Source: Deltaproteobacteria bacterium
GTDB taxonomy: Bacteria > Desulfobacterota > Binatia > HRBIN30 > JACQVA1
DNA: 39,052 nucleotides
NCBI GenBank assembly: GCA_016210005.1
Contig: JACQVA010000068.1
Span: 1 to 39,052, forward strand
Direction: 5' to 3'
Part shown: one piece after another, positions 1 through 39,052 of the stretch
Numbering within the stretch: position 1 is the first letter of the stretch
Layout of the letters: every line of letters starts with the position of its first letter
Made by a program: the position numbers and the translations under genes
Notes under the pieces: model-generated
The model's input: only the letters and a program-made list of their open reading frames with translations
Told to the model about the DNA's origin: nothing
Database searches by the model: none

Positions 1-181
1 CACCGACGAGAAATGCGTCAATCGCCCACGTCAGCGGGAACTTCTTGATGTGCTCGCTCACGTCGAGTGTAGACCCGGCCGCACCCGTGAGCTGGTGCAC
101 GGCGACGCGCACCTCTTCCTGGTCCCGCTCGATCGATTGCAGGAGGTCCTCACGCTGTTCGGCGAAGTCAATCTTTTCCAC
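1..181 (-). CDS. YqjD/DUF3618-like helical membrane-associated protein (3' end outside window)
   Basis: Partial gene running off the left edge; about 60 codons are visible from a GTG start two bases after the stop of the upstream holin-like gene, so the two are probably translationally coupled. The visible N-terminus is a charged helix (EQREDLLQSIERDQEEVRVA) followed by VSEHIKKFPLTW and the beginning of a hydrophobic stretch. This layout resembles DUF3618/YqjD-type proteins, which are helical proteins anchored by one C-terminal membrane segment. The pairing with a YqjE-type holin-like gene supports this, since yqjD and yqjE are neighbours in enterobacteria. A diverged partial copy of the first 29 codons lies at 6870-6956. 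The family call is inference from pattern and context. Confidence 0.55.
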   Translation of the reverse strand, partial: MEKIDFAEQREDLLQSIERDQEEVRVAVHQLTGAAGSTLDVSEHIKKFPLTWAIDAFLVG

Positions 182-183
182 GG

Positions 184-621
184 TCAGTTCTTTCCTTCGG
201 CTGGTAACGGTTCACGCTGTCGTGTTGGCCCGTTGCCGTTCGGGCGCACCCGTGTCGGCGGCCGACTGTGTCGCATGGCGAGCGTGACGAGCCCGACCGC
301 ACCTGCCCCGTTGAGCAACCCGAAGGCGGCTAAACGAATGACCGGGCTGGCATCTGGGGCTACGAGCAGGACGAAGGCTCCCGCCCCGGCGAACCACGCC
401 GCCGTCGCCAAGACCATGCCGGCGCCGACCAATGCGGCACGCTCGATCGAACGCGAGAGCAGCTCTCGCCCTTCGAGCAGCGCCAAGTCGATCCGCTTGG
501 TGATCACACCTTGACTGCCGGCCACCAAATGCTCGATCGATGACGCCACGGACGATTCGTCGGTGAAGCTGTCGCCTCCGGCGCTGTCGCTGTTCGTCCC
601 TGATGGTTCTGCAAGTTCCAC
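184..621 (-). CDS. Phage-holin-3_6/YqjE-type small membrane protein
   Basis: A 145-residue protein with a charged N-terminal half (roughly 1-60, ending in a helix RIDLALLEGRELLSRSIERA) and two closely spaced hydrophobic helices at about 63-88 and 93-112, followed by a basic Pro/Arg-rich tail. Two transmembrane helices in a hairpin after an amphipathic N-terminus is the layout of the Phage_holin_3_6 (DUF1469, YqjE-like) family of inner-membrane proteins, whose function is poorly defined. The stop codon lies two bases upstream of the GTG of the DUF3618-like gene. A palindromic repeat copy sits about 100 bp upstream of the start. Family assignment rests on topology and neighbourhood. Confidence 0.65.
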   Translation of the reverse strand: MELAEPSGTNSDSAGGDSFTDESSVASSIEHLVAGSQGVITKRIDLALLEGRELLSRSIERAALVGAGMVLATAAWFAGAGAFVLLVAPDASPVIRLAAFGLLNGAGAVGLVTLAMRHSRPPTRVRPNGNGPTRQREPLPAEGKN

Positions 622-970
622 GATTGACCTGCCCGATTACGCCATCTGCTCTCGATCGAGCCTTGCGCTCGATGAACACGGAAAACTGGCCATGGTTCGA
701 TTGTACGAAAACCGCTGGGGCGCCGTAAGATCGGACAACTACGCGCGTGGTTCTACGCGCCGAGCCCTACGCCATCAGCCGGCAGCCTCCCGGCTTCGAT
801 GAAAAAGATGACGGCCGTGCGCTCAACTCCTGGGACCGAGAACCGAAAAGACGCACGCTGCCCTGCCCTGGTCAGGCATCCGAGCCCTGATGCTGGCTGT
901 GCTTGAGGATGCGATCCACAGTTTGAGGTTATCGGAATGGCTTGTCCGTGCTGAAGCAGAACAAACGCGG
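622..970. other. Intergenic region with one palindromic repeat
   Basis: No convincing gene is seen here; the reading frames in it have no recognisable domain, and the region lies between the start of the holin-like gene and the stop of the FixJ-type regulator. It contains repeat copy 1 at 722-772. Any promoter of the holin/DUF3618 pair must lie here, but I cannot point to clear -35/-10 boxes. Confidence 0.5.
722..772 (+). repeat. Palindromic repeat family, copy 1
   Basis: The copy begins with GCCGTAAG, then CTACGCGCG-type sequence, and contains the conserved stem CGCGCGT, loop GGTTCT, stem ACGCGCG. The same stem-loop core recurs at about 4763, 6130, 10245 and 12119. This copy lies about 100 bp upstream of the holin-like gene start. 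The outer arms are less well preserved than in copy 2. Confidence 0.75.
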
Positions 971-1723
971 CTACACGCGTGGGTCTGCTTCCCGGGCCCC
1001 CAGCACGGTGCGGACCAGCTGCGCGGCCGAGGAGACGTTCGCCTTCAAGAGCACCATGCGGCGGTGTCCTTCCACGGTACGGACGCTGACATGCAACGCC
1101 GCCGCGATTTCCTTGGACGGTTTGCCCGCGATCAGCAACTCCATTACTTCGCGTTCGCGGGGCGTGAGCTGCGCGAGTCGCTCGCTGACGGCGGTGCGGT
1201 CGGTCGTCGCCGCGCGTGCCTGGTGATCAAAGTCGATCGCGGCACCGATCCGCTCCAGCAACACAGCGGGCGGCGCCGGCTTTTGCAGGAAGTCGAATGC
1301 CCCCGCCTTCAACGCCCGCACGGAGGTCTGCACATCCCCGTGGCCGGTCAGCACGATGATCGGGAGCATTGCCTTGCGCCGGCGGAGTTCGTCCTGGAGG
1401 GCAAGGCCGTTGCCGTATCGCAAGCGGACATCCAGCACCAAGCAGCCCGGGTGCTCGGGATTGTAGGCGGCGAGGAACTCTTCACCCGAGGCGTACGTCT
1501 CGACCGCGAGGCCCGCCGACTCCAGCAACGCGCGCAACGACTTGCGCACCCCGCCGTTATCGTCCACGACAAAGACAGTCGCCGCGGCCGCCGTGTAGGA
1601 CGCCTTTGCCGCGCTGTCCTCCGCCGCTGCCGCGACAGCGCACCATGGGCGGCCGGCCGGCTCAGCATCGGCGCACTCTTTAGAAGCAAGGGAAGACGGC
1701 ACGGCCAGAGTTCGCTCCTGCAC
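971..1723 (-). CDS. FixJ/NarL-type response regulator (receiver plus LuxR HTH)
   Basis: A cytoplasmic two-component response regulator. The receiver domain occupies about residues 49-165, with the acidic pair D54-D55, phospho-acceptor D98 (LVLDVR), T126 (VLTGHGD) and K148 (LQKPA). A LuxR/GerE helix-turn-helix covers about 186-245 (LTPREREVMELL, VSVRTVEGHRRMV). The LxxGxxSxEIAxxLxVSxRTVExHR pattern is typical of FixJ-like regulators. The GTG start at 1723 gives an unusual 48-residue Ala-rich N-terminal extension; a second GTG seven codons in, preceded by AGGAG, is an alternative. It follows the methyltransferase stop by nine bases, so it is the last gene of a BON-methyltransferase-regulator operon. 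No cognate kinase is adjacent. Its HTH is partly duplicated at 6325-6534. Confidence 0.88.
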   Translation of the reverse strand: MQERTLAVPSSLASKECADAEPAGRPWCAVAAAAEDSAAKASYTAAAATVFVVDDNGGVRKSLRALLESAGLAVETYASGEEFLAAYNPEHPGCLVLDVRLRYGNGLALQDELRRRKAMLPIIVLTGHGDVQTSVRALKAGAFDFLQKPAPPAVLLERIGAAIDFDHQARAATTDRTAVSERLAQLTPREREVMELLIAGKPSKEIAAALHVSVRTVEGHRRMVLLKANVSSAAQLVRTVLGAREADPRV

Positions 1724-1732
1724 ACTGCGTCT

Positions 1733-2551
1733 TCAATTGGGTCCGCGATGGCGCCACGCCGTCACGGCCCCATCCGCGTTCGCCACCTGGACAAGAAACT
1801 CATCCACACCGGCACGCCGCAACTGCGTCGGCTGCGCCCGGCGTTGCGTCAGGCGCAGGAGCCGCTCTTGGAACCGGAACGCCGTCCGTGGCCAGTGCAC
1901 CAGACAGTACGCGCCAAGCCGAGTGAGCAATGAATTGCGCGGCCGCATGCCGAAACGCGCAAAGCCTTCGAGCGTGAACCCGAATCCGCAGAGCAGATCC
2001 ACCAACGCCCGCGGCTCGTACCGGCGCGCATGACCGACGACGCGGTCGAACTCATGCCACCGATGCATGTGCATCGGCGTGCTCAGGACGAGCCATCCAT
2101 TTGCCGCACTCACGCGCGCGAGCTCGCGCCCCACACCAACGTCGTCGCGGACGTGTTCCAGGATGTCGAACAAGTACATCTGCGATACGGCACCCGACGC
2201 GAACGGCAGCGCGTCGATGCTCGCACGGATGACGCGCGCGCCGGCGCGCCGTAGTTTCGTGCAGGCGGTCGGACTGACATCGACGAACAGCGCCTCGGCG
2301 AGCGGCAGGCGCGGCCGCAGGCCACAGCCAATTTCAACTTGCAACCCCTCAGCTTTGGTCGGAACTCGGACGCCCGGCATCGCCAGCAGCGATGCGGCTC
2401 GCCAGCAGCGTTCGTAGAATCGACGATTGTAACGATCGACGTCGCGGAGTTGCGAAGGGTTATTCACGCGGTGGTCTACGAGCGCCCCGCGCTCGCTCGG
2501 CGATGCCAGTGCTCGCCGAGCCGGCTGCGCGCTGGCGACGAGTCGATTCAC
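1733..2551 (-). CDS. Class I SAM-dependent methyltransferase
   Basis: A 272-residue methyltransferase of the Methyltransf_11/25 type. SAM-binding motif I is VEIGCG at 72-77, the acidic end of strand beta-2 is in FVDVS near 89-93, D113 in the DALPF segment would contact the adenine, and YLFDILEHV (126-134) is the usual motif preceding the catalytic region. The C-terminal third (HEFDRVVGHARRYEP, GFGFTLEGFARFG) matches ubiquinone/glycan-type small-molecule methyltransferases, but the substrate cannot be read from the sequence. The GTG start overlaps the TGA of the BON gene as GTGA, which indicates translational coupling. Having a methyltransferase between an envelope BON lipoprotein and a response regulator is unusual. 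Confidence 0.82.
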   Translation of the reverse strand: MNRLVASAQPARRALASPSERGALVDHRVNNPSQLRDVDRYNRRFYERCWRAASLLAMPGVRVPTKAEGLQVEIGCGLRPRLPLAEALFVDVSPTACTKLRRAGARVIRASIDALPFASGAVSQMYLFDILEHVRDDVGVGRELARVSAANGWLVLSTPMHMHRWHEFDRVVGHARRYEPRALVDLLCGFGFTLEGFARFGMRPRNSLLTRLGAYCLVHWPRTAFRFQERLLRLTQRRAQPTQLRRAGVDEFLVQVANADGAVTAWRHRGPN

Positions 2552-2868
2552 TGTTGCCCCTTCACCCGCATGTCGTTCTTGACGGACTTGACCCCCTTGA
2601 CGTTGCGCGCAACTTCGACCGCCTTGTTGATGTCGGCCTGAGCACTGACGAAGCCGCTCAACTGCACCGTCCCCTTGAAGCTTTCGACGTTGATCTCGCT
2701 CGATTTCAGCGAAGGTTCGTTGACCGCTGCCGCCTTCACTTTGGCAGTAATCACGGTATCGTCAACATACTCCCCGGTGCCCTCATGCTTTGCCGTCGCG
2801 GCGCATCCCAGGAGAGCAGCCAGCAGGATGGCGAACGAGACGGTGGCGAACCGATTGAATCGTCTCAT
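2548..2868 (-). CDS. BON-domain lipoprotein (OsmY-like)
   Basis: A 106-residue exported lipoprotein with signal peptide and lipobox LLGC (Cys22), followed by one BON domain from about 34 to 103 (DDTVITAKVKAAAVNEPSL, VQLSGFV, ARNVKGVKSVKNDM). BON domains bind phospholipid or envelope components, and OsmY/DolP-type proteins protect the envelope under osmotic stress. A GAGGA ribosome-binding site lies just upstream of the ATG. It is the first gene of the operon with the methyltransferase (GTGA overlap) and the FixJ-type regulator. Family assignment is firm; the stress role is inferred from the family. Confidence 0.88.
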   Translation of the reverse strand: MRRFNRFATVSFAILLAALLGCAATAKHEGTGEYVDDTVITAKVKAAAVNEPSLKSSEINVESFKGTVQLSGFVSAQADINKAVEVARNVKGVKSVKNDMRVKGQQ

Positions 2869-2958
2869 GGCGATCCTCGTTCAGTTTGGGGGGAGCCCCG
2901 GCGGCACCGGGAGGGGGACCGCAAGCGCCGCCGGGGCTATGTGTGTAGAGAGACGCGG

Positions 2959-3963
2959 TCACTGGACGCGCAGCTCTACACGACGGTTCTGGGCTCGGCC
3001 GTCCGCGGTGTCGTTGGACGCCACCGGGCGCGATTCGCCGAACCCTTCAGTTGTAATGCGGTTGGCTGGAATCCCGTGTTTCACTAAATATTGCCGCACC
3101 GCATCGGCGCGGCGGTGCGACAACTTCTGATTGTAAGCGTCGCTCCCAACGCTGTCGGTGTGACCTTCCACAATGACCGCCACGCCGCCTTCCGCTTTGA
3201 GTGTCGCCACGGCCTCATCCAGGACCGGTGCGGCATCGGGCCGGATGGTCGACTTGTCGAAATCGAAGTGGACGCTGCGCAGGACGATCTTCTTCTTGAC
3301 CGGCGCTGGTGGTGGCGCGGGCGCCTGCGCCACCGGCGGCGGAGGTGGGGGTGCTGGCGCTGCCACTGGTCCGTTGAAGGCGTATTTCAAGCCGACTCCA
3401 GCGGTCGCCCAGCGCGCGTCGGCAGGGCCTTGTTCATCGGCGACCTGCCCGGCCAGGAATGTCGGGCGCGGCGACATGTAAGCGCGGTTCCACCGACCAA
3501 ACAGACCGATCGCGAACTCAGGCGTGACATTGAAGTCGATGCCGCCACCGACTGAGAAGCCCGGTGCTGTGTGGTTGAGTCGTCCGCTCAGACCGGTGAA
3601 GACACCGCCTTGACCGGTGCCGTACAGCTCTACGAACTCGCCCAGCGGCAGTGACAGCCGCGGCCCGATGGTGCCCCCGAGCAGCGTGGTGGTCCGGTTC
3701 TCATGCGCGAAGCCGCGGTGGTCGTTGTCCGGGCTCTGGAAGGTAAAGTGGAGCTGGCCTTGCATCCCGAGATAGTCATTGAACATGTAGCCCAGATACG
3801 GATTGGCGGTGCCGCCCTCTTGGACGTGCGCCCGATAGTTGCCATTGGTGGGCACGGAAGCGCCCAAGTCGATGCCGACGAATGGACCATCAACGGCGTG
3901 GGCAGATGAAACCGCCCACAGCACGAAAAGCGAACCCACCAAGACTGAACGTTTGCACATCAT
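2959..3963 (-). CDS. OmpA family outer membrane protein
   Basis: A 334-residue two-domain outer-membrane protein. A signal peptide ends near Ala23 (SSAHA). Residues 25-197 alternate polar and hydrophobic residues as in an eight-stranded OmpA-like barrel (FVGIDLGAS, NPYLGYMF, PRLSLPLGEFVELYG, AIGLFGRWN). A proline-rich linker at 200-222 joins a C-terminal OmpA peptidoglycan-binding domain (226-334) containing VHFDFDKSTIRPDA, EGHTDSVGSD (D270) and LSHRRADAV (R285), the residues that bind diaminopimelate. A strong AGGAGGG site precedes the ATG. It anchors the outer membrane to the cell wall. It is transcribed on its own toward the BON operon, with about 90 bp between them. Confidence 0.93.
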   Translation of the reverse strand: MMCKRSVLVGSLFVLWAVSSAHAVDGPFVGIDLGASVPTNGNYRAHVQEGGTANPYLGYMFNDYLGMQGQLHFTFQSPDNDHRGFAHENRTTTLLGGTIGPRLSLPLGEFVELYGTGQGGVFTGLSGRLNHTAPGFSVGGGIDFNVTPEFAIGLFGRWNRAYMSPRPTFLAGQVADEQGPADARWATAGVGLKYAFNGPVAAPAPPPPPPVAQAPAPPPAPVKKKIVLRSVHFDFDKSTIRPDAAPVLDEAVATLKAEGGVAVIVEGHTDSVGSDAYNQKLSHRRADAVRQYLVKHGIPANRITTEGFGESRPVASNDTADGRAQNRRVELRVQ

Positions 3964-4119
3964 ATCGATCCCTCCTTTTGAACTCGCTGGCTCGGTTGAC
4001 TGGCCACATCGTGCTGCACGTCACGCGGCGATTCACCGTATTGCACCAGTTGCAGACCTATTCCGCACGACGACTCGAGAACTTCAGATGCCGGTGCCAT
4101 GTCGCCCCAATGCGCCAGC

Positions 4120-4308
4120 CTATCTGAACCGAAACGATCCCAATGACCCAATGATGCCGAATGCTTGCAGCAACCATATGCAGACCGCAAGAATGATAAC
4201 GATGTGAATGATGCGTTTGATCGTTGCATCAATTGGAAGAATGGTCTCTACAACGTAGAGTAGAATTCCAACGACCACTAGAACTATGATCACGTTAATC
4301 AATGGCAT
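4120..4308 (-). CDS. Thivi_2564-type mini membrane protein
   Basis: A 62-residue protein with two transmembrane helices (about 3-24 and 32-54) separated by a short polar turn, PIDATIK. The N-terminus MPLINVIIVLVVVGILLYVV and the ending LLQAFGII match the small Thivi_2564 family of inner-membrane proteins found next to stress genes; its function is unknown. AGAGGTGA provides a ribosome-binding site. The start lies inside the 3' end of the upstream gene (14-bp overlap), so the two are probably co-translated. Confidence 0.8.
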   Translation of the reverse strand: MPLINVIIVLVVVGILLYVVETILPIDATIKRIIHIVIILAVCIWLLQAFGIIGSLGSFRFR

Positions 4309-4717
4309 AGTGACTCACCTCTCGTGTCTGACGACGGCTCCGAGATTCCTGTCCGGCAGCGTATATCTGGCGTCGCATGACGACTGGGTGTTGCGCTTGC
4401 GCCACGCCCAACCGGTGACGCACAGCGTTCGCGTCGAGACCGAGGACCTCACAGATGGACTCGAACGAGTACGGCCAGCTGGTGTCCTTGGCACCGAGCC
4501 ACTGCGTTACCTCGTCGAAGAGCCGTCGGCCTCGACGGTCGGTGGCGAAGCGATACTTCCCAATGCAATTGATCGCGTCTTGGACGACGGCGATCATGAG
4601 CCGTTGCTCTGGTGCCAGCGGTTTGCGAGCCCCGAAGTGCTGCGACGGCAAGAGGACGTTGGGCTGCAACATGCCAATGGGAACTCCCGAGAGATAGCGA
4701 TCTACTTCTGCAGGCAT
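4295..4717 (-). CDS. Conserved hypothetical protein, paralogue of 23768-24163
   Basis: A 140-residue soluble protein of unknown function. Its core matches a second gene in this window: LPSQHF versus LPEQFY, RLMIAVVQDAI versus ALMWAVFADGL, a TRxxRxxF-like segment (RRGRRLFDEVTQWL), then SWPYSFESICEVLGLDANAVR versus SWVFSFVNLCEMFGFEPAAVR. The last segment looks like a helix-turn-helix (ICEVLGLDANAVRHRL), which may mean DNA binding, but that is inference. The ATG at 4717 has a close AAGGA; an ATG at 4672 with GGGAG is an alternative start. The gene overlaps the Thivi_2564-type gene by 14 bp. Repeat copy 2 begins 32 bp upstream. Confidence 0.68.
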   Translation of the reverse strand: MPAEVDRYLSGVPIGMLQPNVLLPSQHFGARKPLAPEQRLMIAVVQDAINCIGKYRFATDRRGRRLFDEVTQWLGAKDTSWPYSFESICEVLGLDANAVRHRLGVAQAQHPVVMRRQIYAAGQESRSRRQTREVSHYAID

Positions 4718-4748
4718 GCGTCCTTGTACAACAGCTGCGGTGGCGCTG

Positions 4749-4799
4749 TAAGCTGGGAGTACTACGCGCGTAGAACTACGCGCGTGGTACTCCCAGCTT
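4749..4799 (+). repeat. Palindromic repeat family, copy 2, flanked by 9-bp direct repeats
   Basis: This is the most complete copy. Perfect 13-bp outer arms AAGCTGGGAGTAC (4750-4762) and GTACTCCCAGCTT (4787-4799) enclose a 24-bp core that is itself a near-perfect palindrome with loop AGAACT and CGCGCGT/ACGCGCG stems. GTGGCGCTG occurs immediately before (4740-4748) and again immediately after (4800-4808), as a target-site duplication would. The copy sits between two divergent gene starts. Confidence 0.85.
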
Positions 4800-4874
4800 G
4801 TGGCGCTGACGAGAGCGACTACAGTGTAAGCCTTAGGTGGAACGCTGCGCCCGAAGAATGCGGGTCCGGGCGCA

Positions 4875-4895
4875 GCAGGTCACTTCATGACCTGC
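4875..4895 (+). promoter_or_regulatory. Inverted repeat upstream of CsbD gene
   Basis: GCAGGTCA (4875-4882), a 5-base loop, and TGACCTGC (4888-4895) form a perfect 8-bp inverted repeat 19 bp before the CsbD start and next to its GGGAG site. It could be an operator or an mRNA leader hairpin; the sequence does not decide between them. The other CsbD gene does not have an obvious equivalent. Confidence 0.45.
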
Positions 4896-4914
4896 ACGAA
4901 GGGAGCGATCGACG

Positions 4915-5082
4915 ATGGCCAGTGGTAAGACGGATGAGCTGAAGGGGCGCGTGAAGGAAGCCGCGGGTGCCCTGACGGGCGATCAGAAACTCAAGCGCGA
5001 GGGTCGGGTCGAACAGGCTGTTGGGAAGGTCAAGCAGAAGGCGGAGAAGGTGATTGATAAGATCAAGGATGCCGTAGGCTGA
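4915..5082 (+). CDS. CsbD family stress protein (copy 1)
   Basis: A 55-residue protein, too short for most gene-length cut-offs, which reads MASGKTDELKGRVKEAAGAL at its start and continues with TGDQKLKREG and helical KVKQKAEKVIDKIKDAVG. This is the CsbD family: small, highly charged, helical proteins induced by general stress, with unknown mechanism. GGGAG lies 8-9 bases upstream of the ATG. It is the only plus-strand gene in the first 12.6 kb and is preceded by a perfect inverted repeat and, 116 bp upstream, by palindromic repeat copy 2. A close paralogue lies at 11815-11982 on the other strand. Confidence 0.9.
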   Translation: MASGKTDELKGRVKEAAGALTGDQKLKREGRVEQAVGKVKQKAEKVIDKIKDAVG

Positions 5083-5146
5083 GCTTGCGTCCCCCCGTTG
5101 TACCCGCGGATTCCGCTACGCGGCGAACTCTTCCAGGCCCGTGTTC

Positions 5147-5437
5147 TCAAGACAGCGCCCCGATGACCCGAAACGGGAAGCTGACAAGGGCCCACACCAG
5201 GGCGAAAGCACTGCCGACGATTCGAGGAGAAGTCTTGTCGCTCTCCGTCGTGGTGGTGGTTGTTACGGTGGTTGTGGCGGGACGTTGCGGCTGCGCCTCC
5301 TCGGTAGCAACCGCAGGAACCGACTCCTCAGTCGTAACCGTTTGCGTGGTCGCATGGCTCGCGCATCCCGCTGCCACGCAGAGCGTCAGCAGGCCGCTGA
5401 GCAACCCCACGGTCATCACTTTTGTTCTATGGTGCAT
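5147..5437 (-). CDS. Small lipoprotein with C-terminal membrane helix
   Basis: A 96-residue protein with signal sequence and lipobox VAAGC (Cys25), a Thr/Glu-rich low-complexity middle (about 29-65, including a run of threonines) and a C-terminal hydrophobic helix, SAFALVWALVSFPFRVIGAL. The combination of lipid anchor and C-terminal helix could tether it to both membranes or the same membrane twice. AGGAGGAG precedes the ATG. The start overlaps the 3' end of the frameshifted FecR-like gene by 11 bp. I do not recognise a family. Confidence 0.7.
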   Translation of the reverse strand: MHHRTKVMTVGLLSGLLTLCVAAGCASHATTQTVTTEESVPAVATEEAQPQRPATTTVTTTTTTESDKTSPRIVGSAFALVWALVSFPFRVIGALS

Positions 5438-6046
5438 GTTGTACTCCTCCTGCTACGTTGACCTGAACCGTTTCGGTGCCCTCGAGGATGATCTGCTGGT
5501 CCTCGGCGACGTCGGTCGTCTCCCCGGCGGCCGGCGCGACGGTCGCTGCTCCACCTCGGCGGGTGCTGAATGCCGTCGTGTTCTCGTCGATGTCGACGCG
5601 ATAGTAGCCAGCACGATCGATGGTGAACGCGGCATTCGGCGTATCAACCTCGATCGACTGGCCGCGGGGCAGCGCCTTCAGGTCGAGGGCGGCATGCCCC
5701 CCGGTGATCCGGAACTGTGTGTAGCCGGGATCAAGCGACGTCAGGTCGATCTCCGTGGCGGCACCGGCGCGGACGAACGCCCCCGGCCCGATCTGCACCT
5801 CCAAGTTGGCACCGTCGCCCGCGTACAGGGAGTCGCCAGCGGCCAGCGCCGTGTTCACCTGCGCTGCGCTCCACTCCTCGGCACCCGGGCGCCAGAAAGA
5901 CACCGCGCCATCAATGAAGCGTCGCCGGTCACAGTGGGACCGCTGCGGGTTGCGTTCTGCGCTTTGGCGGTGCACGGCGTGGGTCCTAGCCCGGCAAGCG
6001 CGAACAGGCACGCGAGGACGGTTGGCAGGATGCGTCTTGAGATCAT
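5427..6046 (-). pseudogene. FecR-like (DUF6600-type) secreted protein, frameshifted and truncated
   Basis: The start frame (ATG at 6046) encodes a signal peptide MISRRILPTVLACLFALAGL and continues to about 5930, where the homologous frame changes. From there the other frame reads FIDGAVSFWRPGAEEWS, ALAAGDSLYAG, the FecR-type strand IEVDTPNAAFTIDRAGYYRV and DVAEDQQIIL, to a stop at 5427. One missing base within about 5918-5935 would join the two. Proteins with this FecR-like domain are usually several hundred residues longer; here the C-terminus runs out into the ribosome-binding site of the next gene, which suggests a deletion as well. FecR-like domains are periplasmic or surface sensory/structural domains. 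A sequencing error could explain the frameshift but not the short end. Confidence 0.7.
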
Positions 6047-6110
6047 CGTTGGTAACCTCCTGGTCGCGCCACAGCGCGGGTTGACCCATACATAGAAGAG
6101 GAACGGCAGG

Positions 6111-6162
6111 GCCGTAAGCTCGCATTGCTACGCCGCGTAGAACTACGCGGGTGTCTTACGCC
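6111..6162 (-). repeat. Palindromic repeat family, copy 3
   Basis: Outer arms GCCGTAAG and CTTACGCC enclose the core CCGCGTAG-AA-CTACGCGG, a perfect 8-bp stem. It has the AGAACT loop orientation like copy 2, opposite to copies 1, 4 and 5. It starts 65 bp upstream of the FecR-like gene start. Confidence 0.72.
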
Positions 6163-6324
6163 ATCACGGCGGAATTTGCAGGGTGCACCATGCCCCCAGG
6201 GGGCGCAGCAGAACCGGCGCTATGGCCCCGCCACGAGTCGAATGCCTCGACCCCAAGCAGCATCGCCAACGAATGAACCGCTCGAAGTGCGACCGCAGAT
6301 GGGACGACTGCGTCGCGTGATGAT

Positions 6325-6534
6325 CTACGCGCGCGAATCGGCTTCCCGCGCGCTCAGCACAGTGCGGACCAGTTGGGTTGCCGAGGAGACGTTCATCTTC
6401 GAGAGCACCATGCGGCGGTGCCCTTCGACGGTACGGACACTGACATGCAAGGCCCACGCGATCTCCTTGGACGTGCTGCCCGCGATCAGTAGCTCCATCA
6501 CTTCACGCTGTCCGTCGTCACACGAGGCCGTCAT
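6325..6534 (-). CDS. Stand-alone LuxR-type HTH, truncated copy of the FixJ-like regulator
   Basis: A 69-residue frame that contains only the GerE/LuxR helix-turn-helix: QREVMELLIAG, SKEIAWALHVSVRTVEGHRR and the C-terminal QLVRTVLSAREADSRA. It corresponds to the last about 60 residues of the regulator at 971-1723; by eye the DNA is roughly 85% identical over about 190 bp. The receiver domain is absent. Its ATG overlaps the TGA of the lipoprotein gene as ATGA, so it could be translated by coupling. The reading frame is intact despite divergence, which suggests either selection or chance. It may be a degraded duplicate or a functional single-domain DNA-binding protein; I cannot decide. Confidence 0.5.
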   Translation of the reverse strand: MTASCDDGQREVMELLIAGSTSKEIAWALHVSVRTVEGHRRMVLSKMNVSSATQLVRTVLSAREADSRA

Positions 6535-6776
6535 TCCGTTGCACGATCGACGGCGCGGCCCGCCTTCTCGACCGGGCCCTTCGGGTCCAAGGTGTCCGAA
6601 ACCTTGTCCTTGGCATTGTCGATTGCTTCTCCCACCTTCTCGGCGGGGCCCTTGTCCGGACAGCCGGCGAGGCCGAGAGTCACGGCGAGGGCGAGTCCTG
6701 TCACCAAATGCGTCGCCAATCGACGCGCGTTCATCCTGGGCGTTGCGGTCTTGGTCGTGGTTTCCAGCTTCTTCAT
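6531..6776 (-). CDS. Small lipoprotein with helical repeat region
   Basis: An 81-residue protein with a basic N-terminus, a hydrophobic helix and lipobox LAGC (Cys39), followed by a charged helical stretch with quasi-repeats PAEKVGEAIDNAKDKVSDTL and PVEKAGRAVDRATE. Such short lipoproteins with EKxGxAIDxAxDK repeats are common in stress clusters; function unknown. The open frame extends upstream into a fragment of the DUF3618-like gene, but an internal GGAGCG site just before the ATG at 6776 supports the shorter start. It is followed by the LuxR HTH fragment with an ATGA overlap. Confidence 0.72.
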   Translation of the reverse strand: MKKLETTTKTATPRMNARRLATHLVTGLALAVTLGLAGCPDKGPAEKVGEAIDNAKDKVSDTLDPKGPVEKAGRAVDRATE

Positions 6777-6869
6777 GATCGCTCCTTCCATGGCTCCGAG
6801 CGGATGAGTGCACACCGATACCGCCCGAGGTTCAGGTGCCGGGTCCGTTGGCGGGCGCGGCGGATTGTC

Positions 6870-6956
6870 GTGCACGGCGACGCGCACCTCTTCGTGATCC
6901 CTCTCGATCGATTGCAAGAGGTCCTCACGCTGTTCGGTGAAGTCGGTCTTGTCCAC
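6870..6956 (-). pseudogene. 5' fragment of a DUF3618-like gene
   Basis: The first 29 codons (GTG start) repeat the N-terminus of the gene at 1-181: EQREDLLQSIERDHEEVRVA here against EQREDLLQSIERDQEEVRVA there. Similarity also covers about 20 bp of leader, and stops abruptly after the VAVH codons. The remaining frame (NPPRPPTDPAPEP) is unrelated and runs in frame into the small lipoprotein. It is a truncated duplicate. Confidence 0.7.
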
Positions 6957-7033
6957 GGCCAGTTGCTCCTTCGGGCGAATGCAATGCGATCTTTCCGTTA
7001 CGGTTCCCTCCGATCAGCTTGCATTCCTGAGGC

Positions 7034-8785
7034 TCACTGCCGCACGCGTCCCTGCAGAATCGTATTCTCGATCGTCGGGATCAGGTCCTGGATGATCGAG
7101 TCCTCGTGGCGTCCCGAAGTCGGGTTGATCAGATCGGGTACCTGCGATTCCGGGACGCGGTGATTAACGTAGAACGACGCCTTGCGGCCGCCGGCACCGG
7201 GCAGGACGGCGACGAACATGTTCTGGACCTGATTCGCGAGAATCAGTAAATCGAGCAGAGCGCCGAGCTGCTCAAAGTCCTCCGGCGCCTGGCCGTAGCC
7301 GCCGAGGATGTAAACGATCGGGAAGCTGCGGTTGGTGTGAAAGTATGCCGGGGGTCGATAGATGAGCACCGGCTGTCCCGGTGCGGTGCCGCTCCCCGTG
7401 CGCAGTGCGGGTGAGGTGATGTGTGTCTTCATGATGTCGCCACGCGGATCGGGATCGGTGATGCTGAGGTCGCCCGGCCCGTCGAACCCATTCGGGAAGC
7501 TCGAATCCATGTAGCTGATCATCGCCAGCAGCCGTTGCCAGATCACCACCGTTCCGCAGATGTCGCCGTTGAGCAACTTGTCTCGCGTGTCGTCGGCTTC
7601 GGGAATCCCAACGTGCCCGCCGACGTAGCGGATCAGCAGATACTGCTGCGGTAGCTTGGTAATGGCGACACAATTGCTGGGGAAGTCGTTCCGCGTATCC
7701 ACTGTCAGCCCCTTGGACTCGAGCATCGCAACGAAATTGTCGTAGTGCTTGCCGAAGCCGAACTGGTCTTCGGTGCCGACATCCATGTAGATGCGCTGCG
7801 TGCCGACGTCCGCCGCCGAGCGCGCTTCCAGCCGGGTCAGCGGGTCTTCGGCCAACCAGTTCGCCCGATCGGGGTCGTAGTCGCATTGGCCGTTGCCCTC
7901 GCGGTAGTCGCCGGTGTCGGCCACGCCATCGAGACCGACGTCACTGAAGGTCTCGCCGAGCTCCGGCTCGTACACGAGATTGCCGTTCGTATCAGTGAAG
8001 GGCTCGGAGAGGTTCACGACGATGCCATCGCCGACGTCGTAGACCCCGTCGCCGTTCAGGTCAGCGAGCATGCGCCCGCCGACATCCACGCCGGTGGCGT
8101 CACTCGCGATGCGTGGCAATGCTCCCCCCGCGAGTAACAGGACATCGACCGGCTGGGTTGCCGTCTCGGTCGTCTGACGCACGCCGTCTTGCTTGGCATC
8201 GCCGCCATCGAGGAACCCACGCCGGTTCGCCGGCAGCGTGAAGCTCCCAAACGCATCGTCGCGCAGGATGTGTGCCGGTTCGGAATCCATCGCCAGATAC
8301 TGCCGCGAGGGATCCGGATGGTGCAGGAAGGGATCGCCGAAGGCGATGACCAGGTCCTTGACCATCGACAGGCGCGTGTCGCGTCCGGGATAGGGCGCTT
8401 GGTGGTCGAAGGTGAAATCATCGCCGACATTGAGCGGAATGATCGTTTGAGATTTCACTTCGAGGTTGTCGTTCACCATATCCCGCAGGAGTTGCCGCAT
8501 ATCGACGGGGCCACCGAGGGCAGCGATCGTACCGAACAAGTCGGCGTGCTTCGTGCCCAGGTTCATCGCGCCGTATGCGCCCATCGATACGCCGGCGACC
8601 GCACGGAACTGCCGGTGCGCTTGCAACGAGCCGCCCGTCGTTGGGGTCGTGTCGGGGCCGCTACCGCCGTTGCCGCCGCACGCGGTCAGCACGGCCAGAG
8701 CGCACGCCCCTGTAAGCCACGTGCACCATCGCCAGAACGCGACTCCGTGCGCCAATTGGTGTGCGCCCGCAGTGGGTTCCTTCAT
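7034..8785 (-). CDS. Secreted esterase lipoprotein with apparent circularly permuted alpha/beta hydrolase domain
   Basis: A 583-residue exported protein with lipobox LTAC (Cys36) and a Gly/Thr linker. The nucleophile elbow GVSMG (Ser67) with YGAMNLGTKHADLFGTIAAL comes first, followed by a strand-acid segment IYMDVGTEDQFGF (330-344) and a likely catalytic His391 (GGHVG). The segment that normally precedes the nucleophile in esterase-D-type enzymes comes last: VLIYRPPAYF (473-482), FPIVYILGGYGQAPEDF (488-504), FVAVLPGAGG, SFYVN, and RHEDSIIQDLIPTIEN (559-574). Residues 241-310 carry Asp/Asn-rich calcium-loop-like motifs (DLNGDGVYDVGD, DTNGN). GGAGG precedes the ATG. Hydrolase family is well supported; substrate unknown. 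Confidence 0.82.
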   Translation of the reverse strand: MKEPTAGAHQLAHGVAFWRWCTWLTGACALAVLTACGGNGGSGPDTTPTTGGSLQAHRQFRAVAGVSMGAYGAMNLGTKHADLFGTIAALGGPVDMRQLLRDMVNDNLEVKSQTIIPLNVGDDFTFDHQAPYPGRDTRLSMVKDLVIAFGDPFLHHPDPSRQYLAMDSEPAHILRDDAFGSFTLPANRRGFLDGGDAKQDGVRQTTETATQPVDVLLLAGGALPRIASDATGVDVGGRMLADLNGDGVYDVGDGIVVNLSEPFTDTNGNLVYEPELGETFSDVGLDGVADTGDYREGNGQCDYDPDRANWLAEDPLTRLEARSAADVGTQRIYMDVGTEDQFGFGKHYDNFVAMLESKGLTVDTRNDFPSNCVAITKLPQQYLLIRYVGGHVGIPEADDTRDKLLNGDICGTVVIWQRLLAMISYMDSSFPNGFDGPGDLSITDPDPRGDIMKTHITSPALRTGSGTAPGQPVLIYRPPAYFHTNRSFPIVYILGGYGQAPEDFEQLGALLDLLILANQVQNMFVAVLPGAGGRKASFYVNHRVPESQVPDLINPTSGRHEDSIIQDLIPTIENTILQGRVRQ

Positions 8786-8987
8786 GAATCAATCCTCCGT
8801 TCGTTGAGTCGGTGTCCCGGAAATCGGTTCGGGCAAAACTTCACGCGCACTTCGCACCGCGGTGTTTTCCTCCAGCAGCCTGTCGGACTTGGCAGTCACC
8901 AGCGACCCAACACGTCCGCCGGAAGCCTCTGGAGTGCGGGCGGGGAGCGGACCATAGAAATGACGCCGACCGCAGGTCCCAGGCGAA

Positions 8988-9533
8988 TCACTGCGGCGTT
9001 AGCACCGGAGTGTCGGTGCGTGTTTCACCGGCTGTTGCGTGACTCTTTGTCGTCGTCCGCTTCTTGGTCGGTTTCCGGCGGCGTGTCGTTTCAATCTTGA
9101 CCTTTGCCACGCCTTTCTTCGACATCCCGATCTGTCGGGCGGCGGCGCGCGACAGATCGATCTTCCGCCCCTTCGCATACGGACCACGATCGTTGATCGT
9201 GACCTTCACCGATTTTCCGGTCTTCAGGTTGGTGACCACAGCCTTGCTGCCCAGGGGCAATGTCGGATGTGCCGCGGTGAGCTTGTTCTGATCGAATGTT
9301 TCTCCACTAGCGGTCTCTTTCCCGTCTTGCGCTGGCCCGTACCAGGAGGCGTTTCCGACCTCCTTTACCTTCGGCCCCTCAGCATTGGGCACTTCCTCCT
9401 TCGCCTGTGGCGCCACCACGGGCGGCGGAGGAGTCTCCTTCCGGCCGATCGGCAGCGCACAGCCCGGCAACAGCAACGCAAGCATTGCTCCTCCGATTCC
9501 AAACACGACAAGTAATTGACGAGAATGCTTCAT
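8988..9533 (-). CDS. rlpA: RlpA family septal ring lytic transglycosylase-like lipoprotein
   Basis: A 181-residue lipoprotein: signal peptide, lipobox LLPGC (Cys25), a Pro/Glu-rich spacer, then a double-psi beta-barrel RlpA domain at about 58-148. Typical RlpA motifs are visible: GNASWYGP, DGKETASGETFDQ, LTAAHPTLPLGS, VTNLKTGKSVKVTINDRGPY and GRKIDLSRAAARQIGM. RlpA proteins cleave glycan strands lacking stem peptides at the septum or act as envelope proteins. The C-terminus is a Lys/Arg/Thr-rich tail rather than a SPOR domain, so septal targeting by SPOR is not available. It is transcribed alone between two unrelated genes. Confidence 0.9.
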   Translation of the reverse strand: MKHSRQLLVVFGIGGAMLALLLPGCALPIGRKETPPPPVVAPQAKEEVPNAEGPKVKEVGNASWYGPAQDGKETASGETFDQNKLTAAHPTLPLGSKAVVTNLKTGKSVKVTINDRGPYAKGRKIDLSRAAARQIGMSKKGVAKVKIETTRRRKPTKKRTTTKSHATAGETRTDTPVLTPQ

Positions 9534-9654
9534 CTGAGTTCTCTCTCGTTACTCGGGTGCCGACCCGGTTTCTCCGGGGCCGCCCGCTTCCTCCACCAAG
9601 GCCAGCAGGCGGGCGTTGGTGGCAGTCCTCACTGCTCTCCCAAGACTTCCCTCT

Positions 9655-10062
9655 CTACGGACCCACTTCAGTGAAGCCGGTGACATCCATCGCCGTGACG
9701 AACCGACCGTCGGAGCGGCGGGGCAAGGGAGGGGTTTGGAAGGTAAACGGCGCGCTGGCGTTCGGGGCGACGTCGGCAGCAAATGTGAACGGCAGCGTCC
9801 TACCTGGGCTGTCGGTCCCGGGATGACGCTCGTTATTCCACAGCCACGTTTGTCGGAGCAGCAAGTTAACTCCACGAACAGTGGCAGACGACTTGTTGAC
9901 GATGGTGCCTGAGACCGAGCCATCCCCGACGGTCAGGCCGTTGATGACAATCGTTTGAGCGGCCTCAGGGGACGACACGACTGCCGGCGTAGCAGTAGCG
10001 CGATGCAGCGGCAGGATGAGAACGCCCAGCAGCGCGCCAAAGATCCAGATGCGTGTGACCAT
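9655..10062 (-). CDS. Secreted small beta-sandwich protein, FxLYD-like, unknown function
   Basis: A 135-residue protein. The ATG at 10062 has a good AAGGAG site, and a signal peptide (TRIWIFGALLGVLILPLHRA) ends near ATA. The mature part alternates short strands: TIVINGLTVGDGSVSGTIVN, VRGVNLLLRQTWLW, FTFAADVAPNASAPFTFQ, and FVTAMDVTGFTEVGP. This looks like an immunoglobulin-like FxLYD-type fold used by exported proteins; the call rests on pattern only. Repeat copy 4 lies 163 bp upstream of the start. Confidence 0.6.
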   Translation of the reverse strand: MVTRIWIFGALLGVLILPLHRATATPAVVSSPEAAQTIVINGLTVGDGSVSGTIVNKSSATVRGVNLLLRQTWLWNNERHPGTDSPGRTLPFTFAADVAPNASAPFTFQTPPLPRRSDGRFVTAMDVTGFTEVGP

Positions 10063-10224
10063 GATCAATTCTCCTTCCTTGTGCCGCGCCGGAGCCCGGC
10101 TCCGACAGCGACACGATGCACCGACCGTCTCCCGGTCGGGCGTTTCGCGTTTCCATCCGGTCCCGCGATCAACACCGCGCCCAGAGCGAGAAGTCCTCTC
10201 AATCATATACAAGGCCGCGGCACC

Positions 10225-10272
10225 GGCCGTAAGCTCGGACTACTACGCGCGTGGTTCTACGCGCGGATCGCC
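10225..10272 (+). repeat. Palindromic repeat family, copy 4
   Basis: GGCCGTAAGCTCGGACTA followed by the CGCGCGT, GGTTCT, ACGCGCG stem-loop and GATCGCC. It has the same orientation as copies 1 and 5. It overlaps the 3' end of the adjacent membrane protein gene and supplies its stop codon. Confidence 0.78.
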
Positions 10273-10653
10273 TTCGCGCGCGCAGCGTGACCAGTCGATC
10301 CGCGGCCCATGCTGGCGCTTGACGTACGCGGCGATCACCAAGGCGACGACGATGGCGAGCACCGCGACCAGCAGGGCGTGCAGATAGGCGACGATGCCGA
10401 GGGCGAACCCCTCGATGAGCCACGTGGCTGCGATGCTCGCCCCCAGCAACACCACCGCGCCGCCAGCCCACGGCCACCGGCGCCACACGCCGACCGCAGC
10501 GGCGAGCGCACACACCACTTGCAGGACGAAACCGATGAGCAGCAACGGCACGGGCTGGCCGACCAGCATCGCGGGAAGGTAGCCCCCGATGTACACGCCG
10601 TAGCCCGCCAGCGCGACGGCAATCAGGACCAGCGCGGGGGATCGATCATTCAT
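10243..10653 (-). CDS. Four-helix integral membrane protein, unknown
   Basis: A 136-residue protein from the ATG at 10653 (AGGGACGAGG just upstream) with four predicted hydrophobic helices: PALVLIAVALAGYGVYIGGY, PLLLIGFVLQVVCALAAAVG, AGGAVVLLGASIAATWLIEG and ALLVAVLAIVVALVIAAYV. A short basic tail follows, whose last about ten codons (DPRVEPRA) lie within the palindromic repeat. The original C-terminus may therefore have been replaced by repeat insertion. The gene starts 31 bp after the stop of the coiled-coil gene and is probably in one operon with it. No family is recognised. Confidence 0.65.
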   Translation of the reverse strand: MNDRSPALVLIAVALAGYGVYIGGYLPAMLVGQPVPLLLIGFVLQVVCALAAAVGVWRRWPWAGGAVVLLGASIAATWLIEGFALGIVAYLHALLVAVLAIVVALVIAAYVKRQHGPRIDWSRCAREGDPRVEPRA

Positions 10654-10684
10654 GCCTCGTCCCTTTTCAGGCATCCTCCCACGG

Positions 10685-11089
10685 TTAGCCGCCCAACGCG
10701 CTGCGGAAGCGTTTCACGGCTGCGGTGGCGGTCGCTTGGGCATCGACGAGGACGGAATCAACCGTGCGCTTGATGTCTGCCCACGAGCCGCCGGCGGCGG
10801 TGGACACCCGCTTGAGGGTATCTGCGGCCTCACGTTGCTTCGACTTCAAGACGCTCAAGTGAGCGCGGGCGTCCTTGCGCAGTTCGCGAATCCGCGCGCG
10901 CGCATCGGCCTCGAGCTTCTGCTCCGCCTTGCGCAAGCCCCGCTGGATCTCACCGATCGATTTCTCCAGGTGCCTGACGCCCTGTTGAATCTCGGCGTAC
11001 ATGGCCTGCGCCTCGCGCGACATCGCCTTCTGCGCCCGCCGGGACGCGCTCATCGGTTTGGAACGCTTCTGTGGTGCCTTGGGGGACAT
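10685..11089 (-). CDS. Long-helix coiled-coil protein, unknown
   Basis: A 134-residue, Ala/Lys/Arg-rich protein. The N-terminus is strongly basic (SPKAPQKRSKPMSASRRAQK) and the rest is predicted to be continuous helix with heptad character (VRHLEKSIGEIQRGLRKAE, LEADARARIRELRKDA, VLKSKQREAADTLKRV). GGAAGGAG gives a good start at 11089. No catalytic motif is visible. It resembles histone-H1-like or apolipoprotein-like stress proteins in composition, but a specific family is not recognised. It is the first gene of a probable two-gene operon with the four-helix membrane protein. Confidence 0.62.
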   Translation of the reverse strand: MSPKAPQKRSKPMSASRRAQKAMSREAQAMYAEIQQGVRHLEKSIGEIQRGLRKAEQKLEADARARIRELRKDARAHLSVLKSKQREAADTLKRVSTAAGGSWADIKRTVDSVLVDAQATATAAVKRFRSALGG

Positions 11090-11272
11090 GGTCTTCTCCT
11101 TCCCGCGCCGCTCGATCGCGGCACGCTCCTCGTGACCCTTGTTTCTGTCAAGGCAGACTCCACCTCTACTTAAGGATGTTCCGCCCCTCTCGACTCATGA
11201 GATCGCGCTGGCGATCTCGCGAAGCGGTCGCCGACAGTTGGCGAGGCTGGCTCGGCAGCGCTGAGGCGACAG

Positions 11273-11500
11273 CTAGACAGCTAGTCTCTTCTTGGGCACC
11301 AGCAGCAGGAGCCCGCCAACCACGATCGCGCCCACGCCAGCCCAGACCGGGACGTTCACCCTCTCCTTGTCCTTCACCGACAGTTCGAGCGAGCCGATCT
11401 TGGCCTCGTGGGTTTCCTTGGTGTAACTAAAACCGCCGTACACCAGCCCCAGGATACCGGCGGCGATCAGCGCGATTGCCGCGATCTTGACTGCACTCAT
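11273..11500 (-). CDS. Small two-helix membrane protein, conserved hypothetical
   Basis: A 75-residue protein from the ATG at 11500, preceded by GCAGGAGG. Two transmembrane helices (KIAAIALIAAGILGLVYGG and WAGVGAIVVGGLLLLV) flank a polar loop, FSYTKETHEAKIGSLELSVK, which is a pattern I associate with a widespread small-protein family in Gram-negative stress clusters; its function is unknown. It follows the lmo0937-type gene by 58 bp and probably belongs to the same transcript as the CsbD gene. Confidence 0.78.
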   Translation of the reverse strand: MSAVKIAAIALIAAGILGLVYGGFSYTKETHEAKIGSLELSVKDKERVNVPVWAGVGAIVVGGLLLLVPKKRLAV

Positions 11501-11558
11501 CTCGTTGCCTCCTGCAGCGAAACCCGGTTCCCGCGGGGCAGTATCGGGCATCCTCTGA

Positions 11559-11711
11559 TCATCCCAACGGCCTTCGACCTTGGAGAACACGAACCAGTAC
11601 CACCACAACCGCGATGACCAAGAGGAGGTGAACGAATCCGCCCATCGTGTATGACGACACCAGACCAAGCAGCCACAGGATGATCAGAATGACCGCGATG
11701 GTTTCGAGCAT
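11559..11711 (-). CDS. lmo0937 family membrane protein
   Basis: A 50-residue protein from the ATG at 11711, with GAGGAGGAG upstream. It starts with MLETIAVILIILWLLGLVSS, continues YTMGGFVHLLLVIAVVVVLV and ends in RVLQGRRPLG. The LETIAVIL...SYTMGG...LLLVIAVVVVL...GRRPL pattern matches the lmo0937 family of mini membrane proteins, which are of unknown function. It lies downstream of the second CsbD gene on the same strand. Confidence 0.88.
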   Translation of the reverse strand: MLETIAVILIILWLLGLVSSYTMGGFVHLLLVIAVVVVLVRVLQGRRPLG

Positions 11712-11814
11712 TGTACTCCTCCTCGCCTGCAAGATGGCACCGATCGGAAGCATCTCTTCAGCGGCCCGCCGCCGCTGCCGTGGGCGCTATCCCAGGATCA
11801 ACTCAGAGCGCGAC

Positions 11815-11982
11815 TCAGCTGAGCGCATCTCTGACCTTATCGATGACCTTCTCCACCTTCTGCTTGATCTTTCCAACGGCCTGGTCGGCCTTCCCCTCCC
11901 GCTTGAGCTTCCTATCGCCGGTCAGAGCCCCCGCGGCTTCCTTCACGCGTCCCTTCAGTTCATCGGACTTGCCGCTCGCCAT
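11815..11982 (-). CDS. CsbD family stress protein (copy 2)
   Basis: A 55-residue CsbD protein from the ATG at 11982, preceded by AAAGGAGG; the longer open frame upstream lacks support. MASGKSDELKGRVKEAAGAL and TGDRKLKREGKADQAVGKIK are near identical to copy 1 at 4915-5082. It heads a probable operon with the lmo0937-type and two-helix membrane genes. Repeat copy 5 lies 117 bp upstream of the start, matching the 116-bp distance seen for copy 1. Confidence 0.92.
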   Translation of the reverse strand: MASGKSDELKGRVKEAAGALTGDRKLKREGKADQAVGKIKQKVEKVIDKVRDALS

Positions 11983-12098
11983 GGTCGATCCTCCTTTTCT
12001 TTCCTTGCAGGCCTTGAAAGCAACGGGCGTCGCCGTGCGCCACCCGGGCAAGGTGCGTTGTGACCGCCATAACGATGCTTATACACGGGCACGGCAAC

Positions 12099-12143
12099 GG
12101 CGTAAGCTCGGGGTATTACGCGCGTGGTTCTACGCGTGTCGCC
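12099..12143 (+). repeat. Palindromic repeat family, copy 5
   Basis: GGCGTAAGCTCGGGGTATTA followed by CGCGCGT, GGTTCT and ACGCG, ending GTCGCC. It is the last copy seen; I find no copy of the core between 12.2 kb and 39 kb. Apart from this copy, the stretch between the CsbD start (11982) and 12303 shows no gene. Confidence 0.75.
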
Positions 12144-12302
12144 CCCTTGCCGCCGGCCGGCTACACGACTACAGCGTTGATCGTTGTTGCGGGACCAGGC
12201 TGCGGTCGGGCTTTGCAGAACCACAAACACGGACCGCCGGATCGACACCAAGGGCATCGTATGCGCGACTCAACTGGCTTGCGCTCGGACATCTCCGAGA
12301 CT

Positions 12303-12536
12303 TCATTCGGCGGCGGACGTCAGGATGAGACCATCCGACATCGCGAAGCGTCGCGCGATCCCTGCTGCGACAGAGATGACCCGCGAACCGACAAAAGCCA
12401 GTCTTTGATTGGAACGCGCGTTACGGTGGTCGTTCACGTAGCTGACATGTGTGAGCGCCATGTCGAGGAGCACCACGTCATGGCTTGGCTGCAAGCCGAT
12501 ACGTCGAGCCAGATCGCGGCAGTCATGGAACGTGAC
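12303..12536 (-). pseudogene. RNase III N-terminal remnant without catalytic acids
   Basis: About 77 residues resemble the start of the ribonuclease III domain: LARRIGLQPSHDVVLLDMAL, then THVSYVNDHRNARSNQRLAF and VGSRVI. In RNase III this region reads ALTHxSYxNE...NERLEFLGDxVL; here the signature is NQRLAFVGSRVI, so the metal-binding Glu and Asp are Ala and Ser. The frame stops at 12303, before the second acidic cluster and the dsRNA-binding domain, and no continuation is visible in other frames. GTG at 12536 or an upstream TTG could start it. It is most likely a decayed gene. Confidence 0.55.
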
Positions 12537-12844
12537 GGACGGGGGATTCGCCTTCGCATTCGTGCATGATGTGGGGGGACTCAGCCGGTTGGCCGAAGCG
12601 GAAGCAGTATGGTCCTTCAAGCGGAGATCACGCTCTCACCTGCAAAATTCGGCACTATGCTAGATTTCACTGAACCAGCCGCCCCTGCACTCAGAATCAG
12701 AGCTTGTGAAGAAATGGGGTGGAGCAACGCTCTACCGCTCAAGAATGACGCCGTTCGCTCGACCTTCTAATCTTGAGGGCGGGAGCGGTGCTCCCGGCGC
12801 TTCCTCGGGCCCACCGGCACACCGTTGATTTCCTCACTGTGCTT
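12537..12844. other. Non-coding stretch with one hairpin
   Basis: No supported gene. A perfect hairpin CGGGAGC-GGT-GCTCCCG lies at 12780-12796, about 50 bp past the stop of the TetR gene; it lacks a T-run on either side, so a terminator role is only possible. This gap marks the change from the repeat-bearing small-gene region to ordinary-sized genes. Confidence 0.4.
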
Positions 12845-13510
12845 TCAGTGACTAGACGCCAGCAATCGGTCGAGCATGCTGCGCTTGAGGTGATCGAGTA
12901 GTTCGTTGGGGGCGTGCACGAACTCGTCGCTGAGAAAATTCTGAATCAGCACCCCGTCGAGCGCGGCCATGATGAGCGCGGCATCGAGCCGTGGGCTGCA
13001 GTCGGAGCGAAAAACCCCGCGGCGCTGCCCGCTCTCGATGATATCGGCCAGTAGATTACGAAAGACCCCGTAGAGTTCGCTGACCCGGCGGATGACATCG
13101 TCGGGCTGGCGCTCGCCTTGAAGCATCAGGCTGAGGAAGAACCGTACCGAGTAGACGTTCTCGCGCACGAACTCGGCGAAGAGATCGATCAGCCGCTCGA
13201 TGCGCAGCGGTTCGCTGAGCCCGTCGAGCTCGTCGACGTTAATGAAGTAGGGCTCCAGCGTCTTGCGCAGCGCGTTGCGGTAGAGCTGCTCCTTGCTGTC
13301 GAAGTACCAAAAGATCAGCGCCTTGCTGACTTTGGCTGCCCGGGCCACGCACGCTATCGAGGTGTTCTCATAACCCTGTTCGGCGAATAGCCGCGCCGCG
13401 GTGGCGAGGATCTTCTCGCGCACCTCGATCGTATCGCTGGAATGTGGTTCGGCCACGGCAGAGCCCGTCAAACTGCCGACAAGGTAGGGTAGCCGGGTGC
13501 GGTAAGTCAA
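12845..13510 (-). CDS. TetR/AcrR family transcriptional regulator
   Basis: A TetR-type repressor: N-terminal helix-turn-helix at about residues 29-75 (REKILATAARLFAEQGYENT, IACVARAAKVSKALIFWYF, DSKEQLYRNAL), followed by an all-helical ligand-binding domain. The start is uncertain: a TTG at 13510 has GGTGA upstream, and a GTG at 13456 would give a protein starting eleven residues before REKIL. It follows the EamA transporter stop by about ten bases, so it is probably co-transcribed with it and may control that transporter. The ligand is unknown. Confidence 0.88.
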   Translation of the reverse strand: MTYRTRLPYLVGSLTGSAVAEPHSSDTIEVREKILATAARLFAEQGYENTSIACVARAAKVSKALIFWYFDSKEQLYRNALRKTLEPYFINVDELDGLSEPLRIERLIDLFAEFVRENVYSVRFFLSLMLQGERQPDDVIRRVSELYGVFRNLLADIIESGQRRGVFRSDCSPRLDAALIMAALDGVLIQNFLSDEFVHAPNELLDHLKRSMLDRLLASSH

Positions 13511-13520
13511 CGCTATTTTT

Positions 13521-14381
13521 TCACCCGCCCACGGCGATCAGCACGCCACCGGCAGTGATGACCAGGGCGCCGAGCAGCGGATAGCGCGAGCCGACTTCGC
13601 CGAGCACGAAGCGGCCGAGAACGACGCCGAAGACAATGCTGGTCTGGCGCAGCGAAAGCACGTAGGTGCCGGGGGCAGAGCGCAACGCCGACAAGATCAG
13701 CCAATAGGAGAACGGGCCGAGCATCGCCGTGGTCGCGATGCGTCGCCAGTTGCGCCGCCACTCGAGCCGCAGGCGAGGAATCAGCGCGCTACCCATGCGA
13801 GCGGCGAACACCGGAAACTCCCCGGCCAAGATCAGGTACAGAAAGACAAACGGCGGCACCTGGGTGACGCCAAGCTTGTCGATAATGGTGAAGCCGGCGA
13901 TGAAGACCGCGGTGATCAGAGCGTAGCGCGTCACCGGTGCCCGCAGCACGCCGCCCAAGCCACGCCGCCGCAGCAGCGGCCATTGCACTAGCAGCGCACC
14001 GGCCACCGCCAGCATCGCCCCCGCCGCCCCCATCACGCTCAGTGATTGACGGCCGATGGTGACCTCCCACAGCAGTACCAGCGCCGGCGCGCTGCGGCTG
14101 AGGGGATAGGCCACCGACAGATCGCCGGCCTCGTATGACTTCACCAAGTACAAGGCGTAGCCGCCGTGCGCCACAGCCGATAGCAGGACCAGGATCCAGC
14201 CCCAGCGGCTGATCGGCTCGGCCGGCCACAGCCACAGCACCGCCGGCCAGAACAGCGCCAGCACCGTCAGCCCCTGGGCGAAGAAGAAAGCCGACTTGTC
14301 TTGGCTGTCCTTGCCGAACAGATTCCAGGCGGCGTGCAGCAGGGCCGACAGCAACACCAGCCCGATGGCCACGGGAGTCAT
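13521..14381 (-). CDS. EamA/DMT family transporter
   Basis: A 286-residue membrane protein from the ATG at 14381 with about ten hydrophobic helices arranged as two similar five-helix halves, as in the drug/metabolite transporter superfamily. Typical EamA features are AAWNLFGK near the first helix, AYPLSRSAPALVLLWE in the first half, and the C-terminal half motif SIVFGVVLGRFVLGE...GALVITAGGVLI. Substrate unknown. It is upstream of and close to a TetR regulator. A strong hairpin at 14402-14437 separates it from the SCP2 gene, so it has its own promoter or depends on read-through. Confidence 0.88.
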   Translation of the reverse strand: MTPVAIGLVLLSALLHAAWNLFGKDSQDKSAFFFAQGLTVLALFWPAVLWLWPAEPISRWGWILVLLSAVAHGGYALYLVKSYEAGDLSVAYPLSRSAPALVLLWEVTIGRQSLSVMGAAGAMLAVAGALLVQWPLLRRRGLGGVLRAPVTRYALITAVFIAGFTIIDKLGVTQVPPFVFLYLILAGEFPVFAARMGSALIPRLRLEWRRNWRRIATTAMLGPFSYWLILSALRSAPGTYVLSLRQTSIVFGVVLGRFVLGEVGSRYPLLGALVITAGGVLIAVGG

Positions 14382-14401
14382 GTGAGCCGGTGCCCCAAAA
14401 T

Positions 14402-14437
14402 ACAATGGGGCGGGAAGTGCTCTTCCCGCCCCATTGT
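14402..14437 (-). terminator. Perfect 16-bp hairpin terminator after the SCP2 gene
   Basis: ACAATGGGGCGGGAAG (14402-14417), loop TGCT, CTTCCCGCCCCATTGT (14422-14437). On the minus strand it comes 19 bp after the SCP2 stop and is followed by ATTTT, consistent with an intrinsic terminator. Confidence 0.75.
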
Positions 14438-14456
14438 CAATGCAGCAAAATCGTCT

Positions 14457-14792
14457 TCAGGCCGGCCGCTTGAAGAGGCTTTGCATCTTCATCGCCAGGC
14501 CCATGTCGCCGGCGATTTTAAGCTTGCCGCTCATGAAGGCCATCTGGCCATTGAGCTTGCCGGTGATCATGTCGACGTAATCCTGCGCCGCCATGGTCAT
14601 CGTCATGTTGGGCGAGGCATGCGCCCCCTCGGTGACCGTGCAGGCACCGTTGGCGATGGAGACGTGATAGTCGCCGCCGCCGTCGCCGGTCAGTTTGAAC
14701 TGGATGACGGAATTCATCCCCTTTGCCGCGTCCGCGTTGAAGTTCGCCGGCATCGCGCTGAAGATCGCCTTCACCTCATCTGCTACTGCCAT
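14457..14792 (-). CDS. SCP2 sterol-binding domain protein
   Basis: A 111-residue protein from the ATG at 14792 (AAAGGAGG upstream) that consists of one SCP2 domain: VKAIFSAMPANFNADAAKGM, VIQFKLTGDGGGDYHVSIAN, ACTVTEG, PNMTMTMAAQDYVDMITGKL, and GQMAFMSGKLKIAGDMGLAM. SCP2 domains bind lipids such as fatty acyl-CoA or sterols in the cytoplasm; the ITGKL and GKLKIxGDxxLAMK motifs are typical of bacterial single-domain members. It is monocistronic, with the terminator just downstream. The 258-bp gap upstream to the divergent lipoprotein gene holds both promoters, but no clear boxes are visible. Confidence 0.92.
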   Translation of the reverse strand: MAVADEVKAIFSAMPANFNADAAKGMNSVIQFKLTGDGGGDYHVSIANGACTVTEGAHASPNMTMTMAAQDYVDMITGKLNGQMAFMSGKLKIAGDMGLAMKMQSLFKRPA

Positions 14793-15050
14793 TCTCTGTT
14801 TCCTCCTTTCAGGGATCTGGGGCCTGGCAGGGCCCATTAGTCGCTACGTGTCTTGCCCCTCTTCCAAGCCAACCCCCCCACCGCCGACGTTTTTTATGTG
14901 AGGTCCTTCCGGATGTCAATCGACTGATTGGCAGAATCGCGAGCACATAACTTCCGCGGGCTGGCCGCCACGGTCGCGTGGATTTGCCAGCGCGGGCGAA
15001 ACAGTGTTAAGCGAGTGCGACCGAACGTTGCCTGTGCGGGGAGGTGCCCG

Positions 15051-16541
15051 ATGTTGCGACGGTGGATTGGCGTAAACGTGGCTCTCATGATTGTGGGGGC
15101 CGGGTGTGGTGGAAGCATTGGTGGGGCAGGCTCGCCCACGGCGACGCCTCGGTGTTCGCCCGACGTGACGGTGTCAAGCACGCCTACGGCGACAGCCTCG
15201 GCGACACCCACCAGCAGTCGAACTCAGCGGCCCAGCTCCACGCCAACCGCCAGCCCCAGCCCGGCGCCGGCGCCGGAGCCCGGGGCAAACATCACCTTCT
15301 TCGGACTGGCGGCGGCGGACGACGTGCCGTTGCAGCCCATCGGCACCGATGCCAACGGGCGGCCGGTTTTCGAGCGCCGCTTCGGGCAGGGGTTCTCGCT
15401 GGTGCTGGAAGCACGTCCAGGATCCAACCGCCAGCGCGTGGGCGGCTCGGCGTTCAACTATGATCCGACCGATCCGTTCGTGCGTCCCGATCTGCAAGTT
15501 CTGCTGTCGCGCCCATTGGGCAACGGCAGCCCGGCGGTGTGCGACAACAGCAGCCCCAACTTCGGCGGTATACCGGCGGTGGAGCCGCCCTATTTCAGCG
15601 AGGCTCAGGTCATCTCCGATGCCATCAACGACCTCGGCTGCCGCTTCGTCGACGGCACCGGCAACCCTAGCGGCCGCAGCGACAGCGACGCCTGCACGAT
15701 GTTCCCCGACGCTACCTTCCACTTCGTCGATGCGCTGTCGACGATTCAGTTCTGCGCGCGCATTGCCGCGGCATTCAGGTTTCCTGAGGGTGACACCGTT
15801 GTTACCGCCCGAGTGCGCGACGCCGGCGGCCAATTCGGACCGGTGCGGCAGATGGTCGTGCGCATCAATCCTACCGCCAGCGGCTCGCCGACGCTGACGC
15901 ACGTGCCGACCGCCACGGCGACCCCGAGCTACACGCCGACGCCGGTGCCGTCACCCGGACCGCCGGGGGAGATCACCTTCTTCGGCATCGCCGGCGCCGA
16001 CAGCGCGCCGCTTGAACCGACCGGCGAGGATAGCGAAGGGCGGCCGCTATTCGAGCGCCGCTTCGGGCGCGGCTTCTACCTAGTCATCGAGGCTAAGCCA
16101 CTGGGCGGCCTGCGTCACGTCGGGCGCTCGGCGTTCAACTACGACCCGACCGATCCTGCGGTTCGTCCGGACTTGCAGGTGCTGCTGTCACGCCCGTTGG
16201 GCGACGGCAGCACGGCCGTCTGCGACAATGGCGAGCCGACCTTCGGCGGGGTGCCCGGCACCGATTCGCCCGACTTCCGCGAGACCCAGGCGGTGTCCGA
16301 TGCCATCAATGACTTCGGCTGCCGTGTTGACGACGGCACGGGGAATCCCAGTGGTCGCAGCGACAGCGATGCCTGCACGATGTTTCCCGACGCCACCTTC
16401 CATTTCGTCGCAGAGGATTCGGACGTGCAATTTTGCGCCTTCATTGCCAGCTCATTTGGCTTCCCTCCCGGCGACACTGTGGTCAGCGCGCGGCTACGTG
16501 AGGGGCAGGTGCGGCAGATCGTGATCCGGGTAACGGGCTAG
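15051..16541 (+). CDS. Lipoprotein with two tandem copies of an unknown domain
   Basis: A 496-residue protein from the ATG at 15051 (GGGGAGG upstream); the open frame reaches 41 codons further but without support. Lipobox GAGC leads into a Thr/Ser/Pro-rich linker, then two near-identical domains of about 165 residues joined by another Thr/Pro linker. Each has ITFFGxAxADxxPLxPxG, FERRFGxGF, SAFNYDPTDPxVRPDLQVLL, SRPLGxGSxAVCDN, DAINDxGCR, DGTGNPSGRSDSDACTMFPD and ATFHFV, ending in a GDTVVxARxR segment. Conserved cysteines suggest disulfides within each domain. It is exported, and may be surface-exposed, which is inference. I do not recognise the domain. Confidence 0.8.
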   Translation: MLRRWIGVNVALMIVGAGCGGSIGGAGSPTATPRCSPDVTVSSTPTATASATPTSSRTQRPSSTPTASPSPAPAPEPGANITFFGLAAADDVPLQPIGTDANGRPVFERRFGQGFSLVLEARPGSNRQRVGGSAFNYDPTDPFVRPDLQVLLSRPLGNGSPAVCDNSSPNFGGIPAVEPPYFSEAQVISDAINDLGCRFVDGTGNPSGRSDSDACTMFPDATFHFVDALSTIQFCARIAAAFRFPEGDTVVTARVRDAGGQFGPVRQMVVRINPTASGSPTLTHVPTATATPSYTPTPVPSPGPPGEITFFGIAGADSAPLEPTGEDSEGRPLFERRFGRGFYLVIEAKPLGGLRHVGRSAFNYDPTDPAVRPDLQVLLSRPLGDGSTAVCDNGEPTFGGVPGTDSPDFRETQAVSDAINDFGCRVDDGTGNPSGRSDSDACTMFPDATFHFVAEDSDVQFCAFIASSFGFPPGDTVVSARLREGQVRQIVIRVTG

Positions 16542-16614
16542 CGCGGTTCGACTTAGCGAGTCAGTCGCGCGCCGGCGGTTTCGCTTTGCGGGTGAGGCTG
16601 CTAGGAAGGGCGCC

Positions 16615-17583
16615 GTGGCGTTGTTGGAGATCCGCGACCTGCAAGTCAGCTTCCCTACCCGGGCGGGGGCCGCCAAGGCGGTCGATCGGGTGAGTCTATC
16701 GCTCGCTGCCGGCCGCACGCTCGGCATGGTCGGAGAATCGGGTTGCGGCAAGACCATGACCGCCCTCTCCGTCTTGCGCCTGGTGCCGCCGCCGGGCCGC
16801 ATCAGCGGCGCGATAGTTTTCGACGGGCGCGATTTGCTGGCTTTGAGCGAGCGCGACATGCGCGAGGTGCGCGGCAACGACATCGCGATGGTATTTCAAG
16901 AACCGATGTCGTCGCTCAACCCGGTGTTCACCGCCGGCAATCAGATTGCCGAGGCCGTGCGGCTGCACCAGCAGCTCGGCCGGCAGGCGGCGCGCCAAAA
17001 GGCCATCGAAATGCTGCGGCTGGTCGAGATAGCCGAACCGGAGCGCCGCGCCGAAGAGTATCCGCACCAGCTTAGTGGCGGCATGAGACAGCGAGTGATG
17101 ATAGCGATGGCGCTCTCGTGCAACCCCCGCCTGCTGATTGCCGACGAGCCCACCACCGCGCTCGACGTCACCATTCAGGCGCAGATCCTCGATCTCATCG
17201 GCAGCTTGCGCGACCGCCTGGCGATGGCTCTGCTGCTGATCACTCACGACCTCGGTGTGGTCGCCGAGCGCGCCGACGACGTGGCCATCATGTACGCCGG
17301 CCGTGTCGTCGAGCGCGCCGCGGTCGAAGTGATCTTTCGCCAGCCGTTGCATCCGTACACCCGCGGCCTGCTGCGTTCGGTGCCCAAGGTCGGGGCCGCG
17401 AGGCAGCGGCGGTTGGAGACCATCGCCGGCGTTGTGCCCGATCTGCTCGACCTGCCCAGCGGCTGCCGCTTTCGCGACCGCTGTTCGCTGGCTATCGCCT
17501 CGTGCGCCGCTATTGATCCGCCGCTTACCGAATATGGCGCCGGCCATCTGGCAGCCTGTATCCGCGCCGGGGAAAGCCGATGA
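16615..17583 (+). CDS. Oligopeptide/dipeptide ABC transporter ATPase, DppD/OppD type
   Basis: A 322-residue ABC ATPase. Walker A is GESGCGKT (40-47), the signature LSGGMRQR (153-160), and Walker B LLIADEP (173-179), with the switch His in ITHDLGVV. The C-terminal extension [21 protein letters not shown] and a final cysteine-bearing segment is the OppD/DppD-specific domain that can hold an iron-sulfur cluster. The GTG start at 16615 is preceded by GGAAGGG. It overlaps the next gene by ATGA. The permease and substrate-binding genes that normally accompany this pair are not in the neighbourhood. Confidence 0.93.
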
Positions 17584-18566
17584 ACGCCCCCCGTCAGCCG
17601 CCACCCCTGGTGGAGACGCGCGGGCTGCGCAAGTATTTCCCGGTGCGCAGCGGGTTGTTCGGGCGCGAACGGCAGCAAGTGCGCGCCGTCGATGGCGTCG
17701 ACCTCACTGTCGCCCCGGGCGAAACGCTCGGCGTGGTCGGCGAATCGGGCTGCGGCAAGTCCACGCTCGGGCGGCTGGTGCTGCGTTTGCTCGAACCTAC
17801 AGACGGCGAGGTGTTGTTCGACGGAGTTGATCTGCAGTCGCTCAACGGCGGCGCGCTGCGCCGCAAGCGACGCGAGATGCAGATCATCTTTCAGGACCCC
17901 TACGGCTCGCTCAACCCGCGTATGCGCGTGGGTACCATCGTCGGCGAGGGGCTCGATATCCACCGGCTGGCCCGCGGCGAGCAGCGCCGGCAGAGCGTGC
18001 TGCAACTGCTTGAGCGCGTCGGCCTGCGGCCCGAGGCCTATAGCCGCTACCCGCACGAGTTCAGCGGCGGCCAGCGCCAGCGCATCGGGATTGCGCGAGC
18101 GCTGGCGGTGCAGCCGCGGCTGATCGTGGCCGACGAGCCGGTGTCGGCCTTGGACGTGTCGATCCAGGCCCAGATCATCAACCTGTTGCAGGACTTGCAG
18201 GAGGAGATGGGGCTGGCGTACCTGTTCATTGCGCACGATCTGCGCGTGGTCGAGCACATCAGCCATCGCGTGGCGATCATGTATCTGGGAAAGATCGTCG
18301 AGTTGTCCGAGAGTGTGGAATTGTACCGTAACCCCTGCCATCCCTACACCAAAGCACTGCTGTCGGCGGTGCCGATCCCTGAACCCGGCGCTAAGAAGGT
18401 GCGCATCATTCTGCCCGGCGACGTCCCCAGCCCGATCAATCCGCCCCCGGGCTGCGCCTTTCATCCGCGCTGCCCGTACGCCGAGGAGCGCTGCCGCCTC
18501 GAAGTGCCGCGGCTAGTTGCAGGAGACCGGGGACATGCGGTAGCTTGTCACGTGTTCCCTGCTTGA
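17580..18566 (+). CDS. Oligopeptide/dipeptide ABC transporter ATPase, DppF/OppF type
   Basis: A 328-residue ABC ATPase paired with the preceding one. Walker A GESGCGKS lies at 54-61, the Q-loop region is [14 protein letters not shown], the signature is FSGGQRQR, Walker B LIVADEP, and the switch region is [13 protein letters not shown]. The C-terminal [15 protein letters not shown] and the cysteine motif [14 protein letters not shown] are characteristic of OppF/DppF. The start codon overlaps the stop of the preceding gene (ATGA), so the two are made together. Such heterodimers power import of peptides or similar solutes; here the partner membrane subunits must be elsewhere. Confidence 0.93.
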
Positions 18567-18587
18567 CGATGGGAAGAGGAGGATGCC

Positions 18588-19091
18588 GTGAACTGGAGAC
18601 GGCCGGGAGGTAAAGCAGCAGAGAGCGGGCGGGACCGGGTGATGCCGCAAAGCCCTGGCGTTAGCCCTGATCCGCCTAGCACCAACCAAGCGCCGGCATC
18701 GCCGCCGCCGGCCATGCCGCGGCGAACTTTGGGGGCGGACACCGTTGTTACCGGAAGGCTGAGCTTCACCGTTCCGACCCGCATCGATGGCACGCTGCGG
18801 GGCGAAGTGCGCGCGACGGAACTGCTGGTGATTGGGGAAGACGGGTTCGTTGACGGCACCGTGCGTGCACAGCACCTGGTGATTCTGGGCAAGATGCGTG
18901 GTGATGTGCGCGGCGCCGAACGGGTCGAGATCGGACCCGGCGGCCGGCTCGTCGGCACGATCGAAACCCGCAGCCTGGTGGTGCAAGAGGGCGGGCAACT
19001 TGACGGCGATTGCCGAATTCAGCCGCTGCGCCCGAAGGTGCAGGCCCTGCATCCGCCGGCGGCCCCAGAGGCCGCCTCGGAGCAAGCTTAG
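18588..19091 (+). CDS. Bactofilin family cytoskeletal protein
   Basis: A 167-residue protein from a GTG with AGAGGAGG upstream. A disordered Pro-rich N-terminus (1-47) precedes a right-handed beta-helix bactofilin (DUF583) domain at about 48-145, with repeated short hydrophobic turns: GADTVVTGRL, TRIDGTLRGEVRA, LLVIGEDGFVDGTVRAQHLV, ILGKMRGDVRG, VEIGPGGRLVGTIET and LVVQEGGQLDGDC. Bactofilins polymerise without nucleotides and organise cell shape or envelope enzymes. It follows the DppF-type gene by 21 bp and meets rplS end to end. Confidence 0.92.
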   Translation: MNWRRPGGKAAESGRDRVMPQSPGVSPDPPSTNQAPASPPPAMPRRTLGADTVVTGRLSFTVPTRIDGTLRGEVRATELLVIGEDGFVDGTVRAQHLVILGKMRGDVRGAERVEIGPGGRLVGTIETRSLVVQEGGQLDGDCRIQPLRPKVQALHPPAAPEAASEQA

Positions 19092-19104
19092 AGCCGGCGG
19101 GAAT

Positions 19105-19482
19105 CTACTGTTCGGGCGCCGCGTTGACCGCGCCGCGCTGCGGGCTTTCTTCTTCGATGCGAGCGGCCTTTCCGGACAGCCCGCGTAAGTAGTAAAGCTT
19201 GGCCCGCCGCACTTGGCCGCGGGTGGCGACCTCGATCTTGGCGATCCGCGGCGAATGGACCGGGAAGGTGCGCTCGACCCCCACCCCATACGACCGCTTG
19301 CGCACGGTGAAGGTGGCGCGATTGGCGCCACGGGAGCGGCGTAGCACTACGCCCTCGAAGACCTGGACGCGCTCCTTCTCACCTTCCACCACCTTGACGT
19401 GCACCCGCACCGTGTCGCCGGCCTTGAACACCGGCACATCAGTTCTCAATTGTTCGCGCTCGATCGTGTCGATCAGGTTCAT
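19105..19482 (-). CDS. rplS: 50S ribosomal protein L19
   Basis: A 125-residue ribosomal protein. [74 protein letters not shown] and [19 protein letters not shown] are diagnostic for bacterial L19, which sits at the interface of the two subunits. It is the last gene of the ffh-rpsP-khpA-rimM-trmD transcript and follows the SPOUT methyltransferase gene by 45 bp. A longer than usual acidic C-terminal tail ([16 protein letters not shown]) is present. Confidence 0.97.
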
Positions 19483-19527
19483 GTTACACCTCGCTGGAAG
19501 GGAGACTTCAGATTGAAGGCCGCCTTT

Positions 19528-20088
19528 CTAGCCTGGGGCGCGCAGCCGGTCAAGGATAATGGCGGCGGCGGAGCGGACCGAGAGGTGGTTGTACTCGGTG
19601 GGGCCGACGACGGGCTCGAGGATCAGGTCGGCCTGCTCGACCACCACCGGTGCCAAACCCCAGCCGGTGCCGAACACCAACAGGTGAGGTTGCGCCGAAG
19701 CGGCCAGTCGCTGGCGCAAGGCGGCAAAGCTGCTCCGTTTGGGCCCGCTGCGCGCCGAGGTCACCACGATCACGGGGCGAACTCCGCTCTCGCGCTCGAT
19801 GCCGACGATGACGTCATCGAGGTCGGTCGCCAGCCGCACCAGGGCCAGCGCTTCTTTGCGGGTCTCGTTGTAAATGCTGCCGGAGCCGGTTTGCCAGTGC
19901 TCGATGATCTTCCCCACCAAGGCGTGCAGCGTTCGCACCGGGGTGGCCACGTAGAAGCCGCGCACGCCGTAAGTGCGCGCCGAACGGGCGATATCGTGAA
20001 CATCCATATTGGTAACGGCGCTGGTGACGATCGCGCCGTTCTTATCCATGACGGGATAGTGGAGCAGGGCCAGGTAGAGGTCACCCAT
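19528..20088 (-). CDS. SPOUT-type RNA methyltransferase (PF09936-like) next to trmD
   Basis: A 186-residue protein: [61 protein letters not shown] and the C-terminal SAM-knot region [20 protein letters not shown] with [20 protein letters not shown]. The GTGWGL and NHLSVR motifs are those of a SAM-dependent RNA methyltransferase family with the SPOUT knot, often encoded beside trmD in deltaproteobacteria and relatives. Its RNA target is not established from sequence. It overlaps the trmD stop by 8 bp, suggesting coupled translation. Confidence 0.88.
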
Positions 20089-20821
20089 GGCGGCGGGGAG
20101 TTTCCGGGGTGCCGGCCAACAGGGCGCGATCGGCCTCGCTCAGGGAGGCGCGCGCCAGTAGGTCGGGACGGCGCGCCGCGGTGCGCTCCAGCGCTTGAGC
20201 GCGCCGCCAGCGCCGAATGGCTTCGTGATCGCCCGAGAGCAGCACCGGGGGCACCTGCCGTCCGCGAAAATCGGGGGGACGGGTGTACTGCGGGTATTCC
20301 AGCAAACCGTCCTGGAACGACTCGCCGAGCGCGGATTGGGGTTCGCCCAGCACCCCGGACACCAAGCGGCTGACCGCGTCGATCACCACCAAGGCGGCCA
20401 CCTCCCCGCCGGACAAGACGTAATCACCGGCGGAGAGTTCGTCGTCGACGAATTCCCGCACCCGTTCATCGACCCCTTCGTAGCGTCCGCAGATCAGCGC
20501 CAGTGCCGGCAACTGGGACAGTTCCGCGGCGACGGCCTGTGTCAGCACGCGGCCCTGGGGGGAAAGCAGAACCCGGCGCGGCCGCTGCGGCCCAGCGCCA
20601 GTGGCTTCGATGGCCGCCACCAACGGCTCAGGTTTCATCACCATACCCGGCCCACCACCGTAAGGGGCGTCGTCGGTGACGCGGTGCTTGCCGGTGGCGT
20701 AGTCGCGGATGTTGTAGCGCACGAACTCCAGCGCCCCGCGCTCCTGCCCCTTCTGGAGCATCGTCGCGCCCAGAACGGAATCGAACAATTCGGGAAATAG
20801 GGTGACGATGTGAAAGCGCAT
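20081..20821 (-). CDS. trmD: tRNA (guanine-N1)-methyltransferase TrmD
   Basis: A 246-residue enzyme from the ATG at 20821. It methylates G37 in tRNA, preventing frameshifts. TrmD landmarks are [61 protein letters not shown], the knot motif [20 protein letters not shown], and [32 protein letters not shown]. The start shares one base with the rimM stop (TGATG), and the end overlaps the SPOUT methyltransferase. The longer open frame to 20941 is not supported. Confidence 0.97.
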
Positions 20822-21363
20822 CAGTCGAGTAAGCCCGGTATGGGATCGATCACCAACCGCCCGCCCGCCAGGTCGACCTCGCGCACGACATCGGCAATCA
20901 ATGGAATCAAGTGCTCGCCCCCGGCGCCGTGCACCACACAAACGTCGTTGCTGCCGGTCGCAATGACGGCCTCAACGCGGCCCAGTGCCTGGCCCGCCAC
21001 CGTCTCAACCTGCAAGCCGATGAGGTTGCGGTGATAGATCTCGTTGGGTCCCAGCCGCGGCAACTGCTCGGCGGCGAGGCAAACCTCCGCCCCGACCAGC
21101 GCCGCGGCCGCCGTGGCGCTGTCATAGCCGTCGAACTGCAGCAGGCGGAAGCGCTTGTGCGGGCGCGTGGTACGCAGGCGCACCTCGATCGCGCGATCGC
21201 TCCAGCGCAGGGTGAGTGATTGGCCCGGCCGCAGCGCGACCGACTCGGGATTATGCGGCAGCATGCGCAATTCACCGCGAATCCCGTGGGTATTCACGAT
21301 CGTACCGAGCCCGCACAGGGACGCGGCGGCCGAACTCGGTGCGCTGTGAGATGGGGGCGGCAC
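20821..21363 (-). CDS. rimM: Ribosome maturation factor RimM
   Basis: A 180-residue protein with the N-terminal RimM barrel ([56 protein letters not shown]) and C-terminal PRC-like barrel ([59 protein letters not shown]). RimM assists assembly of the 30S head with S19. The GTG start at 21363 gives a slightly long Ser/Pro-rich N-terminus; an internal start nearer CGLGTI is possible. It follows khpA by 13 bp and abuts trmD. Confidence 0.95.
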
Positions 21364-21376
21364 CGTGCCGCGCGGC

Positions 21377-21613
21377 CTACTTGTTCTCGATGATCTCGAG
21401 CAGAACCTTGCGGTTGGTGCGCGAGGCGGCGGCGTTCAGAATCGTCCGGATCGACTTCGCCGTCCGGCCTTGCTTGCCGATGATTCGCCCGAGATCCTCT
21501 TGTGCCACCTTGAGCTCTAAGACCGAGGCGGTGTCGCCCTGCGTCTCCTTCACTTCGACCGCGTCCGGGTGGTTGACCAGGTAACGAGCCAAGTATTCGA
21601 CCAGATCCTTCAT
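21377..21613 (-). CDS. khpA: KH-domain RNA-binding protein KhpA
   Basis: A 78-residue protein from the ATG at 21613, with GGAGAG upstream. It consists of one KH domain: MKDLVEYLARYLVNHPDAVE, VLELKVAQEDLGRIIGKQGR (the GxxG loop is GKQG) and TAKSIRTILNAAASRTNRKV. KhpA binds RNA, often with a KhpB/Jag partner. The start overlaps the rpsP stop by four bases (ATGA). Conserved position between rpsP and rimM supports the call. Confidence 0.95.
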   Translation of the reverse strand: MKDLVEYLARYLVNHPDAVEVKETQGDTASVLELKVAQEDLGRIIGKQGRTAKSIRTILNAAASRTNRKVLLEIIENK

Positions 21614-21888
21614 GACGATGTCTCTCCTGATGCCGGCGCGGCGGCTTTGGTCAGGCCCGACTTCTTCAGCAGTTGCGCAACGGTGGCTGACGGCCGCGCC
21701 CCGCTGCGAAGCCACCGAGTAGCTTTCTCGGCGCGGAACTCAATCCGGACGGGGGTCTTGGTGGGATCATAGTACCCGATTTGATCCAAACAGCGCCCGT
21801 TACGCGGCGAGCGGGAGTCAGCCACAACGATGCGGTAAAACGGGTTCTTCTTGCCGCCGAAGCGGGCCAGGCGGATGGTGGTAGGCAT
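21610..21888 (-). CDS. rpsP: 30S ribosomal protein S16
   Basis: A 92-residue ribosomal protein. TIRLARFGGKKNPFYRIVVA, DSRSPRNGRCLDQIGYYDPT and ATRWLRSGARPSATVAQLLK are diagnostic of S16, which stabilises the 30S body. It follows ffh by 35 bp and overlaps khpA. GGAG lies 13 bases before the ATG, a slightly long spacing. Confidence 0.97.
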   Translation of the reverse strand: MPTTIRLARFGGKKNPFYRIVVADSRSPRNGRCLDQIGYYDPTKTPVRIEFRAEKATRWLRSGARPSATVAQLLKKSGLTKAAAPASGETSS

Positions 21889-21923
21889 GGGACGTTCTTA
21901 CTCCTCTCCGATAGGGGTGGCAA

Positions 21924-23267
21924 TCACTGCATGAAACCGCGGGGCAGGCCAGGAGGCGCCCCCGCGCGTGCGAACTTGCTCATGTGTTTCATGACCTTCT
22001 TGGTTTCCACGAACTGCTTGAGGAAGCGGTTGACCTCGGCGACGCTGGTGCCGCTGCCGAGGGCGATGCGCTTGCGGCGGCTACCGTTGAGGATGGCGTG
22101 GTTACGCCGCTCTTCTTTGGTCATCGAACTGATGATGGCCTCGATGTGGCGCAGTTCGCCTTCGGCCTGGCTCATGTCCACGCCGTGAACCAGCTTCTTC
22201 ATACCCGGGATCATCTTCAGCAGGTCCGTCATGTTGCCCATCTGGCGCAGGGCGCGGATCTGATCGCGAAAGTCATCCAGGGTAAACTCGTCGCGCCGCA
22301 GCTTTTGCTGCAGCGCTGCCGCCTGCTTCTGATCGTAAACCTGCTGGGCCTTCTCGATCAGGGTGAGAATATCTCCCATGCCGAGAACCCGCGTGGCCAT
22401 GCGGTCGGGATGGAAGACCTCCAAGGCCTCGAGCTTCTCGCCCATGCCGGCAAAGAGGATCGGGGCGCCCGTCACCGCACGCACGGACAGGGCCGCACCA
22501 CCGCGGGCGTCGCCGTCGAGTTTGGTGAGAATCACCCCGTCGATCCCAATGCGCTGGTGAAAACCGGTGGCCGCGTTGACCGCATCTTGACCGGTCATCG
22601 CATCCACCACCAGCAGGGTCCGGTACGGCTGCACGGCCGCCTTGATGCGCTCTAACTCGGCCATCAGCTCGTCGTCGATGTGGAGCCGGCCGGCGGTATC
22701 GATAATGACTAGCTGGTGCCCTTGTTGGTGCGCGGCAGCCACCGCCTCACGGCACAACACAACTGGATCACCCTCGGCGTGCGAGGGATGCACGGGACAG
22801 CCAATCTGACCCGCCAGCGTGACCAGTTGCTGGATGGCTGCGGGCCGATAAACGTCCGCCGGCACCAGGTACGGAGCGGGGCGCCCCTGCTGCTTGAGGT
22901 GGCGGGCCAACTTGGCCACGGTGGTGGTCTTGCCGGCCCCGTTCAGGCCGACCAGCATCAGCACCACCGGCGGCACGCCGTTGAGATCCAGCGCCACCGC
23001 CCGGCCACCCATGAGCTGGGCCAACTCGGTATTGACGATCTTGATGAAGTGCTGCTCGGGCGTCAGGCTGGCCAGGACCTCCTGGCCCACTGCTTGCGCA
23101 CGCACGCGCTCGAGGAAATCCTTGACCACCTGGAAGTTGACGTCCGCCTCCAGCAAGGCCAGACGCACCTCGCGCAGGGCCTCGTCGATGTTGCGCTCAG
23201 TGATCTTGCCGTGCCCGCGCAGCCGCTTGATCGTCTGCTCGAATTTCTCTGACAGATTGTCGAACAT
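21924..23267 (-). CDS. ffh: Signal recognition particle protein Ffh
   Basis: A 447-residue SRP54 homologue. The N-terminal helical bundle (1-90) is followed by the GTPase G domain with P-loop GLNGAGKTTT (107-116), DTAGRLHIDD, TKLDGDARGGAAL and a GMGEKLEALEVFHPDR segment. The methionine-rich M domain (about 300-430) includes MGNMTDLLKMIPGMKK and the SRP-RNA-binding RRKRIALGSGTSVAEVNRFL. It targets membrane and secreted proteins to FtsY and SecYEG. It is the first gene of the translation operon, with a plausible promoter about 50-75 bp upstream. Confidence 0.97.
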   Translation of the reverse strand: MFDNLSEKFEQTIKRLRGHGKITERNIDEALREVRLALLEADVNFQVVKDFLERVRAQAVGQEVLASLTPEQHFIKIVNTELAQLMGGRAVALDLNGVPPVVLMLVGLNGAGKTTTVAKLARHLKQQGRPAPYLVPADVYRPAAIQQLVTLAGQIGCPVHPSHAEGDPVVLCREAVAAAHQQGHQLVIIDTAGRLHIDDELMAELERIKAAVQPYRTLLVVDAMTGQDAVNAATGFHQRIGIDGVILTKLDGDARGGAALSVRAVTGAPILFAGMGEKLEALEVFHPDRMATRVLGMGDILTLIEKAQQVYDQKQAAALQQKLRRDEFTLDDFRDQIRALRQMGNMTDLLKMIPGMKKLVHGVDMSQAEGELRHIEAIISSMTKEERRNHAILNGSRRKRIALGSGTSVAEVNRFLKQFVETKKVMKHMSKFARAGAPPGLPRGFMQ

Positions 23268-23316
23268 GTGCCCCGCGCCCTCACCTCGGGCGCAAAAAAA
23301 TTGCCGGATCGCGGAC

Positions 23317-23343
23317 GCTATAGAATGGGGTGGGTATTGTCAA
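23317..23343 (-). promoter_or_regulatory. Possible sigma-70 promoter of the ffh operon
   Basis: On the minus strand TTGACA (23343-23338) is followed 15 bases later by TATAGC (23322-23317), about 50 bp upstream of the ffh start. The boxes are good but the spacer is short; TTGTTG three bases earlier with an 18-base spacer is an alternative. Confidence 0.4.
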
Positions 23344-23372
23344 CAAAGCGCTCCGGGGCGGGCTAGCCCCGG
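23344..23372 (-). terminator. Hairpin after the coiled-coil membrane protein gene
   Basis: CCGGGGC and GCCCCGG (23353-23359 and 23366-23372) with a six-base loop. On the minus strand it comes 9 bp after the stop at 23382 and is followed by AGCGCTTTGTT. It separates this gene from the ffh promoter. Confidence 0.55.
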
Positions 23373-23381
23373 GGCCACGAC

Positions 23382-23696
23382 CTATTCGATCGCCACGCCG
23401 CCCGGGCCGGTTTGCGCCTTGACCCCGGTGCGAGCCTGCAAATCCTGCATCCGACGCTCGACCTCTTTCTTGTCACGATCGAGGATCGCCATTTGGCTCT
23501 TCAGAGTATCGCGCTCCTTCACGAGCACACCGACCTTGTCCGATAACTCGGTGACCTGTTCCTCGAGCTGCACGGCTTTGCCCCATTTCTGGTAGCCGAT
23601 GAAGACGCCCGCGAGCATCGCTACCAACAGAATGACCAGCCGTTGGGTGTACGTCCAGAGCCGTTCTCTGAGTTCTGTTGCTTCGGTTTCCGCCAT
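23382..23696 (-). CDS. Single-pass membrane protein with coiled coil
   Basis: A 104-residue protein from the ATG at 23696 (GGAGG upstream). A short cytoplasmic N-terminus (AETEATELRERLWTYTQ), one transmembrane helix (RLVILLVAMLAGVFIGYQKW), then a coiled coil of about 50 residues (LEEQVTELSDKVGVLVKERD, LKSQMAILDRDKKEVERRMQ) and a short Gly-rich tail. The design resembles FtsB/FtsL- or LapA-like small coiled-coil proteins, but no specific family can be named. It lies upstream of the ffh operon, with a hairpin between. Confidence 0.72.
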   Translation of the reverse strand: MAETEATELRERLWTYTQRLVILLVAMLAGVFIGYQKWGKAVQLEEQVTELSDKVGVLVKERDTLKSQMAILDRDKKEVERRMQDLQARTGVKAQTGPGGVAIE

Positions 23697-23767
23697 GAAT
23701 CCTCCGCTGGTCAGCCCGCGAGATGCCCGGGCAATACCACAGCGTACCAGCGGAGAAAAGCCGCCGC

Positions 23768-24163
23768 TCAAGCGGCGGCGCGTAGACCAACGGGCCGAAA
23801 CCGCTGGCGGCGAGCGGGTTCGCTCCCGTACTGCAACCGCCAGCGCCGCAGTGCTAGGCGAACGGCCGCGGGCTCGAAGCCAAACATCTCGCACAGGTTC
23901 ACGAAGGAGAAGACCCAGCTCCAGTCATTCGCCCGAATCCATGATTCCGCCTCGCTGAAGTTGGCGCGCTGCTGGCGAGTGGCTTGGGGGGCGTTGCGCC
24001 TGTAAGTCTCCAGGCCGTCGGCGAACACCGCCCACATCAATGCCCGCTCGCCCGAGAGTCTCGCGGTATCGCCATCCGGCCGGTAGAACTGTTCGGGGAG
24101 GACAGAGTCTGCTCCCAATAGGTCTTGGAGCACGGACTCTGCTTGCCAATATTGCTGGGGCAT
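23768..24163 (-). CDS. Conserved hypothetical protein, paralogue of 4295-4717
   Basis: A 131-residue protein from the ATG at 24163 (CGAGGAGG upstream). The core LPEQFY, ALMWAVFADGLETYRRN, ATRQQRANFSEAESWIR and DWSWVFSFVNLCEMFGFEPA with VRLALRRWR parallels the gene at 4295-4717. A putative helix-turn-helix-like end (NLCEMFGFEPAAVRLALRRW) is followed by a basic tail. I have seen this type of unknown protein as a general feature of deltaproteobacterial genomes, but no function is established. It follows the histidine kinase stop by about 190 bp on the same strand. Confidence 0.75.
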   Translation of the reverse strand: MPQQYWQAESVLQDLLGADSVLPEQFYRPDGDTARLSGERALMWAVFADGLETYRRNAPQATRQQRANFSEAESWIRANDWSWVFSFVNLCEMFGFEPAAVRLALRRWRLQYGSEPARRQRFRPVGLRAAA

Positions 24164-24353
24164 AGCGCACCTCCTCGATCGAGATTCTTCACCCGGACCT
24201 CTCCACCTGCAAAGCAATTCAGCGGCCAGTTTGAGCCTCTTCCTATTCCATGGGACCTGCTATGAAGGCCGCCACCATGCGGCCGGGAGTGCCAAAAAGC
24301 GCTCCAGGCCTACGCCGATTGCGTCACTCTCCGGGGTGATGTGGCGCGGCAAA

Positions 24354-26684
24354 TCACTGGCCGGCGCCAGCAGCAGATATCGGCGGAGGTGGCGGTAGGG
24401 GCAAGCGGACGCGGAAGGTTGATCCTTGACCGACGCGGCTGGTGACTTCGATGCTGCCTCCCAAAAGGGTCACGAAGCGGCGGCAGAGGTAGAGGCCCAA
24501 CCCCACGCCATCGTGCGTCGGCGCATTGCCGCCCTGGACGAACATCTCGAAGATGTCCGCGGTCTTCTCGGCAGGAATGCCGCAACCGGTGTCGCGCACC
24601 TCGATAACCAGTTGGCCGCGCTGATCCGCTGCGCGCACCTCCAAGTTGACCTCGCCGTGGTCGGTGAATTTCAGCGCGTTGTGGATGAGGTTACGCACGA
24701 CCGCGTGCAGTTTGGCCGCGTCGGTCCAAACCGACTGCTGCGGCTCGGCCACGCTGAATTCGAGCCGCACGCCCGGTTTGAGCCAACGGGCCGGGACCTG
24801 GGCGCGCACGGTCTCGATGAAGTCGCCGATGCGCACTTCGCTACGCTCAACACTGACCCCGCCGGCTTCGAGTCGGTTAAGATCGAGCGTAGCCTGGACC
24901 ATCTGCAGCAGGTCCAGCGCCCGGTCGCGCATCCGGTCCAGGGCATCCGCCTGATCGCTGTGTACGGGTCCGAGCGTGCCGTCGCGCAGCAAGTCGGTGT
25001 AGCCGAGGATGGCGTTGAGCGGGGTGCGTAGCTCGTGTGACATGGCGGCGACGAACTCCGATTTGACACGATTGGCACCACGCAACTGCTCGGCCAGGTG
25101 GGCATTATTGAGCGCGACCACGCCCAGCTGCGCCAACCCCGATAGTATCCGGCGCTCGCGGGCGGTGAACGGGCCGGTACGATTCTCATGCATGATGCCG
25201 ATGGTGGCCAGCGGCTCTCCGGCACGGGCGAGTAGCACCGTCAGCGACGAACGCACGTGCCAGCGCCGCATCAGCGCTGGTGGCACCAGCTGTTGGACAT
25301 CGCGGTCTTGGATCTCGATCGTGCCGGCGCGGCGCAACTCCTGATAGAAGAGCGGCAGGGTGGCTTCGTCGAGTTCGACAGCGCGCAACTCCTCCAGTGC
25401 CCGTTCTGCCAACTCGGGTGCAACGGCGGCGGCCAAGCGCCAGCAACGCCCCTCGGGGCGGTATACCGCTGCTCCATCGCTCTGCAGCAGATCACGCGCC
25501 AGGCGCGCCAGATCGTTCTCGATCTGGCGCGGGTCGAGGGACTTGCCCAGGGTCTCGGCCACCGTAAGCAGGGCGGTGGCGGTTTCGGCGGCTTCTTGTT
25601 GTTCTTCGTACAGGCGGGCATTCTCGAGCGCCAGCGCGGCATGCTCGGCCAGCCCGCGAGCGAGCATGCGCTCGTGCGCCGTAAACGGTGGGCGCGGTCG
25701 GCGGTAGACGAACGCCACGGTGCCGACCAGCTGCGCGCCGCGGCGCATGGGGGCAACCAACATGCCGGCAAAGCCGAAGAGCGAAAGCGTCTCCAACGGT
25801 ATCCGATCCTGAGCGCCGATGTCCGGCACCTCAACCAGAGGCTCGTCCAACAGCGCCAGCGCCCCGGGCAGCTGGGTCAGGTCGACGTAGAACTCGCGCG
25901 CGGCGCGCCGCTCTTCCTCGGAGACACCGGACACTTCGGCCACCCGGTAGTGGCTGGCCTCGTCGATCAAGTTGATCGCGCCGACCGAGGCGCCGCACAG
26001 CCCAGCGGCGCGGCGCGCCAGCCGGCGCAGCACTTCCGCCCGATTGAGAGTGGCGTTCAACTCCTGCCCGATTTCGATCAACGCCGTCGCCACCGCGGTC
26101 TCTCGCCGCGCAGCCTCGCGGGCGGCCACTGCCTCGGTGCGGTAGAAATCCCCCAGATAAGCCCCTGCCACGGTGAGGGCCGCCGCCCCGGCGATGGCCA
26201 AGAGCGCCAACACCGGCGACATCGACGAGAGCGGACTCATGCCCAGCACGCTGGCGTAGCCGGCCGTGACACCGATTGCCACAACCGCTTGCCCGACCTT
26301 GCCCAGCGGGATCATCAGCGACACCCCAGTGAGCAGCAGGATCAGCCAAATCGCCAGCAAGACCCCGTCGCCACGCACCACCGCGGTATAGGCGATCATG
26401 CTGCCGGCCAAGACCAGCACTATCAGCACCGTCAGCACCCGGCCGGCGAGCGGGTTGTGGACTCGCCGGCGAACCCAGACCGCGAAGCCACAGAGCGCGA
26501 ACTGCACCGCCGCACTGGTTAGCCAGGGCCAGGTGCGCTCGGGGTGTTGGCGCAACTCACTGATGCCGCCCATCACCACCGCCAGCACCAGAATGGCCGT
26601 GGCCACCGGTACGCCGCGCACCAGCGCCACCGCCGCATCGCGGCGGATGCTGTCCTTGGCAATACTTTCTCGACTCCGATTCAC
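24354..26684 (-). CDS. Membrane sensor histidine kinase with two GAF-like domains
   Basis: A 776-residue hybrid-free sensor kinase. Residues 20-175 contain about six hydrophobic helices forming a membrane sensor region. A GAF domain follows (about 205-355, ending ERMLARGLAEHAALALENAR), then a second GAF-like domain (about 370-530, ending RRILSGLAQLGVVALNNAHL). The HisKA region has the H-box FVAAMSHELRTPLNAILGY with phosphorylatable His550, and the ATPase domain has N box RNLIHNALKFT, G1 DTGCGIP (698-704) and G2 GVGLGL (726-731). A Pro-rich tail ends it. No response regulator is adjacent, so its partner must be elsewhere. Start is GTG at 26684. The ligands of the GAF domains are unknown. Confidence 0.93.
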   Translation of the reverse strand: MNRSRESIAKDSIRRDAAVALVRGVPVATAILVLAVVMGGISELRQHPERTWPWLTSAAVQFALCGFAVWVRRRVHNPLAGRVLTVLIVLVLAGSMIAYTAVVRGDGVLLAIWLILLLTGVSLMIPLGKVGQAVVAIGVTAGYASVLGMSPLSSMSPVLALLAIAGAAALTVAGAYLGDFYRTEAVAAREAARRETAVATALIEIGQELNATLNRAEVLRRLARRAAGLCGASVGAINLIDEASHYRVAEVSGVSEEERRAAREFYVDLTQLPGALALLDEPLVEVPDIGAQDRIPLETLSLFGFAGMLVAPMRRGAQLVGTVAFVYRRPRPPFTAHERMLARGLAEHAALALENARLYEEQQEAAETATALLTVAETLGKSLDPRQIENDLARLARDLLQSDGAAVYRPEGRCWRLAAAVAPELAERALEELRAVELDEATLPLFYQELRRAGTIEIQDRDVQQLVPPALMRRWHVRSSLTVLLARAGEPLATIGIMHENRTGPFTARERRILSGLAQLGVVALNNAHLAEQLRGANRVKSEFVAAMSHELRTPLNAILGYTDLLRDGTLGPVHSDQADALDRMRDRALDLLQMVQATLDLNRLEAGGVSVERSEVRIGDFIETVRAQVPARWLKPGVRLEFSVAEPQQSVWTDAAKLHAVVRNLIHNALKFTDHGEVNLEVRAADQRGQLVIEVRDTGCGIPAEKTADIFEMFVQGGNAPTHDGVGLGLYLCRRFVTLLGGSIEVTSRVGQGSTFRVRLPLPPPPPISAAGAGQ

Positions 26685-26837
26685 GCCCGGCTCTGTGATG
26701 CGCTTACCCTATAGCCGAGCCGGACCGCTGCGGTCCACAGGCGAGTGGCCCTGTTGACGACATCTTTCGGCATCGTGATCGCCCCGCGGCATTGATCCTG
26801 CGCCCGCGCACGGACAACGGCAGAGCGTTTGCCCGAG

Positions 26838-28565
26838 TTACTGCCCAGCTGTGGCTGGCTGGTCGCGTACCATGACCAGGCCGAAGATGGTGGTCGAGTA
26901 AGCTATGCCACCGTCGGGGTGCAAAAACAGCGCCCCGGCCCAGTTGTTGTAGCCCTGCCCAGCACCCGTGCGCAGCTTGTAAACCGTCGCGCCGGTGCGG
27001 AAGTCGACGGCCGTGAAATACCACTGTGTGATATCGTCGCGCTCGTCGCGGAAGTAGGTGTAGATCAGGCCGCTGCCCAACGAGAGCTTGAACACGCCGA
27101 TGTTCTTCTCCGGGCTGGTCCAGACGGTCTCGCAGTGGTAACTGCCATCCGCACTCCGCGTTGCATCGACACGCGTCAGCCCTGCGGCCGGATGGGCGAC
27201 CGGAAACCAATGGTGACCCCAGTTGTTCTCAACCACCGCTGAATACGTGCCCGCCCCCCGCCCCTGGTCATCGGCTTGCTCGAACGCGATGGCGCTGATG
27301 TCGGTACCGCTTTGGCCCTCCTCGAACAGCGGCGCGCTGCATAGCACGCGGCCATCGGCGCGGCTTACGAACAGCAGCTCGATGCGTGGCTCGGCGTTGT
27401 TGGTGATCACCACCAGGCCGTCGGCGCCGCCGGTTAGGGTAACCGACGTGCCTGAACCGCGGGTGATGTGGCCCGGCTTCTTGCGGCTGCCGCGGGCGTA
27501 GGGCGTGCGCCAATCGGTGACCACGTTGCCTTGATCGTCATGGTGGAAGCGGTAGAGCGCGAAATCCGAAATTATGAAGACACCCTCCGGACCGATGGCA
27601 AACGAGTTCTCGATGACCTCGCCCTCGAGCCGAAGCCTGTGCACTGCACCTGAGGCTACGTCCACCGTCCCCACCATGCCGGCAGTAGTGGCGTACCAGT
27701 AGTAGTCCCCGCGCCAATCCGGCAGCACCCAGGCAACACTGTCGCGCTTGGGCCACGGCATCGCCACGACGTCGTGCGCCAGATCGTACGTGCGCTCCAG
27801 TCTCAGCTGGGCGCCGCTGCGCGGCTCCGGGACCTGGACCACTTGGATCGTGTTGTCGGTGGTCGGTACCACCGCGCGGTCCTGCTGATCCAGGTAGAAG
27901 TAGACGCCGGCGCCGATGTACTCCCACGGCCAGAGGCCCTGTAAGACCCAGTAGTAGGGCCGCGGCGGAAGATCGAATGATTGCAGCAGTTCGAGAGTGT
28001 AGGGGTCCAGTAGCTCGACGCGAAAACTTCGGCCGTTGCCGTAGACGCCGACCACGCGCCCGGCCCGGTCGTAGGCAATCGTGCCATAGCCGCCAAAGCC
28101 GCGTGAGCGCGAGCTGACTCGGGTTTGCACGCCGAGTGGCCCGGGGGCCTCGTAGGTATCGCTCATCGAGGCATCGTTGTGCATGTTGCTGCCCGCATTC
28201 GCCGCCATGAACGGATGTTGGGGAACCTTGACGTGGGGAATGGGCTGGGAGGAGTTCACGGGTTGATAGCGGGTGAGTTGCCCGCCCACGCCGCCCCGCT
28301 GGTCGCCGTCACCGATGGTGTTGCTCCGCAGCAGGCGCAGCGCTTCGCCAGGGAAGAACAGCCACCCGGGGATAGGCTGCACGCCATCCTCAGCCGAGCC
28401 GCATCCCGGCAAGACAACGCCGAGCAGCCACAGATGAACGCAGACGATCCCCAACCACGCGCGGCGACGTCTTCGCCCGTCTGACAAAGACCCGAGGTCG
28501 CGTCGGCTCGGAACGTCAGCTGGCAAGTTCAGTGCCGAGCCCTCAGTGCTGCCGTCGTTATGCAT
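26838..28565 (-). CDS. Exported lipoprotein, probable beta-propeller, unknown function
   Basis: A 575-residue protein with a basic N-terminus, a signal helix (AWLGIVCVHLWLLGVVLPGC) and lipobox LPGC (Cys55). The mature part has repeated strand-rich units of about 50 residues, such as YGTIAYDRAGRVVGVYGNG, FRVELLDPYTLELLQSFDLP, MVGTVDVASGAVHRLRL, GVFIISDFALYRFHHD, DGLVVITNNAEPRIELLFVS and WYFTAVDFRTGATVYKLRTG, which look like blades of a beta-propeller. NMHNDASMSDTYEAPGPLG may be a conserved substrate or metal site. It starts 18 bp after the sulfotransferase stop, so they are probably co-transcribed. Function not recognised. Confidence 0.68.
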   Translation of the reverse strand: MHNDGSTEGSALNLPADVPSRRDLGSLSDGRRRRRAWLGIVCVHLWLLGVVLPGCGSAEDGVQPIPGWLFFPGEALRLLRSNTIGDGDQRGGVGGQLTRYQPVNSSQPIPHVKVPQHPFMAANAGSNMHNDASMSDTYEAPGPLGVQTRVSSRSRGFGGYGTIAYDRAGRVVGVYGNGRSFRVELLDPYTLELLQSFDLPPRPYYWVLQGLWPWEYIGAGVYFYLDQQDRAVVPTTDNTIQVVQVPEPRSGAQLRLERTYDLAHDVVAMPWPKRDSVAWVLPDWRGDYYWYATTAGMVGTVDVASGAVHRLRLEGEVIENSFAIGPEGVFIISDFALYRFHHDDQGNVVTDWRTPYARGSRKKPGHITRGSGTSVTLTGGADGLVVITNNAEPRIELLFVSRADGRVLCSAPLFEEGQSGTDISAIAFEQADDQGRGAGTYSAVVENNWGHHWFPVAHPAAGLTRVDATRSADGSYHCETVWTSPEKNIGVFKLSLGSGLIYTYFRDERDDITQWYFTAVDFRTGATVYKLRTGAGQGYNNWAGALFLHPDGGIAYSTTIFGLVMVRDQPATAGQ

Positions 28566-28583
28566 TGGTGGGCACCTGTGGCT

Positions 28584-29735
28584 TCACGCCTTCGCTTGGG
28601 TAGCGCTCAACGGCTCCAGCCGCGGATAGCCCCATTCCTGCAAGGCGAATTTCCAGTGGCGGTTGACCTTATCGATCACCGCGTCGTCCACCCGGTAGGT
28701 GTTCTTCTGGAAGTTGGTCACCGCGTCACTGTAGGCACGCAAGGCCGGCTCCGCGGCGGCGAACCCGGGCAGGTGCAAGCCGTCGTAGATCCGCCTCAGC
28801 TGCTCGAGTGGGGCGGCCTCCAACTCCTCGTACTTCACTTCCACCAGGTGGCCGGCGGGGATCAGCGACTTCTCCGCCAGGTACTTGCACATGAGCTGCT
28901 CATAGAAGTGCAGCACCAGGGCTTCGATTTGCTGTGGGCTGATATGCTGCAGCTGCGCCTTGGGCAGCACGACCTTGTACACCCCCTTCATAGAAGGCAG
29001 CACGCGGTAGGGGTCGCGGCAGATGTGGATGAACTTCGCCTGCGGGAACAATTCGAGCAGCACCCGGACACGCCCGCTGTTGGCCGGGTCCTTGAGCACC
29101 AGCGGCTTGCCGCCCGAGCGCAGCGTCGCTTTGCGCAGCAGCGTGAGATAGGCGCGCTTCCACTCGGCTCGCTCGGCCGCGCTGAGGTTGTGGAGCAGCC
29201 CGTACTTATCGAAGATCTCAGCGGCTTGCTGCGGCAAGGTGTAGAGATGCAGCCAGGCGTAAGGGGTCATGTTGGCGAGCGCAAAGCTCTCCTCCTGGGG
29301 GGCATCGAGGTCGAGCGGCATGTTATCGATTTCCCGGGTGGGATGATCCTTCTGCGCCTTGCGGGCGAGCCACGACTTGAGGCGGTGTTCGCCACCGAGG
29401 CAGAAGCCCGGAGCCATGGCTTGAAACGTGGAAATGTAACCGAACTGCCGATCCTGGCAGAGCAAGTTGTGCAAGTGGGTCGTGCCGGTGCGCCAGTGCC
29501 CGAGGATGAAGATCGGTGCCGGATGGATCGCGGTGCGGTCAACGAGGCGACCGTAACGGACGCTTTCATAGAGCCGTAGCGGGCTGGTTAACAGGGTAGA
29601 AAGCGACACCGCCAGCAGGCGCGGCAAGTACTCGCGCTCGATGTGCCGGCTACTGCGCGCCAGCCGCAGCCAGCTGCGAAACGAACCGAGGGCGACCGGA
29701 TGCTCGAAGTTGGCGGCCCACCGTTGTCCGGTCAT
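28584..29735 (-). CDS. Sulfotransferase family protein
   Basis: A 383-residue PAPS-dependent sulfotransferase of the Sulfotransfer_3 type, from the ATG at 29735 (GGGGAG upstream). The 5'-phosphosulfate loop is ILGHWRTGTTHLHNLL, at about residues 77-92, and the 3'-phosphate motif is FIHICRDPYRVLPSM with the conserved Arg/Ser. The C-terminal half has VKYEELEAAPLEQLRRIYDG. Such enzymes sulfonate small molecules or glycans; the acceptor is not predictable. The linked downstream gene is the propeller-like lipoprotein. N-terminal helices (SRHIEREYLPRLLAVSL) may associate with the membrane. Confidence 0.9.
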   Translation of the reverse strand: MTGQRWAANFEHPVALGSFRSWLRLARSSRHIEREYLPRLLAVSLSTLLTSPLRLYESVRYGRLVDRTAIHPAPIFILGHWRTGTTHLHNLLCQDRQFGYISTFQAMAPGFCLGGEHRLKSWLARKAQKDHPTREIDNMPLDLDAPQEESFALANMTPYAWLHLYTLPQQAAEIFDKYGLLHNLSAAERAEWKRAYLTLLRKATLRSGGKPLVLKDPANSGRVRVLLELFPQAKFIHICRDPYRVLPSMKGVYKVVLPKAQLQHISPQQIEALVLHFYEQLMCKYLAEKSLIPAGHLVEVKYEELEAAPLEQLRRIYDGLHLPGFAAAEPALRAYSDAVTNFQKNTYRVDDAVIDKVNRHWKFALQEWGYPRLEPLSATQAKA

Positions 29736-30071
29736 GCACTTGCTCCCCGCCGGCACGCGCACCCAGCCCGTCGTGAGCCGGTGCGCCGCCGTGCCCGGCT
29801 GCCATACTGATTGATGGCCCTCCGGGTCAACCCCCGGCCAAGTGGACTACCCACCATTCGGGCAAGGCCAGAGCCAACAATAGCCTTGGCTCCGCATGGT
29901 CGATGCTATGCGCTTGTATAACCAAGTAGCCGCACGGGCATCTGCATCCCGGCTTTCGGTGATATTTTCTTTGATGCCTATCTTTTTTCTTGACGCCTAA
30001 TTCAAGAGTGTGGTACCCGCCTGCTCCAAATTTCGGGCTGCATTAAGCGGCCCCAAGAAAAGGGGGAGAGT
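29736..30071. other. Divergent intergenic region, AT-richer
   Basis: No gene is supported. The right half is clearly less GC-rich than its surroundings and contains the imperfect direct repeat TTTGATGCCTATC and CTTGACGCCTAATTC near 29970-30003, likely promoter or regulator-binding DNA for the SGNH hydrolase gene. TTGACG at 29990-29995 is a possible -35 box, but I see no convincing -10. Confidence 0.35.
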
Positions 30072-31178
30072 ATGGAGCGAAGGCAAAGGCAGGGTCGGGG
30101 GCGGTTTCTGCGCCTGATGGTGGGCGCGGCGGCAGTCGCGCTGAGTTCCGAGGCGATGGCCTCCACGATCACGCAAAATACGTCGTGGACGATCGATCGC
30201 TCGGGCACGACGGCGAAGTATCGGGTGGTCGGCTACGGCGACTCGATCTACGCCGGCTATCGCGGTTCGCTATCGAGCGTGGCGAAACGCGCCGCCCCGT
30301 GGGTGAGCGGCGAGTACGCTTCCAACGCCTGGAACAGCGATATCGAAGTGATTCGCCGTACCAAGTCGGGGGCCAAGGCCGACGACATCTACAACAACAA
30401 GATCGTGGCCGAACGCTCGTACATGCAGGCCACCACCACCCGGGTTGTGACCTTCGAGATGTGCGGCAACGACTTCCTGCAGGCGCGCAGCAACTTCGCC
30501 GGCCAGACCGGCACTTGCAACTACGGCGTCATCACCACCGCGCTGACTAACTGCACCACCTACCAAGAGAGGGCGATGCAGTACATCAACGCCAACGCCT
30601 ATTCCGGCACCAAGCTAAAGGTGATCTCCAACATCTACTACCCCGGCTACAACGCCGACAATGCCCTCAGCGGCTGCAATGACCCGACCACCGGGCAGAA
30701 GGTCAACAAGCGGGACAAGTTCTTGCCCTACCTGGCGCAGAGCAACTGGCGCGCGTGCAATTTCGCCAACACCTACGGCTTCCAGTGCGCTGATTCGTTC
30801 GCCCAATACATGGGCGCCGATTACGACTCGAACGGCGACGGCCAGATCGACTCCGAGGCGCTTAAGTACGTCGCCGGGGAGAGCGAGGCCACCTACGTCA
30901 ACCGCATCACCGTGACGTTGAAGGCCACCCTGCGCGACTCCAACACCCACTTCGTCAACTCCACTACTAGCTACGACTACCTCCAGTCGGACGACACCCA
31001 TCCGACTTACACCGGCGGCACCGTTTACGTCGGCCTCTTCGGCGGCACCGGCACCGGCTCGGGCGCGCCCGACTACAGCGGCAGCCAGATCGTCGGCGGC
31101 AAGAACCCGGTGTGGAACCGCTACGGCCACGAGCGCATGGGCTGGGCACTGTCGGTGTTCAATCCGACCGCGCCGTAA
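30072..31178 (+). CDS. Secreted SGNH/GDSL hydrolase with EF-hand loop
   Basis: A 368-residue exported protein with a twin-arginine-free signal peptide ending near AMA30. Catalytic-block motifs are GYGDSIYAG with nucleophile Ser58, CGNDFLQA (Gly132, Asn133) and SDDTHPT, where Asp307 and His310 complete the triad. Between them is a calcium-loop motif DYDSNGDGQIDSE (250-262), which is unusual in this family. Several cysteines suggest disulfides. SGNH enzymes hydrolyse esters, lipids or acylated glycans; substrate unknown. GGGGGAGAG upstream supports the start. A strong hairpin terminator follows. Confidence 0.88.
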   Translation: MERRQRQGRGRFLRLMVGAAAVALSSEAMASTITQNTSWTIDRSGTTAKYRVVGYGDSIYAGYRGSLSSVAKRAAPWVSGEYASNAWNSDIEVIRRTKSGAKADDIYNNKIVAERSYMQATTTRVVTFEMCGNDFLQARSNFAGQTGTCNYGVITTALTNCTTYQERAMQYINANAYSGTKLKVISNIYYPGYNADNALSGCNDPTTGQKVNKRDKFLPYLAQSNWRACNFANTYGFQCADSFAQYMGADYDSNGDGQIDSEALKYVAGESEATYVNRITVTLKATLRDSNTHFVNSTTSYDYLQSDDTHPTYTGGTVYVGLFGGTGTGSGAPDYSGSQIVGGKNPVWNRYGHERMGWALSVFNPTAP

Positions 31179-31201
31179 CACCCGCAGCTACGCACTAACC
31201 G

Positions 31202-31238
31202 ACAAGGTGGGGCGGGCTTACCACCCGCCCCCCTTGTT
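31202..31238 (+). terminator. Hairpin terminator after the SGNH hydrolase
   Basis: ACAAGGTGGGGCGGG and CCCGCCCCCCTTGT pair with one bulge, about 25 bp after the stop at 31178. Long GC-rich stem and trailing TT are consistent with an intrinsic terminator. Confidence 0.65.
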
Positions 31239-31433
31239 CATCTCCACCACCCCGACCGTCTGCGCCGGCAACTGCGCGCCGGCCGTTCTCAGCGACAACT
31301 GACAAAATGCCGAATCGAGGGCGCTCCTGCCCCTTGTACCTTTGTCCCCAGTGCAGTATGAGGCGCCATCAGCGCGTGATGATGTGAGCAGGCCTACAGG
31401 TAGGTCAAACCTTGCAACAGAGGGAGGTGTTCC

Positions 31434-33884
31434 GTGATCAACTGGCGTAGTTGGCACCAATACTGGCAAGGCTGTCTTGGCGTGGTAGTGGGCCTGGGCC
31501 TGCTGTTCGTACCGGCTGCAACCCGGGCGCAGTGCGTCGGCGACTGCAACCTCGACGCGGAAATCACCATCGACGAACTAGTCTCGCTGGTCAACATCTC
31601 GCTCGGCAGCGCACCCCTGTCGGGATGCCCGGCAGGCGATGCTGACAACTCCGGCGACGTCACCGTCGACGAGATCGTTACCGCCGTCAACAACTCGCTG
31701 AACAGTTGCCCGCCTCCACCGCCAACACCAACGCCGACCACCGCGGAACCCACGGTGGAGGCCACCGCCACGCCCACCACGGCCGAGCCGACCGCCACGG
31801 CGACCGAGATTCCACCCACCGCGACGCCGACCGAGGTTCTACCGACGGATACACCCACCGAAATCCCACCGACGGACACGCCGACGGAGGTTCCGCCGAC
31901 GGATACGCCCACCGAGATTCCGCCCACCGCGACGCCCACCGCTACCAGCACGCCCTCAGGGGGTATCGTCACCGGCCGAGTTCGTGACCGGCTACTTCAC
32001 GACGTGCCCAACGCCAGCGTGGTGCTGATCGACGCCGCCCAAGTGGCAGCGAGCGCGGTATCGGTCGAAGAACCATTGGCAACGTTGGCTCTTTCCAGTC
32101 TCGCGGCCGGTGTTACCGGCGCGGATGGCCGCTTCAGCCTTTCCGGGGTGGCCCCCGGCAGCTACTTCGTCTACGTCGCCCCGCAGCCGCAGTGGCTGCC
32201 GGGCGGATCACTATCACGCGCCGCTACGCAGATTGCCGTCGGACCGAATGACCTCGGCGACATAATGATCTCGCAGCAGCCGAGCAGCGAGGCGGTTTAC
32301 AAAGGATCGTCCTATTGCCTCCTCTGTCACCGAGAGAACGGCGTCGGCCCTGACGCCAGCGGCTACAAACGGACCCTCCACGCGATGACCTACAGGGTCC
32401 CCGGCGTGTACACGGCCAACCAGGACCCGTCACCTTATCCGGGCCGCGACCGCGCGCTGGTCTATTTCCCCGACGGGAACGCCAGCGACAATACCGGCGC
32501 CGGTGACGGCTACGGCTACCTGCTCACCAATATCAGCACCGCCTACGATGTGCTGCTCGGCCGCGAAGACGGCGGCGGCCGTTATTTCGCGGTCTTCCGC
32601 ACCAAGGATGGTACGATCGCTTCGGAGCGCTACTACGTTGAGATCACTTTCGGTGGTGAGGGTATTTGGAAGCAACGCTTCATCACTCGTATCGCCGACG
32701 GCCACCACGTGGCTGCTGGTCAGGGCAGCTACTACATCCTCCCGATTCAGTTCGACGAGTCGATTCAGGAGAACCTCGCAGTCAACCCAGTAAACCCATG
32801 GCTGGCCTATAACGCCGGCAACTGGCCCGCTGCACCGAGCGAGAATGGCGGGCCGACGGGGGTGCCGACGAAGGTGAAGTCGTTCGACCTCAACTGCGCC
32901 GGCTGCCACTTCACCGGCACCAAGCTCACTGTTGATGCGCAGGGCAACTTCCGCGCCGATGCGGTCGACGACCCGAACGGGGTGCTCGACTACGACGGCG
33001 ACGGTACCCGCGACGAGATCGTGCAGGGCTGCGAAGACTGCCATGGCCCGGGCTCCGAGCACACGGGCCAGGGACCGATCATCCAGCCGCAGCTCCTCAG
33101 CGCCGAACGCTCGGCAATGATTTGCGGCCAGTGCCACGTGCGCGGCGAGGGCAAAGGCACCATGGCCGGGGCCCACACCGAGTACCCCTCGCGCGGCGTT
33201 GACGCTAACATCGAGTTCCCGCGCGCCGGCATCTCGCGGGCGGAGTTCAAGGAGCAGTTCCACGAAGACCGGCCGGGGCAATGGCCGGATGGGCAGCAGC
33301 ACGCCAAGTCACATCATCAGCAGTACCACGACCACATCCGTTCCACCCACTACCGCAACCCCTTCCAGCTGCTCGCCTGCGACAGCTGCCACACGCCCCA
33401 CGACACCACCAACCCCCATAACCTGATCGGCAAGCTCGAAGACAACAGCGCCTGTTTGCGCTGTCACGCGCCCTTCCCGCCGTTCTCCATCCCGCTCGGG
33501 GTTGGTGCCGAAGCGGTGGCACTGGCGGTCGAGCGCCACATGAGCGAGGACGCCTACATGGTGTCGCCCTACGATCCCGCCAACGCCCTCGGCCTGATCG
33601 ATTTCACCAGCCTCGGTTACGCCGCAACCCCGTTCATCGGCGGCCCGGGCAACTGCGCCACCTGCCACATGCCCAAGACCGCTAAGTCGCAAGGGCAGTG
33701 GACCAAGGAGAACGGCCGTAGCGGCACGATCATGTGGGGCGACATCAGCTCGCACCAGTTTGCGCCGATCTGGCCATCGGTGAGTTCAGCGATGAAGCTG
33801 GCCGGGCAAAGCGAGGTGATTCCCAACTCGTGCGGCGTATGCCACAACGCGCTCACCGATACGTATCCCGATCTGGTGCCCTAG
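31434..33884 (+). CDS. Eight-haem cytochrome c with dockerin-like repeats
   Basis: An 816-residue exported cytochrome. A signal peptide ends near Ala32. Residues 34-92 hold two dockerin/EF-hand-like repeats (GDCNLDAEITIDELVSLVN and GDADNSGDVTVDEIVTAVN) bracketed by cysteines. A Thr/Pro/Glu linker (93-175) with a repeating PPTDTPTE unit follows, then a carboxypeptidase-like Ig domain (178-280). Haem motifs CxxCH occur at 295, 488, 533, 564, 649, 674, 741 and 800, with many extra histidines (HAKSHHQQYHDHIRSTH) for distal ligation. A 188-residue haem-free insert separates haem 1 and 2. GTG start with GGGAGG. Probably a surface or periplasmic electron carrier; redox partner unknown. Confidence 0.92.
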   Translation: MINWRSWHQYWQGCLGVVVGLGLLFVPAATRAQCVGDCNLDAEITIDELVSLVNISLGSAPLSGCPAGDADNSGDVTVDEIVTAVNNSLNSCPPPPPTPTPTTAEPTVEATATPTTAEPTATATEIPPTATPTEVLPTDTPTEIPPTDTPTEVPPTDTPTEIPPTATPTATSTPSGGIVTGRVRDRLLHDVPNASVVLIDAAQVAASAVSVEEPLATLALSSLAAGVTGADGRFSLSGVAPGSYFVYVAPQPQWLPGGSLSRAATQIAVGPNDLGDIMISQQPSSEAVYKGSSYCLLCHRENGVGPDASGYKRTLHAMTYRVPGVYTANQDPSPYPGRDRALVYFPDGNASDNTGAGDGYGYLLTNISTAYDVLLGREDGGGRYFAVFRTKDGTIASERYYVEITFGGEGIWKQRFITRIADGHHVAAGQGSYYILPIQFDESIQENLAVNPVNPWLAYNAGNWPAAPSENGGPTGVPTKVKSFDLNCAGCHFTGTKLTVDAQGNFRADAVDDPNGVLDYDGDGTRDEIVQGCEDCHGPGSEHTGQGPIIQPQLLSAERSAMICGQCHVRGEGKGTMAGAHTEYPSRGVDANIEFPRAGISRAEFKEQFHEDRPGQWPDGQQHAKSHHQQYHDHIRSTHYRNPFQLLACDSCHTPHDTTNPHNLIGKLEDNSACLRCHAPFPPFSIPLGVGAEAVALAVERHMSEDAYMVSPYDPANALGLIDFTSLGYAATPFIGGPGNCATCHMPKTAKSQGQWTKENGRSGTIMWGDISSHQFAPIWPSVSSAMKLAGQSEVIPNSCGVCHNALTDTYPDLVP

Positions 33885-33900
33885 CGACCGCTGCCGCTGT

Positions 33901-33929
33901 CGGGTCCGCCCCGCTCAAGGGCGGACCCG
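33901..33929 (+). terminator. Perfect 11-bp hairpin after the cytochrome gene
   Basis: CGGGTCCGCCC, loop CGCTCAA, GGGCGGACCCG, 17 bp past the cytochrome stop. There is no T-run. The rest of the gap 33885-34219 holds no gene except the LysR promoter region at its right end. Confidence 0.6.
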
Positions 33930-34181
33930 GTCTCCCTCCTGCTGTCAGCCCCCTGGCAATGACGGGAGGCGCCCTCCGCGTGCGACGCTATCGCGGGAGA
34001 CGGCGGCTGCAACGGGGGAGTGGTCATCTGCATGCGCACGGCCACGGCGGGCGCTGGGTACCACCGCCACTCAGCCCCCGCAGGCGGCAAGACGCCCGCA
34101 GTCTGGAAACCGCCTCCTGCTCCGCGAGATGCAGCCGCGGGCCGCAGCAGGGAGCGTTGACCGGCAGATAAGCAGGCCTTC

Positions 34182-34209
34182 TTGACTTCCCGCGGTGCTG
34201 CTCTACTCT
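34182..34209 (+). promoter_or_regulatory. Possible promoter of the LysR gene
   Basis: TTGACT (34182-34187), a 16-base spacer and TACTCT (34204-34209) lie 10 bp before the LysR ATG, which implies a nearly leaderless mRNA. The -10 match is moderate. Confidence 0.35.
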
Positions 34210-34219
34210 GGGGGCCGCT

Positions 34220-35107
34220 ATGCACATCGAGACGTTACGAGTGTTCTGCGACGTGGTCGATACCGGCAGTTTCTCCGCCGCCGCTTCGCAGAACTACATT
34301 ACCCAGTCGGCTGTTAGCCAACAGCTGCGGGCGTTGGAGTCACGTTACCAGTGCACGCTGCTCGAACGCAGCCGCCACGGGGCCAAGCCGACGGCGGCGG
34401 GGGAAATCCTCTACCGCGTCAGCCGGGAAATCCTGGAGAAGTACCGCGAGATCGAAACCCAGCTGCAGGAAAGCGGCAAGGTCGTCGCCGGCAGCCTGCG
34501 TGCCGCGATCGTCTACAGCGTCGGACTCCACGAGCTGCCGCCGTACCTCAAAGAGTACATGCGGACCTACCCCCAGGTGAACGTGCACGTCGAGTACTCG
34601 CGGCCGAACAAGATCTACGACAGCGTCATCGCCGGCCAAATCGACCTCGGCATCGTCGCCTACCCCCACAAGCACCCGCAAATCCAGAGCGTGCCCTGGC
34701 GCGAGGATCGTATGGTGCTGGCATGCCCGCCGGATCATCCGTTCGCCTCGCTGAAGAAGGTAAACATCGGCAGGCTCAACAACGAGAGCTTCGTCGGCTT
34801 CGAGCAAGATATACCGACGCGCAAGGCCACCGACCAACTGCTGCGCGACAACCAAGTCAACGTGCGCTACGTTGGCGAGTTCGACAACATCGAAACCATC
34901 AAACGCGCGGTCGAGATCGGTCAGGGCATCGCCATCCTGCCGATCGCGGCGATCCGCTTGGAACTCGAGCACGGCACGATCAAAGCCGTCCAGCTGGCAG
35001 AGGTAACCCTGGCACGGCCGGTCGCCATTATTCACAAGAAGAGCCGCCATCTCTCTCCGGCCGCGGTGAAGTTTATCGAAATGCTCCAGCGCGAGGACCT
35101 GCGGTAA
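34220..35107 (+). CDS. LysR family transcriptional regulator
   Basis: A 295-residue LysR-type regulator. The N-terminal winged helix-turn-helix (1-65) includes MHIETLRVFCDVVDTGSFSA, ITQSAVSQQLRALESRYQCT and LLERSRHGAKPTAAGEIL. A linker helix (REILEKYREIETQLQESGKV) leads to the periplasmic-binding-protein-like effector domain (about 90-290) with LRAAIVYSVGLHELPPYLKE, GQIDLGIVAYP and EIGQGIAILPIAAIRLELEH. The effector is unknown. It is followed after six bases by the beta-helix lipoprotein gene, suggesting co-transcription, unusual for LysR regulators, which are often divergent from their targets. Confidence 0.93.
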   Translation: MHIETLRVFCDVVDTGSFSAAASQNYITQSAVSQQLRALESRYQCTLLERSRHGAKPTAAGEILYRVSREILEKYREIETQLQESGKVVAGSLRAAIVYSVGLHELPPYLKEYMRTYPQVNVHVEYSRPNKIYDSVIAGQIDLGIVAYPHKHPQIQSVPWREDRMVLACPPDHPFASLKKVNIGRLNNESFVGFEQDIPTRKATDQLLRDNQVNVRYVGEFDNIETIKRAVEIGQGIAILPIAAIRLELEHGTIKAVQLAEVTLARPVAIIHKKSRHLSPAAVKFIEMLQREDLR

Positions 35108-35113
35108 CGGCCG

Positions 35114-36181
35114 GTGAACTCCTCGTTAATGCGCCGGCTCCGGTCGGCCATCGCTTTCGCCGCCCTCGCTGCCTGCGGTGGCGGCGGCGAACAGGCCCCA
35201 CCACCGAATCGGGCCGAAGACCTTTATGTGCGCACCGGTGGCAACGATGCCAACAGCGGCTTGACCGCCGCGGAAGCGCTGCGTCAGGTGGCCACCGCGG
35301 CCGATCGCTCGACCCCAGGCGACCGCATCGTGGTCGGACCGGGCGTCTACACCCCGGTGAACATCAAGAACGAGGGCACCGCGGCGCAGCCGATCACCTT
35401 CCTCGCCGATGCCGCCGGCACCCTGACCGGCGATGCCGCCGGCGAGGTGGTTCTGGACGCCGCCGGAGCTGAGGCCGCCTTCAAGGTCTCGAATAAGTCC
35501 TACATCATCATCGACGGCTTCACGGCGACCGGCTCCGCCGCCGGCAACACCGCGGGGGTCTTGGTCAAGAGCAGCGCCAGTCACGTGACCATCCGCAACT
35601 GCATCGCGCGGGGCAACGGCGGCCAAGGCATCCGTACGGCTGATGCCACCGACGTGACCATCGCCAACAACCTGGTCCTCGACAACGACGGTTTCGGCAT
35701 CCAGGTGCTGGGCCAGGTGACCGAGAATCAGCCCCAATCACTGCGGGTTCGGGTGTATAATAACACCGTATTCGCCAACGGTAGCGGCGGTATCACCGTC
35801 GGCAGCAGCGTCCGCCCGGCGCGCGACACGTTCTTCGTCAACAACATCATTGACGGCAACAGCAACGCCGGCTTCGGCGTCTTCACCGACCCACCCAGCT
35901 CGCTCGACGGCTTGGTGGAGCGTTACAACTTGAACAACGATGGCTATGCCGGCGTGTCAATGAACCCGCTGTCGTTCTCAGCCGATCCGCGGTTTCGCCT
36001 ACCACCCGCGGACTTCCGTCTGGATCAGCTACCGGAGCAGATGACAACCAGCCCGGCGGTGGACGCGGGCGACCCGGCAACCCCGGCCGATATTGTCGAG
36101 CAGGTGGCGGCCCGCACCACTGCCACCAGCGGCGTTGCGGACAGCGGCCGCGTGGATCTCGGCTACCACTATCCCCGCTGA
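35114..36181 (+). CDS. Parallel beta-helix repeat lipoprotein
   Basis: A 355-residue exported protein with lipobox LAAC (Cys21) and Gly-rich spacer. From about 36 it reads LYVRTGGNDANSGLTAAEAL, then PGDRIVVGPGVYTPVNIKNE, the DUF1565-like entry to a right-handed beta-helix, with coils such as YIIIDGFTATG, HVTIRNCIARGNGGQGIRT, DVTIANNLVLDNDGFGIQVL and FFVNNIIDGNSNAGFGVF, and a C-terminal SPAVDAGDPATPADI plus RVDLGYHYPR that caps such proteins. This fold is common in polysaccharide-binding or -cleaving surface proteins; no catalytic residues can be assigned. GTG start; an ATG five codons in is an alternative. Confidence 0.88.
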   Translation: MNSSLMRRLRSAIAFAALAACGGGGEQAPPPNRAEDLYVRTGGNDANSGLTAAEALRQVATAADRSTPGDRIVVGPGVYTPVNIKNEGTAAQPITFLADAAGTLTGDAAGEVVLDAAGAEAAFKVSNKSYIIIDGFTATGSAAGNTAGVLVKSSASHVTIRNCIARGNGGQGIRTADATDVTIANNLVLDNDGFGIQVLGQVTENQPQSLRVRVYNNTVFANGSGGITVGSSVRPARDTFFVNNIIDGNSNAGFGVFTDPPSSLDGLVERYNLNNDGYAGVSMNPLSFSADPRFRLPPADFRLDQLPEQMTTSPAVDAGDPATPADIVEQVAARTTATSGVADSGRVDLGYHYPR

Positions 36182-36197
36182 TTACTGAGCGGCAGCA

Positions 36198-37061
36198 ATG
36201 CGGCTAGTGACCTTCGACCACGCCGGCCGGCAGCGCCTCGGCGCTGACAGCGCGCGTGGACTGGTTGATTTCTCGGTGGCGGCACCGGACTTGCCGGGTA
36301 CCATGCTGGCCTTCTTGGGCGCGGGCGCTACGGCCCGCCAGCGCGCCGCGGCCGCGGTGGCGCGCGCGCAGCAGGACGGCACCGGTCTGGTCCCGGCAGG
36401 GGCCACAACCCCGGCCGCGCCGCTGCCGCGCCCGGGCAAAATATTCGGCATCGCGCTCAACTATCGCGATCACGCCGCCGAGACGGGCCAGCCCATCCCG
36501 GCGGCACCGCTGGTGTTCTCCAAGGCGGTGACCGCCGTGATCGCTGCCGGCGCGCCGATCGTCGTTCCGGCCGTTTCTGCCGCGGCCGATTACGAGGGCG
36601 AGCTGGCCGTCGTCATCGGGCGCACGGCGCGCCGGGTGCCCGCCACTGACGCCCTCGGCTACGTCGCCGGCTATACCATCATGAATGATGTCACGGCTCG
36701 TGACTACCAGGCCCGCTCCGGGCACTGCCTGGCGAAATCCTTCGATACCTTCGCCCCCATGGGCCCGGTCATCGTCACTGCGGACGAGATCCCCGACCCC
36801 GGCTGCCTTGAAATCCGCACCACCCTGAACGGCGAGGTGGTGCAGCACTCCAACACCCGACACCTGATCTTCAGCGTAGCGGTACTGATCGAGTACCTTT
36901 CAGCCGGGGTGACCCTCGAGCCCGGCGATGTGATCACGACGGGCACTCCCGCCGGGGTCGGCTTCCGCCGCCAGCCGCCGCGCTTCCTGCGCGAGGGCGA
37001 CACCGTGCGTATTGAAATCGAGCAGATCGGAGCGCTGGCGAACCCGGTGGTTGCGGTCTGA
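36198..37061 (+). CDS. Fumarylacetoacetate hydrolase family protein
   Basis: A 287-residue FAH-fold enzyme. The N-terminal domain (1-70) precedes the catalytic barrel: PGKIFGIALNYRDHAAETGQ, PLVFSKAVTAVIAAGAPIVV, ADYEGELAVVIGR (metal-binding Glu), IMNDVTARDYQ, LAKSFDTFAPMGPVIVTADE, and VTLEPGDVITTGTPAGVGFR. Members cleave carbon-carbon bonds in acylpyruvates or hydrate/decarboxylate in aromatic degradation (HpcE/MhpD-like). The exact substrate is not readable, and no other catabolic genes are adjacent. It is 16 bp after the beta-helix gene stop and convergent with the PAC2 gene. Confidence 0.92.
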   Translation: MRLVTFDHAGRQRLGADSARGLVDFSVAAPDLPGTMLAFLGAGATARQRAAAAVARAQQDGTGLVPAGATTPAAPLPRPGKIFGIALNYRDHAAETGQPIPAAPLVFSKAVTAVIAAGAPIVVPAVSAAADYEGELAVVIGRTARRVPATDALGYVAGYTIMNDVTARDYQARSGHCLAKSFDTFAPMGPVIVTADEIPDPGCLEIRTTLNGEVVQHSNTRHLIFSVAVLIEYLSAGVTLEPGDVITTGTPAGVGFRRQPPRFLREGDTVRIEIEQIGALANPVVAV

Positions 37062-37085
37062 GGACCAGCGCAGCGGCGGCCGCTG

Positions 37086-37865
37086 TCAGTTGGCAAACTC
37101 GCGCTTTTTCAACTCGCGCACGTAGGCCGACAGCTTGGCATCGGCGGCCACGGCCTCGTCGATCTTTTGCTCGAAAACCCCGGCGGCTGCCTGCAGCGGG
37201 CCGAGATCGGCGGGGAGCTTGAGGAATGCGGTCGCTTGCATGAGCAGCGCCAGCGCCCCGCGCGGGTTGGGCAGCGCGGCGATGTAGTGCGGCAGCGCGG
37301 CCCACAGGCTTACGTGCGTCAGCCCCTCGCGCCGGCAGGCATCAACGAGCACGCCGACGATACCGGTCGGGCCTTCATAGCGTGTGCTGGTCAAGTCGAG
37401 TCGCCGCAGCAGTTCCGGATCGGAGGCGAAGGCCGTAATCGGCACCGGCCGCGAGTACAAGACTTCGGCGAGGTAGCCACCGAGGGTGACGACCACTTCC
37501 ACCTCGCAGTCCTTGATCAAGCGCATGACGATGGCGCAGAAGGCTTTCCACTTGAGATGTGGTTCGGGGCCCCAGCCGAAGACCAGATCGCACGGTAGCG
37601 CCGGGTTGGCGGTGAAATGGAACTCGTTGGCAGTCCACTCCACCTGGCGCTGCAGCCCTTCGGTCAGCCGCACCTGTGGCCGCTGCACGGTGAAGTCATA
37701 GAACTCGTCGGGATCGATCGTGGCCAAAGGCTTGGCCGCGAACTGCTCGGCGAGATAGCGCACCGCCACCGAGGCCGATTGCCCGGCATCGTTCCAACCG
37801 CCGAAGGCCATGATCAGCGCCGGCTGCCGCAACTGCGGCCGCTCGTGATAGTGCAGCGCATTCAT
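37086..37865 (-). CDS. PAC2 family protein
   Basis: A 259-residue protein from ATG at 37865 (an ATG at 37877 is also possible; the long upstream frame is not supported). RQPALIMAFGGWNDAGQSAS, FYDFTVQRPQVRLTEGL, CDLVFGWGPEPHLKWKAFC, VVTLGGYLAEVLYSRPVPI, YEGPTGIVGVLVDACRREGL and VSLWAALPHYIAALPNPRGA are PAC2-family features; PAC2 proteins resemble the archaeal/eukaryotic proteasome assembly chaperone 2 fold. Bacterial function is unclear. Divergent from the metallo-beta-lactamase-fold lipoprotein with a gap of about 90 bp. Confidence 0.88.
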   Translation of the reverse strand: MNALHYHERPQLRQPALIMAFGGWNDAGQSASVAVRYLAEQFAAKPLATIDPDEFYDFTVQRPQVRLTEGLQRQVEWTANEFHFTANPALPCDLVFGWGPEPHLKWKAFCAIVMRLIKDCEVEVVVTLGGYLAEVLYSRPVPITAFASDPELLRRLDLTSTRYEGPTGIVGVLVDACRREGLTHVSLWAALPHYIAALPNPRGALALLMQATAFLKLPADLGPLQAAAGVFEQKIDEAVAADAKLSAYVRELKKREFAN

Positions 37866-37955
37866 AGTGCTGACCATCTCACAAAGCGGGCGCGCTGAGA
37901 AGTGCGGCGATAGCGCGGTTGCAATGGCCGGCGGGTGGTGGCAGCGTCCGCAACT

Positions 37956-38909
37956 ATGCGGCGGCTGATCGGCTGCGTGCTGCTGATGCTGGTGGGCTGC
38001 GAGCGCGCACCACGGGTGCCCTATATCCCGCCGGTGTTGCACAACTGGCCGGCGGCCTACCGCGGCGTCGAGGGCCTGCGCCTCGAGGCCTTCGTCACCG
38101 GCTGGCTGCACCTGCCCGAAGCGCTGGTCTATCGCGGCGGGCGCTGGACGACCCGTACGCTGCCGGTGCTGGCATTCGCCATTCATCATCCGCAGCACGG
38201 TGTCATTCTTTTCGGCAGCGGCTTAAATCGGGCGGTGGCGAAGAACGCAGGTCGGTACTTCGATGGGCTGTTGGGCCTGGTGCTGCAGGCCGAAGCCTAT
38301 CCGGAACTGGACCTGCCGGCGCAGCTGCTGAGCGTGGGGATCACGCCGGCCAGCGTGCGCTGGATCATCCTGCCGAGTTTGCAGTTCGATTCGACCGGTG
38401 AAGTGGAGGCGTTTCCCGAGGCTCGCGTGGTGGTGGCGCGCGCCGAGCACGAGTACGCTCGCAACCCCGGGCTGGGCTACCTGCGGCGGGAGTACGACGA
38501 TGTCGCCAGTTGGTGGTTCATCGACTTCCCGCTCGACCGCCCGCTGGCAACCTTTCCTGCATCAACGGACCTGTTTGAAGACGGCAGCTGCGCGCTGCTC
38601 GATGTGGCAGGCTACACCCCCGGTTCCTTGGCGCTGCTGCTGCGCCTGGCGAGCGCGCCGCTGCTGCTCGCCGGCAACCTGGCGCCAGTGGAGGAAACTC
38701 TGCGTTACGCCGCACCTGCGCTCGGGGCGGCGGATGCGGCGCAGTGGTGGGATCGGATTTGGCGCCTCAAACGCTTCCGCGACCTCGAACCGGCGCTGCG
38801 CATAGCGCCCGGTCACGACACCGTCTCGTTGTGGCGTAACTCACCCGCCGAGTTGGTTCTGCACGACAGCACGCTGCCCCGGGACGCACCGCCCCGCCAG
38901 CGCCCCTGA
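37956..38909 (+). CDS. Metallo-beta-lactamase-fold lipoprotein lacking zinc ligands (pseudoenzyme)
   Basis: A 317-residue lipoprotein from the ATG at 37956 (lipobox LVGC, Cys15). Its order of elements matches lactonase-type metallo-beta-lactamases: strand and FGSGL (86-90) for VDTG; ITPASVRWIILPSLQFDSTG (129-148) where family members have a HxHxDH motif; GYTPGS (219-224) for GHTPGH; LLLAGNLAP for LLAGDAAP; and APGHD (284-288) for the last histidine. Thus the zinc ligands are Ser141, Gln143, Ser146, Tyr220 and Asn241; only Asp145 and His287 are retained. The frame is intact over the full length, so it looks like a maintained non-catalytic protein. No partner is evident. Confidence 0.72.
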   Translation: MRRLIGCVLLMLVGCERAPRVPYIPPVLHNWPAAYRGVEGLRLEAFVTGWLHLPEALVYRGGRWTTRTLPVLAFAIHHPQHGVILFGSGLNRAVAKNAGRYFDGLLGLVLQAEAYPELDLPAQLLSVGITPASVRWIILPSLQFDSTGEVEAFPEARVVVARAEHEYARNPGLGYLRREYDDVASWWFIDFPLDRPLATFPASTDLFEDGSCALLDVAGYTPGSLALLLRLASAPLLLAGNLAPVEETLRYAAPALGAADAAQWWDRIWRLKRFRDLEPALRIAPGHDTVSLWRNSPAELVLHDSTLPRDAPPRQRP

Positions 38910-38958
38910 ACCGCGCCACGGCACTATACAGGCGCGCATAATTAAAGGGACATGATGA

Positions 38959-39052
38959 TCAGCAGAATGGGTGGAGGTAGCCACGGATCGTTTCGGGATG
39001 CGCCTGCATATCGCCGAACACTCTGCTCAGGGTGCCGATGAGTTCCGCTTTA
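38959..39052 (-). CDS. 3' end of an unknown gene
   Basis: Thirty codons of an open frame that enters from the right edge and ends with TGA at 38959: KAELIGTLSRVFGDMQAHPE, then TIRGYLHPFC. Helical, no recognised family. Too short to judge; listed because it is the only frame that stays open at the edge with coding-like composition. Confidence 0.3.
   Translation of the reverse strand, partial: KAELIGTLSRVFGDMQAHPETIRGYLHPFC

Follow-up and report, generated by a model that had tools for sequence, protein, structure and literature searches.

Extracellular PHA depolymerases present two types of catalytic domain, and the type-2 domain is described as having its oxyanion hole C-terminal to the catalytic triad (PMC2666664). 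For the type-2 PHB depolymerase of Penicillium funiculosum (PDB entry 2D80), the published residue order is Ser39, Asp121, His155 and, last, the oxyanion Cys250 (PMC5445757). According to a survey of alpha/beta hydrolases, permuted edge strands exist elsewhere in the superfamily, and in SE_1780 (3fle) the strands beta1 and beta2 are both permuted and reversed (PMC11878206). The family described here differs from SE_1780, since the whole first half of its fold is moved and is not reversed. Its linear relatives belong to PF00756, the sequence family of esterase D / S-formylglutathione hydrolase, of the CE1 feruloyl and acetyl esterases and of the soil esterase 8z91. The structure 2D80 is said to have been presented by Hisano in 2006 as a 'circularly permuted variant' of the fold. 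Because type 2 and 2D80 have the order that we found, the permuted topology itself was already known: the first-pass annotation of our locus had called it a rare topology, which it is, but one with a precedent. For PF00756 esterases, we found no report of a permuted member among the open-licence PMC papers listed by our searches.

The window, that is the whole stretch of 39,052 nucleotides which was analysed, encodes a protein of 583 amino acids whose parts are collected in Table 1. All results considered jointly, we are highly confident that it is a circularly permuted serine esterase of the PF00756 group, which is secreted and probably anchored to lipid, with a permutation that is ancestral and most likely separate from that of type 2. 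The landmarks of the first-pass annotation were found where it had placed them: the ORF, the lipobox LTAC36, GVS67MG, GGH391, FPIVYILGGYGQ (488-499), FVAVLPGAGG and SIIQDLIPTIEN. Its catalytic Asp337 had to be replaced, residue 337 being a Gly: it is D340, of the motif DVGTED340, that aligns with the Asp conserved among linear relatives. S67 likewise aligns with linear relatives, and D340 and H391 are invariant within the permuted family alignments. H391 has no clean alignment to the linear rows, in which the His piece is misaligned: in alignment A5 the long C-terminal halves of linear esterases shifted their His region onto wrong columns, A6 pulled the tails, and for A7 the rows were trimmed and the part of the linear proteins after the Asp omitted (A7 includes halves from 14 of 39 linear ORFs with usable boundary; its N-half row L106 has a stray letter in the first column).

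Table 1. Parts of the permuted esterase, in positions of the window and residues of the encoded protein
Feature	Coordinates	Strand	Basis
Circularly permuted PF00756-type esterase, 583 aa + stop	7034..8785	-	ATG start
Lipoprotein signal peptide, lipobox LTAC with Cys36	8678..8785	-	inspection of sequence
Strand beta5 with the nucleophile elbow GVS67MG, moved to the N-terminal side (residues 54-98; PF00756 positions 110-154)	8492..8626	-	
Long acidic insertion (residues about 110-303) containing EF-hand-like D-x-N-x-D-G stretches	7877..8458	-	alignment and structure model; calcium and cap readings by eye
Catalytic Asp340 (DVGTED) to His391 (GGH)	7613..7768	-	alignment and conservation
Initial strands of the hydrolase fold, moved to the C-terminal side (residues 448-583)	7037..7444	-	profile matches
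LGGYGQ (494-499), equivalent to the LLHG turn at the oxyanion hole in linear esterases	7289..7306	-	alignment

Searched against Pfam at E up to 1, the protein matches PF00756 (Esterase) alone, in two stretches, of which residues 54-98 are the best; the protein scores 55.7 bits, above the gathering cut-off of 22. Such an annotation, made of two partial PF00756 matches, conceals the rearrangement. With the PF00756 esterases the protein has in common GxSxG, DxGxxD, GGH, the oxyanion turn and the IxxDLIPxIE helix; what distinguishes it from them is the permuted order, the long acidic insertion and the lipoprotein signal. Judged by eye, the insertion sits after strand beta6, a position where caps and lids are found, and its D-x-N-x-D-G stretches may be calcium sites. 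On another contig of the same genome (G000:C158, 48001-49860; L004, L005), a frame of 3029 amino acids has stretches resembling this insertion, with 31-33% identity to residues about 170-308.

The rearranged order was characterized with profiles built from linear esterases of the same phylum (A3, six proteins) and from nine linear esterases (lin9). Both match the protein in three pieces, which come in the order nucleophile, Asp, first strands: positions 163-215 of lin9 fall on residues 57-109, positions 282-330 on 309-357 and positions 33-158 on 448-576. The best single alignment of the native mature chain to the linear profile scores 33.7 bits, and the score rises to 74.6 bits when the chain is rotated at any point between about residues 184 and 434. 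The rotated chain then forms one alignment from profile positions 33 to 215 which spans the joined ends, with a few extra residues at the joint. Since the maximum for 200 shuffled sequences in the same test is 3.9 bits, the rearranged order lies far beyond chance. The relation to linear esterases was also seen at the family level: the permuted family profile matches the linear esterase profile with a probability of 99.5% over 122 columns, and in the PDB it finds 8z91, a linear esterase, as its best relative (E 2.3e-30), the C-terminal piece lying on the N-terminus of 8z91. The closest linear relatives that we found are esterases of the same phylum (L059-L062, L038, L040, L042, L054 and L113), six of which share 30% identity with the C-terminal piece over 122 aligned columns; they have the linear order, do not have the long insertion and their domain is of about 340-400 amino acids.

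The family extends over three classes of one phylum. In the window's class, clear copies are present in 11 of 148 genomes, its own included (9 with a full-length copy and 2 with a copy truncated where the contig ends); a further genome, G014, has a short piece only. The second class gave a full copy in 1 of 12 genomes, and the third class six copies in 5 of 23 genomes, with 35-37% identity to the window protein. Two phylum searches were made, each on 395 genomes from a larger group; the first found permuted copies in 6 of 395 (G000, G020, G421, G376, G435 and G507). Plasmid records contained no relative of the query protein P0001 at E 1e-3, and a contig scan from one protein returned a single locus. 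One family member, 54% identical, is L007 (CAMBZJ010000037.1), whose record is labelled as a Klebsiella pneumoniae MAG, a label that looks wrong. In none of the 17 distinct family ORFs, the window's included, are the strands in linear order: all 17 are permuted. The Asp piece is below the threshold in two of them (L090 and L091), and L020 is cut at a contig end; in L091, the TAG reported inside the match is the ORF's own stop, past which the match runs slightly. A second copy of any piece is absent from all 17 at the thresholds used; the signs against a permutation which the first-pass annotation had named beforehand, such as a second complete hydrolase with its own nucleophile, did not appear.

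Could the order result from misassembly, or from a chimeric ORF? The genome is a draft of 268 contigs, and it does contain a broken paralog on another contig (C27, L006, 8101-9170). This paralog consists of two matches in different frames, 8101-8472 (82% identical) and 8466-9170 (78% identical), has GVSMR in place of the nucleophile motif GVSMG and loses the esterase sequence after about residue 393, so that the last third is missing; next to it comes a gene related to that at 6531-6956 of the window. The arrangement suggests that a block was duplicated and suffered a deletion inside it. Against an artefact, the same order is present in other genomes of three classes, for example on contigs of 605, 173 and 36 kb, and we give this explanation almost no credence. 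The recurrence of the order in 17 of 17 ORFs from three classes, with no second copies, indicates that the permutation is old and heritable, and we conclude that it is ancestral to the family.

Another explanation would be that of two separate domains: a nucleophile-bearing N-terminal hydrolase followed by an unrelated or incomplete second one. Some 340 residues separate the main pieces, as could be the case in such a protein, and our first AlphaFold2 prediction, based on 9 close relatives, was unreadable and was discarded (pLDDT 41). A two-domain protein is nevertheless very improbable in view of the profile results, in which, for 17 of 17 ORFs, no piece occurs more than once and the pieces complement one another within a single linear model, while the rotated chain aligns through the joint, and of a second AlphaFold2 model, in which the chain is predicted to lie end to end on one 318-residue domain. 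This model, the structure prediction that the first-pass annotation had called for, covers residues 55-583 and used 42 rows: 20 permuted proteins, full or partial, and 22 halves of linear esterases. It reached a pLDDT of 70.3 and a pTM of 0.70, with 158 of 529 residues at 90 or above and 124 of 529 below 50; residues about 95-304 are mostly of low confidence.

Comparing the second model with solved structures by VIA-align, we found that, among the 50 entries listed, the whole chain aligned only with the PHB depolymerase entries 2D80 and 2D81 (for 2D80, Z 15.5 over 242 residues at 4.0 Å, model 3..526 on chain 29..338). The linear esterases among these 50 entries cover only about 1..382 or 390..529 of the model: its N-terminal 382 residues match linear C-terminal halves (8z91, Z 10.2; 1jt2, Z 8.3) and its last 140 residues a linear N-terminal half (6rzn, Z 8.3). 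Prolyl oligopeptidases, which are also among the structural matches, correspond to no more than the C-terminal half of the fold. Matches of linear enzymes to halves, together with a match of 2D80 to the whole chain, are expected of one domain whose chain is circularly permuted. Foldseek also gave 2D80 as the top match (E 1.4e-4, probability 0.99), with a poor superposition (TM 0.22 by query and 0.32 by target, rmsd 9.2 Å). That both halves would form one domain is the prediction of this model, which we count as support and not as proof, since the rows of linear halves assist the two halves separately and could bias the result towards the expected fold. Hydrolases of either order had been solved before the prediction network was trained, so the model is not fully independent. 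Along with the profile order in 17 of 17 ORFs and the rotation test, it sustains the circularly permuted secreted esterase initially proposed for this locus.

A tree was built from 17 permuted proteins and 14 linear ones, 6 of the latter represented by one half only; the two sets separate with 99% ultrafast bootstrap in the newick, as expected from one permutation event. The second-class copy (L055) lies inside the branch of the window's class, so a transfer is possible. In the first two classes, a Cys occupies the lipobox position in all 10 permuted proteins that have an aligned N-terminus; an eleventh, L034, is trimmed at this position in the alignment, and its ORF has no clear lipobox by eye. 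The permuted proteins of the third class have no lipobox by eye, and two of them (L058 and L089) present fibronectin type III domains in front, just above the Pfam cut-off, with L090 similar by eye. The signal peptide thus varies by branch and the permuted domain is common to all. A repeated domain (KRVLANKDVG..RWAI..ADGTVTGNVFR..GG.PAFIACDP; L147 5062-6636 and the N-terminus of L034/L155) fronts the permuted esterase in G111 and forms a separate adjoining gene in G020.

The relation to type-2 PHA depolymerases is the point on which the history of the family depends. The similarities are of order and structure: the nucleophile comes before and the oxyanion hole after the triad, as in type 2, and 2D80 is the best structural match. 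It can therefore be argued that both groups descend from one ancestor that was already permuted, and that the family would be a very diverged branch of type 2: the cut and the order are identical, the whole-chain match with 2D80 (Z 15.5) was the best among the 50 entries listed, one short stretch around the nucleophile is common to both (in the PDB profile search, 2D80 is matched over 42-82 with an E of 1.6), and 9 of 14 members weakly match the type-1 PHA depolymerase model. These last matches, at E up to 1, are far under the cut-off of that model (best E 0.001) and lie over the nucleophile stretch in the 5 rows inspected (4 of 5 in one set, 1 elsewhere); they reflect a short common motif and say little. 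The profile affinities point away from such an ancestor. We aligned (A8) a set of 8 type-2 proteins, namely 1 from the same phylum and 7 from plasmids, chosen among 35 matching records; compared with their profile, the permuted family reached a probability of 9.9% over 51 columns around the nucleophile, and no profile relation was found beyond that stretch. The type-2 model NF050059 (e_dPHAscl_type2) was unmatched by 14 members at E up to 1 and by 5 of them at E up to 10, and at E up to 1e-6 it found nothing in the genome of the window; a search with it over 247 genomes found one with a type-2 protein.

The linear relatives of the two groups are different as well. With the limit set at E 1, all 14 members of the permuted family match PF00756 versus 0 of 8 type-2 proteins, and for PF10503 the counts are 0 of 14 versus 6 of 8. 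In the PDB, the type-2 profile finds 2D80 (E 2.4e-84) and the linear feruloyl esterase 8iy8 (E 1.2e-10); 8z91, the closest solved relative of our family, is absent from its 6 matches at E up to 1. The oxyanion motif differs too: HGC is invariant in the 8 type-2 proteins, whereas the window has GGY, within GGYG, and its relatives GGY, LGY or PGY. Given these affinities, we regard a shared permuted ancestor as unlikely. By its sequence, the family sits with linear esterases like 8z91 and not with type 2, which suggests a second, parallel permutation; the likeliest history is that of two separate permutations at the same joint, in different linear branches.

How the permutation occurred is a different question. 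Duplication followed by loss is the general expectation for circular permutations, and the first-pass annotation had read similar 'LQ..RQ' sequences at both ends of the protein as the scar of a tandem duplication. This resemblance is not above chance: the protein ends score 10, a value equalled or exceeded by 1209 of 2000 shuffles, and at the DNA level 268 of 2000 shuffles score at least as high as the real ends. In 12 family members, the mean for a protein's own ends is 11.2, against 10.7 for the ends of different members. As the ends are not alike above chance, for the protein in the window ORF and 12 members and for the DNA in the window ORF, they give no sign of a duplication scar.

The genomic context was compared across 12 neighbourhoods and, from the window, its initial 20 kb (blastp at E 1e-8 with ORFs of at least 90 amino acids). 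No flanking ORF group was present in more than 3 of these 13 neighbourhoods, and the larger recurring groups are the esterase itself and its overlapping frames; with no conserved neighbour, the context gives no substrate. In the window, all on the minus strand, the gene at 8988-9533 encodes a lytic transglycosylase-like protein (DPBB_1, RlpA-type), that at 2959-3963 an OmpA-family barrel protein, and that at 5427-6125 has a weak FecR match below the Pfam cut-off.

Concerning the fold and its function, the permuted chain starts just before strand beta5 and the nucleophile elbow, continues through the Asp and His strands, and ends with the strands that come first in linear relatives and on which the turn of the oxyanion hole is located; a stretch around residues 430-450 connects what were the N- and C-termini, and both halves should fold as one domain. 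If they share this domain, Ser67, Asp340 and His391 would use the usual acyl-enzyme mechanism, with LGGYG as oxyanion hole. Catalytic activity, lipid anchoring and substrate are inferred: the conserved triad and oxyanion turn are best read as those of an active serine esterase predicted to work outside the cytoplasm, most members of the window's class are probably lipid-anchored, and a polysaccharide ester or a polyester is a plausible candidate substrate.

Together, these results make it likely that we are dealing with an undescribed family, in which a second independent permutation took place in the PF00756 branch, at the same joint as in type 2, and was kept across three classes. The joint in question connects the helix that follows strand beta4 to strand beta5. 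Few natural permutants of alpha/beta hydrolases turned up in our searches, and among those only type-2 PHB depolymerases have a whole half moved, with the same cut. If the second permutation is real, the beta4-helix/beta5 joint would be a hot spot for natural permutations in alpha/beta hydrolases, and a second case from another branch would make it testable whether this joint tolerates or favours new ends. The conserved linear and permuted relatives would constitute a set for studies of folding and activity.
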